From an uncultured Cytophagaceae bacterium (lineage in GTDB: Bacteria > Bacteroidota > Bacteroidia > Cytophagales > Spirosomataceae), in contig CAIUGL010000049.1 of the NCBI GenBank assembly GCA_903898715.1, forward strand, positions 1 to 63,584: a DNA stretch of 63,584 bases, in the 5' to 3' direction. A program made the translations under genes and the position numbers. Shown here piece after piece: positions 1 through 63,584 of the stretch (positions within the stretch are counted from its first letter, which is position 1; each line of letters begins with the position of its first letter). The notes beneath the pieces were generated by a model, which was given only the letters and a program-made list of their open reading frames with translations, did not search any database and had not been told where the DNA came from.

Positions 1-444
1 TAATTGATGAATCATTTCCAGCAACCCGTTCATCGCTTTGGGATTAGCAAACGGTCCAAAAAATGTACCGATCGTATGATCAATGCGGCGAGAAGTGATT
101 AAGCGTGGGAATGGCTCTTTGGTCAAACAGATAAACGGATAAGTTTTATCGTCCCGAAGCAGGATGTTGTATTTGGGTTGAAATTGCTTGATGAGCGTAT
201 TCTCCAATAGCAGCGCATCAAATTCAGAATGCACGATGGTGAATTCGAGCCGACAAATCTGCTGGACTAATTTTCGTGTTTTGGTATTGTGATTCTGGAG
301 ATTCGTGAAATAGCTACTAACCCGGTTTTTTAGATTTTTAGCTTTCCCTATATATATAATGGTTTCGAACGCATCGAAATAGCGGTACACTCCAGGTTCT
401 TCTGGTAGGCTAGGCAAGATGTTTTTGGGTTCGAATTTTGTCAT
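1..444 (-). CDS. uvrC: UvrC excinuclease subunit, N-terminal part (cut by window edge)
   Basis: The first 148 codons of UvrC, the nuclease subunit of UvrABC nucleotide excision repair, which incises DNA on both sides of a lesion. The N-terminal GIY-YIG nuclease domain is visible: GVYRYFD around residue 18, IIYIGKAKNLKNRV just after it, and then the YNILLRDDKTYPF and FGPF stretches typical of UvrC. The remainder lies outside the window. The ATG at 442-444 was chosen because it opens the family-like N-terminus and sits four bases after an exact TAnnTTTG promoter box, which suggests a nearly leaderless mRNA. The gene is divergent from the SusC gene at 937. Confidence 0.93.
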   Translation of the reverse strand, partial: MTKFEPKNILPSLPEEPGVYRYFDAFETIIYIGKAKNLKNRVSSYFTNLQNHNTKTRKLVQQICRLEFTIVHSEFDALLLENTLIKQFQPKYNILLRDDKTYPFICLTKEPFPRLITSRRIDHTIGTFFGPFANPKAMNGLLEMIHQL

Positions 445-448
445 TGAC

Positions 449-456
449 CAAAATTA
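449..456 (-). promoter_or_regulatory. -7 promoter box of uvrC
   Basis: TAATTTTG read on the minus strand is an exact match to the Bacteroidota -7 consensus TAnnTTTG. Only four bases (gtca) separate it from the uvrC ATG, so transcription would start at or near the start codon. No TTG is seen at the -33 position. Confidence 0.5.
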
Positions 457-509
457 GGCATTAATGATGAATTTGTGTTTTTGTACTATTGGTTGTTGGC
501 CTAATTTCT

Positions 510-524
510 TTTGCAAACGTTTAC
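510..524 (+). promoter_or_regulatory. LacI-type operator-like near-palindrome (copy 1)
   Basis: The 15-mer tttgcaaacgtttac has a GCAAAC/GTTTAC near-palindromic core. The same 15-mer, in inverted orientation, lies at 32215-32229 upstream of the second SusC gene. Cores of the AAACGTTT kind are typical operators of LacI/PurR-family repressors. The assignment to such a regulator is inference; no regulator of that family is encoded in the window. Confidence 0.5.
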
Positions 525-696
525 ATGACTCAAAAATTGGACTGTTCCGGCAAATAAACTGCCTGTGTGCTGTCCAAATTTTCCTATTTTCTCTCTATTT
601 AATGTATTTTTCAGATAAATAAGTAGCGTTTTAACAGTTGAATAGTCGTTAATTGCCATTTTTAATGCAAAAAGTTAAAAAATATCAACAAAATGT

Positions 697-727
697 TTGC
701 AGGATTAATTGGCATTTTACATCTTTG
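697..727 (+). promoter_or_regulatory. Candidate promoter of the first SusC/SusD operon
   Basis: TTG at 697-699, a 20-base spacer, then CATCTTTG at 720-727, seven of eight matches to TAnnTTTG. The spacing fits the Bacteroidota sigma-factor consensus. It would give a 5' untranslated region of about 200 bases. Confidence 0.45.
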
Positions 728-936
728 GTTCATTGGAATAGCATAGCACAGTGAGCTAATTGTATCATTCCGATAAATGAATACAATAACCTCTAAACCT
801 ATTTATTGTATTTTTAAAAGAAAATTTTATAAACCTGTATGTGCTTAACTTAAAAAGAAAGGAGACCCACTATTGAAGTAAAAAACAATTTTATCACCCC
901 AATTAATCTTATTTAGAAAACTAATTAAAACGTATT

Positions 937-3900
937 ATGAAAAACAATTTTTACCAAAGTCTTCGAAGCTTCTTATTGCTCGCGATTGTGATGCTAGGGA
1001 GTTTTTCGTCATTTGCGCAAGATCGCAAGGTATCAGGTAAAGTGACGGATACAGATGCTCAGGGAATTCCAGGAGTAAGTGTTGCTGTTAAAGGAACAAC
1101 AACTGGTGCAACAACAGATGCAAATGGTGCATTTAGTGTGACGGTTAAATCAGGAAATGCAGTATTGAGCATTTCTGCAGTAGGTTACAAAACAAAAACA
1201 GTTAACGTAGGTTCTCAATCTTCTATCTCAGTAGTTTTAGATGAAGATGTTAGTCAATTAAGCGAAGTAATCGTAACAGGTTACTCAGTAACTAACAAGA
1301 AAGAGTCTACAGCAGCTGCTTCGATCGTTAAGGCGGCCGATTTGCAAATTGCACCAACGGGTAACGTTGAGCAGATGTTGCAAGGTCGTGTGGCAGGGGT
1401 TACCTTGATCACAAACGGTCAGCCAGGAACAAACTCAATCATTCGTGTACGTGGTTTCGGTGCCTTTGGTGGTAACGAGCCTCTATATGTAGTGGATGGA
1501 GTTCCAGTAGGTTCTACTGATTTCTTGTCTCCAGATGATATTGAGTCAACAACTGTATTGAAAGATGCGGCGGCTGCTTCTATCTATGGTGCTCGTGCTG
1601 CGAACGGTGTAATCGTTTACACAACAAAGCAAGGAACTAAAGGTGGAAAGAAACCACTTCAGATTACATACAATGGTATGTATGGTGCAACTGATCCAAA
1701 CGTAAATGGTGCTCCTAAAATGTTGACTCCTCAAGAGCAAGCAGATTGGACACACGTAGCTTACCGTAACAATGCGGCGGCTAATGGAACTGCTCCACAA
1801 TACACGCACCCACAATACGGTACTTCAGCTCAAGCTACATTGCCAACTTATTTGCATGCAAATGGTGCTAACGGTGTAAATAACGCTGACGTTTCTGCGA
1901 TTGCAGCTGCTCGTGCAGCTAACCCTGAGAACGTATTCTTAATTAGAGCGAACAAAGCAGGTACTAACTGGTATGATGAAATCACTCGTTTGGGTATGAC
2001 GCAACGTCACTCATTAGGTTTCTCTGGTGGTACTGAAACAGGACGTTTCTACTTAGGTTTATCAGGTCAGCAACAAGACGGTATCTTGATTCAAAATGAT
2101 TTCAAGCGTTACTCTGTTCGTTTTAACTCTGAGTTTAACTTAGGTAAAAAAGTGAAAGTAGGTCAAAACCTACAGTTTACTTACCGTTCAGTTCGTGGTC
2201 AAGCAGGTGGTAATAATGGTTTAGGAGTTGCAGGTGATGAGTCTGTAATCTTGTCTGCTTACCGTATGCCTACTGTCATCCCGGTATTTGATGAGTTCGG
2301 TTCTTATGCTTCTACGAAAGCAGCAGGATTTAACAATCCACGTAACCCAGTTCGTCAAATTGTATTGAACAACTCAAATGATGACAACTTTAATGCAAAT
2401 GCAGTGGGTAACATCTATGTTGATTATGAGCCAATCAAAGACTTGACAATTCGTACGAGTTTAGGAGGTCAATACAATAACTCAGCATTCAAAAACTATA
2501 ACTACCGTTACTTAGGTGATTCAGAGCCAGAGGCTTCGAACTCATTCTCTGAAGGTTCAGGTTATTCATTTGCTTGGGTATTGACTAACACTGTTAACTA
2601 CAAGTATCAGTGGAGAAAGCACGGAATCAAAGTATTGGGTGGTTTAGAGTCATTGAATACAGGACGTGGTCGTTCAATCAGTGGTTCAGGTATCAATCCA
2701 TTCTCTATGGACTTAGATTTCGTAACATTGAATGCAGTTCAATCACCAGTAGTTAACTCTAACTTATTCTCAGGTGTAAACTTCTATTCATTATTCGGTA
2801 AGTTAGATTATAACTTCAACGAGAAGTACTACTTCACTGGAGTTGTTCGTCGTGACGGTTCTTCACGTTTCGGTTCTTTGAATCGTTATGGTGTGTTCCC
2901 TGCGTTCTCAGCAGCTTGGCGTGTAACTTCAGAAGAGTTTATGCGTGATATTCCTGCAATCACAGATTTGAAAATCCGTGGTGGATGGGGTACAATGGGT
3001 AACTCAAACAACGTAAACCCTGCGAATCAGTATTCATTATATGCTGCTGATCGTGGAAACTCATTCTATCCAATCGGAGGTCAATCTTCTGGAGCTGATG
3101 AGGGATACTTCCGTTCTCGTATCGGTAACCCTGCTGCGAAATGGGAAACTGCTGTTACATCTAACATCGGTATCGATGCTACATTGTTAAACGGTAAGTG
3201 GGAAGTTGTATTTGATATCTGGAGAAAAGATACTGAGGATTTGTTATTCAACGTACCTCTTCCAGCGGTTGTTGGACCTTCAGCTTCTGCACCTTCAGTT
3301 AACGTAGCAAAAATGCGTAACCAAGGTATCGATATGCAAATTATCAACCGTGGTAACATCACTGCAGATTTGAAATACGACTTGACATTCAACAATTCAT
3401 TCTTAAAGAATGAGATCGTTGCGTTTGCTCCAGGTATTACGAATTTAGTAGGTGGTGCATTCCGTGGAATTACACCAATCCGTATGGAAGTAGGACGTTC
3501 ATTGTCTTCATTCTACGGATATCAAGTAATGGGTTATTTTGCATCTAAAGAAGAGGTTGCTTCAGCTCCAGCGCAAGCAGGTGCTGGCGTAGGTCGTTTC
3601 CGTTATGCGGATATGGACGGTGATGGAAAAATTACTCCATCTGACCGTACATATTTAGGATCACCAGTGCCAACATACACAGGTGGTGTTAACGTAGGAT
3701 TGACATACAAAGATTTTGACTTGAATATGTATTTATATGCATCTGCAGGAAACAAAATCTGGAACCAATCGAAGTGGTTTACTGATTTCTACGGAACATT
3801 TGAAGGATCTGGAAAAGGAGAGCGCGCGAAGCAATCTTGGACTCCAGCTTTAGGAAACGCTGCCGAGGCTCCAATTTGGGAATCAGCATCTAACATTTCT

Positions 3901-4176
3901 ACTTCTGCTGCAGAAAACTCTTGGTACGTAGAGGATGGCGATTATATCCGTCTTCAAAATATCGCGTTAGGTTACAAAGTTCCTAAAAACATTATCTCTA
4001 AGATTGGTGTTAAAGGAGCGAAAGTAACATTATCAGCTAACAACTTGTTGACCTTTACTAAATACAAAGGTTTAGATCCAGGTGTTGGTGGTGCTGCTGA
4101 TACAAGCTTTGGTATTGACGTAGGTAACTACCCAGTTACGCGTTCATTCGTAGCTTCACTTAACTTGAATTTCTAA
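937..4176 (+). CDS. SusC/RagA-family TonB-linked outer-membrane transporter
   Basis: A 1079-residue TonB-dependent channel of the SusC/RagA family, which imports glycans or other oligomers across the outer membrane together with a SusD-type lipoprotein. The features seen are: a signal peptide (residues 1-28, ending FSSFAQ); a carboxypeptidase-D-like domain at about 32-105 (VSGKVTD, GIPGVSVAVKG, SAVGYKT); a TonB-box-like EVIVTGY near 110; a plug with LYVVDGVPVG and the SusC signature DAAAASIYGARAANGVI near residue 210; and a C-terminal barrel ending in VASLNLNF. The SusD partner follows after 30 bases. Arginine and glycine codons are strongly biased to cgt and ggt, consistent with high expression. 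The substrate is unknown because no polysaccharide-degrading enzyme lies nearby. Confidence 0.95.
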   Translation: MKNNFYQSLRSFLLLAIVMLGSFSSFAQDRKVSGKVTDTDAQGIPGVSVAVKGTTTGATTDANGAFSVTVKSGNAVLSISAVGYKTKTVNVGSQSSISVVLDEDVSQLSEVIVTGYSVTNKKESTAAASIVKAADLQIAPTGNVEQMLQGRVAGVTLITNGQPGTNSIIRVRGFGAFGGNEPLYVVDGVPVGSTDFLSPDDIESTTVLKDAAAASIYGARAANGVIVYTTKQGTKGGKKPLQITYNGMYGATDPNVNGAPKMLTPQEQADWTHVAYRNNAAANGTAPQYTHPQYGTSAQATLPTYLHANGANGVNNADVSAIAAARAANPENVFLIRANKAGTNWYDEITRLGMTQRHSLGFSGGTETGRFYLGLSGQQQDGILIQNDFKRYSVRFNSEFNLGKKVKVGQNLQFTYRSVRGQAGGNNGLGVAGDESVILSAYRMPTVIPVFDEFGSYASTKAAGFNNPRNPVRQIVLNNSNDDNFNANAVGNIYVDYEPIKDLTIRTSLGGQYNNSAFKNYNYRYLGDSEPEASNSFSEGSGYSFAWVLTNTVNYKYQWRKHGIKVLGGLESLNTGRGRSISGSGINPFSMDLDFVTLNAVQSPVVNSNLFSGVNFYSLFGKLDYNFNEKYYFTGVVRRDGSSRFGSLNRYGVFPAFSAAWRVTSEEFMRDIPAITDLKIRGGWGTMGNSNNVNPANQYSLYAADRGNSFYPIGGQSSGADEGYFRSRIGNPAAKWETAVTSNIGIDATLLNGKWEVVFDIWRKDTEDLLFNVPLPAVVGPSASAPSVNVAKMRNQGIDMQIINRGNITADLKYDLTFNNSFLKNEIVAFAPGITNLVGGAFRGITPIRMEVGRSLSSFYGYQVMGYFASKEEVASAPAQAGAGVGRFRYADMDGDGKITPSDRTYLGSPVPTYTGGVNVGLTYKDFDLNMYLYASAGNKIWNQSKWFTDFYGTFEGSGKGERAKQSWTPALGNAAEAPIWESASNISTSAAENSWYVEDGDYIRLQNIALGYKVPKNIISKIGVKGAKVTLSANNLLTFTKYKGLDPGVGGAADTSFGIDVGNYPVTRSFVASLNLNF

Positions 4177-4206
4177 TTTAAGAAGCCAATTTTAAAAATT
4201 AAGAAC

Positions 4207-5958
4207 ATGAAAAATTATCAGATTTTAAAGCGTTTAAGTTTAGTAAGTGCGTCAGCATTTATGTTGACGTTCGCTTGTAAGGATCAGTTTTTGGAAGTAT
4301 TGCCAACGGGCTCTTTAGCTCAAACGCAATTAACTTCAAGAGCTGGTGTAGAGGGAGCACTAATTGGTACTTATGCACAATTAGCAGGTAAAGGCTTCTC
4401 TCGTTTAGCTGCTGCAAACAACTGGGTTTGGGGTTCTATTCGTGGTGGTGAGAGTAACAAGGGAACTGACCCAGGTGACTACTCAAACATCAATGCCATG
4501 CAACGTTATGAGACAGATCCTACGGATGGTGACTTAAACTCAACATGGGCTGCTAAATACGAAGGTATTGCACGTGCGAATGCAACAATTAGATTGGCGA
4601 ATGAGTCAAAAGAGTTGTCTGCTTCAGATAAAACTCGTGTAATTGCAGAGGCAAGATTCTTACGTGGTCACTTCTACTTCGAATTGAAGCGTTTGTTTAA
4701 CTCAGTACCTTACGTAGACGAAACAATCGATTACGGTAAGGGAATTGAGAAAGTGAAGAACTCTCCAGATTTCTGGGGTAAGATCGAAGCTGACTTAAAA
4801 TTTGCTTTTGACAACTTGCCAGAGACTTCGTCTGCTGCAGGTCGTGCGAACAAGTGGGCTGCAGGTGCTTATTTAGGTAAGGCATACTTATACCAAAATA
4901 AATTTGCAGATGCACGTTCAATGTTTACTAACGTTATTGCTAACGGTAAGACAACGAATGGTAAGAAGTATGGTTTAGTATCTAAGTTTGCTGAAATCTT
5001 CAATGCGGAGAATGACAACAACGAAGAAGCTATATTTGCAATTCAGTCATCTATGAACACAGGTAACGTGAACAACGCGAATGGTTTCGATGATTTGAAC
5101 TACCCATACAACACAGGTTCTGACGGTCCAGGTAACTGCTGCGGATTCTTCCAACCATCTTTCTCGATGGCAAATGCATATCGTACAAGCAATGGTTTAC
5201 CATTGTTAGGCGAGCAAGCTGATGGTACTCCAGATTATAACTTAGCGGCTAATGCAGTTAAGAATGACTTCGGTATCAACTCTGCTGCTGCATTTACAGA
5301 AGATGCAGATCCATTAGATCCACGTATTGACCATACAATCGGTCGTCGTGGTATCCAATACTTAGACTGGATCGAGCATCCAGGAGCTAACTGGATCCGT
5401 GCTCAACCTTATGCAGGTCCTTATTCACCTAAGAAATACATCTACTACAAGCGTCAAGAGAATACTTTGACTGATGGATCTTCTTGGACTCGTGGATATG
5501 CGACAATGAACTTCAACATCATCCGTTTTGCGGACGTATTGTTGATGGCTGCTGAGGCTGAAATCGAAGGTGGAAGCTTAGCGACTGCTTTAGGTTATAT
5601 CAACCAAGTGCGTAGCCGTGCAGCTAACCCTGCTGGTTTCGTAACTAAAGGTGGAAAAGCAGAAGCTAACTATGCAATCTCTACGTACACTACCTTAGGC
5701 GATCAAGCAAATGCACGTCGTATTGTTCGTATGGAGCGTTTGTTGGAATTAGCTACAGAAGGTCACCGTTTCTTCGACTTAGTTCGTTGGAATGTTGCTA
5801 GCAGAACTTTGAATGCATACTTGAAGTATGAGGCGAAGTGGTTAGTAACTAAGTTCGGTGGTGCTGCTTACAATGAGGAAGACAAGTTCTTACCTATTCC
5901 ACAGCAACAAATTGATATTCAAGGAGCGGATGTGTTAACACAAAATCCAATCAAATAG
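4207..5958 (+). CDS. SusD/RagB-family substrate-binding outer-membrane lipoprotein
   Basis: A 583-residue SusD-type lipoprotein that captures substrate above the SusC channel encoded just upstream. The N-terminus has a lipoprotein signal with the acylated cysteine in LTFACKDQFL (about residue 24), followed by the usual FLEVLPTGSLAQ start of mature SusD proteins. TPR-like helices (RFLRGHFYFELKRLF; KAYLYQNKFADA) and the C-terminal SusD region (IIRFADVLLMAAEAEIEGG; RRIVRMERLLELATEGHRFFDLVRW; FLPIPQQQID) are all present and the length is normal. A strong hairpin terminator begins 22 bases after the stop, so SusC and SusD form a two-gene unit. Confidence 0.95.
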   Translation: MKNYQILKRLSLVSASAFMLTFACKDQFLEVLPTGSLAQTQLTSRAGVEGALIGTYAQLAGKGFSRLAAANNWVWGSIRGGESNKGTDPGDYSNINAMQRYETDPTDGDLNSTWAAKYEGIARANATIRLANESKELSASDKTRVIAEARFLRGHFYFELKRLFNSVPYVDETIDYGKGIEKVKNSPDFWGKIEADLKFAFDNLPETSSAAGRANKWAAGAYLGKAYLYQNKFADARSMFTNVIANGKTTNGKKYGLVSKFAEIFNAENDNNEEAIFAIQSSMNTGNVNNANGFDDLNYPYNTGSDGPGNCCGFFQPSFSMANAYRTSNGLPLLGEQADGTPDYNLAANAVKNDFGINSAAAFTEDADPLDPRIDHTIGRRGIQYLDWIEHPGANWIRAQPYAGPYSPKKYIYYKRQENTLTDGSSWTRGYATMNFNIIRFADVLLMAAEAEIEGGSLATALGYINQVRSRAANPAGFVTKGGKAEANYAISTYTTLGDQANARRIVRMERLLELATEGHRFFDLVRWNVASRTLNAYLKYEAKWLVTKFGGAAYNEEDKFLPIPQQQIDIQGADVLTQNPIK

Positions 5959-5980
5959 ATTATCAATTAAGTTTATTTTT

Positions 5981-6012
5981 AAAAAAGGTGAGAACTTGTT
6001 CTCACCTTTTTT
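5981..6012 (+). terminator. Rho-independent terminator after SusD
   Basis: The stem ggtgagaac (5987-5995) pairs with gttctcacc (5998-6006) around a two-base loop, with an A-run before and a T-run after. It closes the SusC/SusD unit. It also overlaps an upstream extension of the next reading frame, which argues for the downstream ATG at 6038 as that gene's start. Confidence 0.85.
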
Positions 6013-6025
6013 AATTTTAGTTTTT

Positions 6026-6033
6026 CAAATTTG
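6026..6033 (+). promoter_or_regulatory. Candidate -7 box of the FG-GAP/ASPIC gene
   Basis: CAAATTTG matches seven of eight positions of TAnnTTTG and is followed by four bases (ccct) and the ATG at 6038. This is the same box-to-ATG spacing as at uvrC and at 25906. No TTG lies at the proper -33 distance. Confidence 0.35.
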
Positions 6034-6037
6034 CCCT

Positions 6038-9000
6038 ATGTACACAAAAGCATCTGCGTTCTTTTTCTTGTTCGCCATCTGTTTATTTTCTTGTAAAACA
6101 AAAACTACGTTTGAACTGCTATCCGATGAGGATACCGGTATTCATTTTTCAAATCAAATTGCCGAGAATGACACATTGAATATTTTGAAGTATGAATACC
6201 TCTACAATGGTAGCGGTGTAGGTATGGGTGATTTCAACCAAGATGGGAAACTTGATCTGTTTTTTGCAGGGAATCAAGCACCGAGTACCCTGTATTTAAA
6301 TCAAGGAGAATTTAAATTTGAAGACGTTACGAAGTCGGCAGGCATTGAGACGGCTGGTCGCTGGTGTTCAGGTGTTTCTATCGTCGATATCAATGGCGAT
6401 GGTTTACTAGATATCTATTTATCTGCAACCATGAAACTTTCCGCTAAAGATCGCGAAAACATGCTCTTCGTGAATCAAGGAATTAAAGATGGGAAACCGA
6501 GTTTTAAAGAGATGGCTGCTGAATATGGCATCAACGATGCTGGTCATAGTGAACACGCGGCCTTCTTTGATTATGATCGTGATGGTGATTTGGACTTGTA
6601 TGTTTTGACTGATGTTATTGACCAATTTCCTTCCCTGTACCGTCCCAAGGTAACTGATGGTTCCTATCCAAATACCGACCGATTATACCGGAATGATTAT
6701 GTGGCAGGAGCTAGTCATCCCATTTTTAAAAATGTTTCCAAGGAAGCAGGTATCACGATTGAAGGATATGGCTTAGGTATCAATATTTGTGATATCAATC
6801 AAGATAATTGGCCAGATATCTACGTGACGAATGACTATGTTTCAGATGATATTTTATACATCAATAACCACGATGGTACATTCACCGATCAAGCAAAAAC
6901 CTATTTTAAACATACGAGCTTAAGTGCGATGGGAAATGATGTGGCTGACGTTAATAATGACGGTTTGGCAGACATCGTTGCCTTAGATATGTTACCTAAA
7001 GACAACGAGCGTAAAAAGCAATTAGCGCCACCAAACAGCTATCAATCGTATCAAAATAGTGACATGCATGGATATACGTATCAATACATGCGCAATACCT
7101 TGCAGCTAAATTCAGGCAAGAAGGCAGATGGTTCTGCGATCCCGTTTCAAGAAGTTAGTTTAATGGCTGGTGTATCTGAAACGGAATGGAGCTGGTGCCC
7201 ATCTTTAGCCGACTTTGATAACGATGGTTATCGGGACTTGATGATTACCAATGGCTTTCCGCGTGATGTCACCGATCGAGATTTTATGTCTTACCGAGCA
7301 AATGCCCAACGCCTCGCTTCGGATGCCGTTTTATTAGAGCAGTTGCCCGTTATCAAGGTTAATAATTATGCATTTAAGAATAAAGGCGGATTGCAATTTG
7401 AAGATGTTAGTGCCGCTTGGGGAATCCAAGTGCCTTCATTTTCCAATGGAGCCAGTTACGGTGATTTAGATAACGATGGAGACTTAGATTATGTAGTTAA
7501 TAATATCAATGATAAAGCCTTTGTCTACCGCAATAATTCCGTTGAGCAAAACCCAGACAAAAGTCACTTTTTACGCGTTAAGTTTACCGGTAAAGGTCAA
7601 AATAAACAGGGATTGGGTGCGCACGTCGAAGGGGTATTTGCGGATGGTACCCTATTCTACTATGAAAATTCACCCTATCGGGGCTACTTATCTAGTGTAG
7701 AACCTGTGGCACATATTGGCTTAGGAACGAAACAAAAAGTTAAAGAATTGCGTATAATCTGGCCAAATGATTCCATGCAAGTCATTAATGCACCTAAGTC
7801 TGACCAGATTTTAAACGTATCTATTGCTGATGCGCAGACGCCTGCTATTTCACTTATGAAGACACCAGATCCTTTATTGGATGATATTTCTTCACAAGTC
7901 TTATTAACGGACACCCCGAAAGAATACGACTTCATCGATTTTAATTACCAGAGTTTATCGCCATTTAAAATGTCTCAACTAGGTCCAGGAGCATCCGTGG
8001 GTGATGTGAATGGCGATGGATTGGAAGATATTTTCGTGGGTGGAGCCAAATTCTATTCAGGGATTTTCTATCTCCAACAAACTAACGGCACTTTCAAATC
8101 TAATTTCTTGGAAGGTGTAGCTGAAGATAAATTGAAATTAGGAGAGGATTTAGGTTCATTATTGGTCGATATGGACCGCGATGGCGATCTAGATTTATAT
8201 ATTGCTCGGGGTGGTACTGAGGGTAAAGTAGGTGCCGCAAGTTTCCAAGATGTCATTTATACGAATGACGGTAAAGGTAACTTTACCCTGAGTTCAAACG
8301 CATTGCCTGCCTTTACAGAAAGTAACGCAGCGGTACGGGCCCTAGATTTCGATCGCGATGGCGATCTGGATTTATATGTCAGCGGAAGAAATGTGGCATT
8401 TCAGTATCCCATGGGTACTGTTTCTCGATTATTGCGAAATGATTCAAAGCCTGGGTTGATTAAGTACACCGACATGACTAAGTCGTGGGCGCCAGAATTA
8501 CTTCAAGAGAGTTTAGCTTGCGATGCTGTGTGTACGGATTTCAATCAAGATGGCTGGACAGATATCGTCGTTGCGGGTGAATTTGCTCCGATTCAGTTCT
8601 TTGCAAATCAAAAAGGACGCCTGAAAAAATTGACCGAAACAGGGGTTGAGCATTTGACCGGATTGTGGGGGTCGATTTCAACGGCCGACTTTGATCAGGA
8701 TGGAGATATGGATTTTGTTGCAGGTAATATGGGTAAAAATACCTTGTTACGTGCGACATCAAAACAACCCGTAGATGTTTGGCATGGTGATGTGGATGCC
8801 AATGGGGTATATGATGTTTTTCCGTTTGTATATTTCCAAACGCAAGCAGGAACAGCTATTTCAGCTCCTCTTTTTGGTAAAGATGATACGCATAAACAAT
8901 TGAATGCGACACGTGCGCGCTTCGTGTATTACAAGGAGTTTGGTGCTGTTTCACAGGAAAAGTTCTTCTTAGATTCAGAAAAAGCGAAAGCTACTAAGAT

Positions 9001-9526
9001 TTCAATGACCGAAAATGCCTCGGTATATATTGAGAATTTAGGGGATGGGAAGTTTAAATCCCATGAATTACCTCGGTTAGCCCAAGTATCTGCATTGAAT
9101 GGGATGCAAATCTTAGATATTAACCAAGACGGGAATCTAGATATCCTTTATGTAGGAAATAATTTTGGAAATGAAGTCGCGATGGGTCGCTACGATGCTT
9201 CGAACGGTGGCGTGCTGCTTGGAAATGGTCGTGGCAGTTTCACATTCCAAACGGGCTCAGGTTTGTTCGTGCCTGGCGATGCCAAATCATTCGTGCGTAT
9301 TCGACTAGGAAAAGATCAATTAGCCTTTGTCGCACTTCAGAATCGAGGCAAAATGTACGCATTTAAACCGCGTATGGCATTTGATTATCTTCCTGTCAAC
9401 CAAGACTTTACCTATCAATTTAAAGGAAAAACTCAAAAAGTCGCTTGGACTTATGGCGCTTCTTACTTAAGCCAAAGTCAATTAGCTCAAGGATTCGTTC
9501 CGCATGGTGCGAAACTAACGAAGTAG
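6038..9526 (+). CDS. Large FG-GAP/VCBS-repeat lipoprotein with ASPIC/UnbV domain (CRTAC1-like)
   Basis: An exported lipoprotein of 1162 residues (lipobox LFSC near residue 18). Many FG-GAP/VCBS blades carry calcium-binding loops of the DxDxDG type (DFNQDGKLD, DINGDGLLD, DYDRDGDLD, DLDNDGDLD and others), so it should fold into calcium-loaded beta-propellers. An ASPIC/UnbV domain lies at about residues 510-600 (GLGAHVEGVF, PYRGYLSSVEP, IGLGTKQKVKELRIIWPN), with a second propeller half after it. The ATG at 6038 was preferred over an in-frame ATG at 5996, because the latter lies inside the SusD terminator and would bury the signal peptide. Close relatives lie at 36935 and 40246. The function is unknown; a surface binding or scaffold role for the neighbouring SusCD system is inference. 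Confidence 0.88.
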   Translation: MYTKASAFFFLFAICLFSCKTKTTFELLSDEDTGIHFSNQIAENDTLNILKYEYLYNGSGVGMGDFNQDGKLDLFFAGNQAPSTLYLNQGEFKFEDVTKSAGIETAGRWCSGVSIVDINGDGLLDIYLSATMKLSAKDRENMLFVNQGIKDGKPSFKEMAAEYGINDAGHSEHAAFFDYDRDGDLDLYVLTDVIDQFPSLYRPKVTDGSYPNTDRLYRNDYVAGASHPIFKNVSKEAGITIEGYGLGINICDINQDNWPDIYVTNDYVSDDILYINNHDGTFTDQAKTYFKHTSLSAMGNDVADVNNDGLADIVALDMLPKDNERKKQLAPPNSYQSYQNSDMHGYTYQYMRNTLQLNSGKKADGSAIPFQEVSLMAGVSETEWSWCPSLADFDNDGYRDLMITNGFPRDVTDRDFMSYRANAQRLASDAVLLEQLPVIKVNNYAFKNKGGLQFEDVSAAWGIQVPSFSNGASYGDLDNDGDLDYVVNNINDKAFVYRNNSVEQNPDKSHFLRVKFTGKGQNKQGLGAHVEGVFADGTLFYYENSPYRGYLSSVEPVAHIGLGTKQKVKELRIIWPNDSMQVINAPKSDQILNVSIADAQTPAISLMKTPDPLLDDISSQVLLTDTPKEYDFIDFNYQSLSPFKMSQLGPGASVGDVNGDGLEDIFVGGAKFYSGIFYLQQTNGTFKSNFLEGVAEDKLKLGEDLGSLLVDMDRDGDLDLYIARGGTEGKVGAASFQDVIYTNDGKGNFTLSSNALPAFTESNAAVRALDFDRDGDLDLYVSGRNVAFQYPMGTVSRLLRNDSKPGLIKYTDMTKSWAPELLQESLACDAVCTDFNQDGWTDIVVAGEFAPIQFFANQKGRLKKLTETGVEHLTGLWGSISTADFDQDGDMDFVAGNMGKNTLLRATSKQPVDVWHGDVDANGVYDVFPFVYFQTQAGTAISAPLFGKDDTHKQLNATRARFVYYKEFGAVSQEKFFLDSEKAKATKISMTENASVYIENLGDGKFKSHELPRLAQVSALNGMQILDINQDGNLDILYVGNNFGNEVAMGRYDASNGGVLLGNGRGSFTFQTGSGLFVPGDAKSFVRIRLGKDQLAFVALQNRGKMYAFKPRMAFDYLPVNQDFTYQFKGKTQKVAWTYGASYLSQSQLAQGFVPHGAKLTK

Positions 9527-10987
9527 ATTTTTATAGTAAGTTAACTGGAGGCCAGGTGTGTTATTCGCACCTGGTTTTCTATTTCCAAACTGATAATTGC
9601 CCAGCAATATATCAATATCTCCATCGTGATCCACATCGCCCGCATCCATCGCGATGTAATGTCCATCTCCAGGGATCTTCAAATTGCTTACGTTAAACTT
9701 CATGTTTCCCTGATTTTGGAAATATAAAAAAGACTCAATTTTTCCCTGGTCATTCTCAGCGAAGAATGCGATCATCGCTAAATCTAAATCGCCATCTTGA
9801 TCAAAATCTCGCGCCAGTGTTTTATATGCCCCATAAACTGGATAGAAAAAGGCTTCTTTGAAATTGTAGCGCTTGTCATTTAGATAAATACGCACGCCAT
9901 GGTATCCTTTTTTAGCATACGAGTAATCCGCATTATCTCCATTCGTAATCATAATGTCATCAAAGCCATCTTTGTTGAAATCAGCAACTTCCATGTAATT
10001 ACTTCCGGAAACACTTTCAAACTGTAATAATGGCTTTTCAACAAAAATGCCACTTGACTTATTAATATACAGCGAAACCCCTTCTCTAGCCTGCGCCATG
10101 AGCACCATAAAATCGGGTTTCCCATCGCCAGTAAAATCCTTCACTACGACGTTTCGAGCTCCCGGAGCTACTTTTAAGTTGTTTTTTTTCTTGGTTTTTC
10201 CATCGACCCAACTGAGTTTTCCGGCCTCAAATCCAAACTCACAAATTAAGTAATCAGTCGTGCCATCTTGATTGAAGTCTGCCAATTGTACATCAACAGG
10301 TCTTGTTAGGGAGTCTGCAAGTGTGACTTGCTTCTTGTTTTCGTCAATCGAAACGAGTTGGCCAATATGCTGATCATTCGGATACAATTTTCCAATGCCA
10401 ACAGCATATGCATTCTTTCCTACGAATTGTGTGTGAACAATGGGCGTAGGTGTCTGAATGGTTTGCTTAATTTTCAGTTTTTCATCTAATATCCATAGTT
10501 TGTGCATGCGAGTACCTACCCAAACCTCAGATTTCTGTGGGTGTATGCGAATGGATGTAACAGCTCCCATAGGATCAGCGGGGGAAATAAAAGATTCCCG
10601 TTTGAAATGTAAAAGGTCGGAACTGATTGGACTGCGTTTCGGTTGGGGCAATGGTTTTTCGGGTGCTTTTGCCGTGTAATAGGCTACGATTAAATCCCAA
10701 TCCTCCTGGCTAATTTTAGGGGTTTCTGGATAGATATCTAATCGCATGGCACTTTGATATTGCTCATCTGGAATTTTGGTGAGTAGTTCAAAGCGATTGC
10801 CAATACCTAATCGATAAGCCATTTCTGGTAATACCCCCTCGTTCCATGTTTTCTTGTCTAGCAAACTTGGATCTGGGAATTTATGGCAAGAACCACAGTT
10901 TTGCTTGGCAAGTGCTTCCCCTTTTTCTTCAGGTGTTTGCTGGCATGAAAAACAAAAAATAACGACTATAAGGGCTAAAAAACGCAT
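9515..10987 (-). CDS. Haem c (CxxCH) FG-GAP-repeat lipoprotein
   Basis: A 490-residue exported lipoprotein (lipobox CFSC, Cys15). A short cytochrome-c-like module at its N-terminus has the haem-binding CGSCH at residues 31-35 and a possible axial methionine in LPEMAYRLG near 56. The rest is a FG-GAP/VCBS propeller with calcium loops (DFNQDGTTD, DFNKDGFDD, DFDQDGDLD, DVDHDGDID). A paralogue with the same architecture is encoded at 43539. It is the last gene of a minus-strand operon behind PBP1A (2-base gap) and converges on the FG-GAP/ASPIC gene with a 12-base overlap. Haem attachment is predicted from the motif only; electron transfer, sensing or catalysis remain open. Confidence 0.8.
   Translation of the reverse strand: MRFLALIVVIFCFSCQQTPEEKGEALAKQNCGSCHKFPDPSLLDKKTWNEGVLPEMAYRLGIGNRFELLTKIPDEQYQSAMRLDIYPETPKISQEDWDLIVAYYTAKAPEKPLPQPKRSPISSDLLHFKRESFISPADPMGAVTSIRIHPQKSEVWVGTRMHKLWILDEKLKIKQTIQTPTPIVHTQFVGKNAYAVGIGKLYPNDQHIGQLVSIDENKKQVTLADSLTRPVDVQLADFNQDGTTDYLICEFGFEAGKLSWVDGKTKKKNNLKVAPGARNVVVKDFTGDGKPDFMVLMAQAREGVSLYINKSSGIFVEKPLLQFESVSGSNYMEVADFNKDGFDDIMITNGDNADYSYAKKGYHGVRIYLNDKRYNFKEAFFYPVYGAYKTLARDFDQDGDLDLAMIAFFAENDQGKIESFLYFQNQGNMKFNVSNLKIPGDGHYIAMDAGDVDHDGDIDILLGNYQFGNRKPGANNTPGLQLTYYKNLLR
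9552..9578 (+). terminator. Hairpin terminator inside the opposite gene
   Basis: CCAGGTGTG (9552-9560) pairs with CGCACCTGG (9566-9574) around TTATT and is followed by TTTT. It lies 26 bases after the stop of the plus-strand FG-GAP/ASPIC gene, within the last codons of the convergent minus-strand gene. Confidence 0.5.
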
Positions 10988-10989
10988 AT

Positions 10990-13302
10990 TTATTGAGTGA
11001 GAGGTGCTTCAGTGGCAGTTGAATCTACCGCCACGCGACCATTACAACTAAAATCAAAAACAAAATTTTCAGGTTTGATGAATGGCATCTTTCGATACCC
11101 CTCGATCGCTAAAGACTGGTCGGCATATACCTTCTCCATGAATTTCGCATAAGCTGGCATCGCCATTTTGGCCCCTTGACCAAGCGCCAAACTACGGAAG
11201 TGGATACTGCGATCGTCACCGCCAACCCATACACCAGCCACTAATTTTTGAGTAACTCCCATAAACCAGCCATCTGAATAATTTGAGGTCGTACCTGTTT
11301 TGGCGCCTATTTCATTCCCCGCAACAATCGATGTACGCTTCAAACCCTCGGCTGTACCACCGGGTTCATGGACCGCACCTTGTAACATGTACGTCATTAA
11401 ATAGGCTGTTTCTGGCTTGATGACTGCTTTTACGGGAGGAGAATACTCGCGGAGTACATTGCCCACTTTATCTGTAATCTTTAACACTAAAATAGGTTCA
11501 ATTTTTTCACCACCATTGGCGAGCGTGGCGTAGCCAGAGACTTGTTCCAATAAGGATACTTCAGATGCACCTAAACATAAGGAAGGTACTTCGTTTAATG
11601 GACTATTGATTCCACATTTATGGGCAAATTCTGCAATCTTATCCGGGCCTAATTGCTTCATTAGTTTGGCAGAAATGGAGTTAATGGATAATCCCATTGC
11701 TCGCCGCATTTTCATATTTTGGTAGCTGTATTTGCCATCTGAATTTTGCGGTGTCCACGTTCCTCCGCTTAGTCCATCTTCTTCACCAAAAGTCACAGGT
11801 TCATCCACCAATTCATCACATGGAGTAACGATTTCATTTTCAATGGCCGCTCCGTACACAAATGGTTTAAAGGTCGAACCCGGCTGACGCTTACTTTGCG
11901 AAATGTGGTCGAATTTAAAGTACTTGTAATTGATGCCTCCGATCCAGGCTTTGACGTGTCCATTCATCGGATCCATCGCCATCATGCCGCAGTTTAATAT
12001 GCGTTTATAATAGTTTAACGAATCCATCGGACTCAAGGTGGTGTCTTTGTCGCCATCGTAGGTAAAGACGGTCATTTTGATTGGCTTGCGTAATTCTTCC
12101 CATACTTTGAATTCGTCGTTGTTGTAGGCCGACATTAAATCGCGGTAGCGCTGGGTGCGTTTCATGGCATCGCGCAAGAAGCCCTTGATTTCTTTCATTT
12201 CTTCATTGACCCATGGATTGCGTCCTCGCCAATGATCATAAAATAACTTTTGTTCCGCACGCATGTGCTCTCGAACGGATTCCTCCGCGTATTTCTGCAT
12301 GCGTGAATCGATACTCGTATATATGCGTAACCCGCTGGTATAGAGGTTTAACTGCTGATCCTCTGGACGTTCTTGATTTAACTCTTTGATAGCAGCCAAT
12401 ACCTGCTGGCGAATAGCTTCTCTGAAATAGGGCGCTGCTCCCGTATTCTGATTTTCGACACGATAGCGCAAATTGAGTGGCTCATCTTGCAATTTGGGAA
12501 GTTCCTCTTCCGTGATGAATTCATATTTGGCTAGTTGGCCTAACACCACATTCCTGCGTTCCATCGTCCTTTCTGGACGAACGCGCGGGTCATACAACGA
12601 AGGATTTTGGAGTAGGCCGATTAGCGTGGCGGCCTCCGGAAGAGTTACGTCTTGCAGGTCTTTTTGGAAATAGGTCCGGCAGGCCACTTGGATTCCATAG
12701 GCATTATTACCAAAACTTACCTCATTTAGGTACATGGCCATGATCTCTTGTTTGGTATAGCGACGTTCCAAACGGATAGCTAAAATCCATTCTTTGACTT
12801 TGGCAATCACGGTTCTTACGCCATCGATTTTCATTAATAAGCCTAAGTAAACGGGATCATCTTCGCCAAATTCCATTGAGCGCGTATGAAATAAATTTTT
12901 GGCTAATTGCTGTGAAATGGTACTTCCTCCGCCGGCAGTACCTAATGAAAATACGACACGAAACATGGAGCGGATGTCAATTCCCGAATGTGACGTAAAG
13001 CGGGCGTCTTCCGTAGACACAAGCGTATTAACGATATTGTCAGGGAGCTGTTCAAATTCAAGGGGATTGCGATTCTCGCGGAAGTATTTTCCAATCTCTT
13101 GACCATCCTCCGAAATCACCAGTGAGGCCATTTGGCTTTTGGGATTCTCTAATTCATACAAACTGGGCATACCACCAAACAACCATAAAAAATTGTAATT
13201 CACGGCCACAATAAACAGGATAGATGCGGCGGTCGTACCGAGAAAAAATCGGTACATGAATCGGATAAATTTGGCATACTTTCCTGCTTCGAATGCAAAC
13301 AT
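10990..13302 (-). CDS. Penicillin-binding protein 1A, bifunctional transglycosylase/transpeptidase
   Basis: A class A PBP of 770 residues that polymerises lipid II into glycan strands and cross-links them on the outer face of the inner membrane. One N-terminal membrane anchor covers residues about 17-40. The GT51 domain has the catalytic glutamate in STEDARFTSHSG (Glu98) and the GGSTISQQLAKN motif. The transpeptidase domain has Ser-x-x-Lys in GSTFKPF (near residue 476), Ser-x-Asn in GLSINS and KTGTTSNYSDGWF. It lies between the SprE/PorW-like gene (1-base gap) and the haem FG-GAP gene (2-base gap), so the three are very probably cotranscribed. Confidence 0.95.
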   Translation of the reverse strand: MFAFEAGKYAKFIRFMYRFFLGTTAASILFIVAVNYNFLWLFGGMPSLYELENPKSQMASLVISEDGQEIGKYFRENRNPLEFEQLPDNIVNTLVSTEDARFTSHSGIDIRSMFRVVFSLGTAGGGSTISQQLAKNLFHTRSMEFGEDDPVYLGLLMKIDGVRTVIAKVKEWILAIRLERRYTKQEIMAMYLNEVSFGNNAYGIQVACRTYFQKDLQDVTLPEAATLIGLLQNPSLYDPRVRPERTMERRNVVLGQLAKYEFITEEELPKLQDEPLNLRYRVENQNTGAAPYFREAIRQQVLAAIKELNQERPEDQQLNLYTSGLRIYTSIDSRMQKYAEESVREHMRAEQKLFYDHWRGRNPWVNEEMKEIKGFLRDAMKRTQRYRDLMSAYNNDEFKVWEELRKPIKMTVFTYDGDKDTTLSPMDSLNYYKRILNCGMMAMDPMNGHVKAWIGGINYKYFKFDHISQSKRQPGSTFKPFVYGAAIENEIVTPCDELVDEPVTFGEEDGLSGGTWTPQNSDGKYSYQNMKMRRAMGLSINSISAKLMKQLGPDKIAEFAHKCGINSPLNEVPSLCLGASEVSLLEQVSGYATLANGGEKIEPILVLKITDKVGNVLREYSPPVKAVIKPETAYLMTYMLQGAVHEPGGTAEGLKRTSIVAGNEIGAKTGTTSNYSDGWFMGVTQKLVAGVWVGGDDRSIHFRSLALGQGAKMAMPAYAKFMEKVYADQSLAIEGYRKMPFIKPENFVFDFSCNGRVAVDSTATEAPLTQ

Positions 13303-13303
13303 G

Positions 13304-15397
13304 TTAACGGTTGTTTTGGGTAAATTTTTCCAACAAGGCTTTCACTTCGGGTATGAGCGGACTTTTCGGATAGGCCTGTTCAAATTGTTTGAGTTCTTTT
13401 TTATATCGGTCAAAATCCTTTAAGCCGCCATAACTTTGGGCCTTTAAAAATACAATTTTATCTTCCCATTTACTACCTGGAAAAGATTGAAGCAGTAAAT
13501 CAGCTTGCGCGATACAGGCGGTAAAGTCTCCAGATTTAAATTGCGCAAAAGCTTTTTCGTAATTTTTCTGTGCTTCTAATTCTTTTCCCTCGGTTAAGCC
13601 ACCAAATTCCAAGGTCAAAATCGCTTGCTTGAAATATGAATTCGGGTATTTGTCAAAAAGAAGTTGGCGATATGTCTTCGGTTTATCCGAACTTAAATAG
13701 AGTAGATAAAGTGCTTCAGCCTCAAAGGAAGTCAGAGGATAATCGCCCAGCAAATGCGTTAATGAATTGGTTGCTAAGTCATTTTTCGCCAATTCAAGTT
13801 TGGCATATTTGCCTAAATCGAACAATGCTTTTTCTCGTTTTTTCTGAATGTCAGCTTGTTGTTTTTCGGTACGCGGAATGGAGTTAAGCCAAATCTGAAG
13901 TGAATCTTGCGTTTGTGCTGATTCGCCTACCATATTCGTCTGAGCCACAGTACTTGGCATAAGCGGTGCATCAGTCAGTACTGCCGCCTGCTTGTTTTTG
14001 CGATTCCAAAAATCTTCTAAGGTGCGCATACCCCATTTGGTGCTAAATTCTTGTTGGCCCTGCACCCGAGCCTGATCGTTGTAGAAATAAAAACTTTGCT
14101 GTTCGGGCGTTGACGGCCTACGCGTAAATGTGGCCAAACTTACATTCGACGTAGAGGCAATAGTTAATTGAACCGAATCCTTTTTTGCTTTTTTCGACTT
14201 TTGGATTTTCTCATACATCGCCTTTAAGTCAATGTCGGACCGTTGACCTAATTTCAACAAGGAGTCCTGTAATTGAATCGAACCATCTAGGCGCGCAAAT
14301 TCGCCCCACTGTGTCCGCAATTTTTGGGCTAATTGATATTGACTGTGTTGGCCAGGTAAAAATGTCGCTGCTGAGTCGAAATAGTTTGCTGCATTGCGGT
14401 AGTCTTTCAATTGGTTGGAGAACAGCTGGCCCAACTGGAAATACAATTCGCCTTTATTGGGATTGTTTGTGCCTCCATTTTCCCAGTTCTTTCGGGCCAA
14501 ATCATAGTCTTTGTTCTGGAAATGTATTTGACCAATGGCTAGAAAAATATCAGATTGTAGGTCTTGATTCTTCGGGTCTTTGACAAGTTTTTCTAATCCT
14601 GGGATATTTTCAGTTAAGGACAATATCGCTATTTGTGCATGCAAGGTTAGGCTATAGCTAGACTTTTGTTTCAGGCATTGCTCGTAAGCTTTTCGTGCGG
14701 CAGCGGTTTGCCCAAGCTCTTGATGCATTTGGCCAAGTATGTAGAATAGTCGGCCACGTTCTGCTCGATTTTTTACGCGGGGAGCGGCTTTTTCTAGAAG
14801 AGGAATCGATTTGGCAATTGCATTTTGTTTTTGGTAGGCGAAGGCTTGAACCAATAATAAGTGTTGCTCTTGGTTTGCATTCATCGGATTTTCTGCGATG
14901 AAATTAAACACCTTCTGCGCAGAAGGGTAGTCGGCCTGATGCAGGTAGATCGTAGCTAATTCGATGAGTGCCGACTGCTGTGTTTTCGGGTCGTGTTCGA
15001 TCGAATTGATATATTTAAACGTCTCTAATGCATTTGTTAGATCATGCTGGAGGAGTCTGCCGCGGCCAATAATCAAATAGGCGTCGTCTACGAAGCGGGA
15101 GTTTTGATGCCGATCGATGACTAAGGTTGCTTTACGAACGAGGTTCGCAATCTCTTTGGCATAGCTTTGTGAAAAGCTTGTATCGATGGGGGCTAGAATG
15201 GGTAACGCATTAGAGAAATTTTCTTTTTTCTCTTCCCTTACTTTGTTCGTCAATGAGATTAGCAATCGGTCTGCCTGAAAAATGGCGTTGTACTTGGCAT
15301 TCACATTATGAAAAGCTACGGCAGCAGGTCGAGTGCTTTGCTGGGAACAGGCCCAGTTGAGCATCACGAGGATTAAAGCTGCCAACAGTTTATTCAT
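13304..15397 (-). CDS. TPR-repeat lipoprotein, SprE/PorW-like (gliding / type IX secretion)
   Basis: A 697-residue lipoprotein (lipobox LNWAC, Cys17) made largely of tetratricopeptide repeats (for example GRLFYILGQMHQELGQTAAA and FLAIGQIHFQNKDYDLARKN). The mature N-terminus (HNVNAKYNAIFQADRLL, then DDAYLIIGRGRLL) resembles the SprE/PorW lipoproteins needed for gliding and type IX secretion, in which PorW links cytoplasmic-membrane and outer-membrane parts. It is somewhat shorter than typical SprE, so a different TPR lipoprotein role cannot be excluded. It is first in the operon with PBP1A and the haem FG-GAP gene, and an exact TAAATTTG box lies 23 bases upstream. Confidence 0.68.
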   Translation of the reverse strand: MNKLLAALILVMLNWACSQQSTRPAAVAFHNVNAKYNAIFQADRLLISLTNKVREEKKENFSNALPILAPIDTSFSQSYAKEIANLVRKATLVIDRHQNSRFVDDAYLIIGRGRLLQHDLTNALETFKYINSIEHDPKTQQSALIELATIYLHQADYPSAQKVFNFIAENPMNANQEQHLLLVQAFAYQKQNAIAKSIPLLEKAAPRVKNRAERGRLFYILGQMHQELGQTAAARKAYEQCLKQKSSYSLTLHAQIAILSLTENIPGLEKLVKDPKNQDLQSDIFLAIGQIHFQNKDYDLARKNWENGGTNNPNKGELYFQLGQLFSNQLKDYRNAANYFDSAATFLPGQHSQYQLAQKLRTQWGEFARLDGSIQLQDSLLKLGQRSDIDLKAMYEKIQKSKKAKKDSVQLTIASTSNVSLATFTRRPSTPEQQSFYFYNDQARVQGQQEFSTKWGMRTLEDFWNRKNKQAAVLTDAPLMPSTVAQTNMVGESAQTQDSLQIWLNSIPRTEKQQADIQKKREKALFDLGKYAKLELAKNDLATNSLTHLLGDYPLTSFEAEALYLLYLSSDKPKTYRQLLFDKYPNSYFKQAILTLEFGGLTEGKELEAQKNYEKAFAQFKSGDFTACIAQADLLLQSFPGSKWEDKIVFLKAQSYGGLKDFDRYKKELKQFEQAYPKSPLIPEVKALLEKFTQNNR

Positions 15398-15420
15398 AGG
15401 GATGGAATGCGTATAATTTT

Positions 15421-15428
15421 CAAATTTA
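15421..15428 (-). promoter_or_regulatory. -7 promoter box of the SprE/PBP1A/haem-propeller operon
   Basis: TAAATTTG on the minus strand is an exact TAnnTTTG match, 23 bases upstream of the ATG at 15397. No TTG is found at -33. Confidence 0.45.
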
Positions 15429-15492
15429 CAATATATATAAATGAAAAAGGGATAATTTTAGTGTGTGGTTAGCCGATTATTTTAATTTTTTC

Positions 15493-15678
15493 ATGAACAA
15501 TTATCAGCGATTTATTGGAGCAGCATTTCAAATGTTGGTCACCATTTTAGGAGGTGTCTATCTTGGTCGCTATTTAGACGGTTATTTTCATTTGGCAACA
15601 CCTTGGTTTACACTGGGCTTATCCTTAGGATCCATCGCTTTTGCGATGATTGCATTGATCAAAAGTCTTCCCAAATAA
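15493..15678 (+). CDS. AtpZ/AtpI-family small membrane protein
   Basis: A small protein of 61 residues with two membrane segments (FIGAAFQMLVTILGGVYLG and WFTLGLSLGSIAFAMIALI) separated by a short polar turn. This is the architecture of AtpZ/AtpI-like proteins, which are linked to Mg2+ supply and c-ring assembly of the F-type ATP synthase. The ATG at 15493 was preferred over an in-frame GTG at 15463, which would add only a short, poorly conserved-looking extension. It lies about 6 kb from the atp operon, 51 bases upstream of mrdA, so transcription with the elongation genes is possible. Confidence 0.7.
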   Translation: MNNYQRFIGAAFQMLVTILGGVYLGRYLDGYFHLATPWFTLGLSLGSIAFAMIALIKSLPK

Positions 15679-15729
15679 TTCGGAAATATGCTTAAATTGC
15701 CATGTTATTGACATAAATGTAATTTAAAC

Positions 15730-17595
15730 GTGTTTGAGGGTCGCCGACTAATCTTATTTCTTGTTTTTTTGACGGTGGCGGTAGTCTTTTTAGGCAAGTT
15801 GTTTTACCTGCAATTGATCGATGACACCTATGAGAAGGCGGCGGATAACAATGCCATTCGGAAGATTATTCAGGTTCCATTTCGCGGAGAAGTCTATGAC
15901 CGCCACGGAAAATTAATTGTATATAATACGCCAGTTTACGATGTGTACATTACGCCGCGCAAAGCTTATGTGGCGGATACGAATCGTTTTTGTGCCTTGT
16001 TTGGTATTACACGGGGATATTTTGATACCGTTACCCGTCAGGCTAGGTCATATTCCCGCGTGAAGCCATCTATTTTTATGAAGCATCTATCCAAACAAGA
16101 TTTTGCCCGCATACAAGACGCGATGGTCGATTACCCCGGTTTTTCGATTACGACTACCGCGTTTAGGACCTATCAATCGATTGCTTTTTCCAATGCGCTC
16201 GGCTATGTAGCTGAAATCAATCCCAATTCGTTAAAGGAGCAGCCGGATGATTATTACCGTCAAGGCGACTTTGTGGGGGTTTCGGGAATTGAGTCGTATT
16301 ATGAGGATGTATTGCGAGGTCAGCGTGGGGTTAAATACCGGATGGTGAACAGTAATGGAGTAGAGAAAGGCGATTATAAAAATGGGAAATTGGATGTTTA
16401 TCCAGTGGCTGGTCAAAATTTATATACGAGTATCGATATCCGCTTGCAAGAATATGCGGATAGTTTGATGATGCATAAGGTGGGAAGTGTCGTGGCTATT
16501 GAGCCGGCCACCGGAGAGATTTTAACCATGGTTTCAGCTCCCTCTTATGATCCCAGTTTGTTAGCGGGCAGAAACTTTTCAAAATATTACCAAAAACTAG
16601 CGTTAGATCCGTTGAAGCCTTTGATCAATCGGCCGCCATCTGCGTATTACCGACCGGGATCTACGTTTAAATTGGTGCAAGCTTTAGTGGGTCAGCAGCT
16701 CGGTATTATATCGGCGGGATCTGTCTTTGGCCATGCGGGGGCACCTGTGAAATGTCACGTGCATACAACGGCGCATAATGATTTGCATAATGCCATTCAG
16801 TGGTCCTGTAACCCCTATTTTTACCATGCATTTCGTAAGATATTGTATGATGGGACAACGGGTGATACCTATGAACGATCAGCTCAGGGTCTGAAGAGGT
16901 GGTCGGAGTTAGTCGCAAATTTTGGTTTTGGACGTAAACTAGGGGTGGATGTGAGTAATGAAAAACGGGGTAATTTGCCTACCGTGGAGTATTATAATAA
17001 AGTATACAAAGGGGAGAATACGTGGAAATTCTCGAATATTTATTCGTTGAGTATTGGGGAGGGAGAGCTGGTTGTTAGTCCATTGAAGATGGCCAATTTT
17101 GCTGCGATTATTGCTAATCGCGGTTGGTACATTCCCCCACATTTAGTGAAAGGCGTTGGTCCTCGTCGGACATTGGATCCATTTTATAAAAATCCGGTGT
17201 CAGTTGGCGTAGACGCCAAATACTATCCTGTAGTCATTCAAGGTATGCAAGATGCGGTTTTACACGGTACGGTAGGGGCAGATGGTCGTATTCCGGATAT
17301 CACGATGTGTGGGAAAACGGGTACATCGCAGAATCAAAAAGGAAAAGATCACTCGGTCTTTATCGCCTTTGCTCCCAAGGATAATCCGAAGATTGCGATT
17401 GCGGTGTTTGTGGAGAATGCGGGTTTCGGTGGTTTTGCTGCCGCGCCTATTGCTTCGTTGATTATTGAGAAATATTTGAAAGGACGTGTAGATCGCAAGG
17501 CGGTTGAGACGAAGTTTATGAATATGAGTTATTTGGCTAATGTGGTGTATAACCGACCGGCCAATCGCGTTAAAACGGATACTTTAAAAAAATGA
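15730..17595 (+). CDS. mrdA: Penicillin-binding protein 2, elongation transpeptidase
   Basis: A class B PBP of 621 residues, the transpeptidase of the elongasome that works with RodA in lateral wall synthesis. The start codon is GTG: MFEGRRLILFLVF leads directly into the single membrane anchor, as usual for PBP2. The pedestal domain (VPFRGEVYDRHGKLIVYN) is followed by the transpeptidase domain with Ser311 in GSTFKLVQ, SCN in WSCNPYFYH and Lys529 in CGKTGTSQNQKGKD. It overlaps rodA by four bases (ATGA), indicating translational coupling. A weak TTG-N20-TAATTTAA sequence just upstream may be its promoter. Confidence 0.95.
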   Translation: MFEGRRLILFLVFLTVAVVFLGKLFYLQLIDDTYEKAADNNAIRKIIQVPFRGEVYDRHGKLIVYNTPVYDVYITPRKAYVADTNRFCALFGITRGYFDTVTRQARSYSRVKPSIFMKHLSKQDFARIQDAMVDYPGFSITTTAFRTYQSIAFSNALGYVAEINPNSLKEQPDDYYRQGDFVGVSGIESYYEDVLRGQRGVKYRMVNSNGVEKGDYKNGKLDVYPVAGQNLYTSIDIRLQEYADSLMMHKVGSVVAIEPATGEILTMVSAPSYDPSLLAGRNFSKYYQKLALDPLKPLINRPPSAYYRPGSTFKLVQALVGQQLGIISAGSVFGHAGAPVKCHVHTTAHNDLHNAIQWSCNPYFYHAFRKILYDGTTGDTYERSAQGLKRWSELVANFGFGRKLGVDVSNEKRGNLPTVEYYNKVYKGENTWKFSNIYSLSIGEGELVVSPLKMANFAAIIANRGWYIPPHLVKGVGPRRTLDPFYKNPVSVGVDAKYYPVVIQGMQDAVLHGTVGADGRIPDITMCGKTGTSQNQKGKDHSVFIAFAPKDNPKIAIAVFVENAGFGGFAAAPIASLIIEKYLKGRVDRKAVETKFMNMSYLANVVYNRPANRVKTDTLKK

Positions 17596-18884
17596 GCGGA
17601 TCGTCAGGACAATTAAAGAGTCGGATTGATTGGATAAGCGTAGGGCTTTATGCGCTTTTTGTGCTGCTCGGCTGGATGAGTATTTATTCAGCGATATACA
17701 ATCCAGAATCGCCTTTAGGACTGACGGATGCGGCTTTTTATACGTCCAATGCGGGGAAACAATTGATATGGATCGGGACGAGTTTCGTCTTGATCATGTT
17801 TATTTTCGCGCTAGATTTTCGATTTTTTGAATCGTTTGCGGTCTTCATTTATGGCTTGTTTATTCTGCTGCTCATCGCAGTGCCCTTTTTAGGGGTAACG
17901 ATTAATGGGTCACATTCTTGGTTTAAGTTTGGTTCGGCGACGATCCAACCGGCCGAATTTGCTAAAACAGCAACAGCATTATTGTTAGCTAAATATCTAA
18001 ATGATCCACAGGTAAATTTAGGAAGATTTAAAGATCAATGGCGTGCCGCCCTTATTATTGCCTTGCCGATTTTATTAATTGTTGGTTCTAACGAAACGGG
18101 ATCTGCTCTCGTTTTTGTATCATTTATCATCTTGCTTTATCGGGAAGGTTTGCCTAGTGAGTATCCCAGTATATTACTCGGGGGTATTTTTCTTTTTGTG
18201 AGTGCGTTGATGCTCGAGCCGCTCACTATCTTTTTGATTTTGTTTTTTTTTGCCATCATATTGGTTATACTCATGCCCATATACTTGCAGCGGATGTGGC
18301 AAACCTATGTAAAAATGGCGTTGGGTATTTCAGTTATTATGACGCTGGCGATGCTTGTGGAATGGGTCGTGAACCATGTGTTAAAGGAGCATCAGCGAAA
18401 TCGAATTAAGGTCTTATTGGATCCTGGGTTTGATCCGCGCGGCTTAGGATACCAGGTAACCCAGTCTAAAATTGCGATTGGATCTGGTGGTTTTTGGGGT
18501 AAGGGTTACCTGGGAGGTACGCAGACAAAATTTGATTTTGTGCCTGAGCAGAGTACAGATTTTATTTTCTGTACGATTGGTGAAGAGTTTGGCTTTTTTG
18601 GTGTCTCGGTAGTCGTGATTTTGTTTATGGTATTTTTGTGGCGTTTAATGTATTTAGCTGATTTGCAAAGATCTCGGTTTGCCCGCGCCTATGGATTTGG
18701 GGTTGCAGGTATTCTCTTTTTTCACTTTTTGGTTAATATTGGCATGACGATTGGCCTCATGCCCATTATGGGAATTCCGCTTCCTTTCTTGAGTTACGGG
18801 GGCTCATCATTATGGTCATTCACGGTGTTGTTATTTATCTTTTTGAAGCTCGATTCCCATCGATCGGATATGTTATCGCGTTAA
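17592..18884 (+). CDS. rodA: RodA, SEDS-family peptidoglycan glycosyltransferase
   Basis: A polytopic membrane protein of 430 residues in the SEDS family. RodA polymerises glycan strands from lipid II in the elongasome with PBP2. About ten membrane segments are visible, with typical stretches such as ATIQPAEFAKTATALLLA, GLGYQVTQSKIAIGSGGFWG, VPEQSTDFIFCTIGEEFGF and the C-terminal GIPLPFLSYGGSS. It overlaps mrdA by four bases, and the next gene starts one base after its stop codon, placing a transporter gene in the same transcript. Confidence 0.95.
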   Translation: MSGSSGQLKSRIDWISVGLYALFVLLGWMSIYSAIYNPESPLGLTDAAFYTSNAGKQLIWIGTSFVLIMFIFALDFRFFESFAVFIYGLFILLLIAVPFLGVTINGSHSWFKFGSATIQPAEFAKTATALLLAKYLNDPQVNLGRFKDQWRAALIIALPILLIVGSNETGSALVFVSFIILLYREGLPSEYPSILLGGIFLFVSALMLEPLTIFLILFFFAIILVILMPIYLQRMWQTYVKMALGISVIMTLAMLVEWVVNHVLKEHQRNRIKVLLDPGFDPRGLGYQVTQSKIAIGSGGFWGKGYLGGTQTKFDFVPEQSTDFIFCTIGEEFGFFGVSVVVILFMVFLWRLMYLADLQRSRFARAYGFGVAGILFFHFLVNIGMTIGLMPIMGIPLPFLSYGGSSLWSFTVLLFIFLKLDSHRSDMLSR

Positions 18885-18885
18885 T

Positions 18886-20118
18886 ATGGAAACAGAAAAA
18901 ATAAGTTCGAAAGCCAAAATGCTCATTGCCGTAGCCGCTCTTGGCTATTTTGTTGACGTATATGACCTCATACTTTTTTCTGTTGTGCGTAATCCTAGCT
19001 TGAAAAGTTTGGGTTTATCGGGCGCTGAATTATTGAACCAAGGGCTGAACCTGATGAATGTCCAAATGGGTGGCATGCTGCTCGGTGGTATATTGTGGGG
19101 GGTATACGGCGACAAAAAAGGCCGCAAATCGGTTCTTTTTGGCTCTATTTTGCTTTATTCCATAGCTAATGCGCTGAATGGTTTTGTAACCGATTTAAAT
19201 ACCTATTGGGTTTTGCGCTTTATTGCTGGAATCGGATTGGCCGGCGAGTTAGGTGCTGGAATTACGTTAGTAAATGAAACTTTGCCTGCCTCTAAACGAG
19301 GAATAGGTACATTAATCATCGCTGGGGTCGGGGCAGCGGGTGCGGTGTTTGCACCGATTGTTGCCAGTTTAAGTGTTGATCCTGAGTGGTGGCGTACCTG
19401 TTATTTTATCGGAGGAGGCATGGGGCTAGCTTTATTGCTACTCCGGCTGGGCACGTTTGAGTCAAGTATGTATACAGGCATGCAGGCCGATGTTTCTAAA
19501 GGGAATTTCTTTCAGCTTTTTACTTCGTGGCCTACATTTAAAAAATATGTGTATTGTATTTTAATGGGTCTTCCCATTTGGTATATCATCGGGATTTTAG
19601 TTTTCTCTGCTCCCGAGATCACGCAGCTCATTGGCATTCAAGGAACCATCACAGGCGGAGACGCTATAATGTATTGTTACATTGGGCTTTCCGTAGGAGA
19701 TTTTGTTAGCGGTGCATTAAGCCAATGGTTCAAGAGTCGGAACAAGGTCGTGTTCTTATATCTCGTGTTAGCCTGGGGCCTTACCTTGTACTTCTTGTAT
19801 GTGGCAACCGATGTTTCGCAAGTATTTGCGAATACACTCATAACCGCCTTAGGTTTTTTGGGGGGTTATTGGGCCGTATTTTTGACGGCGTCGTCGGAGC
19901 AATTTGGCACCAACATCCGCATGACGGTGACGACAACGGTACCCAATTTTGTTCGGGGTGCCTTGATTCCCATCAGCTTGCTATTTAAATTCCTCATTCC
20001 ATCGCTCGGTCTTATTCATGCGGCAGCATGGGTAGGTGCGCTATGTTTTAGTTTGGCCTTATTTGCCATCAGCCAACTGAAGGATACCTTTGGTAAATCG
20101 CTAGACTTCGTTGAGTAA
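18886..20118 (+). CDS. MFS permease, sugar/metabolite:H+ symporter type
   Basis: A 410-residue major facilitator with about twelve membrane segments. Helix 1 carries acidic residues (GYFVDVYDLILF) and the loop 2-3 signature is GDKKGRKSVLFG, as in proton symporters of the metabolite:H+ and sugar-porter groups. RFIAGIGLAGELGAGI in helix 4 fits the same groups. Substrate is not evident. It starts one base after the rodA stop and its own stop overlaps the ATG of the following kinase-fold gene (TAATG), so the two products are probably made together. Confidence 0.8.
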   Translation: METEKISSKAKMLIAVAALGYFVDVYDLILFSVVRNPSLKSLGLSGAELLNQGLNLMNVQMGGMLLGGILWGVYGDKKGRKSVLFGSILLYSIANALNGFVTDLNTYWVLRFIAGIGLAGELGAGITLVNETLPASKRGIGTLIIAGVGAAGAVFAPIVASLSVDPEWWRTCYFIGGGMGLALLLLRLGTFESSMYTGMQADVSKGNFFQLFTSWPTFKKYVYCILMGLPIWYIIGILVFSAPEITQLIGIQGTITGGDAIMYCYIGLSVGDFVSGALSQWFKSRNKVVFLYLVLAWGLTLYFLYVATDVSQVFANTLITALGFLGGYWAVFLTASSEQFGTNIRMTVTTTVPNFVRGALIPISLLFKFLIPSLGLIHAAAWVGALCFSLALFAISQLKDTFGKSLDFVE

Positions 20119-21140
20119 TGGCCTTAATCTCCAAGAAAAAGATACTTTATCGGATTAACAATCAGCTTCGGCGGTATTTGCATAAATACAATCGGGAGCA
20201 CGAGATGAATATATCGTATCAGGATTTATTGCGTTATGATAATGCGATCGTACTCTACGATAAAAATGGTGCAGATACGCTCTGGGAAACTGTTTTTTAC
20301 TCACCAGCGGATCAGCCGGAGGTCTATGAGGCACTCAAGCAAATCTATGCGGATTTGAAAACAGACGGGAATGAGGAGGTGATTAAACACTTAGTCATTG
20401 ATCGAGTAGATTATTGTACCTATGGAAATACGCATCCCTTTCGGATTCGTATTGTGAATCGGGTGAATGACAACTTTGATTATTTCTACATCAAAATTGC
20501 GGATGCCTCACGGGTGTATGGCTTAGAACTTGAGCATATTTTGTCGCCTAATCGCATCAACTACGTGACTTATGACAATACATTGGTGGAGGAGCATATT
20601 GCTGGAATTCCAGGGGATACATTTTTAAAGCAAGACTTGGAGGCTGAATTAGAATCCCCGATTCGTTTAGCCAAAGAATTTGTCAAGTTTAATGAGCGTT
20701 GTCTCGTGCAATTATTGGGGGATATGCATAGTGCCAATTTTGTGGTGATTACGAATCCTGATTTTGAGGAGATTTATTATCGAATTCGGCCAATTGACTT
20801 TGACCAACAGTGTTTTGAAGGAAAACGTTCGGTTTACATGCCACAGTACTTCAAGCAGAATAATGCCTTGATTGAGCTGGGGATGAAATATATGACGCCA
20901 GAATCTGTTTGGCAGTACCAAATCGAAGAGCGTTCCATGATCTCCAGTAGGCTTAAATCCGAAAGCCAGCGTGTGTCTGATTTAATGACGGTGATGTCGA
21001 AAGATGAGATTGCGCCTCAGGAAAATGTGGATCAATTAAAGAGTGAACTCGCGAAACATTACGATGATCCGCGTTTCTTGCAATGCAAAACGATGGGAGA
21101 GATTGTCTGGAATAGTCTCGATTTAGTGATGCGTCACTAA
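20118..21140 (+). CDS. Uncharacterised protein with an APH/kinase-like fold
   Basis: Not recognised as a named family. The 340 residues nevertheless show the landmarks of the aminoglycoside-phosphotransferase/protein-kinase fold in the correct order. These are Lys126 in FYIKIADA (beta-3 lysine position), Glu137 or Glu139 in GLELEH (alpha-C position), a hinge-like LVEEHIAGIPG, Asp202 and Asn207 in GDMHSAN (catalytic loop) and Asp227 in PIDFDQ (metal-binding position). No signal peptide is seen, so it is probably cytoplasmic. It is coupled by TAATG to the MFS permease, which suggests phosphorylation of the imported compound or of a protein partner (inference). Its stop abuts the stop of the convergent DUF423 gene with no bases between. 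Confidence 0.6.
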   Translation: MALISKKKILYRINNQLRRYLHKYNREHEMNISYQDLLRYDNAIVLYDKNGADTLWETVFYSPADQPEVYEALKQIYADLKTDGNEEVIKHLVIDRVDYCTYGNTHPFRIRIVNRVNDNFDYFYIKIADASRVYGLELEHILSPNRINYVTYDNTLVEEHIAGIPGDTFLKQDLEAELESPIRLAKEFVKFNERCLVQLLGDMHSANFVVITNPDFEEIYYRIRPIDFDQQCFEGKRSVYMPQYFKQNNALIELGMKYMTPESVWQYQIEERSMISSRLKSESQRVSDLMTVMSKDEIAPQENVDQLKSELAKHYDDPRFLQCKTMGEIVWNSLDLVMRH

Positions 21141-21512
21141 TTATTGTTTCAGCGTCCCGTAGGCCATGAAGCAGAATCCCGTGATGTAGGCCAAACCTCC
21201 CATAGGGGCAATCATTCCCCAAAACGTATTTTGCGTGATACAAATCAAATAGAGTGATCCTGGGAAAATCAAGCTGCCAGTAAAGATCAAATATCCGGCC
21301 GATTTTAACAGTCGGTTCGACACTTGTATTTGCCAAACGCCCAAAAGCAATAAGGTTAATCCGCCATACATTTGGTATTGTGCCGCCGTTTCAAAGGTAT
21401 CTAGGCGATTGATTTCGCGTAAATAGTCTTTCCAAGCATGCGCGCCAAAAGCACCAATAGCGATCGCTAATCCAGAAATTAATGAGCCTGTAAACAGTGA
21501 GAATTTTTTCAT
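21141..21512 (-). CDS. DUF423-family small membrane protein (YgdD-like)
   Basis: A 123-residue integral membrane protein of the DUF423 family, with four membrane segments. The N-terminal motif GAFGAHAWKDYL and the internal TFETAAQYQMYGGLTLL correspond to the conserved GAFGAH and AxxYQMYH-like segments of the family. The function is unknown. It lies downstream of atpH but behind a terminator hairpin, so it is probably expressed separately or by read-through. Confidence 0.85.
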   Translation of the reverse strand: MKKFSLFTGSLISGLAIAIGAFGAHAWKDYLREINRLDTFETAAQYQMYGGLTLLLLGVWQIQVSNRLLKSAGYLIFTGSLIFPGSLYLICITQNTFWGMIAPMGGLAYITGFCFMAYGTLKQ

Positions 21513-21523
21513 AAGGAAGAGCT

Positions 21524-21551
21524 AAAAAAAGGCCTTGTTCCCAAGGCCTTT
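21524..21551 (-). terminator. Terminator after atpH
   Basis: On the minus strand GGCCTTG, a four-base loop and CAAGGCC are followed by seven T residues. It ends the ATP synthase transcript directly after atpH, before the DUF423 gene. Confidence 0.85.
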
Positions 21552-21555
21552 CAAT

Positions 21556-22092
21556 TTAAGATGCTAAAGAAACTTTTAGATCATTGAGCTTCCGTCTAAT
21601 CGAGTCATCGATTTGTTGGTCGTCAACTTTTAAAATGAAACCTCCAATTAGGCTTTCATCTATTTGTTCGATCAATTCTACTTCTTTACCTGTGTAATCT
21701 TTGACAATCTTCGATACCGTCACTTTTTGTTCTGCCGTTAATGCAGATGCTGTTGTCACGGTTGCTTTTTGAATTCCTTTATAATCCGTGTACATCGAGA
21801 TGAATTCTTTCGCTACTGCTGGTAAAATTTTCTCGCGGTTTTTATTCGTAATGATCACGAATATACCGTATGTCACCGGGTTGAATTTATCTTTAAATAG
21901 CTTCGCTAATATAGCAAGCTTCGTATAATGCTTGATGATTGGGCTTTTCAGCGCTAATACTAATTCATAACTTCCTTCGCATGTTTCTGCGAAATCAATC
22001 ATATCCTTAGCTACTGCTTCTACGGCATTTTTTTCAATGGCGAAGTCAAGCAATGATTTAGCGTACCGGTGAGCTACAATTAATTCTGACAT
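21556..22092 (-). CDS. atpH: ATP synthase subunit delta
   Basis: The 178-residue delta subunit (OSCP homologue) of F-type ATP synthase, which fixes the F1 head to the peripheral stalk. It opens with the family-typical AHRYAKSLLDFAIEKN and closes with the conserved IGGFILKVDDQQIDDSIRRKL. It is the last atp gene here: a terminator follows and atpA/atpG are not found in the window, although they usually come next. Confidence 0.95.
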   Translation of the reverse strand: MSELIVAHRYAKSLLDFAIEKNAVEAVAKDMIDFAETCEGSYELVLALKSPIIKHYTKLAILAKLFKDKFNPVTYGIFVIITNKNREKILPAVAKEFISMYTDYKGIQKATVTTASALTAEQKVTVSKIVKDYTGKEVELIEQIDESLIGGFILKVDDQQIDDSIRRKLNDLKVSLAS

Positions 22093-22103
22093 GGTTTATT
22101 CGA

Positions 22104-22598
22104 TTATGATAATTTAACGTCAGCCATCCACTCAGTGACTAATTTCTCCTGAGCTGCTTTGTCTTTTAATTGGCTTTTTAACACTTTCTCAGCTAAGTCT
22201 AACGAAAGCGTTGCAGCTTCCTTGCGGATTGCTGCGACAGCACTAGCTTTTTCTTGCTCAAAAGAAACACGCGCTTTTTCAATTTCTTGATTGGCAGCTG
22301 TTTGTGCATCTAATTTTGCTTGTGCAATCATCGCATCAGACGCTTCTTTTGCTTGTTTGATCAATACATCGCGTTCCGCACGTGCAGAAGCAATTAATTG
22401 TTCGTTGCCAGCTTTCAACTCAGCCATTTCAGCACGTGTTGTTTCTGACAATTTGATCGCTTCGTCGATGGATTGCTCACGCTCAGCTAACGATTGAATG
22501 ATGGGTTTCCAAGCAAATTTGGCTAGAAGGAAAAATAGAATTCCAAAGACAAGCAATTGCCAGAAGATTAGTCCAAAGTCTGGGGTAATTAACTCCAT
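22104..22598 (-). CDS. atpF: ATP synthase subunit b
   Basis: The 164-residue peripheral-stalk subunit b. One N-terminal membrane helix (FGLIFWQLLVFGILFFLLAKF) leads into a long charged coiled coil rich in Ala, Glu and Lys (EREQSIDEAIKLSETT onward). The next gene, atpH, follows after 11 bases. The 129-base gap to atpE upstream is unusually long for this operon and holds two hairpins. Confidence 0.95.
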   Translation of the reverse strand: MELITPDFGLIFWQLLVFGILFFLLAKFAWKPIIQSLAEREQSIDEAIKLSETTRAEMAELKAGNEQLIASARAERDVLIKQAKEASDAMIAQAKLDAQTAANQEIEKARVSFEQEKASAVAAIRKEAATLSLDLAEKVLKSQLKDKAAQEKLVTEWMADVKLS

Positions 22599-22631
22599 GG
22601 TATATTAATATTTACAGTATTTCAATTTTAG

Positions 22632-22717
22632 AAAACGCAATTTGGCGCCTAATGCATTCCAAATTGCGTTTTAAATGTTTTGAATAAGGAATCCAAGGCT
22701 AACCCTTGGGCTTATTC
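22632..22717 (-). promoter_or_regulatory. Tandem intercistronic hairpins between atpE and atpF
   Basis: Two stem-loops lie in the atpE-atpF gap. The first has a perfect 14-bp stem (22632-22645 with 22659-22672). The second pairs GAATAAG with CTTATTC (22682-22688 and 22711-22717) around an inner CCAAGG/CCTTGG stem. Neither has a strong T-tract. They may stabilise the upstream mRNA or reduce read-through, so that more subunit c than subunit b is made; this role is inference. Confidence 0.6.
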
Positions 22718-22727
22718 TATTGGTTTC

Positions 22728-22973
22728 TTATTTCAAAGTAACCAATAGACAAATTACAGCAGCGAATAACGCAACCGCCTCAACGAAGGCAGCAACGATC
22801 AACATCGCACCCTGAATTTTTCCAGAAGCTTCTGGTTGGCGAGCGATAGCTTCCATAGCAGAACCACCGATGTTACCGATACCTACTCCAGCTCCTAAAG
22901 CAGCTAAACCAGCACCAATACCTGCAAGACCAAGACCTACAGAAACTTCTAATAAAATCGACAAAATAGACAT
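22728..22973 (-). CDS. atpE: ATP synthase subunit c
   Basis: The 81-residue proteolipid that forms the rotor ring. It has two membrane helices; the first is glycine-rich (GLGLAGIGAGLAALGAGVGIG), the loop carries ARQPEASGKIQ, and helix 2 contains the ion-binding glutamate in AAFVEAVALFA. No sodium-type signature is apparent, so proton coupling is likely. Confidence 0.95.
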   Translation of the reverse strand: MSILSILLEVSVGLGLAGIGAGLAALGAGVGIGNIGGSAMEAIARQPEASGKIQGAMLIVAAFVEAVALFAAVICLLVTLK

Positions 22974-23008
22974 ACGATTTGGGTTTATATAATAAAAAAA
23001 TTTACAAA

Positions 23009-24094
23009 TTAATGGTGATGCTCTTCTACCGCCGATCCGATATAATTCGATACTAACATCGTAAAGATGAAGGCTTGGATGAAGGCAACAATTAGCTCAA
23101 TTACGTTCATGAAAAGTGAGAAAGGAACTACAGCGAGTCCTAAAGCAGCATTTTCAAAAATGAAAATCAAGGATACTAAACTTAATAAAATGATGTGACC
23201 TGCCGTGATGTTTGCGAACAAACGAACCATTAACGAGAACGGTTTCATAAATACGCCCACAATTTCTACCGGGGTTAAGATAATTAACATCCATTTCGGA
23301 ACACCTGGCATCGCGAAGATGTGTGTCCAATAGGTTGACCGACCATTGAAGTTGGTGACAATAAAAGCAATAATCGCTAATACTAACGTTACCGCGATAT
23401 TTCCAGTTACGTTTGCTCCTCCTGGAATCAAGCCCAACATATTGTTAAACCAGATAAAGAAGAAGATCGTTAATAAATAAGGCATGAAACGACGGTAATG
23501 CTTTTCGCCAATGTTGTTCTTTGCAATTTCATCCCGAACGAAAATGATGATCGGTTCGAACATGGATTGAAGTCCTTTAGGAGCTCTGTGTGGATTGTCT
23601 TGGTATTTTTTACCGATTCCAATGAAGATTGTCAACAATAAAACAGCTGATATCAATAGGGAAGCCACGTTTTTGGTAATTGAAATATCATATACCTTCT
23701 CGCCATTTTCAGCATGAATTTTACCATGCTCCAAAACGAAACCATTATAAGGAACCTCCTCGTGGTGCTCATTTTTGAAATTAGACGAAGAAAAAACTTG
23801 TAGACCCGCTGATTGCGTATAAACTATACAAGGTAGCGGCAAAGTAGCATGGAAATGGCCCACAGTAAAGAAATGCCATTCGTGCTCATCTGCAATGTGA
23901 TGCAAGATTAATTTACCAGGATCAAATTTGGTAGATTCAGCTTCTTTAGTTGCCGGTACATTCGCATGAGCTTGCGTTGAATCATGTGTTACAGACTCCT
24001 CATTAGCGAGCAGTGAAAAGCTTGAAAAACTGAATAATAATCCAATGATTATATTTGAAAAATACATTTTCATTAAAAAAGTCTTAATCGGCAT
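23009..24094 (-). CDS. atpB: ATP synthase subunit a
   Basis: Subunit a, 361 residues, which forms the proton half-channels next to the c-ring. It carries an N-terminal signal peptide (IIIGLLFSFSSFSLLA) and a His-rich periplasmic extension of about 100 residues, as in other Bacteroidota, before the membrane domain. The conserved arginine is in SLMVRLFANITAGH, and the C-terminus is rich in His. An in-frame ATG at 24073 is an equally good start. The gene is 100 bases downstream of the atpI-like gene and 35 bases before atpE. Confidence 0.93.
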   Translation of the reverse strand: MPIKTFLMKMYFSNIIIGLLFSFSSFSLLANEESVTHDSTQAHANVPATKEAESTKFDPGKLILHHIADEHEWHFFTVGHFHATLPLPCIVYTQSAGLQVFSSSNFKNEHHEEVPYNGFVLEHGKIHAENGEKVYDISITKNVASLLISAVLLLTIFIGIGKKYQDNPHRAPKGLQSMFEPIIIFVRDEIAKNNIGEKHYRRFMPYLLTIFFFIWFNNMLGLIPGGANVTGNIAVTLVLAIIAFIVTNFNGRSTYWTHIFAMPGVPKWMLIILTPVEIVGVFMKPFSLMVRLFANITAGHIILLSLVSLIFIFENAALGLAVVPFSLFMNVIELIVAFIQAFIFTMLVSNYIGSAVEEHHH

Positions 24095-24194
24095 CGTAAT
24101 TCTTGCTTTTACTTTATTGATTTCTAATGATCAGCTAATTCGCTGATTAGCCGTTTTTAGGGCATAAAAAAATTAAATTTCAGTTAGCCTTTTT

Positions 24195-24554
24195 CTAAAA
24201 ACGTCGCAAGTTACGAAGCAAGCCAATTATTTCAAAATTTGCGCTACATAAATAGAGTACAAAAAAGTTGATTACGAACAAGTAAATTTCTGGGGTGCCC
24301 GAATAGGCGAAAAAACCAATGAACGAAAGGCTTAAAATGAAGCGTATGGTAAGATTAACCAATTGAAATTGGACGAATTTTTCTTTTCCGTCTTTTAGGC
24401 CAATTTGTGCAATGTTGAAAGTTAAATAGGACTGAAATACTAAAAATACAAAAATCATGCGTACGTCGGGATGTAACAACTGTGACCACGGGCTTACATG
24501 CACCGCATAGAGAATTGCAGCGAAGCCTATATAAAAGAGATTTAGTTGTTTCAT
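24195..24554 (-). CDS. AtpI-like membrane protein at the head of the atp operon
   Basis: A 119-residue protein with about four membrane segments (LFYIGFAAILYAVHV, MIFVFLVFQSYLTFN, FILSLSFIGFFAY, LFVINFFVLYLCSA). Its position directly before atpB and its topology match the poorly conserved AtpI-like proteins of Bacteroidota atp operons, so it is assigned mainly by context. The promoter box GATATTTG lies four bases before the ATG. Confidence 0.6.
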   Translation of the reverse strand: MKQLNLFYIGFAAILYAVHVSPWSQLLHPDVRMIFVFLVFQSYLTFNIAQIGLKDGKEKFVQFQLVNLTIRFILSLSFIGFFAYSGTPEIYLFVINFFVLYLCSANFEIIGLLRNLRRF

Positions 24555-24558
24555 GCGG

Positions 24559-24566
24559 CAAATATC
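24559..24566 (-). promoter_or_regulatory. Candidate -7 box of the atp operon
   Basis: GATATTTG on the minus strand matches seven of eight positions of TAnnTTTG and is followed by four bases (ccgc) and the ATG at 24554. No -33 TTG was found. Confidence 0.4.
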
Positions 24567-24575
24567 AAGAGAATT

Positions 24576-24606
24576 TTGGAATTTCCTGATTTCATGATTT
24601 ACTTTG
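24576..24606 (+). promoter_or_regulatory. Promoter of the SAM riboswitch-metX transcript
   Basis: TTG at 24576-24578, a 20-base spacer and TTACTTTG at 24599-24606 (seven of eight to TAnnTTTG). Transcription would begin about 25 bases before the riboswitch. Confidence 0.5.
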
Positions 24607-24637
24607 TCACCTCATTCAGTCGCTGTTAAGCATTGAA

Positions 24638-24748
24638 TTATAAAGAAGAAGGGAGAGACTAGGCTCATTGATCTTCTGGCAACCCGTCAAAATTTTGACC
24701 CCGGTGCTAATTCCTACCCCAGGCAAATGCCTGTTTAGGGAAATATAA
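24638..24748 (+). ncRNA. SAM-I-clan riboswitch
   Basis: S-adenosylmethionine aptamer in the metX leader. Core elements of the SAM-I class are present in order: P2 strands GAAGA (24645-24649) and TCTTC (24672-24676), GGCAACC (24678-24684), P3 formed by GTCAAAATTTTGAC (24686-24699), the GGTGCTAATTCC core (24703-24714) and P4 CAGGCAAATGCCTG (24720-24733). P1 is short: TTATA (24638-24642) with TATAA (24744-24748). The P1 3' strand ends seven bases before the metX ATG and no terminator hairpin is visible, so ligand binding probably controls translation initiation. SAM-IV or the SAM-I/IV variant would share the same core, so the subclass is uncertain. Confidence 0.88.
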
Positions 24749-24755
24749 ATCGTTA

Positions 24756-25835
24756 ATGATGCAAGCAGAATTTAGACACTATCACTATCCCCATACATTT
24801 CCATTAGAAAGCGGAGCATCGCTTCCTAAACTCGATTTGGCTTACCAAACTTGGGGTCAGATGAACGCCGCAGGTGATAATGTGATCTGGATTTGCCACG
24901 CATTCACGGGAAGTCAGGATGTTGCCGACTGGTGGCAAGGGTTGGTAGGGCTAGGTAAATTATTTAACCCGGAGAATAATTTCATTGTTTGTGCCAATAT
25001 TTTAGGTTCACATTATGGTTCCACGGGGCCATTGTCTACGGATCCATCAACGGGTAACCCCTATTTTCATTCATTTCCAGATATAAGTATTCGCGATGTT
25101 GTTCATTCATTTGAACTGTTACGAAAAGAATTGGGGATTCATCGAATTAAAACGTGTATTGGTGGGTCGATGGGTGGCCAACAAGCCGTTGAGTGGGGAA
25201 TTATATGTCCCGATTTGATTCAGAATTTGATTTTAGTGGCTACGAATGCGGTACATTCTCCTTGGGGAGTAGCGTTTAATGAGTCCCAACGGATGGCGAT
25301 CGAGGTAGATAAGACATGGGGCGAATCGCATCCAAAAGCAGGTATTGAGGGGATGAAAGCAGCTCGGGCCACGGCCTTGATTTCGTATCGTAACTATGAA
25401 ACGTATCAAGTGACCCAGTCCCGGCAAGACCATTCCTTAGAAAAAACATTACGTGCGGTATCTTATCAACGATACCAAGGGGAGAAGTTGGCCCAGCGTT
25501 TCAATGCCTACTCCTATTACATCCTTTCCAAAATGATGGATTCTCAGGATGTCGGTCGTAATCGCGGTGGAATTATACCTGCACTCAAGCAGATCAAATC
25601 GAACACCTTGGTGATTGGGATTAAATCCGACGCACTTTTTCCGATCGTTGAACAGGAGTTTTTAGCCAAACACATCCCCGGTGCTTCTTTTCAAGTTATT
25701 GATTCACTTTACGGGCACGACGGCTTTTTAATTGAAAGTGGTTTGATGACGAAGGCGATTCGCTTGTGGCAGAAACTTCAGCTGTTGGAAGTCAATCCGA
25801 TGGCGGAGTTCTTTCGGGAGTTAGAGCAATTGTAG
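24756..25835 (+). CDS. metX: Homoserine O-acetyltransferase
   Basis: An alpha/beta-hydrolase enzyme of 359 residues that acetylates homoserine with acetyl-CoA, the first committed step of methionine synthesis. The nucleophile is Ser138 in GGSMGGQQA; the catalytic aspartate and histidine are likely in IKSDALFP and YGHDGFLIES. AYQTWGQMNAAGDNVIWICHAF and ANILGSHYGSTGP are typical of MetX. The SAM riboswitch just upstream gives end-product control. A second ATG directly follows the first. Confidence 0.95.
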   Translation: MMQAEFRHYHYPHTFPLESGASLPKLDLAYQTWGQMNAAGDNVIWICHAFTGSQDVADWWQGLVGLGKLFNPENNFIVCANILGSHYGSTGPLSTDPSTGNPYFHSFPDISIRDVVHSFELLRKELGIHRIKTCIGGSMGGQQAVEWGIICPDLIQNLILVATNAVHSPWGVAFNESQRMAIEVDKTWGESHPKAGIEGMKAARATALISYRNYETYQVTQSRQDHSLEKTLRAVSYQRYQGEKLAQRFNAYSYYILSKMMDSQDVGRNRGGIIPALKQIKSNTLVIGIKSDALFPIVEQEFLAKHIPGASFQVIDSLYGHDGFLIESGLMTKAIRLWQKLQLLEVNPMAEFFRELEQL

Positions 25836-25887
25836 AGACGCGACACTTCGCGTCTTTTTAATTTAGACGCGAGGTATCGCGTCTCTA
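25833..25887. repeat. Double GACGCG hairpin; inverted repeat overlapping the metX stop
   Basis: TAGAGACGCGA (25833-25843) and TCGCGTCTCTA (25877-25887) form a perfect 11-bp inverted repeat whose first three bases are the metX stop codon. Within it are two smaller hairpins: GACGCG/CGCGTC followed by TTTTT (25837-25859), a likely metX terminator, and a second one around ggta. Such GTAGAGACGCGA-type palindromes occur as dispersed intergenic repeats in several bacterial genomes. Confidence 0.7.
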
Positions 25888-25893
25888 CTTTTT

Positions 25894-25901
25894 TATATTT
25901 G
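25894..25901 (+). promoter_or_regulatory. -7 promoter box of the SDR gene
   Basis: TATATTTG is an exact TAnnTTTG match and is followed by four bases (gcgt) and the ATG at 25906, indicating a nearly leaderless mRNA. The -33 region is occupied by the GACGCG repeat and lacks TTG. Confidence 0.5.
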
Positions 25902-25905
25902 GCGT

Positions 25906-26703
25906 ATGGAATTCAAAAACAAAATTGTCTGGATCACCGGAGCATCTTCTGGAATCGGAGAGGCTTTAGCCTATGAATTTGCTACCCAGGGAGCACATCT
26001 GGTCTTATCGGCGCGCAGAGAAAGCGAATTACAACGGGTGGCTCAGACTTGCGAAACGCATGGAGGAAGCGTGTTGGTCTTGCCCTTTGATATGGTGGAT
26101 CTTCCATCACATTCCAAACAAGTCAACCAGGTTTTGCAGACATTTGGTCGAATAGATGTGCTGGTATTAAATGCTGGAGTGAGCCAACGGTCTTTTGTGT
26201 TGGATACTAAATTTGATGTGTACCGGAGTTTATTTGAAGTGAATTTCTTTTCGATTGTGCATTTGGTCCAACAAGTTATTCCGGTGTTTCAAAAACAGCA
26301 TGCGGGTGTTTTTGTACCAATTGCCTCTGTGGCTGGCCGAATTTCTACCCCGCGTCGGGCAGCTTATGGAGCCACGAAACATGCCTTAATTGGGTTTTTC
26401 GATTCAGTGCGCGCAGAATTACATGAACACGGAGTTCAGGTTTCCACCATCATGCCAGGTTATATCCGTACGGAAATATCCTTGCATGCGATGAATGAAG
26501 ATGGTGAAAAATATGGAAAAATGGACCCTAATCAAGCCAAAGGACTTGATCCAAATATCACCGCCCAAAAAATAGTTCATGCCGTTTCTCAGGGCAAAAA
26601 CTACTTTTTTGTTGGCGGAGCTTTAGAGAGATTTGGCTTACTTGTACAACGCCTCTTCCCATCCATCGTGCCTTGGATGCTTCGAAAAATTAAGAATACC
26701 TAG
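25906..26703 (+). CDS. Short-chain dehydrogenase/reductase
   Basis: A 265-residue classical SDR oxidoreductase. The cofactor motif is TGASSGIGEA (residues about 11-20), with LVLSARRESEL suggesting NADP preference, then LVLNAGVSQ, the catalytic serine in PIASVAGR and YGATK with the active-site Tyr and Lys. The C-terminus is hydrophobic and basic (LLVQRLFPSIVPWMLRK), as in dehydrogenase/reductase 7-like SDRs, and may attach to the membrane. Its end overlaps the convergent symporter gene by four bases. Substrate unknown. Confidence 0.88.
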   Translation: MEFKNKIVWITGASSGIGEALAYEFATQGAHLVLSARRESELQRVAQTCETHGGSVLVLPFDMVDLPSHSKQVNQVLQTFGRIDVLVLNAGVSQRSFVLDTKFDVYRSLFEVNFFSIVHLVQQVIPVFQKQHAGVFVPIASVAGRISTPRRAAYGATKHALIGFFDSVRAELHEHGVQVSTIMPGYIRTEISLHAMNEDGEKYGKMDPNQAKGLDPNITAQKIVHAVSQGKNYFFVGGALERFGLLVQRLFPSIVPWMLRKIKNT

Positions 26704-27887
26704 GCGACTTGCTTTCGTTCGTTGAAGAAAAGTATAAATAGTGCCAAAACCAGTACGGCAATGGCTGCAGGTACCATCCATACCGACTGCCAGTCATGGA
26801 CGCCATTCGTGGTATACATATCTAGCACAATACCCGAAAGTTTCGATCCAATACCCATCCCCACACCGTAGGTTGCTAGGGTAATTAGACCTTGCGCTGA
26901 GTTTTTGATATGCGGACCGGCCTTTTGATCGGTATATATTTGTCCTGTTACAAAGAAGAAATCGTAGCAAACACCGTGAAGTATAATACCAATATATAAG
27001 ATCCACTCACTGGAAAGTCCATCTCCGTAGCCAAAGCATACGAAACGGATAATCCAGGCAATTAATCCAACGATAAGCATTTTTTTGACTCCCAATCGTG
27101 TAAACGCAAAAGGGATTAATAGCATAAAAATCACTTCGGAGGCTTGACCTAAGGACATTTTGTTTTCGACATTACTCATGTGGGAATCTGTTAATGAAGG
27201 ATTCGCCATCGCGTAATAGAAGGAAAGTGGAATGCAGATTAATATCGATGAAATAAAGAATATCAAGAACGAACGGTCTTTGAAAAGCTTTAACGCATCA
27301 AGGCCAACAATCTGAGCGACAGATGCATTTTTGTCGGCTTTCGGAGGTGTATCTGGCAAGAAAAAGGAGTAGATTCCTAGGGCAAATGAGCTATACATCG
27401 CGATTTGAAAAATGGCTACATTGTCTCCAAGTGCATAAAATCCGATGATATTTGTCACAACAATCCAGGCCACGGTACCCGTAACTCGAATATTGGCAAA
27501 TTCCTTTTCTGGATTTTGCATTTGCTTCATCGCGATGGAATTGGATAATGCTAAATTGGGTGCGAAACACATCGTGTAGGCGAGTATATACCAAAAGAAA
27601 ATTTCAGGATCTGTTGTTTGGCTTAGCAAATAGAGCAGTATACCCCCGATGATGTTGAGTACGCCCATTACTTTTTGTGCGGCAAAAAAGCGGTCGGCTA
27701 TTAATCCTACAAAGAAAGGAGCAATGAATGACGCGATTGAAAAAGTTAGGTATGCATTCCCTACTTGATCGCCGGTAGCATGTAGCGTACTTAATAAATA
27801 TTTACTCATTTGACCGTACCAAGCTCCCCATCCGAAGAACATGAGGAACATCATTGTCATGAGTTGAATTTTAGTCGATTGTTTCAT
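26700..27887 (-). CDS. Nucleoside:H+ symporter-family MFS permease
   Basis: A membrane transporter of 395 residues with about twelve helices, resembling the NupG/XapB nucleoside:H+ symporter family. It opens with QLMTMMFLMFFGWGAWYGQ, followed by FIAPFFVGLIADRFFAAQKVMG and IRVTGTVAWIVVTNIIG, which match the family. The ATG at 27885-27887 (MKQSTKIQ) was chosen because an upstream in-frame TTG at 27911 overlaps the promoter box. Substrate is likely a nucleoside or related sugar compound, but this is family inference. Confidence 0.85.
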   Translation of the reverse strand: MKQSTKIQLMTMMFLMFFGWGAWYGQMSKYLLSTLHATGDQVGNAYLTFSIASFIAPFFVGLIADRFFAAQKVMGVLNIIGGILLYLLSQTTDPEIFFWYILAYTMCFAPNLALSNSIAMKQMQNPEKEFANIRVTGTVAWIVVTNIIGFYALGDNVAIFQIAMYSSFALGIYSFFLPDTPPKADKNASVAQIVGLDALKLFKDRSFLIFFISSILICIPLSFYYAMANPSLTDSHMSNVENKMSLGQASEVIFMLLIPFAFTRLGVKKMLIVGLIAWIIRFVCFGYGDGLSSEWILYIGIILHGVCYDFFFVTGQIYTDQKAGPHIKNSAQGLITLATYGVGMGIGSKLSGIVLDMYTTNGVHDWQSVWMVPAAIAVLVLALFILFFNERKQVA

Positions 27888-28254
27888 AGATATAGGTTTC
27901 TTGCGGGTCAAAAATACGAATTTGAAAGAAATATCAAATTTTAGAAAAATAAATTTTTCGGGCTTTGTGCTTCATTTTGAAAACCTATTTTCTGAAAATA
28001 CTCTAATTTTTTCTACGAATGGGTCAAAATGAAATCCTGTTTTTCGAGAATCAGCAAAAAATACAAAAAAGTGCTTGAATTGTGTACTTCGCACGTCTTT
28101 TTGCGCAAATGCTAAGTATTTGATTTTCAGTATTTTTTGTACGTCTTTTGATGAAAATTATGAGCAGGGGTTCCCTGTCTGCGCAAATAGACGAATGAAT
28201 TTAGTTGGCATTTTATTGATTTCTGGTCGGCCTACCGGTTCTTTTCAAGGATCG
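27888..28254. other. Divergent AT-rich intergenic region
   Basis: Apart from the symporter promoter near 27909-27937, nothing clear is seen. An open frame from 28075 runs into the DUF3592-like gene, but its residues before position 28255 look like non-coding sequence. No RNA gene or repeat was recognised. Confidence 0.4.
27909..27937 (-). promoter_or_regulatory. Promoter of the symporter gene
   Basis: On the minus strand TTG (27935-27937), an 18-base spacer and TATTTTTG (27909-27916) give an exact TAnnTTTG -7 box with a good -33 element, 21 bases before the ATG. Confidence 0.6.
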
Positions 28255-28665
28255 ATGACACTGTTTTTGGTGTTATTTTCTTTTATCGCTTTTGCATTGA
28301 TTGGTGTAGGTGTTTATTTGTACAACAAGCGGAAAGTTTGGATTGCTCATTCAAAAACGACCTACGGTAAAATCGTTGAGATTTCCCGCAGGTATGCGCG
28401 GGATGATCACTCAGGTAGATTTCCAATTTATTTTCCGATTGTATCTTATTATGTCAATGGCGCTGAGTTTCGTCGGGAAGCGGAGAAGGGTTTAGCTAAG
28501 CATTGTGAAATTGGGCAAGAAATCCCTGTGCGGTATTTAAGTGATAACCCGTATGAAGCTTCATTGAGCGAATCTAGTTTGCCAGTTTTGAATCCAACTG
28601 TCTTTTTTGTGTTGGGTTTTTTAATGTTGTTGAGTTCGATTATCCTATCCTTCTTGCAGCATTAA
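28255..28665 (+). CDS. DUF3592-like membrane protein
   Basis: A protein of about 136 residues: an N-terminal membrane helix (LFLVLFSFIAFALIGVGVYLY), a soluble domain (YGKIVEISRRYARD, FPIVSYYVNGAEFRRE, EIGQEIPVRYLSDNPYEA) and a C-terminal helix (PTVFFVLGFLMLLSSIILSFL). The middle fits the DUF3592 pattern of a small beta domain between two helices. The ATG at 28255 places the helix at the N-terminus; the in-frame ATGs at 28195 and 28075 are alternatives. Function unknown. Confidence 0.65.
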   Translation: MTLFLVLFSFIAFALIGVGVYLYNKRKVWIAHSKTTYGKIVEISRRYARDDHSGRFPIYFPIVSYYVNGAEFRREAEKGLAKHCEIGQEIPVRYLSDNPYEASLSESSLPVLNPTVFFVLGFLMLLSSIILSFLQH

Positions 28666-28704
28666 AATTCATTATGTAATTTCATCGCTCTAAACCAAGA
28701 CGAG

Positions 28705-29532
28705 ATGGAAACCATCAGCAAAGAAAAATCTGAATTTCGTAATTATGAGCAGGGGGATATCACCGCTGCCGTCAAAGAGCATTACCGTAAGATGCGTTCG
28801 CGTCAAACGTATGAATATGTACTTCGAATGAAAAAGAAGTACTTGACTTTTGAGCGTCCGATGGACATCTGGGAAATGATGGAGCGCTTGAATGTCTTGG
28901 TTGACGTTTCTGACCCCGATTTAACCCTCCCAAATATCATTCATTTATTGCAATCAGCGGAAGGTCTTCGTGCCGAAGGTCGCCCGGATTGGATGCAATT
29001 GGTTGGTTTGATTCATGATTTGGGTAAAGCCATGTATTTATTTGGATCGGATGAGGACGGAACTAGCCAGGCTGAGCAGTGGGGATTGGTAGGGGATGTA
29101 TTTGTCGTAGGTTGTAAATTACCAGATTCGTGCGTGTATCCAGAGTTTAATGCATTAAATCCAGATATGGCTGATGCGCGCTATAACACCGACTTAGGTG
29201 TTTATACGGAAGGTTGTGGATTAGACAATGTGCACTTGGCTTGGGGGCATGATGAGTACTTGTATCAGGTGTTAAAAAATCACCCTGAAAATAAAATTCC
29301 GGAAGCGGGTATGGCGATGATTCGCTATCACTCGTTTTATCCGTGGCATTCGGGTGGAAGTTACCGTCAATTCATGACGGCCAAAGACGAACAATATCTC
29401 GAATGGATTCGTGATTTCAATAAATATGATTTGTATACCAAATCTCCGGTAGTTCCTGTTTTCGAGGAATTGAAATCGTATTATAAGCCTATCGTAGAGA
29501 AATACTTAGGTAAAGGACCCATCAATTGGTAA
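28705..29532 (+). CDS. myo-Inositol oxygenase
   Basis: A 275-residue mixed-valent di-iron oxygenase that cleaves myo-inositol to D-glucuronate. The sequence matches MIOX through most of its length: FRNYEQG near the N-terminus, the metal-binding HD in GLIHDLGKAMYLFG, WGLVGDVFVVGC, LAWGHDEYLYQVL, and the RYHSFYPWHSGG block that contributes another histidine and substrate contacts. The C-terminus YLGKGPINW is also typical. The enzyme is best known from eukaryotes but occurs in Bacteroidota. No inositol transporter or glucuronate pathway genes are adjacent. A tandem-repeat stretch begins directly after the stop. Confidence 0.92.
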   Translation: METISKEKSEFRNYEQGDITAAVKEHYRKMRSRQTYEYVLRMKKKYLTFERPMDIWEMMERLNVLVDVSDPDLTLPNIIHLLQSAEGLRAEGRPDWMQLVGLIHDLGKAMYLFGSDEDGTSQAEQWGLVGDVFVVGCKLPDSCVYPEFNALNPDMADARYNTDLGVYTEGCGLDNVHLAWGHDEYLYQVLKNHPENKIPEAGMAMIRYHSFYPWHSGGSYRQFMTAKDEQYLEWIRDFNKYDLYTKSPVVPVFEELKSYYKPIVEKYLGKGPINW

Positions 29533-29748
29533 TTGGACACTAGACTTTAGACGCTGGACGCTAGAAGTTTCCTGCGTCTAGTGTCTAACGTCCAACGTCC
29601 AACGTCCAACGTCCGACGTCTATTTATTACATTGAGGTCCAGCGTCTAGCTTCCAGCGTCTAGTGTTTAACGTCCAACGTCCGACGTCTATTTATTACAT
29701 TGAGGTCCAGCGTCTAAAGTCCAACGTCTAACGTCCGACGTCTAGTTA
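29533..29748. repeat. Heptamer-type tandem repeat stretch (acgtcca/acgtcta)
   Basis: Between the inositol oxygenase and the convergent NTF2-like gene lies low-complexity DNA built from variants of a seven-base unit (acgtcca, acgtcta, gcgtcta). It contains an exact 48-bp direct repeat (29601-29648 and 29669-29716, period 68) with a degraded third copy running into the stop codon of the NTF2-like gene. At its left end GACACTAGAC (29536-29545) and GTCTAGTGTC (29576-29585) form an inverted repeat that could act as a transcript end. No coding sequence is evident. Confidence 0.85.
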
Positions 29749-30279
29749 TTACCATCCGTCATCTTTTTTCGGTTTGATATTCGCTGTGCTCTTTTTTGCA
29801 GGAGCCGCTGCAGGCGCTTTGCCAGTAGCTTTAGTAGCTGTGCTTGCGGAACCTTTGAGTTGTGTATCTAGATCAACACGGCTAAATACACGTGCGACAA
29901 TTTTCCATTCGTCATTGACTTGTAATAAAGAAAGTAGATCGATGTACTTAAATTCGTCGAACTGCATTTCGACTGCAGCTAATCCTGAAACTCCGGCATA
30001 GGAATACGAAATCAGTTTAGCGCTTGCTTTCACTCCTCCAGCTGGTGTTTTGCTGATGAAAGTTTTGACAGGAATATCTTGAATCTTTCCCGTAGCCGCA
30101 TTAAATGTGCGTAAGATGGCTGATTCATGAAATGCTTTGTTCAATTTGGCTGCGTCTCCCGTAGTTACGCCTTCAAAATAATTGGTGACAGTAGCTTTAA
30201 TGGCATCGTCAGCAGATTGTTGTCCCCAGGCAGCAATGCTTGCGAATAAGAACATGGAAAGAGAAAGTAGTTTTTTCAT
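29749..30279 (-). CDS. Exported NTF2-like (SnoaL/lumazine-binding-like) protein
   Basis: A 176-residue protein with a signal peptide (MKKLLSLSMFLFASIAAWG). The mature part has an NTF2-like pattern (DAIKATVTNYFEGVTTGDAAKLNKAFH, then SYSYAGVSGLAAVEMQFDEF and LLSLLQVNDEWKIVARVFSR), as in putative lumazine-binding/SnoaL-like proteins. The C-terminal tail is low-complexity Ala/Lys/Pro. It is last in a pair with the serine hydrolase, nine bases apart. No catalytic role can be assigned. Confidence 0.75.
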   Translation of the reverse strand: MKKLLSLSMFLFASIAAWGQQSADDAIKATVTNYFEGVTTGDAAKLNKAFHESAILRTFNAATGKIQDIPVKTFISKTPAGGVKASAKLISYSYAGVSGLAAVEMQFDEFKYIDLLSLLQVNDEWKIVARVFSRVDLDTQLKGSASTATKATGKAPAAAPAKKSTANIKPKKDDGW

Positions 30280-30287
30280 GGTTTGAA

Positions 30288-31553
30288 TTAGTTTCCTCCT
30301 AGGGTGAATTCCAAAGGAAGTGGTTCGCCTTTCATAAATAAGGCTGATTTTTCTGGATATAAAATAGATTGTACAATATTTACTTTGGCTAAGGCATGAT
30401 TGGCCATGTTGCCCAAGATAATGATAGCCGAGTTATCTTTCGGGTTGTGGAGGTAATAGTTTTTAAATCCATGCCACCAGCCAGTGTGGTAGGTCAACCA
30501 ATCGCCGTTTTCCAATTGGGTTAGCCTCCATCCGAAGCCATAGTTTTTTGGTAACACTTTCGGCGTGGTATGTTGGGGCGTAAATGCTTCCTCTAACGTA
30601 GTATATTTCACTAATTTTTCTTCGTTCAAAGCCATATCCCAGTGATACAGGTCCTCCACCGTGGAATATATGCCTTTATCGCCGGTTACCCCATCTAGGT
30701 GGTTGAACTCGGATACGACCGGTCCTCCGCGTCGTGGAACATATCCGGTAGCGGCCGTTTTGAGCATCTCGGGGTGCATCGGGTCATATACAAAGCTTTC
30801 CGACATGCCAGCCGGTTCAAAAATGTTTTTCTTTAAGTATTCTCGGAAGCCCAATCCACTGAGTTTTTCAACGATGTAGGCCAGCAACATGTAGTTGGTG
30901 TTATTATAACTGAATTTAGCATTCGGCCGGTAGTCGATGTGCGGCTTAAGACGAATCATCATCTCGACTACTTTTTGATTAGTCAGTGGTATCTTTTTAT
31001 CATAGACCTTATCCATATTATAGGCGTAGTCGGAAAGGCCAGAACGGTGCGTAAGTAAACTACGGATGGTCAAGCTAGAGTCATATGGAAAACCTGGGAT
31101 GTGTTTATAGATTGCATCATCATAATTCAGTAGTCCTTTCTCTTTGAGTTGCATGATGGCAACTGCGGTAAATTGTTTGGAAACAGAAGCTAGTTGAAAG
31201 TGGGTATGGGTATTAATCGCACTTTTGGTGAAGTAATTTGAATAGCCAAAGCCCTTCTTGTAAATGATTTTTCCGTACTGGGTAATCAATACAGCACCAT
31301 TAAAACCTGATTTTTCGCGCAGCTTAGTGAAAAAGGTATCCAGTTTAATGGATTTTTGTTGCGCTATTTGCGGATTATATAAGTTGGCCAAACTATCATT
31401 TCTTTTTTCCGTTACCGTTTTCACGTGGAAAAAGCTCTGAGAAGGATGGGAGTTAGCCAGGATTAATATACCGATGAAAAGGGTAATGCCAACAAGTCCG
31501 AGGATCTTGGAGCGTTTGGGTAATTGATTCATGTATTCGATTAAGCGCTTCAT
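30288..31553 (-). CDS. Serine hydrolase, class C beta-lactamase family
   Basis: A 421-residue protein with an N-terminal membrane anchor or signal (ILGLVGITLFIGILILANS) and a beta-lactamase/DD-peptidase-like domain. The nucleophile motif is SVSKQFTAVAIMQL (Ser-x-x-Lys), the Tyr-x-Asn motif is probably in FSYNNTNYML, and a C-terminal HTGWWHGF replaces the usual KTG with HTG, as in class C-type esterases. It may act as a penicillin-binding-like peptidase or esterase in the periplasm. It is cotranscribed with the NTF2-like gene. Confidence 0.88.
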   Translation of the reverse strand: MKRLIEYMNQLPKRSKILGLVGITLFIGILILANSHPSQSFFHVKTVTEKRNDSLANLYNPQIAQQKSIKLDTFFTKLREKSGFNGAVLITQYGKIIYKKGFGYSNYFTKSAINTHTHFQLASVSKQFTAVAIMQLKEKGLLNYDDAIYKHIPGFPYDSSLTIRSLLTHRSGLSDYAYNMDKVYDKKIPLTNQKVVEMMIRLKPHIDYRPNAKFSYNNTNYMLLAYIVEKLSGLGFREYLKKNIFEPAGMSESFVYDPMHPEMLKTAATGYVPRRGGPVVSEFNHLDGVTGDKGIYSTVEDLYHWDMALNEEKLVKYTTLEEAFTPQHTTPKVLPKNYGFGWRLTQLENGDWLTYHTGWWHGFKNYYLHNPKDNSAIIILGNMANHALAKVNIVQSILYPEKSALFMKGEPLPLEFTLGGN

Positions 31554-31637
31554 TGAGTAGCAATTTAATTCAATTCGGAATTTTAATCAATGAATTGAAG
31601 ATCTTTTATTTAATTTGTTGGCCCACCTCCAAATCCC

Positions 31638-31847
31638 ATGAAATACCTATTCATTTTTCTGATCAAGTTGTATCAATTATTTCTCTCGCCGTTGCTACCT
31701 AATTCCTGTAGATATCAGCCTACATGCTCAGAATACGCCAAACAAGCTTTCGAAAAGTATGGATTCCTAAAGGGATTTCGTTTAACGTTGCGCAGAGTTT
31801 CCTCTTGTCATCCGTGGGGTGGAAGCGGGTATGATCCACTTCCTTGA
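31638..31847 (+). CDS. yidD: YidD, membrane protein insertion efficiency factor
   Basis: A 69-residue protein of the YidD family, which assists YidC-dependent membrane protein insertion. It has an amphipathic/hydrophobic N-terminus (YLFIFLIKLYQLFLSPLL) followed by the conserved CRYQPTCSEYA and the C-terminal SCHPWGGSGYDP. Here it stands alone, not next to rnpA or yidC. Confidence 0.95.
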   Translation: MKYLFIFLIKLYQLFLSPLLPNSCRYQPTCSEYAKQAFEKYGFLKGFRLTLRRVSSCHPWGGSGYDPLP

Positions 31848-32306
31848 ATTTTCAACAGACTAGCACTGTCCATTTTTTCCAACTAATAGGATTATTCCAA
31901 TGATCACTAATCAATCTGCGAGTAATCTATTGCCGAAAAATTATTTATTTTTTTTGAAAAAAATTTTCTCTTGAAAAATTACAATCGTTTTTGAACTGTT
32001 TGAGCGGTTTTTAGATAAAAAATATTCGTATGTAGTAATATAGGGGCAGAATTAGATTATTTCGGGAATCTGTACTACACTGTGCTACAAATCAACTAAT
32101 TCTAAATTTCGTACAATTTTTAGTTGGCAATTCACCGATTCCTTACCTTAAATCATTTTTTTATTCAATTTATTCTTTCGTTTTTTGTGTCGGTTTTGAA
32201 ATTCGCCTTAAACCGTAAACGTTTGCAAAGGCATTTTAACGCGAAAAGATGAATGAGATGAACCGCTTAGAATCATTAATTATTTTTAACCCTTAATTTT
32301 TCACTT
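31848..32306 (+). promoter_or_regulatory. Leader region of the second SusC/SusD operon
   Basis: A 459-base AT-rich region without a gene. It contains the second copy of the operator-like near-palindrome at 32215-32229, 77 bases before the SusC ATG. No clear TAnnTTTG promoter was found, and no RNA element was recognised. Confidence 0.5.
32215..32229 (-). promoter_or_regulatory. LacI-type operator-like near-palindrome (copy 2)
   Basis: gtaaacgtttgcaaa is the exact reverse complement of the 15-mer at 510-524. Both lie upstream of a SusC gene. A shared regulator of the two loci is inferred. Confidence 0.5.
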
Positions 32307-35306
32307 ATGATTCATTCTTACAAAAGAGTGGGTCGCCTTGTGCGATCAAGTGTTAGTAACCTAGGCTTCAAACAAGCTTTTAGTGTTGCTGTTGCACTGT
32401 TAATTTCCTTGGGCGCGTTTGCTCAAGATGTAGTAACGGGTAAAGTCACTGATGCTGCTGATGGCTCAGGTCTCCCAGGTGTTTCTGTAGCTGTTAAAGG
32501 TACTACGCGTGGTGCTCAAACAGATGCAAATGGTACTTATAAAGTTAATGCTGGGTCGAACACGACTTTGGTATTCTCTTTTGTAGGTTATACAACTAAA
32601 GAAGTTTCAGTAGGCGGTAAGTCTGTTGTGAACGTTGCTTTAGCTGCTGACAACAAATCTTTAGAAGAAGTTGTGGTTGTAGGTTACGGTACGCAAAAGC
32701 GTAAAGAAATTTCAGGAACAGTAACTAGCTTAGGTTCTCGTGATTTCAACGCCGGAGTTGTAACAAACCCATTAGCTGCTGCTCAAGGTAAAGTAGCAGG
32801 TTTGGTTATCACACAGGCTTCTGGTGATCCAAATGCACGTCCAACCGTTCGTTTACGTGGTACGGGTTCATTGAACGCAGGTTCTGAGCCTTTATATGTA
32901 ATTGACGGTGTGATTGGTGCTCCAATCGAAAACATTGCTCCAGAGGATATCTTGACAATGGACGTATTACGTGATGCATCTTCTGCAGCGATCTACGGAT
33001 CTCGTGGAGCGAACGGTGTTATCTTGATTAACACGAAGCGTGGTAAGTCAGGAACTCCTACAGTTGATTACACAAACTATGTAGGTGCTGAGACAATCTC
33101 TCAACGTCCTCAGTTAATGAATGGTGCTGAGTTTCGTGCTGCTGCAGCTAAGTTCAATCAAAAATTTGATGACTTGGGTGCTAACACGGATTGGTTAGAT
33201 GTGATTACACAAACTGCTTTGACACAAAACCACAACGTGGGTGTGTCAGGAGGTTCTGAAAATGTATCATACCGTGCTTCTATTGGATATTTAGATCAAA
33301 CAGGTACTTTGAAAGGTTCTGGTAAAGAGCGATTAACAGGTCGTTTGAACTTAGATGCGAAAGCTTTAGATGGTAAATTAGCCATGAAAGTGAACATGTC
33401 TGCTTCACAAACTGATAACCAATTTTCAGATAACCGTGCGATTGGTTTTGCGATGAACATGCGTCCTACGGATCCAGTGTATAATTCAGATGGAACTTAC
33501 TTCCAAATTCCAGGTACATTTGCCAACTTTAACCCGTTAGCAACTGTTGAAAACAGAATTAATAAGCAACGTTTACACGATTTCTTATTCAATGCATCTG
33601 CTGGTTATACAATCTTAGATGGTTTGGTATTTAACGTATCAGGAACTTTGCGTACGCAAACTGCTGATGGTTCTTTCTTTGCGAAATCAACTCCGCTTAA
33701 TTTATTAGCTACAGTAGGTGGTAACGCGGCAAGCCGTAATTTGAACTCAGTTACTGATAAGCAATTAGAGACTACGTTAACATATTCAAAGAAATTGAAT
33801 GATGTTTCTTCATTGAACGTATTGGCTGGTTACACATATCAAGATGTAGTTGCTGATGGTTTTGGTGCCTCAAACAACAACTTCTTGACAGATGCTTTCG
33901 AAGCAAATAACTTAGGAGCAGGTTTAGGTATCCGTGCTAATCCAAATTTATTGGGTTCTTACAAGAACCAATACAAATTGGTTTCTTTCTTAGCTCGTGC
34001 TCAATATTCATTATTGAACAAATATTTCGCAACAGTTAACGTGCGTCGTGACGGTTCTACGAAATTTGGAGATAACAACAAGTGGGGTATTTTCCCATCA
34101 GTTTCAGTTGGTTGGACTTTATCTGAGGAGGCTTTCTTGAAGGGTAATTCAACAATCGATAACTTGAAATTGCGTGTTAGCTGGGGACAAACTGGTAACT
34201 CAGAAGGTATTCGTCCATTGTTATCTAAGTCGTTCTACGGAGCTTCTGGTACATACTTTGATGGTGGTGCAAATGATTTCTTGCCAGCATACACAATCCA
34301 ATCTAACCCGAATCCGAACTTGAAATGGGAGATTAACGAAAACTACGGTGGTGGTATCGACTTCTCATTATACAAAGGTAAATTGACTGGTAGCTTGGAT
34401 TTTTACTCACGTACAACAAAAGACTTGTTATACACAGTAAACGTACCTCAAGAGAAAGGTTATGTATACCCAACTATGTTGGCTAACATCGGTTCGATGA
34501 AAAACCAAGGGGTTGAGTTGTCATTAACTTACCAAATCTTAGAAACTCAAGATTGGAACATCGCTACTACGTTAGCTGCTTCATTCAACAAAAACGAAAT
34601 CGTTTCATTGAAGAATGATTCATTCGCTGCTCCTGATCAGGTATTCTTGCCTACATCTTTAGGTTCATTCATCCGTGGTACATCAGCTGTAAACTTCTCA
34701 GTATTACAAGCAGGTCGTCCAGTAGGAGAGTTCTATGGTGCTAAAATCGCTAAGATCGAAAATGGACGTTATGTATTCCAAGATTTAAATGGTGATGGTG
34801 TTGTAGATCCAAACTCTAAGGACCGTACATACATTGGAAATCCTAACCCTACTTTCGTAGGTGGTTTGACTACAAACATCCGTTACAAAGCATTTGACTT
34901 CCAATTCCAATTGACAAGCCAATTAGGTGCTAAGATCGTTAACACAAACAACTTGTTGTTAGGTCGTCAAGATGGTCGTTTAGCTGAATCAGGTACTTTG
35001 AAATCTGCAGCGACTTCAATTATTAATGATGAGCGTACGATTCCAATGGACTACTATGTTGAGTCAGGAGACTTTTTACGTATCAACAACGCATCATTTG
35101 GATACACAATTCCTGTTAAGGGAGTGTTCAAGCGTGCGCGTATCTACGTAGCAGGTAACAACTTGGCTGTGTTTACAAACTACACAGGTGTTGATCCAGA
35201 GATTAGCCAAAACTTAGCTATTGGATCAGCTGCTCCAGGTATTGATGTTCGTGAGACTTACTACAAAACTCGTGCATTAACTGCGGGTGTAAATCTTACG
35301 TTCTAA
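32307..35306 (+). CDS. SusC/RagA-family TonB-linked outer-membrane transporter (second locus)
   Basis: A 999-residue outer-membrane channel paired with the SusD gene that follows after 56 bases. It has a signal peptide ending in LGAFAQ (about residue 40), a carboxypeptidase-D-like domain (VTGKVTDAADGSGLPGVSVA), a TonB-box-like EEVVVVGYG, the plug motif LYVIDGVIG, the signature DASSAAIYGSRGANGVILI and a barrel ending ALTAGVNLTF. It is 80 residues shorter than the first SusC. Codon choice is strongly biased, suggesting high expression. Substrate unknown. Confidence 0.95.
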   Translation: MIHSYKRVGRLVRSSVSNLGFKQAFSVAVALLISLGAFAQDVVTGKVTDAADGSGLPGVSVAVKGTTRGAQTDANGTYKVNAGSNTTLVFSFVGYTTKEVSVGGKSVVNVALAADNKSLEEVVVVGYGTQKRKEISGTVTSLGSRDFNAGVVTNPLAAAQGKVAGLVITQASGDPNARPTVRLRGTGSLNAGSEPLYVIDGVIGAPIENIAPEDILTMDVLRDASSAAIYGSRGANGVILINTKRGKSGTPTVDYTNYVGAETISQRPQLMNGAEFRAAAAKFNQKFDDLGANTDWLDVITQTALTQNHNVGVSGGSENVSYRASIGYLDQTGTLKGSGKERLTGRLNLDAKALDGKLAMKVNMSASQTDNQFSDNRAIGFAMNMRPTDPVYNSDGTYFQIPGTFANFNPLATVENRINKQRLHDFLFNASAGYTILDGLVFNVSGTLRTQTADGSFFAKSTPLNLLATVGGNAASRNLNSVTDKQLETTLTYSKKLNDVSSLNVLAGYTYQDVVADGFGASNNNFLTDAFEANNLGAGLGIRANPNLLGSYKNQYKLVSFLARAQYSLLNKYFATVNVRRDGSTKFGDNNKWGIFPSVSVGWTLSEEAFLKGNSTIDNLKLRVSWGQTGNSEGIRPLLSKSFYGASGTYFDGGANDFLPAYTIQSNPNPNLKWEINENYGGGIDFSLYKGKLTGSLDFYSRTTKDLLYTVNVPQEKGYVYPTMLANIGSMKNQGVELSLTYQILETQDWNIATTLAASFNKNEIVSLKNDSFAAPDQVFLPTSLGSFIRGTSAVNFSVLQAGRPVGEFYGAKIAKIENGRYVFQDLNGDGVVDPNSKDRTYIGNPNPTFVGGLTTNIRYKAFDFQFQLTSQLGAKIVNTNNLLLGRQDGRLAESGTLKSAATSIINDERTIPMDYYVESGDFLRINNASFGYTIPVKGVFKRARIYVAGNNLAVFTNYTGVDPEISQNLAIGSAAPGIDVRETYYKTRALTAGVNLTF

Positions 35307-35362
35307 TCAAACAAAATCGTATTCAATTAGTTATATAATCGAATCAATAAAAATTTAATAAA

Positions 35363-36832
35363 ATGAAAAAATATATCTATAAAGTACTTTCAGTAGGTGT
35401 TTTCGCTTCGTTGGCCCTATCGTCTTGTACAGATTTAACTGAGCCAGTTTATGATGCGATCCCAGCGGATCAATTCTTAAAAACTGACGCTCAAATTGCT
35501 GCGGCACTTGGACCTGCTTATGGTGGTCTTCGTGGTATCACGTGGGATTGGTTCAATCCTAGTGAAGCATCTTCGGATGAGTTGATCGTTCCTACACGTG
35601 GTGGTGACTGGTTTGACGGTGGTGACTGGTTGGCGTATTCTCGCCACACATGGACTCCACAACACGGTCCTATCAACGGTATGTGGGGATTCATTTTTGG
35701 TAACATCTCTCAGATTAACCAATTGATCCCAGTAGTGAAGACAAACCAAAAAGCCGTAGATGAGTTACGTGCAGTACGTGCTTTCTATTACTTCATGGCA
35801 ATTGATGCGTTTGGAAACGTCCCTATCGTAACAGATAATGCTTCGGCGGGTGGAACTAAATCTCGTGCTGAGGTTTATGCTTTCATTGAGAAGGAACTTA
35901 CTGAAGCTATCCCTAACTTGGTAACTGGAAAAGCATACTCACGTATGACGCAAGATGCTGGGCGTATGTTGTTAGCTAAATTGAAGTTGAATGCTGCGGT
36001 TTACAAAGGTTCAGCTGATTGGCAAGGGGCTTATGATGCTGCTGATGCAGTAATCAAGTCTAAGAATGGTTGGTCTTTAGCATCTTCTACACTTTCTAAC
36101 TTTATCGTTGCAAATGAAGGTTCTGGAGAGAACATTTGGACTATTCCTTACGATAGCTTCAAAGCAGGTGGTATGAATTTTCACATGAGAACCTTACACT
36201 ATGCGAACCAAGCAACTTATGGTTTAGGTAACTCACCTTGGAACGGTTTCTGTACATTAGCGGATTTCTACAACTCATTTGAGTCAAAAGATTTACGTAA
36301 CTCTATGTGGATCAAAGGACAGCAATATGCTGCTTCTGGTGCTGAATTGAAAGATGCAAAAGGTGCTCCATTAGCATTTATCGCTGACTTCAACAAGGAT
36401 CAAATGACAGATGCTGATCCAGAATTCCAAGTTGCTGGTATCCGTTCTCAAAAATATGAGATCCAAAAGAACAACCCGAACGGGGATCAATCAAATGACT
36501 ACGTAGTATTCCGTTTGGCTGATGCGATCATGATGCGTGCTGAAGCTGCTTTCCGTTTAGGAAGAACTGCTGAGGCATTAGCTGATGTTAACGCAATCCG
36601 TAGACGTTCAGGTGTTGATCCATTGACTTCAATCACAGCAGCTGATATCTTAGCTGAGCGTGGTCGTGAGTTTGCATGGGAAGGATGGAGACGTAACGAT
36701 ATGATTCGTTTCGGTACATTCTCTTTAGAGCGTAAGTTCATGAAGAATTTAGATAAGAGACGTGAATTGTTCCCAATTCCACAACCACGTATCGATGCTA
36801 ACCCATTGTTAAAGCAAAATCCTGGGTATTAA
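35363..36832 (+). CDS. SusD/RagB-family substrate-binding lipoprotein (second locus)
   Basis: A 489-residue lipoprotein partner of the SusC protein encoded upstream. The lipobox is LSSC (Cys22), followed by TDLTEPVYDAIPADQFL. Family features include the TPR-like AVRAFYYFMAIDAFGNVPIV, then FRLADAIMMRAEAAFRLGR, ILAERGREFAWEGWRRNDMIRFG and the closing LFPIPQPRIDANPLLKQNPGY. A good terminator follows 18 bases after the stop, so the downstream FG-GAP cluster has its own promoter. Confidence 0.95.
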   Translation: MKKYIYKVLSVGVFASLALSSCTDLTEPVYDAIPADQFLKTDAQIAAALGPAYGGLRGITWDWFNPSEASSDELIVPTRGGDWFDGGDWLAYSRHTWTPQHGPINGMWGFIFGNISQINQLIPVVKTNQKAVDELRAVRAFYYFMAIDAFGNVPIVTDNASAGGTKSRAEVYAFIEKELTEAIPNLVTGKAYSRMTQDAGRMLLAKLKLNAAVYKGSADWQGAYDAADAVIKSKNGWSLASSTLSNFIVANEGSGENIWTIPYDSFKAGGMNFHMRTLHYANQATYGLGNSPWNGFCTLADFYNSFESKDLRNSMWIKGQQYAASGAELKDAKGAPLAFIADFNKDQMTDADPEFQVAGIRSQKYEIQKNNPNGDQSNDYVVFRLADAIMMRAEAAFRLGRTAEALADVNAIRRRSGVDPLTSITAADILAERGREFAWEGWRRNDMIRFGTFSLERKFMKNLDKRRELFPIPQPRIDANPLLKQNPGY

Positions 36833-36850
36833 TTCATCCCAATTTTAATA

Positions 36851-36886
36851 AAAAGGCAGAGCCATTGGTTCTGCCTTTTTATTTTC
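36851..36886 (+). terminator. Terminator after the second SusD
   Basis: ggcagagcc (36855-36863) pairs with ggttctgcc (36867-36875, one G-T pair) around a three-base loop and is followed by a T-run. Confidence 0.8.
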
Positions 36887-36904
36887 TAAACATGGCCTTT
36901 TTCG

Positions 36905-36912
36905 TATTTTTG
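36905..36912 (+). promoter_or_regulatory. -7 promoter box of the FG-GAP/TonB cluster
   Basis: TATTTTTG is an exact TAnnTTTG match 22 bases before the ATG at 36935. No TTG is found at the -33 distance. Confidence 0.45.
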
Positions 36913-36934
36913 CAGTCCATTAGTTGAACACTCC

Positions 36935-39900
36935 ATGAAGCATTTTGTACTACTTTGTAGCTTTGCCATCCTTGCTTGTGCTTGCTCCACGAAAGAAGAT
37001 ACGCTCTTCGAAGAATTACCCGCATCTGAAACAGGTATCGACTTCGTGAATCGAAGTTTAGAGAAAAAGGAATTTAACATTTTCAACTACCGTAATTTCT
37101 ACAACGGTGGTGGTGTGGCGATCGGTGATGTGAATAATGATGGGCTTTCCGACCTGTTTGTTACTTCTAATTTTGAGGATAATAAACTCTACCTGAATAA
37201 AGGAGGGATGCATTTTGAAGACATTACGGTGAAGGCTGGTATTGTGGGTAAGAAATTTTGGTCCACCGGGGTGACTTTCGCAGATGTCAACGGGGACGGA
37301 TTAATGGATATATATGTGTGTAATTCTGGTTCTCGCGATGCGCGTGGAAATCAATTATACATCAACCAAGGAATTAAGGGTGGCATTCCAACTTACAAGG
37401 AAATGGCCAAAGAGGCTGGGCTAGAGGACGGTGGTCTTTCTACGCATGCTGCTTTCTTCGATTATGATCGTGATGGTGATTTAGATATGTATCTACTGAA
37501 TAACAGCTTTACACCCATCGATAAATTAGGATATACAAATTTGCGCGACATGCGCGACAAACTAGGTGGTGATAAGTTGTTTCGTAACGACAGTCCCGAC
37601 GGTAAGAGCATCAAGTTTACGGATGTATCCGAAAAAGCTGGTATTTATGGTAGCTTAATCGGTTTTGGTTTAGGAATTACGATTGGCGATGTCAACAATG
37701 ACAACTGGCCAGATATTTATATTTCAAATGATTTCTACGAGCGTGATTATTTATACATCAATCAGCACGATGGAACATTTAAAGAAGATTTAGAAAATCA
37801 AATGCCGCATATCTCCTTGAGTTCAATGGGGGCTGATATCGCGGATATCAATGATGATGGGAACCTGGATATTTTCGTAACAGATATGCTTCCAGGTGAT
37901 GACCGTCGCTTGAAAACTACATCCATTTTTGAAGGCTATAACTTAGTGGATTTGAAGCTGAAACGTGGTTTTTGGCATCAATACATGCGGAACAATTTGC
38001 AGTTGAATAACGGCGACGGGACCTTCAGTGAAGTAGGTCAGTTGGCCGGCGTACATGCCACCGACTGGTCATGGGGAGCATTGATTTTTGATATGGACAA
38101 CGATGGTCAAAAAGACATTTTTGTCGCCAATGGAATTGCCAAAGATTTAACGGATCAAGATTTTGTGGATTTCTTAGGAGATCGAAACACCATGCAACAA
38201 ATGTTGAATGGAAAGAAATTCGATTATAAAGAGTTTACCGATAAGATTTCTTCGGTGCCCATTCCTAATTATGCCTATAAAAATGAAGGCGATTTAACCT
38301 TCTCGAACCAAGCTAAATCATGGGGATTAGAAGGTCCAGGTTTCTCGAATGGGTCTGCCTACGGGGATTTAGATAATGATGGTGATTTGGATTTAGTGGT
38401 CAATAACGTCAATGCCCCGCTTTCGGTATATAAAAATAAGACCAACGAGAAGTTGAAAAACCATTATTTGACTATTCACCTCAAGGGAACTGGAAGGAAT
38501 TTGAATGGGATTGGTGCGAAGGTGACCGTGTTCCAACAAGGTAAAATTAAAGTGTTGCAGCAAATGCCGAACCGCGGTTTTCAATCTTCCAGTGACCATC
38601 AAATGGTTTTTGGTTTAGGTCAAAATGGTCAAGTTGATTCGTTGCAGATTATTTGGCCTGATGATCAAATGCAAGTGCTTAAATCCGTTCAAGTGGATCA
38701 AGTACTCACACTCGATTATGCTAAGGCAACAGGTAAATTTACCTTTAAGCAACCTGTTGGCAATTCCCTTTTCGCCGATGTCACTTCGAAATCATTGAAT
38801 TATACCCATCAAGAAAGTTTGTTTAACGATTGGGATCGCGATGTGTTATTGAAGCAAAAATTATCTACTCAAGGTCCAGCCATGGCAGTAGGTGATGTGA
38901 ATGGAGATGGCTTAGATGATGTGTATTTGGGAGGTGCTGCCGGACAGAAAAAGCAGCTATTTGTCCAACAGGCGAGTGGTCAGTTTAAGGAAAGTGTGCA
39001 GGCCGATTTCAATTTAGATCAAACGACGGAAAATACAGACGCGATTTTCTTCGATGCAGATGGCGATAAAGATTTAGATCTATTTGTAGTAACGGGTAGT
39101 AATGAGTTCGAAATTAATGCGCCTGAATTACATGATTTACTGTATTTAAATGATGGAAAGGGGAATTTCAAACGCGACCTTCGCTTCCCAACGATCTATG
39201 AAAATGGCTCTTGTGTGACAGCAGCTGATATGGATCACGATGGGGATTTGGATTTGTTTGTTGGTTCCCGAATGCTTTCCACGAAATATGGTATGAGTCC
39301 GAGCAGTAATCTGTACATAAATGACGGCACAGGTGGTTTCAAAAACTACTCGAAACGTTTTATGCCTGAGATTGTGGAGTTAGGCATGGTGACTGATGCG
39401 GAATGGGCGGATGTCAACAAAGATGGCTATGCAGATTTAGTCGTTGCCCAAGACTGGGGTGCAATTGTGGTATTCAAAAATGAGCGTGGCCGGAAATTAG
39501 TTAAGCAAGAAATGGTTCCTGGATCAGAAGGTCTTTGGGGATGCTTGAAACCTGCTGATATTGACGGCGATGGTGACATGGATTTCATTGCGGGGAACTT
39601 TGGTCTAAATTCAAAAATTAAAGCTTCCGCAGAATTTCCGGCGACATTATCCGTGAATGATTTTGATAAAAATGGTACGGTTGAACAACTTATTTCATGT
39701 GTAACCGAGGACGGAAATACCTATCCAATGGTCTTGAAGGGGGAATTGCAGCGTGCAACACCAGGGATTAAACAAAAGTTTATCAAGTACAAGGATTATG
39801 CCAATAAGACCGTGGAAGAATTGTATTCCGATGAACAGCGTGACGGGATGGTACTTCGCCAAATCACAACTACGGAGTCAGCCTTTTTAATCAATGATGG

Positions 39901-40237
39901 CAAGGGAAATTTTAGTTTACAAGCATTGCCCTACCAAGCACAATATTCACCTATTCGAGGAATTGAAGTAAGTGATTTTGACCGCGATGGGAAGTTAGAT
40001 ATTTTGTTGGCCGGCAATTTCTTTGACTCGCTTCCTGAATGGGGGCGTTTTGATGCCACGTATGGTTTGATGTTGCAAGGCCTTGGAAAAGGAAAATTTG
40101 CTGTAAAAACTTCGCAAAAGACTGGATTTAAAACGATGGGTCAAGTGCGTAAAATGGCTATTGCAAAAGGTAAAGGAGGGAATTTTGTTGTCCTCGCAAA
40201 AAACAATGACAAAGCACAAGTGTTTCAAGTAAAATAA
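36935..40237 (+). CDS. FG-GAP/VCBS lipoprotein with ASPIC/UnbV domain (A of tandem pair)
   Basis: An exported 1100-residue lipoprotein (lipobox LACAC, signal ends near residue 17). The N-terminal half holds calcium-loop blades (DVNNDGLSD, DVNGDGLMD, DYDRDGDLD, DLDNDGDLD), an ASPIC/UnbV domain follows at about 510-595 (NGIGAKVTVF, PNRGFQSSSDHQMVFGLG, LQIIWPDDQ), and more blades come after it (DVNGDGLDD, DADGDKDLD, DIDGDGDMD). Start and layout are very similar to the proteins at 6038 and 40246, including the opening LFEELPASETGIDFVN. It begins a cluster with the next four genes. Probable surface or periplasmic calcium-stabilised binding protein; partner unknown. Confidence 0.88.
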   Translation: MKHFVLLCSFAILACACSTKEDTLFEELPASETGIDFVNRSLEKKEFNIFNYRNFYNGGGVAIGDVNNDGLSDLFVTSNFEDNKLYLNKGGMHFEDITVKAGIVGKKFWSTGVTFADVNGDGLMDIYVCNSGSRDARGNQLYINQGIKGGIPTYKEMAKEAGLEDGGLSTHAAFFDYDRDGDLDMYLLNNSFTPIDKLGYTNLRDMRDKLGGDKLFRNDSPDGKSIKFTDVSEKAGIYGSLIGFGLGITIGDVNNDNWPDIYISNDFYERDYLYINQHDGTFKEDLENQMPHISLSSMGADIADINDDGNLDIFVTDMLPGDDRRLKTTSIFEGYNLVDLKLKRGFWHQYMRNNLQLNNGDGTFSEVGQLAGVHATDWSWGALIFDMDNDGQKDIFVANGIAKDLTDQDFVDFLGDRNTMQQMLNGKKFDYKEFTDKISSVPIPNYAYKNEGDLTFSNQAKSWGLEGPGFSNGSAYGDLDNDGDLDLVVNNVNAPLSVYKNKTNEKLKNHYLTIHLKGTGRNLNGIGAKVTVFQQGKIKVLQQMPNRGFQSSSDHQMVFGLGQNGQVDSLQIIWPDDQMQVLKSVQVDQVLTLDYAKATGKFTFKQPVGNSLFADVTSKSLNYTHQESLFNDWDRDVLLKQKLSTQGPAMAVGDVNGDGLDDVYLGGAAGQKKQLFVQQASGQFKESVQADFNLDQTTENTDAIFFDADGDKDLDLFVVTGSNEFEINAPELHDLLYLNDGKGNFKRDLRFPTIYENGSCVTAADMDHDGDLDLFVGSRMLSTKYGMSPSSNLYINDGTGGFKNYSKRFMPEIVELGMVTDAEWADVNKDGYADLVVAQDWGAIVVFKNERGRKLVKQEMVPGSEGLWGCLKPADIDGDGDMDFIAGNFGLNSKIKASAEFPATLSVNDFDKNGTVEQLISCVTEDGNTYPMVLKGELQRATPGIKQKFIKYKDYANKTVEELYSDEQRDGMVLRQITTTESAFLINDGKGNFSLQALPYQAQYSPIRGIEVSDFDRDGKLDILLAGNFFDSLPEWGRFDATYGLMLQGLGKGKFAVKTSQKTGFKTMGQVRKMAIAKGKGGNFVVLAKNNDKAQVFQVK

Positions 40238-40245
40238 TAAGTAGT

Positions 40246-43200
40246 ATGAATAAGTATCTCGCATGTTTCATTTTATCCATTGGTTTCCTTTCGTGTAAAT
40301 CGGGTGATGATGTGCAATTATTCGAGAAATTGCCCGCCTCGAAAACACACATTGATTTTACCAATCAAATAAAGGAAACACCTGAATTTAACATTTTGGA
40401 TTACCTCTATTTCTATAATGGGGGTGGCGTTGCTTCGGGTGACATCAATAATGATGGCCTCGTGGATCTTTTTTTTACGTCTAACCAAGGTAAGAATAAA
40501 TTGTACCTGAATAAGGGCAATATGGAGTTCGAAGACATATCCGAAAAATCGGGTATTGAAGGATTTTCAGATTGGAAGACGGGTGTGACCATGGCCGATG
40601 TGAATGGCGATGGATTACTCGATATTTATGTTTGTTCGGTCAGTAATTTTAAAGGGCTTGAAGGTTCCAATGAATTATACATCAATAATGGCGATAATAC
40701 ATTTACGGAGAAAGCAAGTGAGTACGGCCTAGATTTTACCGGTTTTGCAACACAAGCTGCCTTTTTTGATTACGATAAAGATGGGGATTTGGACTGTTAT
40801 TTGTTGAATCATGCCGTACATAACACCCGTTCGTATGACCGTGTCAATACGCGGATGTTGAAAGATAACGAAGCTGGAGATTACCTGTACCGCAACGATG
40901 GCGGCAAATTCAAGGATATTTCTGCAGAATCTGGTATTTATCAAGCTGCGATGGGGTATGGTTTAGGGATTTCTGTAGCGGATTTGAATAATGACGGTTG
41001 GCTCGATATCTATGTCAGCAACGATTTTCACGAAGATGATTATTACTACATCAACCAAAAAGATGGTACATATAAAGAAGGAATCAAAGAGCATTTTAAG
41101 CATTTAAGCCGCTTCTCGATGGGTTCTGATATTGCGGATATCAACAATGATGGGTATCAAGATGTGATGACGCTGGACATGTATCCAGAGGATGAAAAGG
41201 TTGAGAAATCGTCTGTTGGCGAGGACCCATTAGATATTTACATGTACAAATTGCAGTTTGGCTATTTCAATCAGTATAGCCGGAATTGTCTCCAGTTGAA
41301 CATGGGGGGGCAAAAGTTTTCTGATATCGCAGCTTCGTCAGGCGTTGCGGCCACCGACTGGAGTTGGGGTACTTTAATGGCTGATTACGATGGGGATGGT
41401 CTGAAAGATATTTTCGTTTCAAACGGTATTTTACGCAGGCCAAACGACCTGGATTACCTCAAATTCGTTATCGGAGATTCGCTGCATTATGGCTTGCCAA
41501 CTTCCCATAAATTGGACCAAGAGGCCATCGATTTAATGCCGAGTGGTAAAGTGCATAATTACTTATTCCAAGGTTCCAAAGATTTGCGTTTTAAAGACAA
41601 GTCTATGGATTGGGGTTTTGAGGAAGCCGGGATTTCGAATGGGAGTTCGTATGCCGACTTGGATAATGATGGGGACTTGGATTTGATTTCAAACAATCTG
41701 AATGAACCGGCAGGAATTTACGAGAATCATTCGCGTGAGCTATTGAAGAATAACTTTGTGAAAGTGAAGTTCAAGGGCGAAGGCATGAATACGTTTGGTA
41801 TCGGGGCGAAGGTGATTTTGAAGACGAAGGAAGGCCAACAACTCCAGCAGATGATGCCGACGCGTGGATTTATGAGTTCGGTAGAGCCTACTTTATTATT
41901 TGGAATCGGCCAATTGGCGCAAGTGGATTTCTTGATTGTGATCTGGGAAAATGAGAAAATGCAAATCATTAAAAATCCCAGGATTAATGAATTGTTGACA
42001 CTCGATCAGAAAAATGCACAGATTTTGGTGAAGGATTTTCAGTTCTTTGTCCAACCGAAGCCTATGTTTGAAGAGGTGACGGCTGCGGCGGGAATTCCTT
42101 ATTTGCATTTAGAAAACACCTATTTTGACTTTAATCGCGAGTTATTAATTCCATTTAAGGTTTCCATGGAAGGCCCTAAAATGGCCGTGGGGGATGTAAA
42201 CGGAGATGGTTTAGAAGATTTTTATGTGGGTGGGCCGAAATACCAGTCGGGCCAATTGTACCTTCAAAAGGCGAATGGCTTTGCCCTTTCGCCCCAGACG
42301 TCTTTTCATGTGGATAGCCTATATGAAGATGTGGATGCCTTGTTTTTTGATGCCGATGGCGATAAAGATTTAGACCTATATGTGGTGACAGGTGGAAACG
42401 AGTTTTTCGACAAAATGCCTGAGCAGTTTGATAGACTCTACAAGAACGATGGCAAAGGTAATTTTACACGTGACCTAAAAGCTCTGCCAGCGATGTATGA
42501 TAATAAATCTGTTGTTCGTCCTTGCGACTTTGATCGCGATGGTGATATCGATTTATTTGTTGGTGGACGTGTTGTGGCCTACCATTATGGTTATTCACCC
42601 AAATCTTATTTGTTGGTGAATAATGGAAAAGGACAATTCACTGACCGCACCCCGGCCTTAGCTCCAGAACTAAGAGAAGCGGGGATGCTGACCGAAGCGA
42701 TTTGGGCTGATTTTGACAAAGACGGAGACCAAGACTTAACGGTAATTGGTGATTGGATGCCGATAAAAATGTTTGAAAATCAAAAGGGGAAATTCACATT
42801 AATGGAAAATGGCCTGGAAGAGTTGACAGGTTTCTGGAGTGGATTAACGGCTGGTGATTTTGATCACGATGGTGATGTTGATTTCGTGGTAGGGAACTTG
42901 GGTACCAATACGAAATTGCGGAAACAAGTAGATGGGAAACTCCGCATGTTAATTAAGGATGTGGATAAGAATGAGACGGAGGAGCATATCATCGGATATA
43001 ACCGAGGAGATGATTGGTATCCGATTAATAGCAAAGATGAAATAGGGAAACAGATTCCGAGCATTATCTCTAAAAAGTATACGAAGTACAAAGAATTTGC
43101 TGGCAATACGATTGAAGAATTGTTTGGCGATAGTGAGTTAAAAGGTGCTACGGAACGTTTGGTAAATACCTTTGAATCCATTTATCTGGAAAATAAGGGC

Positions 43201-43539
43201 CAAGGAAAATTTGAAAGACATGATTTGCCGGCTTTGGCTCAGGTGTCCAAAGTGATGGTTTTACGCGCGGAAGACCTGGATAAGGATGGACATTTGGATG
43301 TTATTTTGGGCGGAAACTTCAATGGGGCTTCCATGTATCAAGCGCGTTATGATGCTTTTTTCGGACTTATTTTAAAGGGTGATGGAAAGGGAGGATTTAA
43401 AGCGCTGGTGCCTACGGATACTGGATTCTTGCAAGAAGGGGATGTGCGCGACATCAAAATTATCCAAACACCTAAGGGTCCCTTGTATTTTGTCACACGT
43501 AATTCAGATCGAATGCAAGTGTTTAAAAAGCTCAATTGA
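40246..43539 (+). CDS. FG-GAP/VCBS lipoprotein with ASPIC/UnbV domain (B of tandem pair)
   Basis: A 1097-residue paralogue of the preceding gene, eight bases downstream, with a lipobox at FLSC (Cys17). Blades with DINNDGLVD, DVNGDGLLD, DYDKDGDLD and DLDNDGDLD precede an ASPIC/UnbV domain at about 505-590 (FGIGAKVILK, PTRGFMSSVEPTLLFGIG), and the second propeller half repeats DVNGDGLED, DADGDKDLD, DFDRDGDID. The equal domain layout suggests the pair arose by tandem duplication, but the sequences have diverged well beyond recent copies. Its TGA overlaps the ATG of the haem FG-GAP gene (TGATG). Confidence 0.88.
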   Translation: MNKYLACFILSIGFLSCKSGDDVQLFEKLPASKTHIDFTNQIKETPEFNILDYLYFYNGGGVASGDINNDGLVDLFFTSNQGKNKLYLNKGNMEFEDISEKSGIEGFSDWKTGVTMADVNGDGLLDIYVCSVSNFKGLEGSNELYINNGDNTFTEKASEYGLDFTGFATQAAFFDYDKDGDLDCYLLNHAVHNTRSYDRVNTRMLKDNEAGDYLYRNDGGKFKDISAESGIYQAAMGYGLGISVADLNNDGWLDIYVSNDFHEDDYYYINQKDGTYKEGIKEHFKHLSRFSMGSDIADINNDGYQDVMTLDMYPEDEKVEKSSVGEDPLDIYMYKLQFGYFNQYSRNCLQLNMGGQKFSDIAASSGVAATDWSWGTLMADYDGDGLKDIFVSNGILRRPNDLDYLKFVIGDSLHYGLPTSHKLDQEAIDLMPSGKVHNYLFQGSKDLRFKDKSMDWGFEEAGISNGSSYADLDNDGDLDLISNNLNEPAGIYENHSRELLKNNFVKVKFKGEGMNTFGIGAKVILKTKEGQQLQQMMPTRGFMSSVEPTLLFGIGQLAQVDFLIVIWENEKMQIIKNPRINELLTLDQKNAQILVKDFQFFVQPKPMFEEVTAAAGIPYLHLENTYFDFNRELLIPFKVSMEGPKMAVGDVNGDGLEDFYVGGPKYQSGQLYLQKANGFALSPQTSFHVDSLYEDVDALFFDADGDKDLDLYVVTGGNEFFDKMPEQFDRLYKNDGKGNFTRDLKALPAMYDNKSVVRPCDFDRDGDIDLFVGGRVVAYHYGYSPKSYLLVNNGKGQFTDRTPALAPELREAGMLTEAIWADFDKDGDQDLTVIGDWMPIKMFENQKGKFTLMENGLEELTGFWSGLTAGDFDHDGDVDFVVGNLGTNTKLRKQVDGKLRMLIKDVDKNETEEHIIGYNRGDDWYPINSKDEIGKQIPSIISKKYTKYKEFAGNTIEELFGDSELKGATERLVNTFESIYLENKGQGKFERHDLPALAQVSKVMVLRAEDLDKDGHLDVILGGNFNGASMYQARYDAFFGLILKGDGKGGFKALVPTDTGFLQEGDVRDIKIIQTPKGPLYFVTRNSDRMQVFKKLN

Positions 43540-45020
43540 TGCGGATAATCCTGGCAATTGCCCTTTTCTCGGTATTCTCTTATGAATTTCCAAGTTGCTC
43601 GAAAGATGTCACAGAAGGGGAGGCTTTAGCTAAGCAGTATTGCCAGTCGTGTCATGCATTTCCTGAACCAGGCTTATTGCCCCAAAATGTTTGGAAATAC
43701 AGTACGCTTCCATACATGGCGGTCATGCTTGGCGTTTCAAAGGAAATTGACCAATTGCAAAAGCCTCTGTCAGATTATGCGATTATGCGTCCTCAATCTC
43801 AGCTGATTGCTGATGATGATTGGGAAAAAATCAAGGAATATTATTTGACCAAGGCGCCTAAGGAATTAGACATTCCAGCCTACGCACCTTTGGCAGAGGA
43901 TCAATCTTTCTCTGTGGAAGATTTGCCTGTTGCCTTACCTAAGGGTACCATACCAAATTTCACGGCCGTTCGGATTGATGCTAAAAACCATCAAATTATT
44001 GCTGGGGATCAGTCGAATCGTGTCATTTGGGTATTGGATGCGCAGGGAAAACCTATTCGAAAATCAGAGAATCAAAACGCGCTTACCTACATTGAACGCT
44101 GGAAGGAGCAGTATTTGTACACCTTTATAGGTACGACTACCCAAGCGAATCCGGATGTGAATGGATCTGTCCAAGTGATTGGAAAAGGGGGGCCTAAGGA
44201 ACTATTGAAAGGATTAAATCGGCCAATTGAATTGAAGGCCGTTGATCTCGATGGAGATGGACAAGAAGAATTGATCACGAGTGAATTTGGGTTTATGATT
44301 GGCGGGATGACCGTTTGGAAACAAATGGGGAGCTCTTGGACGAAAAAGGTGCTTAATGCACAAACTGGGGCCACTCATGTGGATGTTCGCGATTTTAATG
44401 GCGATGGCCGTCCGGACATTGTGGCTTTATTTGCGCAAGGGGATGAGCGAATTATGTTGTACACGAATCAGGGTGGGTTGAATTTTAGTGAGACTCGATT
44501 ATTGCGTTTCCCATCTATTTATGGAACAAGTTCGTTTGATATGGGTGATGTGGATGGCGATGGAGATTTAGATATTGTGTGTACAGCTGGGGATAATGCG
44601 GATTTTTCAACCATCTTGAAACCGTATCATGGAGTTTATGTATATACGAATCAAGGCAAAATGACGTTTAAGCAACAAGCTTTTTATCCTCAAAATGGAG
44701 CTACGAAAGTGATGCTTGCGGATGTAGACGCGGACGGTGATCAAGATATGTTGTCGATTGCTTTATTTCCGGATGTGGAGAAGCGACCAGCGGAAGGATT
44801 GATTTACTTCAAAAATTTGGGTAAATCATTTGACTTAAAAACCATTCCTGTCAATCACCTCGGTCGGTGGTCAGTGATGGATATTGGGGATATTGAAGGG
44901 GATGGAGATTTGGATGTGGTTTTAGGTAGCCATGCGGTTGCCAAGTTCCCTGCTGGCGGATTTGATCCTGCTTGGAAAAATTCCAAAGGGCTATTAATCT
45001 TGCGAAACAAACGAAAATGA
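43539..45020 (+). CDS. Haem c (CxxCH) FG-GAP-repeat lipoprotein (second copy)
   Basis: About 493 residues, paralogous to the minus-strand protein at 9515-10987. A lipoprotein-like signal (FPSC, Cys20) is followed by GEALAKQYCQSCHAFPEPGLL with the haem-binding CQSCH at residues 35-39, possible methionine ligands in LPYMAVMLG, and a FG-GAP propeller (DLDGDGQEE, DFNGDGRPD, DVDGDGDLD, DVDADGDQD, DIEGDGDLD). The ATG at 43539 was chosen over a TTG one codon earlier because it overlaps the previous stop as TGATG. The end overlaps the TonB-receptor gene by four bases. Redox or sensor role unproven. Confidence 0.8.
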   Translation: MRIILAIALFSVFSYEFPSCSKDVTEGEALAKQYCQSCHAFPEPGLLPQNVWKYSTLPYMAVMLGVSKEIDQLQKPLSDYAIMRPQSQLIADDDWEKIKEYYLTKAPKELDIPAYAPLAEDQSFSVEDLPVALPKGTIPNFTAVRIDAKNHQIIAGDQSNRVIWVLDAQGKPIRKSENQNALTYIERWKEQYLYTFIGTTTQANPDVNGSVQVIGKGGPKELLKGLNRPIELKAVDLDGDGQEELITSEFGFMIGGMTVWKQMGSSWTKKVLNAQTGATHVDVRDFNGDGRPDIVALFAQGDERIMLYTNQGGLNFSETRLLRFPSIYGTSSFDMGDVDGDGDLDIVCTAGDNADFSTILKPYHGVYVYTNQGKMTFKQQAFYPQNGATKVMLADVDADGDQDMLSIALFPDVEKRPAEGLIYFKNLGKSFDLKTIPVNHLGRWSVMDIGDIEGDGDLDVVLGSHAVAKFPAGGFDPAWKNSKGLLILRNKRK

Positions 45021-47521
45021 GGTGTAGGCTATTAGCTGTGTTGTTGTTGATTTCTTGTGCCGCATTTGGTCAAAAAAGAGGCTATTTTATTTTTTCTGGA
45101 ACCATTCAAGACCTTGAAACCAAGGCTCCCTTGGAAGGTGCTTCGGTATTGTTTTCGGGTTTATCGATCGGTGCTCGAACAGATTCCTTAGGTCATTTTT
45201 CCGTGACTTTACCTTCACGTTCCTACCAAATCGTTTTTCGTAGTTTGGGATATAAATTCAAAACGGGTCGGGTCGATTTAAAGGAAAATACGCGCATGTC
45301 GGTATTCCTGGAAAAGGCAGAACAGATTTTAGATGAAGTCGTTATTTCGACGGAAAAGTCGGACGCGAATGTCAATCGGACCATCATGGGTGTGGAAAAG
45401 ATGTCCAGCAAAACCCTGAAAAAGCTCCCTAACTTAATGGGAGAGGCGGATGTGATCCGAAGTATTATGTTGTTGCCGGGTGTGTCAACGGTCGGCGAGG
45501 GGGCTTCCGGTTTTAACGTGCGGGGTGGAAATGTGGATCAAAATCTCGTGTTATTGGACGGTGTTCCTCTGTTTAATACGTCGCATTTGTTTGGATTTTT
45601 TACGGGGTTTAATGCCGACATGGTCCAGGATTTGAGCTTATATAAGGGTGGTATCCCAAGTATGTATGGCGGACGGGCATCGTCTGTGTTAGATGTACGC
45701 GTGAAGGAAGGGAATTTTGACCAGTGGGGAATCCAAGGGGGTGTGGGTCCGATTTCCAGCCGATTATTGTTTGATGGGCCTTTGGTGAAAGGAAAAACGT
45801 CCTTAATTCTTGGCGCCCGTGGTTCGATTTCCGATTTTTATTTGGGCTATTTTCCTAATCCGGCATTGCAAAAAAGTAAGGCAGATTTTTATGATGTCAA
45901 TTTTAAGTTGACACATAAGTTGAATGAAAACCAACGAATCTCTTTATCCGGATATGTTAGTCATGATGGATTTAAATTTGCTTCGGATACGCTTTATTCT
46001 TGGCAGACTCAGTCCATTAGTTTTAAGCATAACGCACTATGGGGAAGGCTAGCTCATAATTTTACGGCGTTCGTTAGTGATTATCGCTATGGGATTGAGG
46101 GGATGAAAAAGGGATTGGAATTTGATTGGAAACCATCGATTAAACAGCAAACTGTGCGGGAGGATTTGAGTTTGGATTTGAAGGGTAAGGGCCGGCTCGA
46201 TTTTGGTGCGGAGTTTAATCTATATCAAAATGATGCTGGAACATTTAGGCCTACATCCTCATCGTCTGAAGTGAATGAATTTCCGATGCAGGTAGAAAAT
46301 TCTCGAGAGATGGGGATTTATGTGGGGCATAGTGTGCCGATCGGGAAACGAATCAGTTTAGATTATGGTTTGCGCTATGCCTATTTTCAATTGCTGGGTC
46401 CTTTGCAAACTTTTCAATATCGGCTAGGAACGCCGCGCACCCTAAATTCGTTAACGGATACCTTGCGTTTTGCGTCTTCAGATGTGATTCAAACGTATGG
46501 AGGATTTGAGCCGCGGGTCTCTATGGCAGTGAAATTGGATTCGAGTACCTCGGTGAAATTTGGATTTAACCGGATGCAGCAATTCATGCATTTATTGTCG
46601 AATACGATGGCGATTTCGCCCGTGGATATTTGGAAGAATTCGAATGCCTATTTGCCTCAGCAAGTGGCGGATCAGTTTTCCATGGGTGTGTTTAAGAATT
46701 TCACCAATGCGCAAAATGCTGTTTTTGAGGCTTCTGCAGAGTTTTATTACAAGCGGTTGGCTAATGTAATTGATTACGTGGACGGTGCGGCTTTGTATTT
46801 AAATCCGACGGTTGAGACGGAATTAGTCGTAGGAAAAGGACGTGCGTATGGGGCGGAATTTTTCTTAAAGAAGGCGCGCGGATTGCGGTTGACTGGTTGG
46901 GTTTCGTACACGTATGCGCGGTCGTTCCGACAAGTGGGTGCAACGGATGGGCAGTTTGCTGCCAATTTTGGCAAGGAATTTCCTGCTAATTTCGACATGC
47001 CGCATAACTTTAAATTTGTGTTGAATAATCGTTTGACTAAACGCATTTCGTTTAATGCAAACTTTACCTACACGTCTGGTCGGCCTATTACTTATCCAAA
47101 TGGTCGGTACAAGATTTATGCATTTAATGATTTATACGATTATAGCTATGCCAATGGTGTTTTCCCCAGACCCGGTTTAACGCCAACTACCTATCAATAT
47201 GGCGGGTCGAATAATACTTTTTTGACGAGTACGACCATTAGGCCTTTGTTGGATGGTTATTCGAGTCCAAGTTTTACCTTACGAAATCAGGAGCGTATTC
47301 CATTTTACATGCGTTTGGATATTGGATTTACGGTTGAGCCGAAAGAGGGAAAACGCTGGCAGGGGAGTTGGAATTTCTCTGTTTACAATATTTTATCGCG
47401 CCAAAACGCCTATTCAATCTTTTTCAGGTCTTCTACGGGCTTGATCAATCAGGCTAGAACGTATCAATTATCTGTGTTGGGAGCTGCGATTCCATCCGTC
47501 ACCTATAATTTCAAGTTTTAA
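45017..47521 (+). CDS. TonB-dependent receptor with carboxypeptidase-like N-domain
   Basis: An outer-membrane receptor of 834 residues, distinct from the SusC family. It has a signal peptide ending in CAAFGQ, a carboxypeptidase-D-like domain (FSGTIQDLETKAPLEGASVLF), a TonB-box-like EVVISTEK, and a plug with LPGVSTVGEGASGFNVRGG, LVLLDGVPLFNTSH and GGIPSMYGGRASSVLDV, followed by a barrel ending PSVTYNFKF. Receptors of this type are regularly followed by a DUF4249 lipoprotein, as here. The ATG at 45017 overlaps the haem FG-GAP stop (ATGA); an in-frame ATG at 44972 is less likely because it lies inside that gene and precedes the signal peptide. Confidence 0.92.
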   Translation: MRCRLLAVLLLISCAAFGQKRGYFIFSGTIQDLETKAPLEGASVLFSGLSIGARTDSLGHFSVTLPSRSYQIVFRSLGYKFKTGRVDLKENTRMSVFLEKAEQILDEVVISTEKSDANVNRTIMGVEKMSSKTLKKLPNLMGEADVIRSIMLLPGVSTVGEGASGFNVRGGNVDQNLVLLDGVPLFNTSHLFGFFTGFNADMVQDLSLYKGGIPSMYGGRASSVLDVRVKEGNFDQWGIQGGVGPISSRLLFDGPLVKGKTSLILGARGSISDFYLGYFPNPALQKSKADFYDVNFKLTHKLNENQRISLSGYVSHDGFKFASDTLYSWQTQSISFKHNALWGRLAHNFTAFVSDYRYGIEGMKKGLEFDWKPSIKQQTVREDLSLDLKGKGRLDFGAEFNLYQNDAGTFRPTSSSSEVNEFPMQVENSREMGIYVGHSVPIGKRISLDYGLRYAYFQLLGPLQTFQYRLGTPRTLNSLTDTLRFASSDVIQTYGGFEPRVSMAVKLDSSTSVKFGFNRMQQFMHLLSNTMAISPVDIWKNSNAYLPQQVADQFSMGVFKNFTNAQNAVFEASAEFYYKRLANVIDYVDGAALYLNPTVETELVVGKGRAYGAEFFLKKARGLRLTGWVSYTYARSFRQVGATDGQFAANFGKEFPANFDMPHNFKFVLNNRLTKRISFNANFTYTSGRPITYPNGRYKIYAFNDLYDYSYANGVFPRPGLTPTTYQYGGSNNTFLTSTTIRPLLDGYSSPSFTLRNQERIPFYMRLDIGFTVEPKEGKRWQGSWNFSVYNILSRQNAYSIFFRSSTGLINQARTYQLSVLGAAIPSVTYNFKF

Positions 47522-48579
47522 TGAGGAGGATATTGGCATTTGTGGGCTTGTTAGGATTGCTTTCGTGCGAAACGGAAATCACTGATTTTAAGACGGATAA
47601 CTTGAGTGATGCGGTGGTGGTATATGGTGAAATGACTAATCTAGCGGGGCCTTATACGGTTCGTTTGAATTTCACATCGGGTTATTCGCCTTTTGATCCT
47701 ACGCAGTTTCAGGGTCAGTCGATTCCGGGTGCGGATGTTCGTATTGTGGAAGAGTCTGGGTCGGCGATTGTATTAAAGGAAATACAAAAGGGGATGTATC
47801 AAACGCCGGCTTCTTTCCAGGGTCAAGTGGGGAAAAAGTACCGGCTAAAGATTATGACGCCGGATGGTTTGGACATAGCTTCGAGCTGGCAGGTGCTTTC
47901 TGCGCCTACGGAATTGAAGACATTGAATTCCAAGTATGTGAATGCGGAAAAAGTGGAGGATATGTATTTTGAGATGCAGGCCAGTCTTCAGGATACGCGT
48001 GGGTCAGATGATTATTATTTCATCAAACGCCAAGATTTCATTCAATTTTTAACGACTTGCCCGACGCCACCGGCACCACCAGCACCTGTGCCCATTTGCT
48101 ATAGTAAGTGTTGGCAAGCTGTTCAAAACACCCAGCCTATCTTAGTGGACGACGCATTTTTGGATGGCCGCGAGATTAAGGTGCCTTTGGCTGCGATACC
48201 ATATGATGATTTTACCGAGTGGTTTGTGCAGATGGAGGTGTATCATGTGGATAAAGCGACGCATCAATATTGGAAGCGTCAAGAGGATCAACGCACCTTA
48301 GGTGGTGGGATATTTGATAAAGTCCCGGCGCAGATTATTGGTAATTTGACGTGTTTGAATAATCCGGATCGTCAGGTACTTGGTTATTTTATGGTGGCGG
48401 GTAAGACGAAAAAGCGTGTACTCGTAGATCGCTATAATGGAATCCCAGGCGCTTCGTATCAAAAGCTCGTTAATCTGGTCAATTTCAAGAAGTTACGTTA
48501 TCAAGATTCACCTTTGTGGGATTGTCGGCAGGCCGCTTGGATTCCCTATAATATCGGTTTGAATTTACCAGTTTACTGA
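47521..48579 (+). CDS. DUF4249-family outer-membrane lipoprotein
   Basis: A 352-residue lipoprotein (lipobox LLSC, Cys16) matching DUF4249: the early segment VVYGEMTNLAGPYTVRLNFTSGY with SIPGADVRIVEESGS, and a Cys-containing, proline-rich central segment (TTCPTPPAPPAPVPICYSKCW). DUF4249 proteins accompany TonB-dependent receptors and are thought to bind their substrates. The gene is coupled to the receptor by a TAATG overlap and ends the cluster. Confidence 0.85.
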   Translation: MRRILAFVGLLGLLSCETEITDFKTDNLSDAVVVYGEMTNLAGPYTVRLNFTSGYSPFDPTQFQGQSIPGADVRIVEESGSAIVLKEIQKGMYQTPASFQGQVGKKYRLKIMTPDGLDIASSWQVLSAPTELKTLNSKYVNAEKVEDMYFEMQASLQDTRGSDDYYFIKRQDFIQFLTTCPTPPAPPAPVPICYSKCWQAVQNTQPILVDDAFLDGREIKVPLAAIPYDDFTEWFVQMEVYHVDKATHQYWKRQEDQRTLGGGIFDKVPAQIIGNLTCLNNPDRQVLGYFMVAGKTKKRVLVDRYNGIPGASYQKLVNLVNFKKLRYQDSPLWDCRQAAWIPYNIGLNLPVY

Positions 48580-48610
48580 TATAAAATTCCCGTTTTTCTC
48601 CTCGCTCCTC

Positions 48611-48649
48611 CTTACCTTTGGCAATCCTCCAAGGTTTGCCAAAGGTAGG
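48611..48649. repeat. Intergenic hairpin after DUF4249
   Basis: ACCTTTGGCAA (48614-48624) and TTGCCAAAGGT (48636-48646) form an 11-bp perfect stem, extendable by CCT/AGG outside. No T-tract follows, so it is not a classical terminator; it may stabilise the upstream mRNA or be a small repeat. Confidence 0.5.
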
Positions 48650-48672
48650 TGGGGAAGCCCAAAGTAGTATGC

Positions 48673-48703
48673 TTGCATAATAAATTTTTTCTATGCAAAT
48701 TTG
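48673..48703 (+). promoter_or_regulatory. Promoter of the acyl-CoA dehydrogenase gene
   Basis: TTG (48673-48675), a 20-base spacer and CAAATTTG (48696-48703), seven of eight to TAnnTTTG. The ATG lies 22 bases downstream. Confidence 0.5.
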
Positions 48704-48725
48704 TTTCCATCTAAACAGAACAAGT

Positions 48726-50492
48726 ATGCCAAGAGAATACGATCGCCGCAACCTCGATTTTATCCTAAAAGAGGTATTTAATTATGGTCAACTGTGTAAC
48801 TATCCACGTTATGCGGATTATACCCCAGACATGTTTGACATGGTCCTGGACTCTTCAGAGCAAATAGCCGAACGTCACTTGCGCCCTCATTTTGTAGATG
48901 CAGATCGCAAACAAGCCGAACTAATTGACGGTACCGTACAAGTTCATCACTCCGTAGAAGCCTATGTAAAAGAAATGGGTGATTCGGGGATGATTGGCGC
49001 TACGTTCTCGTATGAAAAAGGGGGCCAACAACTCCCTTCGATTGTCGGGGGTGCCCATGAATTTATTCGCGGTGCGGCTAATAATTCCATTGTTATGTTT
49101 ACGGGTCTCAGTAATGGCGCCGCACACTTAATTGCCAGTTTTGGTTCCGAGGAGCTGAAGCAGGCTTATGTCCCTAACATGCTTTCCGGTAAGTGGACAG
49201 GCACCATGTGTTTGACAGAGCCGCAAGCAGGAAGTTCGTTGAACGATGTGATGACAACTGCCAAAGATTTAGGAAACGGTTCCTACGCCATCAAAGGGCA
49301 AAAAATATTCATCTCTGGAGGTGATAATCACTTTTCAGAAAACATCATCCACCTAGTTTTAGCCCGTTTAGAAGGAGCTCCCAAAGGAACGAAAGGGATT
49401 TCGTTGTTTGTGGTTCCGAAGCGCCGACAAGAAAACGGTCAATGGGTTTCCAACCAAGTTTTGTCGATGGGTCTCTATCATAAAATGGGTCAAAAGGCAA
49501 CACCGGCTTTACATTTGTCTTTTGGCGATCAAGGTGATTCAATCGGATATCTTGTAGGTGAGCCCAATAAAGGCCTCATGTACATGTTCCAAATGATGAA
49601 CGAAGCACGTTTAGGCGTGGGCATGGGTGGCGCCTACATCGCCTCAGCCGCGTATCATTTCTCCAAACAATATGCTTCAGAACGTAGCCAAGGAAGAAAG
49701 TTAACGAATAAAGATCCAGAGACTCCACCAACGCTCATTCAAAATCATCCCGATGTTCAGCGGATGTTGTATTACCAAAAATCAATCGTTGAAGGAGCCA
49801 TGGGATTACTTTTCCAATGTTTCCTTTGGGAGGATTTATCCAAATGTTTGGAAGGGGATGCACAATTAGAAGCACAAATTTTATTAGACCTGATGACTCC
49901 TGTCGCGAAAACATATCCCGCGGAGCAAGGATTTTTAGCTGTCAACCAAGGACTTCAAGTGCTAGGAGGTTACGGATATACCGAGGATTTTCCGCTGGAG
50001 CAAATGTCACGTGATGCCCGGATTATGTCCATTTATGAAGGAACGACCGGTATTCACGGATTAACTTTATTGGGTCGTGGAATCCCAAGCGCCCAAGGAA
50101 AAGCAGTACAAGCTTTGGTGAAATTGATCCAAGCCGATATCCAAAAAGGAATGTCACTGGATAAGACGAAACCCTACGCAGAGATGTTGGCCAACGAATT
50201 AGCTAGTCTCAATCAGGTAACCATGCATAAATTAAGCAAAGCCGCTCAGCCGGATGTATTCCTTGCCGACTCTACCTTGTACATGGAATTGTTTGGCTTG
50301 ATTGTTGTTGCTTGGCAATGGTTGAAGCAAGGAAATGTAGCAGCGGAGGCGTTAGCAAACAATAGCGGCGAACAAGCTTTCTATCAAGATAAGATCCATA
50401 CCATGAAGTTTTTCTACCATTATGAGGTTCCTAAGGCCTTAGGTTTGACAAAACGTTTGCTTGATGACGAGATTTTAACCATTTTTGAATAA
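48726..50492 (+). CDS. Acyl-CoA dehydrogenase family protein
   Basis: A 588-residue flavoprotein that oxidises acyl-CoA to enoyl-CoA. The length, with extra N- and C-terminal regions, matches the long acyl-CoA dehydrogenase group that includes DmdC. The core is clear: MCLTEPQAGSSLNDVMTTA (FAD/substrate region), IKGQKIFISGGDN, NEARLGVGMGGAYIASAAY, LGGYGYTEDFPLEQMSRDARI and the catalytic glutamate probably in SIYEGTTGIHGLTLL. The ATG at 48726 was chosen because an upstream in-frame ATG lies inside the promoter. The physiological acyl chain cannot be told. Confidence 0.9.
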   Translation: MPREYDRRNLDFILKEVFNYGQLCNYPRYADYTPDMFDMVLDSSEQIAERHLRPHFVDADRKQAELIDGTVQVHHSVEAYVKEMGDSGMIGATFSYEKGGQQLPSIVGGAHEFIRGAANNSIVMFTGLSNGAAHLIASFGSEELKQAYVPNMLSGKWTGTMCLTEPQAGSSLNDVMTTAKDLGNGSYAIKGQKIFISGGDNHFSENIIHLVLARLEGAPKGTKGISLFVVPKRRQENGQWVSNQVLSMGLYHKMGQKATPALHLSFGDQGDSIGYLVGEPNKGLMYMFQMMNEARLGVGMGGAYIASAAYHFSKQYASERSQGRKLTNKDPETPPTLIQNHPDVQRMLYYQKSIVEGAMGLLFQCFLWEDLSKCLEGDAQLEAQILLDLMTPVAKTYPAEQGFLAVNQGLQVLGGYGYTEDFPLEQMSRDARIMSIYEGTTGIHGLTLLGRGIPSAQGKAVQALVKLIQADIQKGMSLDKTKPYAEMLANELASLNQVTMHKLSKAAQPDVFLADSTLYMELFGLIVVAWQWLKQGNVAAEALANNSGEQAFYQDKIHTMKFFYHYEVPKALGLTKRLLDDEILTIFE

Positions 50493-50519
50493 AATTAATC
50501 GACTTTAAACTTCATCATT

Positions 50520-52463
50520 ATGCTTAAAAAGCTCATTGCATTCGGATTGCTACTAGGCTCCTTGCAAGCTAACGCGCAATACAATGCGTACGAATTATTT
50601 CATCCACTTTGGAATTATGGACCTGTTTCTTCCGCGCGCTCTGCAGCTGGAACTCCAGGCCCTGGGTATTGGCAAAATGTCGCTGATTATAAAATATCTG
50701 CTTCCTTAGACGATACCAAACGTAAGATTTCAGGAGATGTGGAGATTACCTACAAGAATTATTCTCCCGATAAATTACCATTTCTTTGGTTACAATTAGA
50801 CCAAAATTCGTTTAACACGCAATCGCGCGGAGGCAAAACAACCCCTGTGTTGGGTGGCCGTTTTGGTAACGTTGCTTTTGATGGAGGTTATGCCATTGAA
50901 AGTGTGTTGGTTGATGGAAAACCGGCCAACTTTATTGTAGAAGATACGCGGATGCAAATTCGCTTAGCAACGCCATTAGTGGAGAAAGCGGGTATCGCAA
51001 AAATCAAGATCGTTTATTCATTTACTTCCCCGAAAAACGGTTCAGATCGTATGGGTATTCAGGAAACTAAAAACGGCGATGTCTATACGGTTGCCCAATG
51101 GTTTCCACGTATGTGTGTATATGATGACATTGAAGGATGGAATGTGTTACCCTATTTAGGAGCAGGTGAGTTCTATCTTGAATATGGAAATTTTGAGTAC
51201 TCCATCAATGTGCCCGCATCACATATTGTGGTAGGTTCGGGTGAATTGTTGAATCCATCAGAGGTTTACACTGCAGAGCAAATGAAGCGCTGGGCTGCCG
51301 CAAAAACATCTGATAAAACGGTTGTTATTCGTTCAGCGGCTGAGGTTACTGATGCAGCATCGCGTCCAGCTAAAGATCGTTTGACGTGGAAGTTTGCTTG
51401 TAAAAATGCACGTGACGTAGCTTTCGCTACATCGAAAGCCTTCATCCAAGATGCATCGATGATTAATTTGCCAAGTGGCAAAAAGGCTACCGCAGTTTCG
51501 GTTTATCCAATTGAATCAGACGGAGATAAAGCCTGGGCCCGTTCTACCGAATATGTGAAGGCATCGATTGAACACTATTCAAATTGGTTATATGAATACA
51601 CGTATCCAGTCGCGACAAATGTCGCGGGTATTGTTTCAGGTATGGAATATCCAGGTATTATTTTCTGTGGCTACCGCGACCAAACCGCTTCTTTGTGGGG
51701 TGTGACGGATCACGAATTTGGTCACAACTGGTTCCCGATGATCGTAGGAACAAACGAACGTAAGTTCGCTTGGATGGATGAAGGATTTAATACGTTTATC
51801 AATTTCTACTCAACAGATGCCTTCAATAAAGGCGAGTACAAGAATCCAAAGTTTGATATGCATCAAATCGCTCCGCGCATGTTCCGTGCAGAAGCTGATC
51901 CGATCATGTCGATTCCTGATGTTATTCAAGCACGTAATTTAGGTTGGGAGGCATACAATAAACCAGGTTTTGGATTACGAATTTTACGTGAAAATATCCT
52001 AGGTGCTGATCGGTTCGATTACGCATTCAAGCAGTATATCAAAAATTGGGCTTTCAAACACCCAACACCACGTGATTTCTTCCGTGCGATGGAAGATGGC
52101 GCCGGCGAAGATTTAGGTTGGTTCTGGCGTGCTTGGTTCTACGAATTATGGAAACTTGATCAGTCGGTGAAAGATGTCGTTTACATTGATCAAGATCCTG
52201 CCAAAGGCGCTTTAATCACGATTGAAAACCTAGACAAGATGGCTATGCCAGCGATTGTCGAAGTAGAAATGGCGGGTGGCACGAAAGAACGTTTCACGTT
52301 CCCGGTAGAAATTTGGCAGCGTGGAGCTACATGGACCTTCAAGACATCAACGAATCTTCCGATCAAGTCGGTGACAATTGATCCAGACCATGTCTTCCCA
52401 GATATCAATGGCAAGAATAATGCATGGAAGCCAATTGCTTACAAGGCTCCAAGAGGAAACTAA
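50520..52463 (+). CDS. M1-family metallopeptidase, exported
   Basis: A 647-residue zinc aminopeptidase-like protein with a signal peptide ([19 protein letters not shown]). The gluzincin motif HEFGH (residues 398-402) is followed 18 residues later by the third zinc ligand Glu421 in WMDEGF, exactly as in the M1 family. A GMEYPG segment just before takes the place of GxMEN. It probably trims peptides in the periplasm or outside the cell. A shared bidirectional terminator separates it from tyrA. Confidence 0.93.
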
Positions 52464-52464
52464 T

Positions 52465-52497
52465 AAAAAAGCCCCGACACACATCGGGGCTTTTTTT
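52465..52497. terminator. Bidirectional terminator, M1 peptidase / tyrA
   Basis: GCCCCGA (52471-52477) pairs with TCGGGGC (52484-52490), with six A before and seven T after, so it can end transcription in both directions between the two convergent genes. Confidence 0.9.
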
Positions 52498-53356
52498 ATT
52501 GCTTATTCAGGATTCGGCCAATATCATTGGCCTTACCCAGTTCATCTTTCAATTTGTCATAACTGCCGGAGAGCATCAAGCCTTTGTATTTCAATAAGGT
52601 ATTGATGTATTCATCTAGCACATCCATCAGGTTCTCTTGATTTTGATGAAAAATTTGACTCCACGTTTCAGGAGAAGATTTCGCCAAACGTACCGTCGAT
52701 TCAAAACCGGTCGAAGCTAATTCAAAAATACGCTCCTCATTTTTTTCTTTTTCCAATACCGTATTGGCTAACGCAAACGAACAAATATGCGATATATGTG
52801 AGATATAGGCCGTATGTACGTCATGGTCAATCGATTCCATGTAAATCAAGTTCATTCCCAATCCATCGCGGTATAAACTTTCAATGGTCTCAATAGCTTC
52901 GGGTGAACTTAATTCCTTATCGCAAATAACCCCACGTTTACCTACAAATAATCCATCCACCGCAGCTTCCGGTCCGGAAAATTCCGTTCCAGCCATCGGG
53001 TGGGTCGAAACAAATTGCGCACGTTTCGGGTGATTTTTTAGTGCTTCGTACACGGGTGTTTTGGTTGAGCCAACTTCAATCACGATTTGGCCCGGCTTTA
53101 ATTGATCCAAAACATTCGGAATGATTTGTACCAAAATATCTACCGGTGTTGCGCAAACAAAGATATCCACACGGTCAATGGCTTCGGATAAAGGTAAAAC
53201 TTCGTCAACTAACCGCAGGGAAAGCGCCTTGATTGCGTGGGCCGGATTAGCTTCAATTCCAATAAGTTCTGAAGCCCAACCAGATGCGCGCAAGCCTTTC
53301 GCGATGGATCCACCTATTAACCCAATTCCGATAATACCTACTTTCTTAGATTCCAT
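52496..53356 (-). CDS. tyrA: Prephenate dehydrogenase
   Basis: A 286-residue TyrA that converts prephenate to 4-hydroxyphenylpyruvate in tyrosine synthesis. The N-terminal Rossmann motif is VGIIGIGLIGGSIAKGL, and the conserved HPMAGTEFSG holds the catalytic histidine region. The C-terminal helical dimerisation domain follows (YISHISHICSFALA). No ACT domain is present. The start overlaps the upstream aminotransferase gene by 11 bases, and both lie behind the Tyr-rich leader peptide. Confidence 0.93.
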   Translation of the reverse strand: MESKKVGIIGIGLIGGSIAKGLRASGWASELIGIEANPAHAIKALSLRLVDEVLPLSEAIDRVDIFVCATPVDILVQIIPNVLDQLKPGQIVIEVGSTKTPVYEALKNHPKRAQFVSTHPMAGTEFSGPEAAVDGLFVGKRGVICDKELSSPEAIETIESLYRDGLGMNLIYMESIDHDVHTAYISHISHICSFALANTVLEKEKNEERIFELASTGFESTVRLAKSSPETWSQIFHQNQENLMDVLDEYINTLLKYKGLMLSGSYDKLKDELGKANDIGRILNKQ

Positions 53357-54521
53357 TGCTCTGCGTTTTAATGCGATCTATCGCCGTTTGAAAAACCTCT
53401 TCTTTGGCACATAACGAAATCCGCACATACCCGTTGCCCTGTGTGCCAAAAATCCCCCCAGGGGTGATAAACACCGCATTTTCATCCAATACCTGGTCGG
53501 ATAGTGCATAGCCAGATTCAACGGAAGCTGGCACGCGAGCCCAAACAAACATACCAGTTTGTGCGGAATCATATACGCAATCCAAAAGATCCATTAATTC
53601 AAATACCTTCTTTTGACGTGACAAGTATATTTCATTTTGACGCGCAAACCAGTGAGCATCTGCAGATAAAGCCTTTACCGCGGCTTCTTGTAAAGGTAAA
53701 AACATACCAGAGTCCATGTTGGACTTGAATTTCAACACCGGCCCCAATAACTCCGCTCGACCGAAAGCCGCACCGATGCGCCAACCGGCCATGTTGTGGG
53801 ATTTGGAAAGTGAGTTTAATTCAATGGCTACGTCTTTCATGCCGGGAACGGCCAACATGCTAACGGGATTGTCATTCAAGATAAAACTGTACGGATTATC
53901 ATTGACCAATAATATGGAATGGCGAATTGCGAAATCGCGCAGTTTAGTAAAAAATGCGATATCTGCTTTGGCACCCGTGGGCATGTGCGGATAGTTTACC
54001 CACATAATTTTTACTTTCGATAAATCTTGTTGGCCCAACGCATCTAAATCAGGTAGCCAACCATTCGCTTCCGTTAACTCGTATGCTTGAACCGTTGCCC
54101 CAGCCAGCGAACACGCTGCTTGGTAAGTTGGGTAGCCCGGATTCGGAATCAAGGTCACATCTCCTGCCTCTAAATAGGCCATGGCGATGTGCATGATGCC
54201 TTCTTTGGAGCCGATTAATGGCAATATTTCAGCAGCTGGATCGACTGTCACACCGTAATGCTTGGCATAGAACGCGGCAAAAGCCTCGCGTAAAGCTGGA
54301 ATTCCTTGATACCCCTGATAGGCGTGGTTGGCAGGATTAGCTGCGGACGCAGTCAATGCCTCGATTGTCTCCGTAGCAGGAGCGAGGTCTGGACTGCCTA
54401 TACCTAGGTTAATGACCGGAATACCGGCAGCGCGTAATGCAGCGATTTGCTTGAGTTTCGTGGAGAAATAGTATTCCTCTACGGACTGTAAACGCGAAGC
54501 GGGTGAAATAGAAAAGCTCAT
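53346..54521 (-). CDS. Class I/II aminotransferase of the tyrosine operon
   Basis: A PLP-dependent aminotransferase of 391 residues, fold type I. Landmarks are INLGIGSPDLAP, the substrate-loop IPNPGYPTYQAACSLAGA, NYPHMPTGAKAD, the PLP lysine in ELNSLSKSHNMAGWRIG (near residue 239) and the closing YVRISLC. The subgroup resembles LL-diaminopimelate/aspartate-type enzymes, but coupling to tyrA and the Tyr-rich leader argue for transamination of 4-hydroxyphenylpyruvate (inference). The ATG at 54521 was chosen; upstream in-frame ATGs would run through the attenuator terminator. Confidence 0.88.
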   Translation of the reverse strand: MSFSISPASRLQSVEEYYFSTKLKQIAALRAAGIPVINLGIGSPDLAPATETIEALTASAANPANHAYQGYQGIPALREAFAAFYAKHYGVTVDPAAEILPLIGSKEGIMHIAMAYLEAGDVTLIPNPGYPTYQAACSLAGATVQAYELTEANGWLPDLDALGQQDLSKVKIMWVNYPHMPTGAKADIAFFTKLRDFAIRHSILLVNDNPYSFILNDNPVSMLAVPGMKDVAIELNSLSKSHNMAGWRIGAAFGRAELLGPVLKFKSNMDSGMFLPLQEAAVKALSADAHWFARQNEIYLSRQKKVFELMDLLDCVYDSAQTGMFVWARVPASVESGYALSDQVLDENAVFITPGGIFGTQGNGYVRISLCAKEEVFQTAIDRIKTQSNGI

Positions 54522-54550
54522 AAAATAAAAATGCCGACTCACAGGCCGGC
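54522..54550 (-). terminator. Attenuator terminator before the aminotransferase
   Basis: On the minus strand GCCGGC, a six-base loop CTGTGA and GTCGGC (one G-T pair) are followed by ATTTTTATTTT, ending at the ATG of the aminotransferase. It lies 35 bases after the stop of the Tyr-rich leader peptide. Confidence 0.75.
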
Positions 54551-54585
54551 GAAAATAAGTTAACATCAAAAACCTATCAAACCGG

Positions 54586-54651
54586 TTACGCGCAGACGTA
54601 GTATCCTGCGTAATAATAACCTGCGTAATAAGTAGTTGATTTGAAATCCAT
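54586..54651 (-). CDS. Tyrosine-rich leader peptide (attenuator)
   Basis: A 21-residue ORF, ATG to TAA, with seven tyrosines at residues 8, 9, 12, 13, 14, 17 and 18 (runs YY, YYY, YY) plus one Phe. It precedes a terminator hairpin and the aminotransferase-tyrA genes of tyrosine synthesis. This is the arrangement expected for ribosome-mediated attenuation: shortage of charged tRNA-Tyr would stall the ribosome in the Tyr codons and change RNA folding. Two CGCAGG segments in the leader can pair with CCTGTG in the terminator loop region. An exact promoter lies four bases upstream of the ATG. Confidence 0.82.
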   Translation of the reverse strand: MDFKSTTYYAGYYYAGYYVCA

Positions 54652-54655
54652 GTCT

Positions 54656-54685
54656 CAAAGGTAGGAAAAAAATGATTTTATGCAA
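54656..54685 (-). promoter_or_regulatory. Promoter of the tyrosine operon
   Basis: On the minus strand TTG (54683-54685), a 19-base spacer and TACCTTTG (54656-54663) match the Bacteroidota consensus exactly. Only four bases separate the box from the leader-peptide ATG, so the mRNA is close to leaderless. Confidence 0.75.
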
Positions 54686-55139
54686 ATCCCTTCGGAAAAA
54701 GACCTTTCAAGACCTGAGAAACAAGACTAGGCTCAAAGCCTTTGGACAAACCCGTCCGGTAACACTTTTGGTATTTTTCGTTCGGGGTTCCTGATTTGAG
54801 CGAAGTTGCTTTTTTTTCGAGTAGGACTTTTAGGGCTTCTGTATAATCTCCTTCAGCAATTTCATCCCAATGCGCTTGTATGTCCGAATCTGAAATTCCT
54901 TTTTTACGCAATTCAAACTGAATTTTCCCGCGTCCCCACTTTTTCTGGTTGAATTTGGAGCGGATAAATAGACCAATGAATCTTTGCTCATTCAGGTAAT
55001 TGTTTTCTTGCAACCACTGGATATAATCGTCCTGCAGGTCAGTGCCGTCTAATTCCTGAATTTTTAGTTTGATTTCTGAGATGCAGCGTTCCTGATAGGC
55101 GCAATAGCGGGCCAATTTAGTCAGTATTGCGCTGTCCAT
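54678..55139 (-). CDS. recX: Regulatory protein RecX
   Basis: A RecX-family protein of 153 residues, modulator of RecA filaments. It shows the helical repeats of the family: LARYCAYQERCISEIKLKIQ, then YIQWLQENNYLNEQRFIGLFIRSKFNQKKWGRGKIQFELRKKGISD. The ATG at 55139 lies four bases after the hemA stop; a longer in-frame start overlapping hemA is possible. The tyrosine-operon -33 TTG falls inside its last codons. Confidence 0.88.
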   Translation of the reverse strand: MDSAILTKLARYCAYQERCISEIKLKIQELDGTDLQDDYIQWLQENNYLNEQRFIGLFIRSKFNQKKWGRGKIQFELRKKGISDSDIQAHWDEIAEGDYTEALKVLLEKKATSLKSGTPNEKYQKCYRTGLSKGFEPSLVSQVLKGLFPKGFA

Positions 55140-55143
55140 GCGA

Positions 55144-56415
55144 TTAGGATTCGTGCTCTTCGAATTGCTCGAGGTTGAAGAGGTCATTCAATACATCCAC
55201 CATCGTTTCAGAATCCCCACGTTTGCAGGCTGCTTTCAAATGAATAATGGGTTGCTTGATGATTTTTTGTACCAAAGAAGCTGTGATTTTTTCTAGTTTC
55301 TCTACTTCTTCTGCACTTAGACCTTTCAGGTGACGATTGATTTCTTCCTTGCGGATTTGCTCCAAAGCACCTTTTAATTTGTGAATGGTCGGTGAAACTT
55401 CCATCTCTTTAGACCAATCATTGAAGCTTTCAATACTTTCCTCGATGATGACACGCACATCTGGAATGGATGCCATGCGGGCAGCTAAAGCCTCATCTGC
55501 ACGTTCTTTCAACGAATCGATGTTATATAACAAGATGCCTGATACTTTTTCAACGGCTTCTTCAATGCTCCGAGGAACAGATAAATCGATGAAATATTTA
55601 AATGAAAGTAATTGCATGCCTTTCAATTTCTCTTGTGTGATGATTGGAGCATCTGTCCGTACGGAGGATATGATAATGTCAGCTGCCTCAACTTCCTTGC
55701 AGATATCTTCAAACGGAGCGACACGGAAGTTTTTCCCTTGTGCCACGCGTTCTGCTTTTTCGATGGTCCGGTTCATCACCGTCACCTCAGCAAAATCTTT
55801 ATCCTCTAAATTTTTACATACGTCAATCCCAATTTCACCTAATCCTAAGATTAAGATTTTAGGTGTAGCAATGGCTTGAGCTAGTTCCTCCGCTAGGGCA
55901 ACGGTCGCATAAGAAACAGATGCAGCTCCGTCACGGAATGAGGTTTCTTGCGCTACGCGCTTATTCGAATAGAAAATGGTATGCATTAAGCGATGCAAAT
56001 ATGGTCCGGCCATGTTCAGGTCGGCTGCCAATTGATACGCTTTTTTTATCTGGTTTGGAATCTGTAGGTCACCTACCACTTTAGATTGTAAGCCAGTAGC
56101 AACCTCAAAAAGGTGTTTCAAGGAATCGTTAGTTTCATCCATTTGGATGAAGTAATGCACATAATCGCTGGTATTTGTTAGTCCTTTTTCGATTAACAAT
56201 GCCTTAATTAGGTCATTTGAGATGGATTCTTGTGAGGTGTAATATAGTTCGGTGCGGTTGCACGTCGATACAATCAATAATTCTTGTAGGCCGAATAAAT
56301 CTTTACACTTGAGTGTAAATGCCCGACTTTCTTCCTCGCTCAATGCAACCATTTCCCGAATGGTGAGTGGTGCGCTGCGATGAGAAATACTTACTGACTT
56401 AAACGGTGTGATCAT
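55144..56415 (-). CDS. hemA: Glutamyl-tRNA reductase
   Basis: A 423-residue enzyme that reduces glutamyl-tRNA to glutamate-1-semialdehyde, the first step of tetrapyrrole synthesis by the C5 route. The catalytic Cys52 is in VSTCNRTELYY. VVGDLQIPNQIKKAY takes the place of the common GExQI motif. The NADPH domain has ILILGLGEIGIDVCKNL, and the C-terminal dimerisation helix carries HLKAACKRGD. It is followed by recX. A regulatory link to the haem-binding FG-GAP proteins in this window is not implied. Confidence 0.95.
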   Translation of the reverse strand: MITPFKSVSISHRSAPLTIREMVALSEEESRAFTLKCKDLFGLQELLIVSTCNRTELYYTSQESISNDLIKALLIEKGLTNTSDYVHYFIQMDETNDSLKHLFEVATGLQSKVVGDLQIPNQIKKAYQLAADLNMAGPYLHRLMHTIFYSNKRVAQETSFRDGAASVSYATVALAEELAQAIATPKILILGLGEIGIDVCKNLEDKDFAEVTVMNRTIEKAERVAQGKNFRVAPFEDICKEVEAADIIISSVRTDAPIITQEKLKGMQLLSFKYFIDLSVPRSIEEAVEKVSGILLYNIDSLKERADEALAARMASIPDVRVIIEESIESFNDWSKEMEVSPTIHKLKGALEQIRKEEINRHLKGLSAEEVEKLEKITASLVQKIIKQPIIHLKAACKRGDSETMVDVLNDLFNLEQFEEHES

Positions 56416-56442
56416 TCGATTATTCGTGCAAAAACTAGTTTA

Positions 56443-56475
56443 CAAAAGTACAACGCAAAAATTAAAATTTGACAA
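56443..56475 (-). promoter_or_regulatory. Promoter of hemA
   Basis: TACTTTTG on the minus strand (56443-56450) is an exact TAnnTTTG box, with a TTG about 22 bases further upstream. The ATG lies 27 bases downstream of the box. Confidence 0.5.
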
Positions 56476-56522
56476 GTCTTTGCAATAAAATCGTAATTTA
56501 GATAAAGTTTAATTAGACGCAC

Positions 56523-57347
56523 ATGGACTTCAGAAACAAAACAGTTTTCATTACTGGTTCCTCTCGAGGTATTGGTTTGGAAATAGCTAAAAAATTAGCC
56601 TCATTAGGTGCAAACATCATTATCGCTGCCAAAACAGCTGAACCTCATCCCAAATTACAAGGGACTATTTTTTCCGCCGCAGAAGAGATTGAACGCTTAG
56701 GAGGTCGTGCCCTGCCTTGCATGGTCGACATTCGTGATGAAAATCAGGTTTTTGAAGCGGTCAATCAAGCGGTGGCCACGTTCGGAGGTATCGATATTTT
56801 AATCAATAATGCATCAGCTATTCAGTTGACAGGGACTCTAGAAACAGAGATGAAGCGATTCGATCTGATGCATGGGGTAAATGCCCGCGGGACTTTTTTG
56901 GTTTCTAAAGCCTGCCTACCTCACTTAATGAAGTCGGCAAATCCACACGTCCTAACCCTTTCGCCTCCGTTGAATTTTGAGGCGCGTTGGTTTAAGCATC
57001 ATGTTGCCTATTCGATGGCAAAATTTGGCATGTCATTAGTAACGTTAGGAATGTCTGCAGAATTTGAGGGTAAAGTAGCTTTTAATTCTTTGTGGCCGCG
57101 TACCATTATTGCGACAGCTGCCATCGAATTTGCCGTGGGGAATGCGGATATGATGCGCAATGCGCGTAAGCCGAGTATCATGGCGGATGCCGCAGCGGTC
57201 ATTTTATCACGCGATCATAAGACTTGTACGGGTCATTATTTTATCGATGATGCGGTCCTGGCCGAAGAAGGTATAACAGACTTCAGCGCTTATAAAGTGG
57301 ATCCAACGGTGGATGATCGCTCTTTAATTCCAGACTTTTTTATTTAA
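56523..57347 (+). CDS. Short-chain dehydrogenase, HSDL2-like
   Basis: A 274-residue SDR. The cofactor motif is ITGSSRGIGLEIAKKL with AAKTAEPHPKLQGTI after it, a combination typical of hydroxysteroid-dehydrogenase-like protein 2 and related bacterial SDRs. INNASAIQ, LSPPLN at the catalytic-serine position (no obvious Ser directly before the Tyr motif) and YSMAKFGMSL with the active-site Tyr and Lys follow. Its stop overlaps the ATG of the YheT-like hydrolase (TAATG). Substrate unknown. Confidence 0.88.
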   Translation: MDFRNKTVFITGSSRGIGLEIAKKLASLGANIIIAAKTAEPHPKLQGTIFSAAEEIERLGGRALPCMVDIRDENQVFEAVNQAVATFGGIDILINNASAIQLTGTLETEMKRFDLMHGVNARGTFLVSKACLPHLMKSANPHVLTLSPPLNFEARWFKHHVAYSMAKFGMSLVTLGMSAEFEGKVAFNSLWPRTIIATAAIEFAVGNADMMRNARKPSIMADAAAVILSRDHKTCTGHYFIDDAVLAEEGITDFSAYKVDPTVDDRSLIPDFFI

Positions 57348-58300
57348 TGCACAATTACAATCCTCCTATTTGGTTACCTGAAGGTCATACACAAAGTATT
57401 TACCCGGCACTTTTTCGGAAAATTTCAGACATGCTTCCGAAGACGGAACGATTGGAATTACCAGATGGCGACTTTGTTGATTTAGATTGGTATATCCGAT
57501 CGGGTACGCTGTCACAAAAACCCTTAGTAATTGTGTCGCATGGATTGGAGGGGAGTAGTCGCCGACCGTACGTTACGGGATTGATCCGCGCATTGCCTAA
57601 TTTTCATGCGCTCGCATGGAATTACCGGAGCTGTTCAGGTGAGCCCAATCGAAATTTGCGCTTTTACCACAGTGGAGCTACGGATGATTTAGACCACGTG
57701 ATTCAACATGCTATTTCATTGGGCGTACGCGATATCTATCTGGCAGGATTCAGTTTAGGGGGCAACTTGACACTAAAATGGTTGGGTGAACACGCGGAAA
57801 AAGCTTCAAAATTCATTCGAAAAGCTGTAGCATTTTCTGTACCTTTACACCTTTCCAGCAGTAGTCAGCAATTGACTCGCCGGGAAAACAGCCTCTACAC
57901 ACATCGCTTCTTACAAACGCTATTAGAAAAAGTGACTGAAAAGTCGGCCCGATATCCACAGGATATTACGCCGTCTATGCTTTCCGCTATTGGTAGTTTG
58001 TACGATTTTGATGATGTCATAACAGGCCCATTACATGGATTTAAGGATGCAGAGGACTATTATGAACAAAATAGTTCCTTGTATTTCCTCGATCGTATTC
58101 GTGTTCCAACCCTCGTGGTGAATGCGAAAAACGATCCTTTTTTGTCGCAGGAATGTCTTCCTGAAGCGATTCAGTCTGATCATGTTCAGATTGAGTTGCC
58201 CAAACAAGGAGGACATTGCGGGTTTTATCCTCGGAATTATCGGGGAGAAACTTGGTCCGAACAACGGGCTGCGAGCTGGTTTAAGGAAATTGAAATTTGA
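57347..58300 (+). CDS. YheT-like alpha/beta hydrolase
   Basis: A 317-residue alpha/beta-hydrolase of the YheT/ABHD1-3 group. It starts with the typical WLPEGHTQSIYPALF and contains VIVSHGLEGSSRRPY, WNYRSCSGEPN, the nucleophile elbow GFSLGGNLTLKWLGE, the likely acid in NAKNDPFLS and the histidine in GGHCGFYPR. It is thought to be an esterase, perhaps on lipids; the substrate is unknown. It is coupled to the upstream SDR and followed after four bases by serBA. Confidence 0.9.
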   Translation: MHNYNPPIWLPEGHTQSIYPALFRKISDMLPKTERLELPDGDFVDLDWYIRSGTLSQKPLVIVSHGLEGSSRRPYVTGLIRALPNFHALAWNYRSCSGEPNRNLRFYHSGATDDLDHVIQHAISLGVRDIYLAGFSLGGNLTLKWLGEHAEKASKFIRKAVAFSVPLHLSSSSQQLTRRENSLYTHRFLQTLLEKVTEKSARYPQDITPSMLSAIGSLYDFDDVITGPLHGFKDAEDYYEQNSSLYFLDRIRVPTLVVNAKNDPFLSQECLPEAIQSDHVQIELPKQGGHCGFYPRNYRGETWSEQRAASWFKEIEI

Positions 58301-58304
58301 TTAT

Positions 58305-60215
58305 ATGTCTACTAAGGAGCTGGAACAATTAACGATTGTCATCGATTTTGACAGTACATTCACCAAGGTCGAGGGCCTCGATGAATTAGCGCGCATCGCG
58401 TTAGAAGGGAATGCCAAACAAGCTGAGATCGTGGGAAAGATTCGCGAAATCACCGACAAAGGGATGACCGGAAATTATTCATTCGCAGATTCATTGCGAG
58501 ATCGCGTGGCGTTATTGCCTGCGAATCGTTCGCATGTAGACCAATTAATCACTTTCTTAAAGGGCAAAATTTCAGAATCATTTAAGCGCAATAAAACGTT
58601 TATCAAAGAGCATGCAGATCAAATTTTAATTGTCTCTAGCGGCTTCAAAGATTTTATCGTTCCTGTCGTAGAAGAAATGGGTATTGCCGCTGCGAATGTG
58701 TACGCGAATACGTTTACGTATGATGCCGACGGTACCATTACGGGATATGATCAAGCTAATTTGCTATCTCAAGATCGCGGTAAAGTTAGTTTATTGCAAT
58801 CATTAGCTTTAGACGGAGAAGTCTATGTGATCGGTGATGGATATACAGATTATGAATTACGCGAGGCAGGCTTAGCCAATAAGTTTTTCGCGTTTACAGA
58901 GAACGTTTCACGCAAAGCGGTGACTGATAAAGCGGATTTTGTGGTTCCCTCGTTGGATGAGTTTTTATATCTCAATGGCTTAAGTCGGGCACAGTCCTAT
59001 CCAAAATCACGTATCAAGGTTCTATTATTAGAGAACGTGCATCCAGCGGCTGTTCAATTATTCAAGAAGGAAGGTTTCCAAGTTGAATTGTTGAAGGGTG
59101 CTTTGGACGAGGAAGAATTGATTGAGAAAATCAAGGATGTCTCGATCATCGGTTTGCGTTCAAAAACTAATTTAACAAAGAAGGTACTCGAACATCCAAA
59201 TGCAGCCCGATTGATGTGTGTGGGTGCTTTTTGCATCGGTACCAATCAAATTGATTTGGCAGAATGTGAGAATCGCGGGATTGCCGTATTTAATGCGCCT
59301 TATTCAAATACACGAAGTGTCGTCGAATTATCGATTGGCTTAATGGTGATGTTGACCCGTAACATTTTCGAAAAATCTACGAAGATGCACGCTGGTGTTT
59401 GGGATAAATCAGCGACCAATTCGTTCGAAATTCGCGGAAAGAAAATCGGTTTAGTTGGTTACGGAAATATCGGTACACAGATTTCTGTCATCGCGGAGGC
59501 ATTAGGTATGGAGGTTTATTTCTTCGATATCGTAGACAAATTAGCGCTCGGTAACGCCAAAAAATGTAATAGCTTAAAGGAATTGTTGTCGACCGTCGAT
59601 TTCGTGAGTTTACACGTAGATGGGCGTAAATCAAATACGGACATCATCGGAAAGCAAGAGTTTTCTTGGATGAAAGACAATGTGATCTTCTTGAACTTAT
59701 CACGGGGTCACGTCGTTCAAATCCCCGCATTAGTGGAGGCGATTAAATCAGGTAAGATTTGGGGTGCGGCAATCGACGTATTTCCGTATGAACCGAAAAC
59801 GAACGATGAGGAATTTGTCAATGAATTACGAGGCTTGCCTAATGTCATTTTGATGCCACACATTGGTGGAAGTACAGAAGAAGCGCAGGCGAATATCGGG
59901 GAGTTTGTGCCTTCGAAGTTGTTGCAATTCATGAACAATGGTAGTACATACGGTTCGGTGAATTTCCCAGAACTGCAGTTACCACCTTTGGAAAATGCAC
60001 ACCGTTTGTTGCATATACACCACAATGTGCCGGGTATTTTGGCACAAATTAATAATGTATTTGCCAAATACCATGTGAATATCATCGGTCAATATTTGAA
60101 AACGACGGAGCAGACAGGTTATGTGATTACGGATGTCGCGAAAGAATATGCGGAGGAAATTGTCAATGAGTTGAAATTGATTGATAATACGATCAAATTC
60201 AGAATGTTATATTAA
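58305..60215 (+). CDS. Bifunctional phosphoserine phosphatase - phosphoglycerate dehydrogenase (SerB-SerA fusion)
   Basis: A 636-residue fusion. Residues 1-215 are a HAD phosphatase of the SerB type: DFDST with Asp14 and Asp16, then IVSSGFKDFI and GDGYTDYELREAGL. After a short linker, residues from about 236 form D-3-phosphoglycerate dehydrogenase: the Rossmann motif GLVGYGNIGTQIS near 382, VSLHVDGRKSN, ILMPHIGGSTEEAQ with the catalytic His, and a C-terminal ACT domain (HHNVPGILAQINNVFAKYHVNI, about 565-636) for serine feedback. The ATG at 58305 was chosen because an upstream extension would overlap the YheT-like gene. With serC directly downstream, all three steps of serine synthesis are encoded here. 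Confidence 0.92.
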   Translation: MSTKELEQLTIVIDFDSTFTKVEGLDELARIALEGNAKQAEIVGKIREITDKGMTGNYSFADSLRDRVALLPANRSHVDQLITFLKGKISESFKRNKTFIKEHADQILIVSSGFKDFIVPVVEEMGIAAANVYANTFTYDADGTITGYDQANLLSQDRGKVSLLQSLALDGEVYVIGDGYTDYELREAGLANKFFAFTENVSRKAVTDKADFVVPSLDEFLYLNGLSRAQSYPKSRIKVLLLENVHPAAVQLFKKEGFQVELLKGALDEEELIEKIKDVSIIGLRSKTNLTKKVLEHPNAARLMCVGAFCIGTNQIDLAECENRGIAVFNAPYSNTRSVVELSIGLMVMLTRNIFEKSTKMHAGVWDKSATNSFEIRGKKIGLVGYGNIGTQISVIAEALGMEVYFFDIVDKLALGNAKKCNSLKELLSTVDFVSLHVDGRKSNTDIIGKQEFSWMKDNVIFLNLSRGHVVQIPALVEAIKSGKIWGAAIDVFPYEPKTNDEEFVNELRGLPNVILMPHIGGSTEEAQANIGEFVPSKLLQFMNNGSTYGSVNFPELQLPPLENAHRLLHIHHNVPGILAQINNVFAKYHVNIIGQYLKTTEQTGYVITDVAKEYAEEIVNELKLIDNTIKFRMLY

Positions 60216-60216
60216 T

Positions 60217-61293
60217 ATGAGCACGTTTTTTACACCCGGTCCTGCAGCCTTATTCCCTACCGTTGAGGCACATTATGCAGCGGCATTTCGTCAAAATATT
60301 GGATCGATTTCACATCGTTCGGCGGCATTTCGTAAGATTTACCAACATGCCGATGAGCAGTTGCGCCAATTATTTGCCTTGCCGAAAGAAACTGCGGTGT
60401 TGTTTACAGGATCGGCTACGGAGATTTGGGAGCGAGCGATTATGAATTCTGTGGAGCATGAAAGTTTTCACTTAGTGAACGGCTCCTTTTCAAAGAAGTT
60501 TTTTGATTTTTCCCAAGAGCTTCACAAATATGCGCATGCGATGCATAAGCCTTTTGGTGAGGGTTTTGATGCGGCAGAAGTGACGGTGCCAGAATATGCG
60601 GAGTTGATTTGTTGCACGGCCAATGAAACCAGTTCCGGTGTTCAGATGCGCGCAGCTGAGATTCATAAGATTAAGAAGGCAAACAAAGATAAGTTGGTGA
60701 TGGTGGACATGGTTTCATCCGCTCCTTATCCGAATTTAGATTTCAATTTAGTTGATTCGGCGATGTTTTCGGTGCAAAAAGCATTTGGAATGCCGGCAGG
60801 TTTAGGTGTTTGGATTGCGAATGAAAAGATGCTAGCGAAGGCGGAGCGCATGAAACTTCACGGAGATACGGTGGGAACCTATCATTCGTTACCGAGTCTT
60901 TGGGAGAATTACAAGAATTTTGAAACACCTGAAACGCCCAATGTGATGGGGATATATGTGTTGGGAAAAGTGGCCGAGGATTTCAATCGTATTGGGGCAG
61001 ATGTGATGCGGAAGGAAACGGATCGCAAAGCAAAGGCATTATATGATTTTGCCAAGAAGTCGGACCAATTTGACATATTTGTAACAAATGAGTCACATCG
61101 TTCGGCGACTGTTGTGGTCTTAAACTGCAAGCAGATGGCTGGCGATGTCATCAAACAAGTACAGGCGAAAAGTGATTTTATTTTGGGAGCGGGATATGGA
61201 AAAATGAAGGAGACCCAAATACGGATTGCGAATTTTCCAGCAGTAAATTTGGACCAGGTGGAGGCTTTAATAGCTACATTGGGTTCGTTATAA
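60217..61293 (+). CDS. serC: Phosphoserine aminotransferase (class V)
   Basis: A PLP enzyme of 358 residues that makes phosphoserine from 3-phosphohydroxypyruvate and glutamate. It opens with FFTPGPAALFP and SISHRSAAFRKIY, has TGSATEIWERA and TANETSSGVQM, and the PLP lysine is Lys188 in MFSVQKAFGMPAGLGVWI. The sequence belongs to the class V group rather than the classical E. coli SerC type. It starts one base after the SerB-SerA fusion stop, which strongly supports the assignment. The ATG at 60217 was preferred over an in-frame ATG at 60181 inside the fusion gene. Confidence 0.87.
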   Translation: MSTFFTPGPAALFPTVEAHYAAAFRQNIGSISHRSAAFRKIYQHADEQLRQLFALPKETAVLFTGSATEIWERAIMNSVEHESFHLVNGSFSKKFFDFSQELHKYAHAMHKPFGEGFDAAEVTVPEYAELICCTANETSSGVQMRAAEIHKIKKANKDKLVMVDMVSSAPYPNLDFNLVDSAMFSVQKAFGMPAGLGVWIANEKMLAKAERMKLHGDTVGTYHSLPSLWENYKNFETPETPNVMGIYVLGKVAEDFNRIGADVMRKETDRKAKALYDFAKKSDQFDIFVTNESHRSATVVVLNCKQMAGDVIKQVQAKSDFILGAGYGKMKETQIRIANFPAVNLDQVEALIATLGSL

Positions 61294-61305
61294 GTTAAAC
61301 CTACT

Positions 61306-62298
61306 ATGAAAACAAATCAACCCATTCGTTGGGGTATACTCGCATGCGGAGGCATTGCGCGTAAATTTGCCGACGATCTTACGCATGCCAAAAATGGCCA
61401 TTTAGCTGCTGTTTCCTCCCGAGATATCAAACGGGCTCAGGAATTTGCTTCCCATTATGACCCTTCCGTGAAGGCATTTGGCTCATATGAAGACATGCTT
61501 TCCAGTGGAGAAATTGATGTGGTATATATTGCTTCACCGCATGGCTTGCATTATGAACATACGATGCTGTGTTTGGAAGCGGGAATTCCTGTATTATGCG
61601 AAAAGGCATTTGCTATCAATAGCAAGCAGGTCGCTGCGATGATTGCGAAGGCGCGCGAAAAGAAGTTGTTTTTAATGGAGGCTTTATGGACGCGTTTCCA
61701 TCCGTCCATTGCCAAATTACAAGAAATCATTGCTTCAGGACTTATTGGAGATATCAAACATGTGGTGGCAGATTTTGGCTTTAAGGCTGAATATGATGAG
61801 GAGGCTCGTTGGTTTAATCCACATCTGACTGGAGGATCATTGTTGGACATCGGTATTTACCCTTTATTTATTTCGAAACTGTTATTAGGCCAACCGCTTG
61901 AAATGAAGGCGACGGGCGTGATGGCACCATCTGGGGTAGATATGAATTGCTCGATTGCGACGAAATATGCCTCTGGTGCTACGGCAAGTTTGTTTTCGAC
62001 GTTTGCTGCGCAAACGGATACAACCTGCACGGTATATGGAACGCTTGGTAAAATTTATATGCACCCGCGTTTTCATGAAACGAAGGGGATGACTTTGACG
62101 ATTTATGGGGGAGAGGAGATTGTGATGGAGACGGAGCGTTTAGGTTGGGGATATAGTTATGAAGCGGATGCCGTGCAAGTAGATTTGCATGCAGGGCGTA
62201 CGGAAAATGCGTGGATGTCGCATCAATTTAGTCAGGAATTGATGGGATTATTAGATGAAATTCGTTCACAAATAGGTTTAACATATCCAAATGAATAA
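61306..62298 (+). CDS. Gfo/Idh/MocA-family oxidoreductase
   Basis: A 330-residue NAD(P)-dependent dehydrogenase of the glucose-fructose oxidoreductase/inositol dehydrogenase family. The N-terminal Rossmann part is RWGILACGGIARKFADDL with AVSSRDIKRAQEFA, then YIASPHGLHYEHTMLCLEAG and CEKAFAIN (the EKP-like motif, here with Ala). The C-terminal domain includes GGSLLDIGIYPLFI with the catalytic-region Asp and Tyr. Substrate is probably a sugar or dihydrodiol-like compound. It overlaps the next gene by eight bases. Confidence 0.88.
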   Translation: MKTNQPIRWGILACGGIARKFADDLTHAKNGHLAAVSSRDIKRAQEFASHYDPSVKAFGSYEDMLSSGEIDVVYIASPHGLHYEHTMLCLEAGIPVLCEKAFAINSKQVAAMIAKAREKKLFLMEALWTRFHPSIAKLQEIIASGLIGDIKHVVADFGFKAEYDEEARWFNPHLTGGSLLDIGIYPLFISKLLLGQPLEMKATGVMAPSGVDMNCSIATKYASGATASLFSTFAAQTDTTCTVYGTLGKIYMHPRFHETKGMTLTIYGGEEIVMETERLGWGYSYEADAVQVDLHAGRTENAWMSHQFSQELMGLLDEIRSQIGLTYPNE

Positions 62299-62932
62299 GA
62301 TACTCTTTGCCTTATTGCTTTTCGTAAGCACCTCATTAGTAGCCCAATATCCGTTTGAAAAGGAAATTGTTGCTTACGAGAAACAAGATTCGTTGGCCAT
62401 GCCTGCCAAGGGACAAATTCTATTCATAGGCTCTTCAAGTTTTCGTTTGTGGAAGACTTTTGCTACCGATATGCAGGGCTTACCTCCCGCGATTAATCGG
62501 GGGTTTGGCGGATCAACCTTAGCGGATGCTTTGTATTATTTTGATCGGATGGTGGTGAAATATCAGCCGAAGTGGGTGATCATGTATGAGGGCGACAATG
62601 ATTTAGCGAAGGGGAAAACACCGGAGGTCATTGCGGCTGAATACGATGAATTTAAAGCGCGTTTAGCGAAGCAGGTTCCCGGAGCAAAATTAGTTTTTGT
62701 GGCTGCAAGGCCAAGTTTAGCTCGGACCGCTTTATTGGCCAAACAACGCGAGCTGAATAGTTTGATTCAGTCAAAAGGTGGATATTTTATTGATATGCAT
62801 ACCCCATTTTTCTTGCCCGATGGGTCGTTGATGCAAGATATTTTTGTGGCCGACAAGCTTCATTTGAATGAGAAGGGCTATGTGATTTTTGCGAATCAAA
62901 TTCGCGCATTTGTTCTAAAATATGTTAAGTAA
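62291..62932 (+). CDS. SGNH/GDSL hydrolase, exported
   Basis: A 213-residue secreted esterase-like protein with a signal peptide (ILFALLLFVSTSLVA). The four SGNH blocks are present: the nucleophile in ILFIGSSSFRLW, Gly in INRGFGGSTLADAL, Asn in MYEGDNDLA and the Asp/His pair in DKLHLNEKGY. It may remove acyl groups from envelope sugars. It overlaps the upstream oxidoreductase by eight bases and the downstream regulator gene by 11 bases, so the three are one operon. Confidence 0.88.
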   Translation: MNKILFALLLFVSTSLVAQYPFEKEIVAYEKQDSLAMPAKGQILFIGSSSFRLWKTFATDMQGLPPAINRGFGGSTLADALYYFDRMVVKYQPKWVIMYEGDNDLAKGKTPEVIAAEYDEFKARLAKQVPGAKLVFVAARPSLARTALLAKQRELNSLIQSKGGYFIDMHTPFFLPDGSLMQDIFVADKLHLNEKGYVIFANQIRAFVLKYVK

Positions 62933-63584
62933 GTTTAAGCAAACAGAACTTTGGTTGCCTGGAATTTCCGTTGACTGTGTGATTTTCGGTTTTCATGAAG
63001 ATCAACTCAAGGTCTTGTTGTTGAAATTTCAAAATACACGTGTCTGGTCTCTGGCTGGAGGCTTTGTGGGTGTTGACGAGGATGTCGATAAAGCGGCGGC
63101 TCGTGTATTGCTAGAGCGTACGGGATTGTCGGATATATATCTGGAGCAATTTTACACCTTTGGCGATTTAGCGCGCAATGACCGGGCGGCGGAGGAGCAT
63201 CGTGGCGTTAATTTGGCGATGGGGTCCCTAGATAATGATTTGTCCTGGATGGCCAAGCGTTACATTACCATCGGATATTATGCATTAGTTGACTACTCCA
63301 AAGTGAAGGTTAATCCCGGAGAATTCTCTGATGCAGCGGAATGGGTTGATATCGCAGCCATGCCTCATCTCTTTTTAGATCATAATAAAATTGTGAATAA
63401 GGCTCTAGAGGCATTAAGGCTATCATTAGATGAGAAATTAGTCGCATTTAATTTACTCGGGGAAACCTTTACCATGTCTGACATACAAATGGTGTATGAG
63501 ACAATTTTAGGAAAGAAATTAGTGCGGACAAATTTTCAGCGGAAGATGTTAAGTTTAGATATTCTCGAGCGGATCGAAAAGAAA
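62922..63584 (+). CDS. NUDIX-domain transcriptional regulator, NrtR/AraR type (cut by window edge)
   Basis: The first 221 codons of a NUDIX-fold protein with a following winged-helix region. The N-terminal part (ISVDCVIFGFHEDQLKVLLL, WSLAGGFVG) is typical of NUDIX. The Nudix box, however, is degenerate: RVLLERTGL replaces RExxEExG, so the catalytic glutamates are lost. After about residue 160 the sequence (LGETFTMSDIQMVYETILGK, then TNFQRKML) matches the winged helix of NrtR-type regulators, which bind ADP-ribose or, in Bacteroidota, sugars such as arabinose. The stop is outside the window. It overlaps the SGNH hydrolase gene by 11 bases, an unusual place for a regulator. Confidence 0.82.
   Translation, partial: MLSKFKQTELWLPGISVDCVIFGFHEDQLKVLLLKFQNTRVWSLAGGFVGVDEDVDKAAARVLLERTGLSDIYLEQFYTFGDLARNDRAAEEHRGVNLAMGSLDNDLSWMAKRYITIGYYALVDYSKVKVNPGEFSDAAEWVDIAAMPHLFLDHNKIVNKALEALRLSLDEKLVAFNLLGETFTMSDIQMVYETILGKKLVRTNFQRKMLSLDILERIEKK

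Follow-up and report, generated by a model that had tools for sequence, protein, structure and literature searches.

A candidate tyrosine-specific leader-peptide attenuator before an aminotransferase-tyrA unit in Spirosomataceae and its Phe/Tyr relatives in Bacteroidota

Does a short open reading frame crowded with tyrosine codons control the transcription of genes for tyrosine synthesis in a Bacteroidota bacterium? The question is raised by a locus on contig CAIUGL010000049.1 of an uncultured Cytophagaceae bacterium (assembly GCA_903898715.1; Spirosomataceae in GTDB), whose 63,584 nt were analysed as one stretch, called the window below. The attenuators of enterobacteria combine a leader ORF with many codons for the regulated amino acid, RNA segments that fold as S1:S2, S2:S3 or S3:S4, and a terminator before the operon. 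The enterobacterial trp, his and phe attenuators have this layout of leader ORF, three folds (of which S1:S2 is here a prediction) and terminator in common with the element described here, which differs in its amino acid, tyrosine, in its predicted leaderless start and in its Bacteroidota promoter. As judged from sequence comparison, the element very probably attenuates transcription by way of a translating ribosome that senses tyrosine specifically, as the initial annotation had proposed, because close relatives conserve the Tyr-dense ORF, the terminator and a competing antiterminator.

Read along the minus strand, the locus begins with the promoter TTG-N19-TACCTTTG (positions 54656-54685; TTG at 54685-54683, TACCTTTG at 54663-54656), which has the boxes of a Bacteroidota sigma-A promoter and is separated by 4 nt from a leader ORF of 21 codons encoding MDFKSTTYYAGYYYAGYYVCA (54586-54651; ATG at 54651, TAA at 54588-54586). 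The seven tyrosines of this peptide stand in the three runs YY, YYY and YY. The ORF is followed by an intrinsic terminator (S3:S4; 54522-54550) made up of the hairpin GCCGGC-ctgtga-GTCGGC (54550-54533) and the T-rich tail ATTTTTATTTT (54532-54522), which ends at the ATG (54521) of a class I/II aminotransferase gene (53346-54521); close relatives use the same ATG. The gene tyrA (52496-53356, minus strand) overlaps the end of the aminotransferase gene, and the hairpin scan placed a terminator-like hairpin, readable on both strands, behind it (52465-52496). Promoter, Tyr-rich ORF, hairpin and gene pair were all recovered as the initial annotation had described them. Pfam assigns the first protein to the class I/II aminotransferases, and the second lies above the NCBIfam cut-off for prephenate dehydrogenase. 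The aminotransferase, which stays below all NCBIfam cut-offs shown, is probably an aromatic one, judging from its gene context. The start proposed by the ORF finder for this gene is TTG 54569, from where the frame reads through the terminator (54569-54522, minus strand); annotation derived from ORF-finder calls starting there would hide the putative attenuator. Elsewhere in the window, a SAM riboswitch was detected at 24635-24751 on the plus strand with 67.7 bits.

The Tyr-rich ORF is far from what chance would produce: when the 135-nt leader was shuffled 5000 times with its dinucleotides preserved, not one shuffle contained an ATG ORF with seven tyrosines in no more than 30 codons. For the comparison with relatives, an ORF was called Tyr-dense if it started with ATG and had at least four tyrosines in nine codons, and the best 80 of 592 confirmed loci were kept. 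The aminotransferase was matched in 118 of 150 family genomes, 49 of which were read besides the window's own (29 + 20 loci); these 49 comprise every match above 60% identity except G088, which was later matched by a covariance model (L230), and nine others. Among the aminotransferase-first units nearest to the window's (62.5% identity or more, a line set after the data had been seen), a Tyr-dense short ORF is present in 46 of 46 distinct upstream regions, against 0.17 expected from shuffles; identical upstream regions and loci with less than 330 nt upstream are left out of this count. The leader-bearing loci come from Cytophagales such as Aquirufa, Flectobacillus, Arcicella, Pseudarcicella and Siphonobacter (among the best 80 of 592 loci) and from genomes of the same genus and family. 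Lack of conservation in close relatives, which had been named as grounds for giving up the attenuator reading, is therefore not what was found. Among aminotransferase-first loci of lower identity, 16 of 17 have no Tyr leader; the exception is a Lentimicrobium locus (L066). Once identical ORFs are dropped, 41 distinct leader ORFs (L066 included) contain 248 Tyr codons, 130 of them TAT and 118 TAC, and 20 Phe codons. Each close relative has four to eight in-frame Tyr codons, and in 38 of the 41 leaders the last tyrosine is followed by one to four residues.

Where transcription starts can be predicted from the promoter. The sigma-A -7 box TAnnTTTG of Flavobacterium psychrophilum has been placed at -12 to -5 (PMC9723704). 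Since TTTG and the ATG of the window's leader are 4 nt apart, this placing predicts a transcript whose first base is 54651, which is the A of the leader's own start codon, so that the mRNA of the leader peptide is predicted to be leaderless. The near-leaderless mRNA suggested earlier is likewise predicted for relatives, as the gap between -7 box and ATG is 4 nt in 22 and 5 nt in 6 of the 41 distinct leaders (28/41 at 4-5 nt); it is 10 nt in five and 18 to 24 nt in six others, and in the remaining two no box was detected nearby. In F. psychrophilum, leaderless mRNAs made up only 5.5% of those mapped (PMC9723704). A leaderless start is not general for the attenuators of the window's genome, because a Trp leader, MTKAAYNKNWWQG, which is located 94 nt before a 469-residue ORF at a locus with a trpE-type domain, has a box gap of 18 nt. 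Trp leader peptides (MTKAAYNKNWWQG; MTKATYNKNWWQG; MNKTTHNNNWWQG) were seen at four of the seven trpE-type loci looked at (L244:746 on contig C82 of the window's genome, G000; L245; L246; L248), 35-97 nt before a long ORF, and the -7 box of these Trp leaders lies 17-18 nt before the ATG. A leader peptide whose transcript starts with the ATG of its ORF has been described for Sinorhizobium meliloti trpL (PMC7298713); as far as described there, it resembles the start predicted here and differs in serving tryptophan and in belonging to the Alphaproteobacteria.

The terminator hairpin would carry little weight as a pattern: five terminator-like sites were counted in the 4.1-kb region and 4.5 were expected. 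Its weight rests on its conserved place in relatives, because the pattern alone does not exceed chance. All 33 chosen leaders have six or seven of seven S3:S4 pairs followed by a T-rich tail, and over 22 distinct composites 92.9% of cells are paired, with 13 changed on both sides against a shuffled mean of 2.5. RNAalifold, applied to 14 leaders of the window's group with no structure given, returned the terminator S3:S4 alone, and 0 of 6 terminator pairs in this group are changed on both sides. In the window, the T tract is broken by an A and is weaker than that of most relatives; the stem ends 11 nt before the gene's ATG, at which the tail ends. This interrupted T tract and the closeness to the ATG would suit a different mechanism, in which the hairpin masks the aminotransferase start and the leader ribosome controls translation rather than termination. 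Such translation attenuation is nevertheless improbable, since the hairpin and T run of Flectobacillus and Arcicella stand 34-95 nt upstream of the gene. More generally, outside the genus a distance of 19-95 nt separates the terminator from the gene, so that the hairpin is not merely a start-codon mask.

Attenuation further calls for a structure that competes with the terminator. Segment S2 (54573-54589, minus strand), which abuts the leader stop codon and extends just past it, is the 5' half of the candidate antiterminator and is kept in the sister group; it is complementary to S3 (CTTATTTTCGCCGG; 54546-54559, minus strand), the 3' half, which covers the terminator's 5' arm together with the bases that precede it. 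From 16 leaders, mostly of Flectobacillus and Arcicella (the sister group), RNAalifold returned this S2:S3 helix with no structure given, with 11 pairs, five of which have at least one change on both sides; from the 14 leaders of the window's own group it returned no antiterminator. In the window itself, S2 and S3 form only five contiguous pairs and a second short helix, with a duplex energy of -11.8 kcal/mol. A test for six contiguous S2:S3 pairs was passed by 19 of 30 elements (6.4 expected), the window being among the 11 that failed; L108 and L112, which have no stem of six contiguous pairs, had been dropped from this test. Over the 22 composites, 85.7% of S2:S3 cells are paired and 10 are changed on both sides (shuffled mean 4.3), a score that leans towards structure because the S2 register was chosen to pair. 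Three elements show a joint change of a core triplet in S2, S3 and S4, namely C-G-C to A-T-A in L016, T-A-T to C-G-C in L017 and G-C-G to A-T-A in L114. The alignment of orthologous upstream regions proposed with the original observation thus yields conserved Tyr codons and covarying terminator and antiterminator stems. An antiterminator that excludes the terminator and shows compensatory changes is predicted for the sister group and the 22 composites and is weaker in the window.

The antiterminator first suggested was a different one, namely the pairing of either of two CGCAGG segments (54625-54620 and 54610-54605) with CCTGTG (54545-54540). These segments are complementary in their letters; the pairing, however, is not conserved, and the conserved antiterminator found in the sister group is S2 with S3. 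All 14 aligned rows keep one GCAGG, which belongs to codons for Tyr-Ala-Gly, and the partner CCTGTG is kept in only two of them, the window and L084; it also occurs in L001, which lies outside that alignment. S1 (54616-54640, minus strand), a segment inside the leader ORF, is the predicted partner of S2 in untranslated RNA, and S1:S2 pairing was predicted in 46 of 46 loci with mean pairing probabilities of 0.65-0.94, calculated without a shuffle control. The first Tyr codon of the Flectobacillus/Arcicella leaders is located within a stretch able to pair with S2; there, 3 of 16 rows have ACACATACCG and most of the others a variant of it, so part of the peptide around the first tyrosine may be conserved because this stretch can pair with S2.

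Conservation of the ORF could also mean that the leader encodes a small Tyr-rich protein acting in trans and that the terminator is an ordinary one. Leader peptides of this kind exist, as peTrpL shows (PMC7298713), but the sequence of the peptide outside its tyrosines varies, as does its length (15-21 residues), TAT and TAC are used about equally, and the pairing of the downstream RNA is conserved. A trans-acting product is accordingly very unlikely. Least credible of all is a riboswitch, T-box or protein-bound leader, with a metabolite or tRNA sensed directly by the RNA, that overlaps a Tyr-rich ORF by chance. A structured leader before a biosynthesis unit would be in keeping with such a sensor, yet an aptamer needs no four to eight in-frame Tyr codons in every close relative, and the leader gave no T-box or riboswitch match in Rfam, at the gathering threshold for the window or in a relaxed search of nine loci. 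In Rfam 15 as a whole, it matched no family at gathering in the window, and the relaxed search of nine loci gave sub-threshold matches to Phe_leader only; neither the T-box model nor that of Bacteroid-trp (RF01692) matched in either search. The best match to Phe_leader (RF01859) reached 41.5 bits in L021 (cut-off 55), and the leader of L081 had none even at an E-value of 1. These sub-cut-off matches lie on Phe/Tyr leaders in L021 (41.5 bits) and L073 (33 bits) and elsewhere in L080 and L081.

The established trp/phe model suggests how a ribosome would attenuate transcription here and how tyrosine would set the outcome. RNA polymerase would start at or within 1 nt of the leader AUG, and a ribosome would load on the leaderless end. 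With ample Tyr-tRNA, this ribosome would reach the stop codon and cover S2, S3:S4 would form, and transcription would end before the aminotransferase gene. With scarce Tyr-tRNA, it would stall in the Tyr run over S1, which would free S2 to pair with S3 and allow aminotransferase and tyrA to be transcribed. If the leader were not translated at all, S2 would be tied up in S1:S2, which would leave the terminator to form by default. The enzymes would probably be made only when tyrosine is short.

The element seems to have a single target. A covariance model built from 14 leaders of the genus, some of them from the genomes searched, gave a single strong match in each of 30 of the 31 genus genomes, and six extra matches were weak (24 to 28 bits). 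In all 22 compared of these 30, the strong match adjoins the aminotransferase gene. A model of the neighbouring group matched in 27 of 150 family genomes, in all 27 next to the aminotransferase gene, and missed the window's genome and most of its genus, whose leaders differ. Since the model matches adjoin the aminotransferase gene, the element has one target as far as seen.

Is the leader an isolated case? In units in which pheA precedes aminotransferase and tyrA, 50 of 51 loci have an ORF with at least six Phe or Tyr in ten codons (0.6 expected), and in a second pheA-led sample 25 of 28 loci do so at the lower threshold of five. The second sample was drawn from the 32 of 158 phylum genomes with a close enough aminotransferase, 29 loci of which were read; the pheA-led loci of the two samples are L018-L080 and L184-L212. 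Together, 79 loci have 106 Phe/Tyr ORFs before pheA-led units, near-duplicates included, of which 89 have a terminator no more than 150 nt behind them. A seven-base S2:S3 match is present in 34 of these 89 (4.7 expected), and 37 of the 89 also contain Trp. Tandem units of ORF and terminator were found in 19 of 79 loci under strict thresholds; two Phe/Tyr ORFs before one pheA operon occur in L018-L050, which include Chitinophaga, Hymenobacter, Saprospiraceae and others, and in L184 and L190. Phe accounts for 59% of the Phe and Tyr codons before pheA-led units, where leaders are mixed, in contrast to the nearly pure Tyr leaders of units with tyrA only. The window's leader appears to be the Tyr-only extreme of a family of Phe/Tyr leaders that occurs in many Bacteroidota. 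In this lineage the leader has almost no Phe codons, which appears to match a unit that consists of aminotransferase and tyrA alone.

The pheA gene of the window's genus is a fusion with chorismate mutase and is located elsewhere. Of 19 genus genomes, 12 have a prephenate dehydratase, which at the loci read is fused to chorismate mutase; none was found in the window's genome (G000) or in G144, assemblies that are 86-88% complete. Among 13 pheA and 16 DAHP synthase loci of the genus, no conserved Phe/Tyr leader was seen, only scattered ORFs at single loci, and the fused chorismate mutase-pheA genes of five other Spirosomataceae genomes showed none upstream. One Sphingobacterium (L176, L074) has a Phe/Tyr leader before its separate pheA and none before its aminotransferase-tyrA; a Phe/Tyr leader is likewise present in L179 and absent from L181. 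A tree of 105 aminotransferases, from which manually picked near-duplicates and loci showing too little context were excluded, has the Tyr-rich leader at two places, the Spirosomataceae branch and the Lentimicrobium locus L066, whose tree neighbour L069 (support 90) is a pheA-first unit with a Phe/Tyr leader. Three changes of leader type are counted, because L016 (4 Tyr, 2 Phe), which lies inside the Spirosomataceae branch, was coded as mixed. The two independent switches are suggestive of leader codons tracking operon content and are not significant (sign test, p 0.5), the independent switches being too few. In the same tree, the leader-bearing Spirosomataceae genes (L001-L017) stand near genes of Saprospiraceae, and those of other genera of the family (L124-L132), which have no leader, are placed elsewhere; gene replacement or transfer is a possible source of this grouping.

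Bacteroidetes were reportedly named by Vitreschak and colleagues (2004) among the groups with candidate attenuators. Attenuation in this phylum is not new, having been reported before in PMC2864571 and PMC9723704. The Bacteroid-trp RNA (RF01692) was presented as a candidate cis-regulator in Bacteroidota (PMC2864571) and has been likened to a Trp leader (PMC6414381); it shares the phylum with the window's leader and differs in serving tryptophan. For F. psychrophilum, 'strong clues' for leader-peptide attenuation of amino acid operons were described, together with a structured 5' element before pheA that is conserved in other Flavobacteriaceae and is without Rfam matches (PMC9723704). This element is probably a Phe/Tyr relative of the window's leader; the parts of the paper covered do not mention its codon content, a Tyr-only form or a leaderless leader. 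In Acholeplasma, the motif uORFC-13-1 before aroF contains a uORF with Phe before a terminator, and the same paper refers to an earlier proposal that E. coli aroF is controlled by attenuation (PMC8632094). Like the window's leader it precedes a gene of the aromatic pathway; unlike it, it belongs to another phylum and contains Phe, with no Tyr run mentioned in the text covered. Tandem attenuators have been described in Salmonella mgtCBR (PMC3641672). In open-licence PubMed Central, as far as covered by titles, abstracts and selected passages, neither a tyrosine-specific leader nor a link between codon content and operon content nor tandem Phe/Tyr leaders were found. The initial remark that no tyrosine leader of this kind was known to have been described holds within this literature, but the leader does not stand alone, given its Phe/Tyr relatives across Bacteroidota.

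If the reading is true, the window's leader would to our knowledge be the first tyrosine-specific ribosome-mediated attenuator and would supply the member for tyrosine that the series of amino acid attenuators has lacked. It would also provide a natural experiment, in which the leader is tuned to Phe and Tyr or to Tyr alone by the presence of pheA in the operon. A broader view is evenly balanced between right and wrong: one old family of leader-peptide attenuators may serve aromatic synthesis in Bacteroidota, its codon content being rewritten as operons split or fuse, with Phe and Tyr before pheA-aminotransferase-tyrA and Tyr alone before aminotransferase-tyrA, in tandem in Chitinophaga, Hymenobacter and Saprospiraceae, and leaderless in the Spirosomataceae branch, where the ribosome would load on the nascent 5' end. 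A practical use lies in annotation, as such leaders would predict the amino acid to which aromatic genes respond. Ribosome-mediated attenuation requires that the leading ribosome follows closely behind RNA polymerase. Since leaders stand before most of the sampled pheA operons, coupling therefore becomes testable in Bacteroidota, for one member of which, F. psychrophilum, Shine-Dalgarno sequences are described as absent (PMC9723704). If the view of one family with leaderless members is true, tight coupling of transcription and translation would be implied in Bacteroidota.
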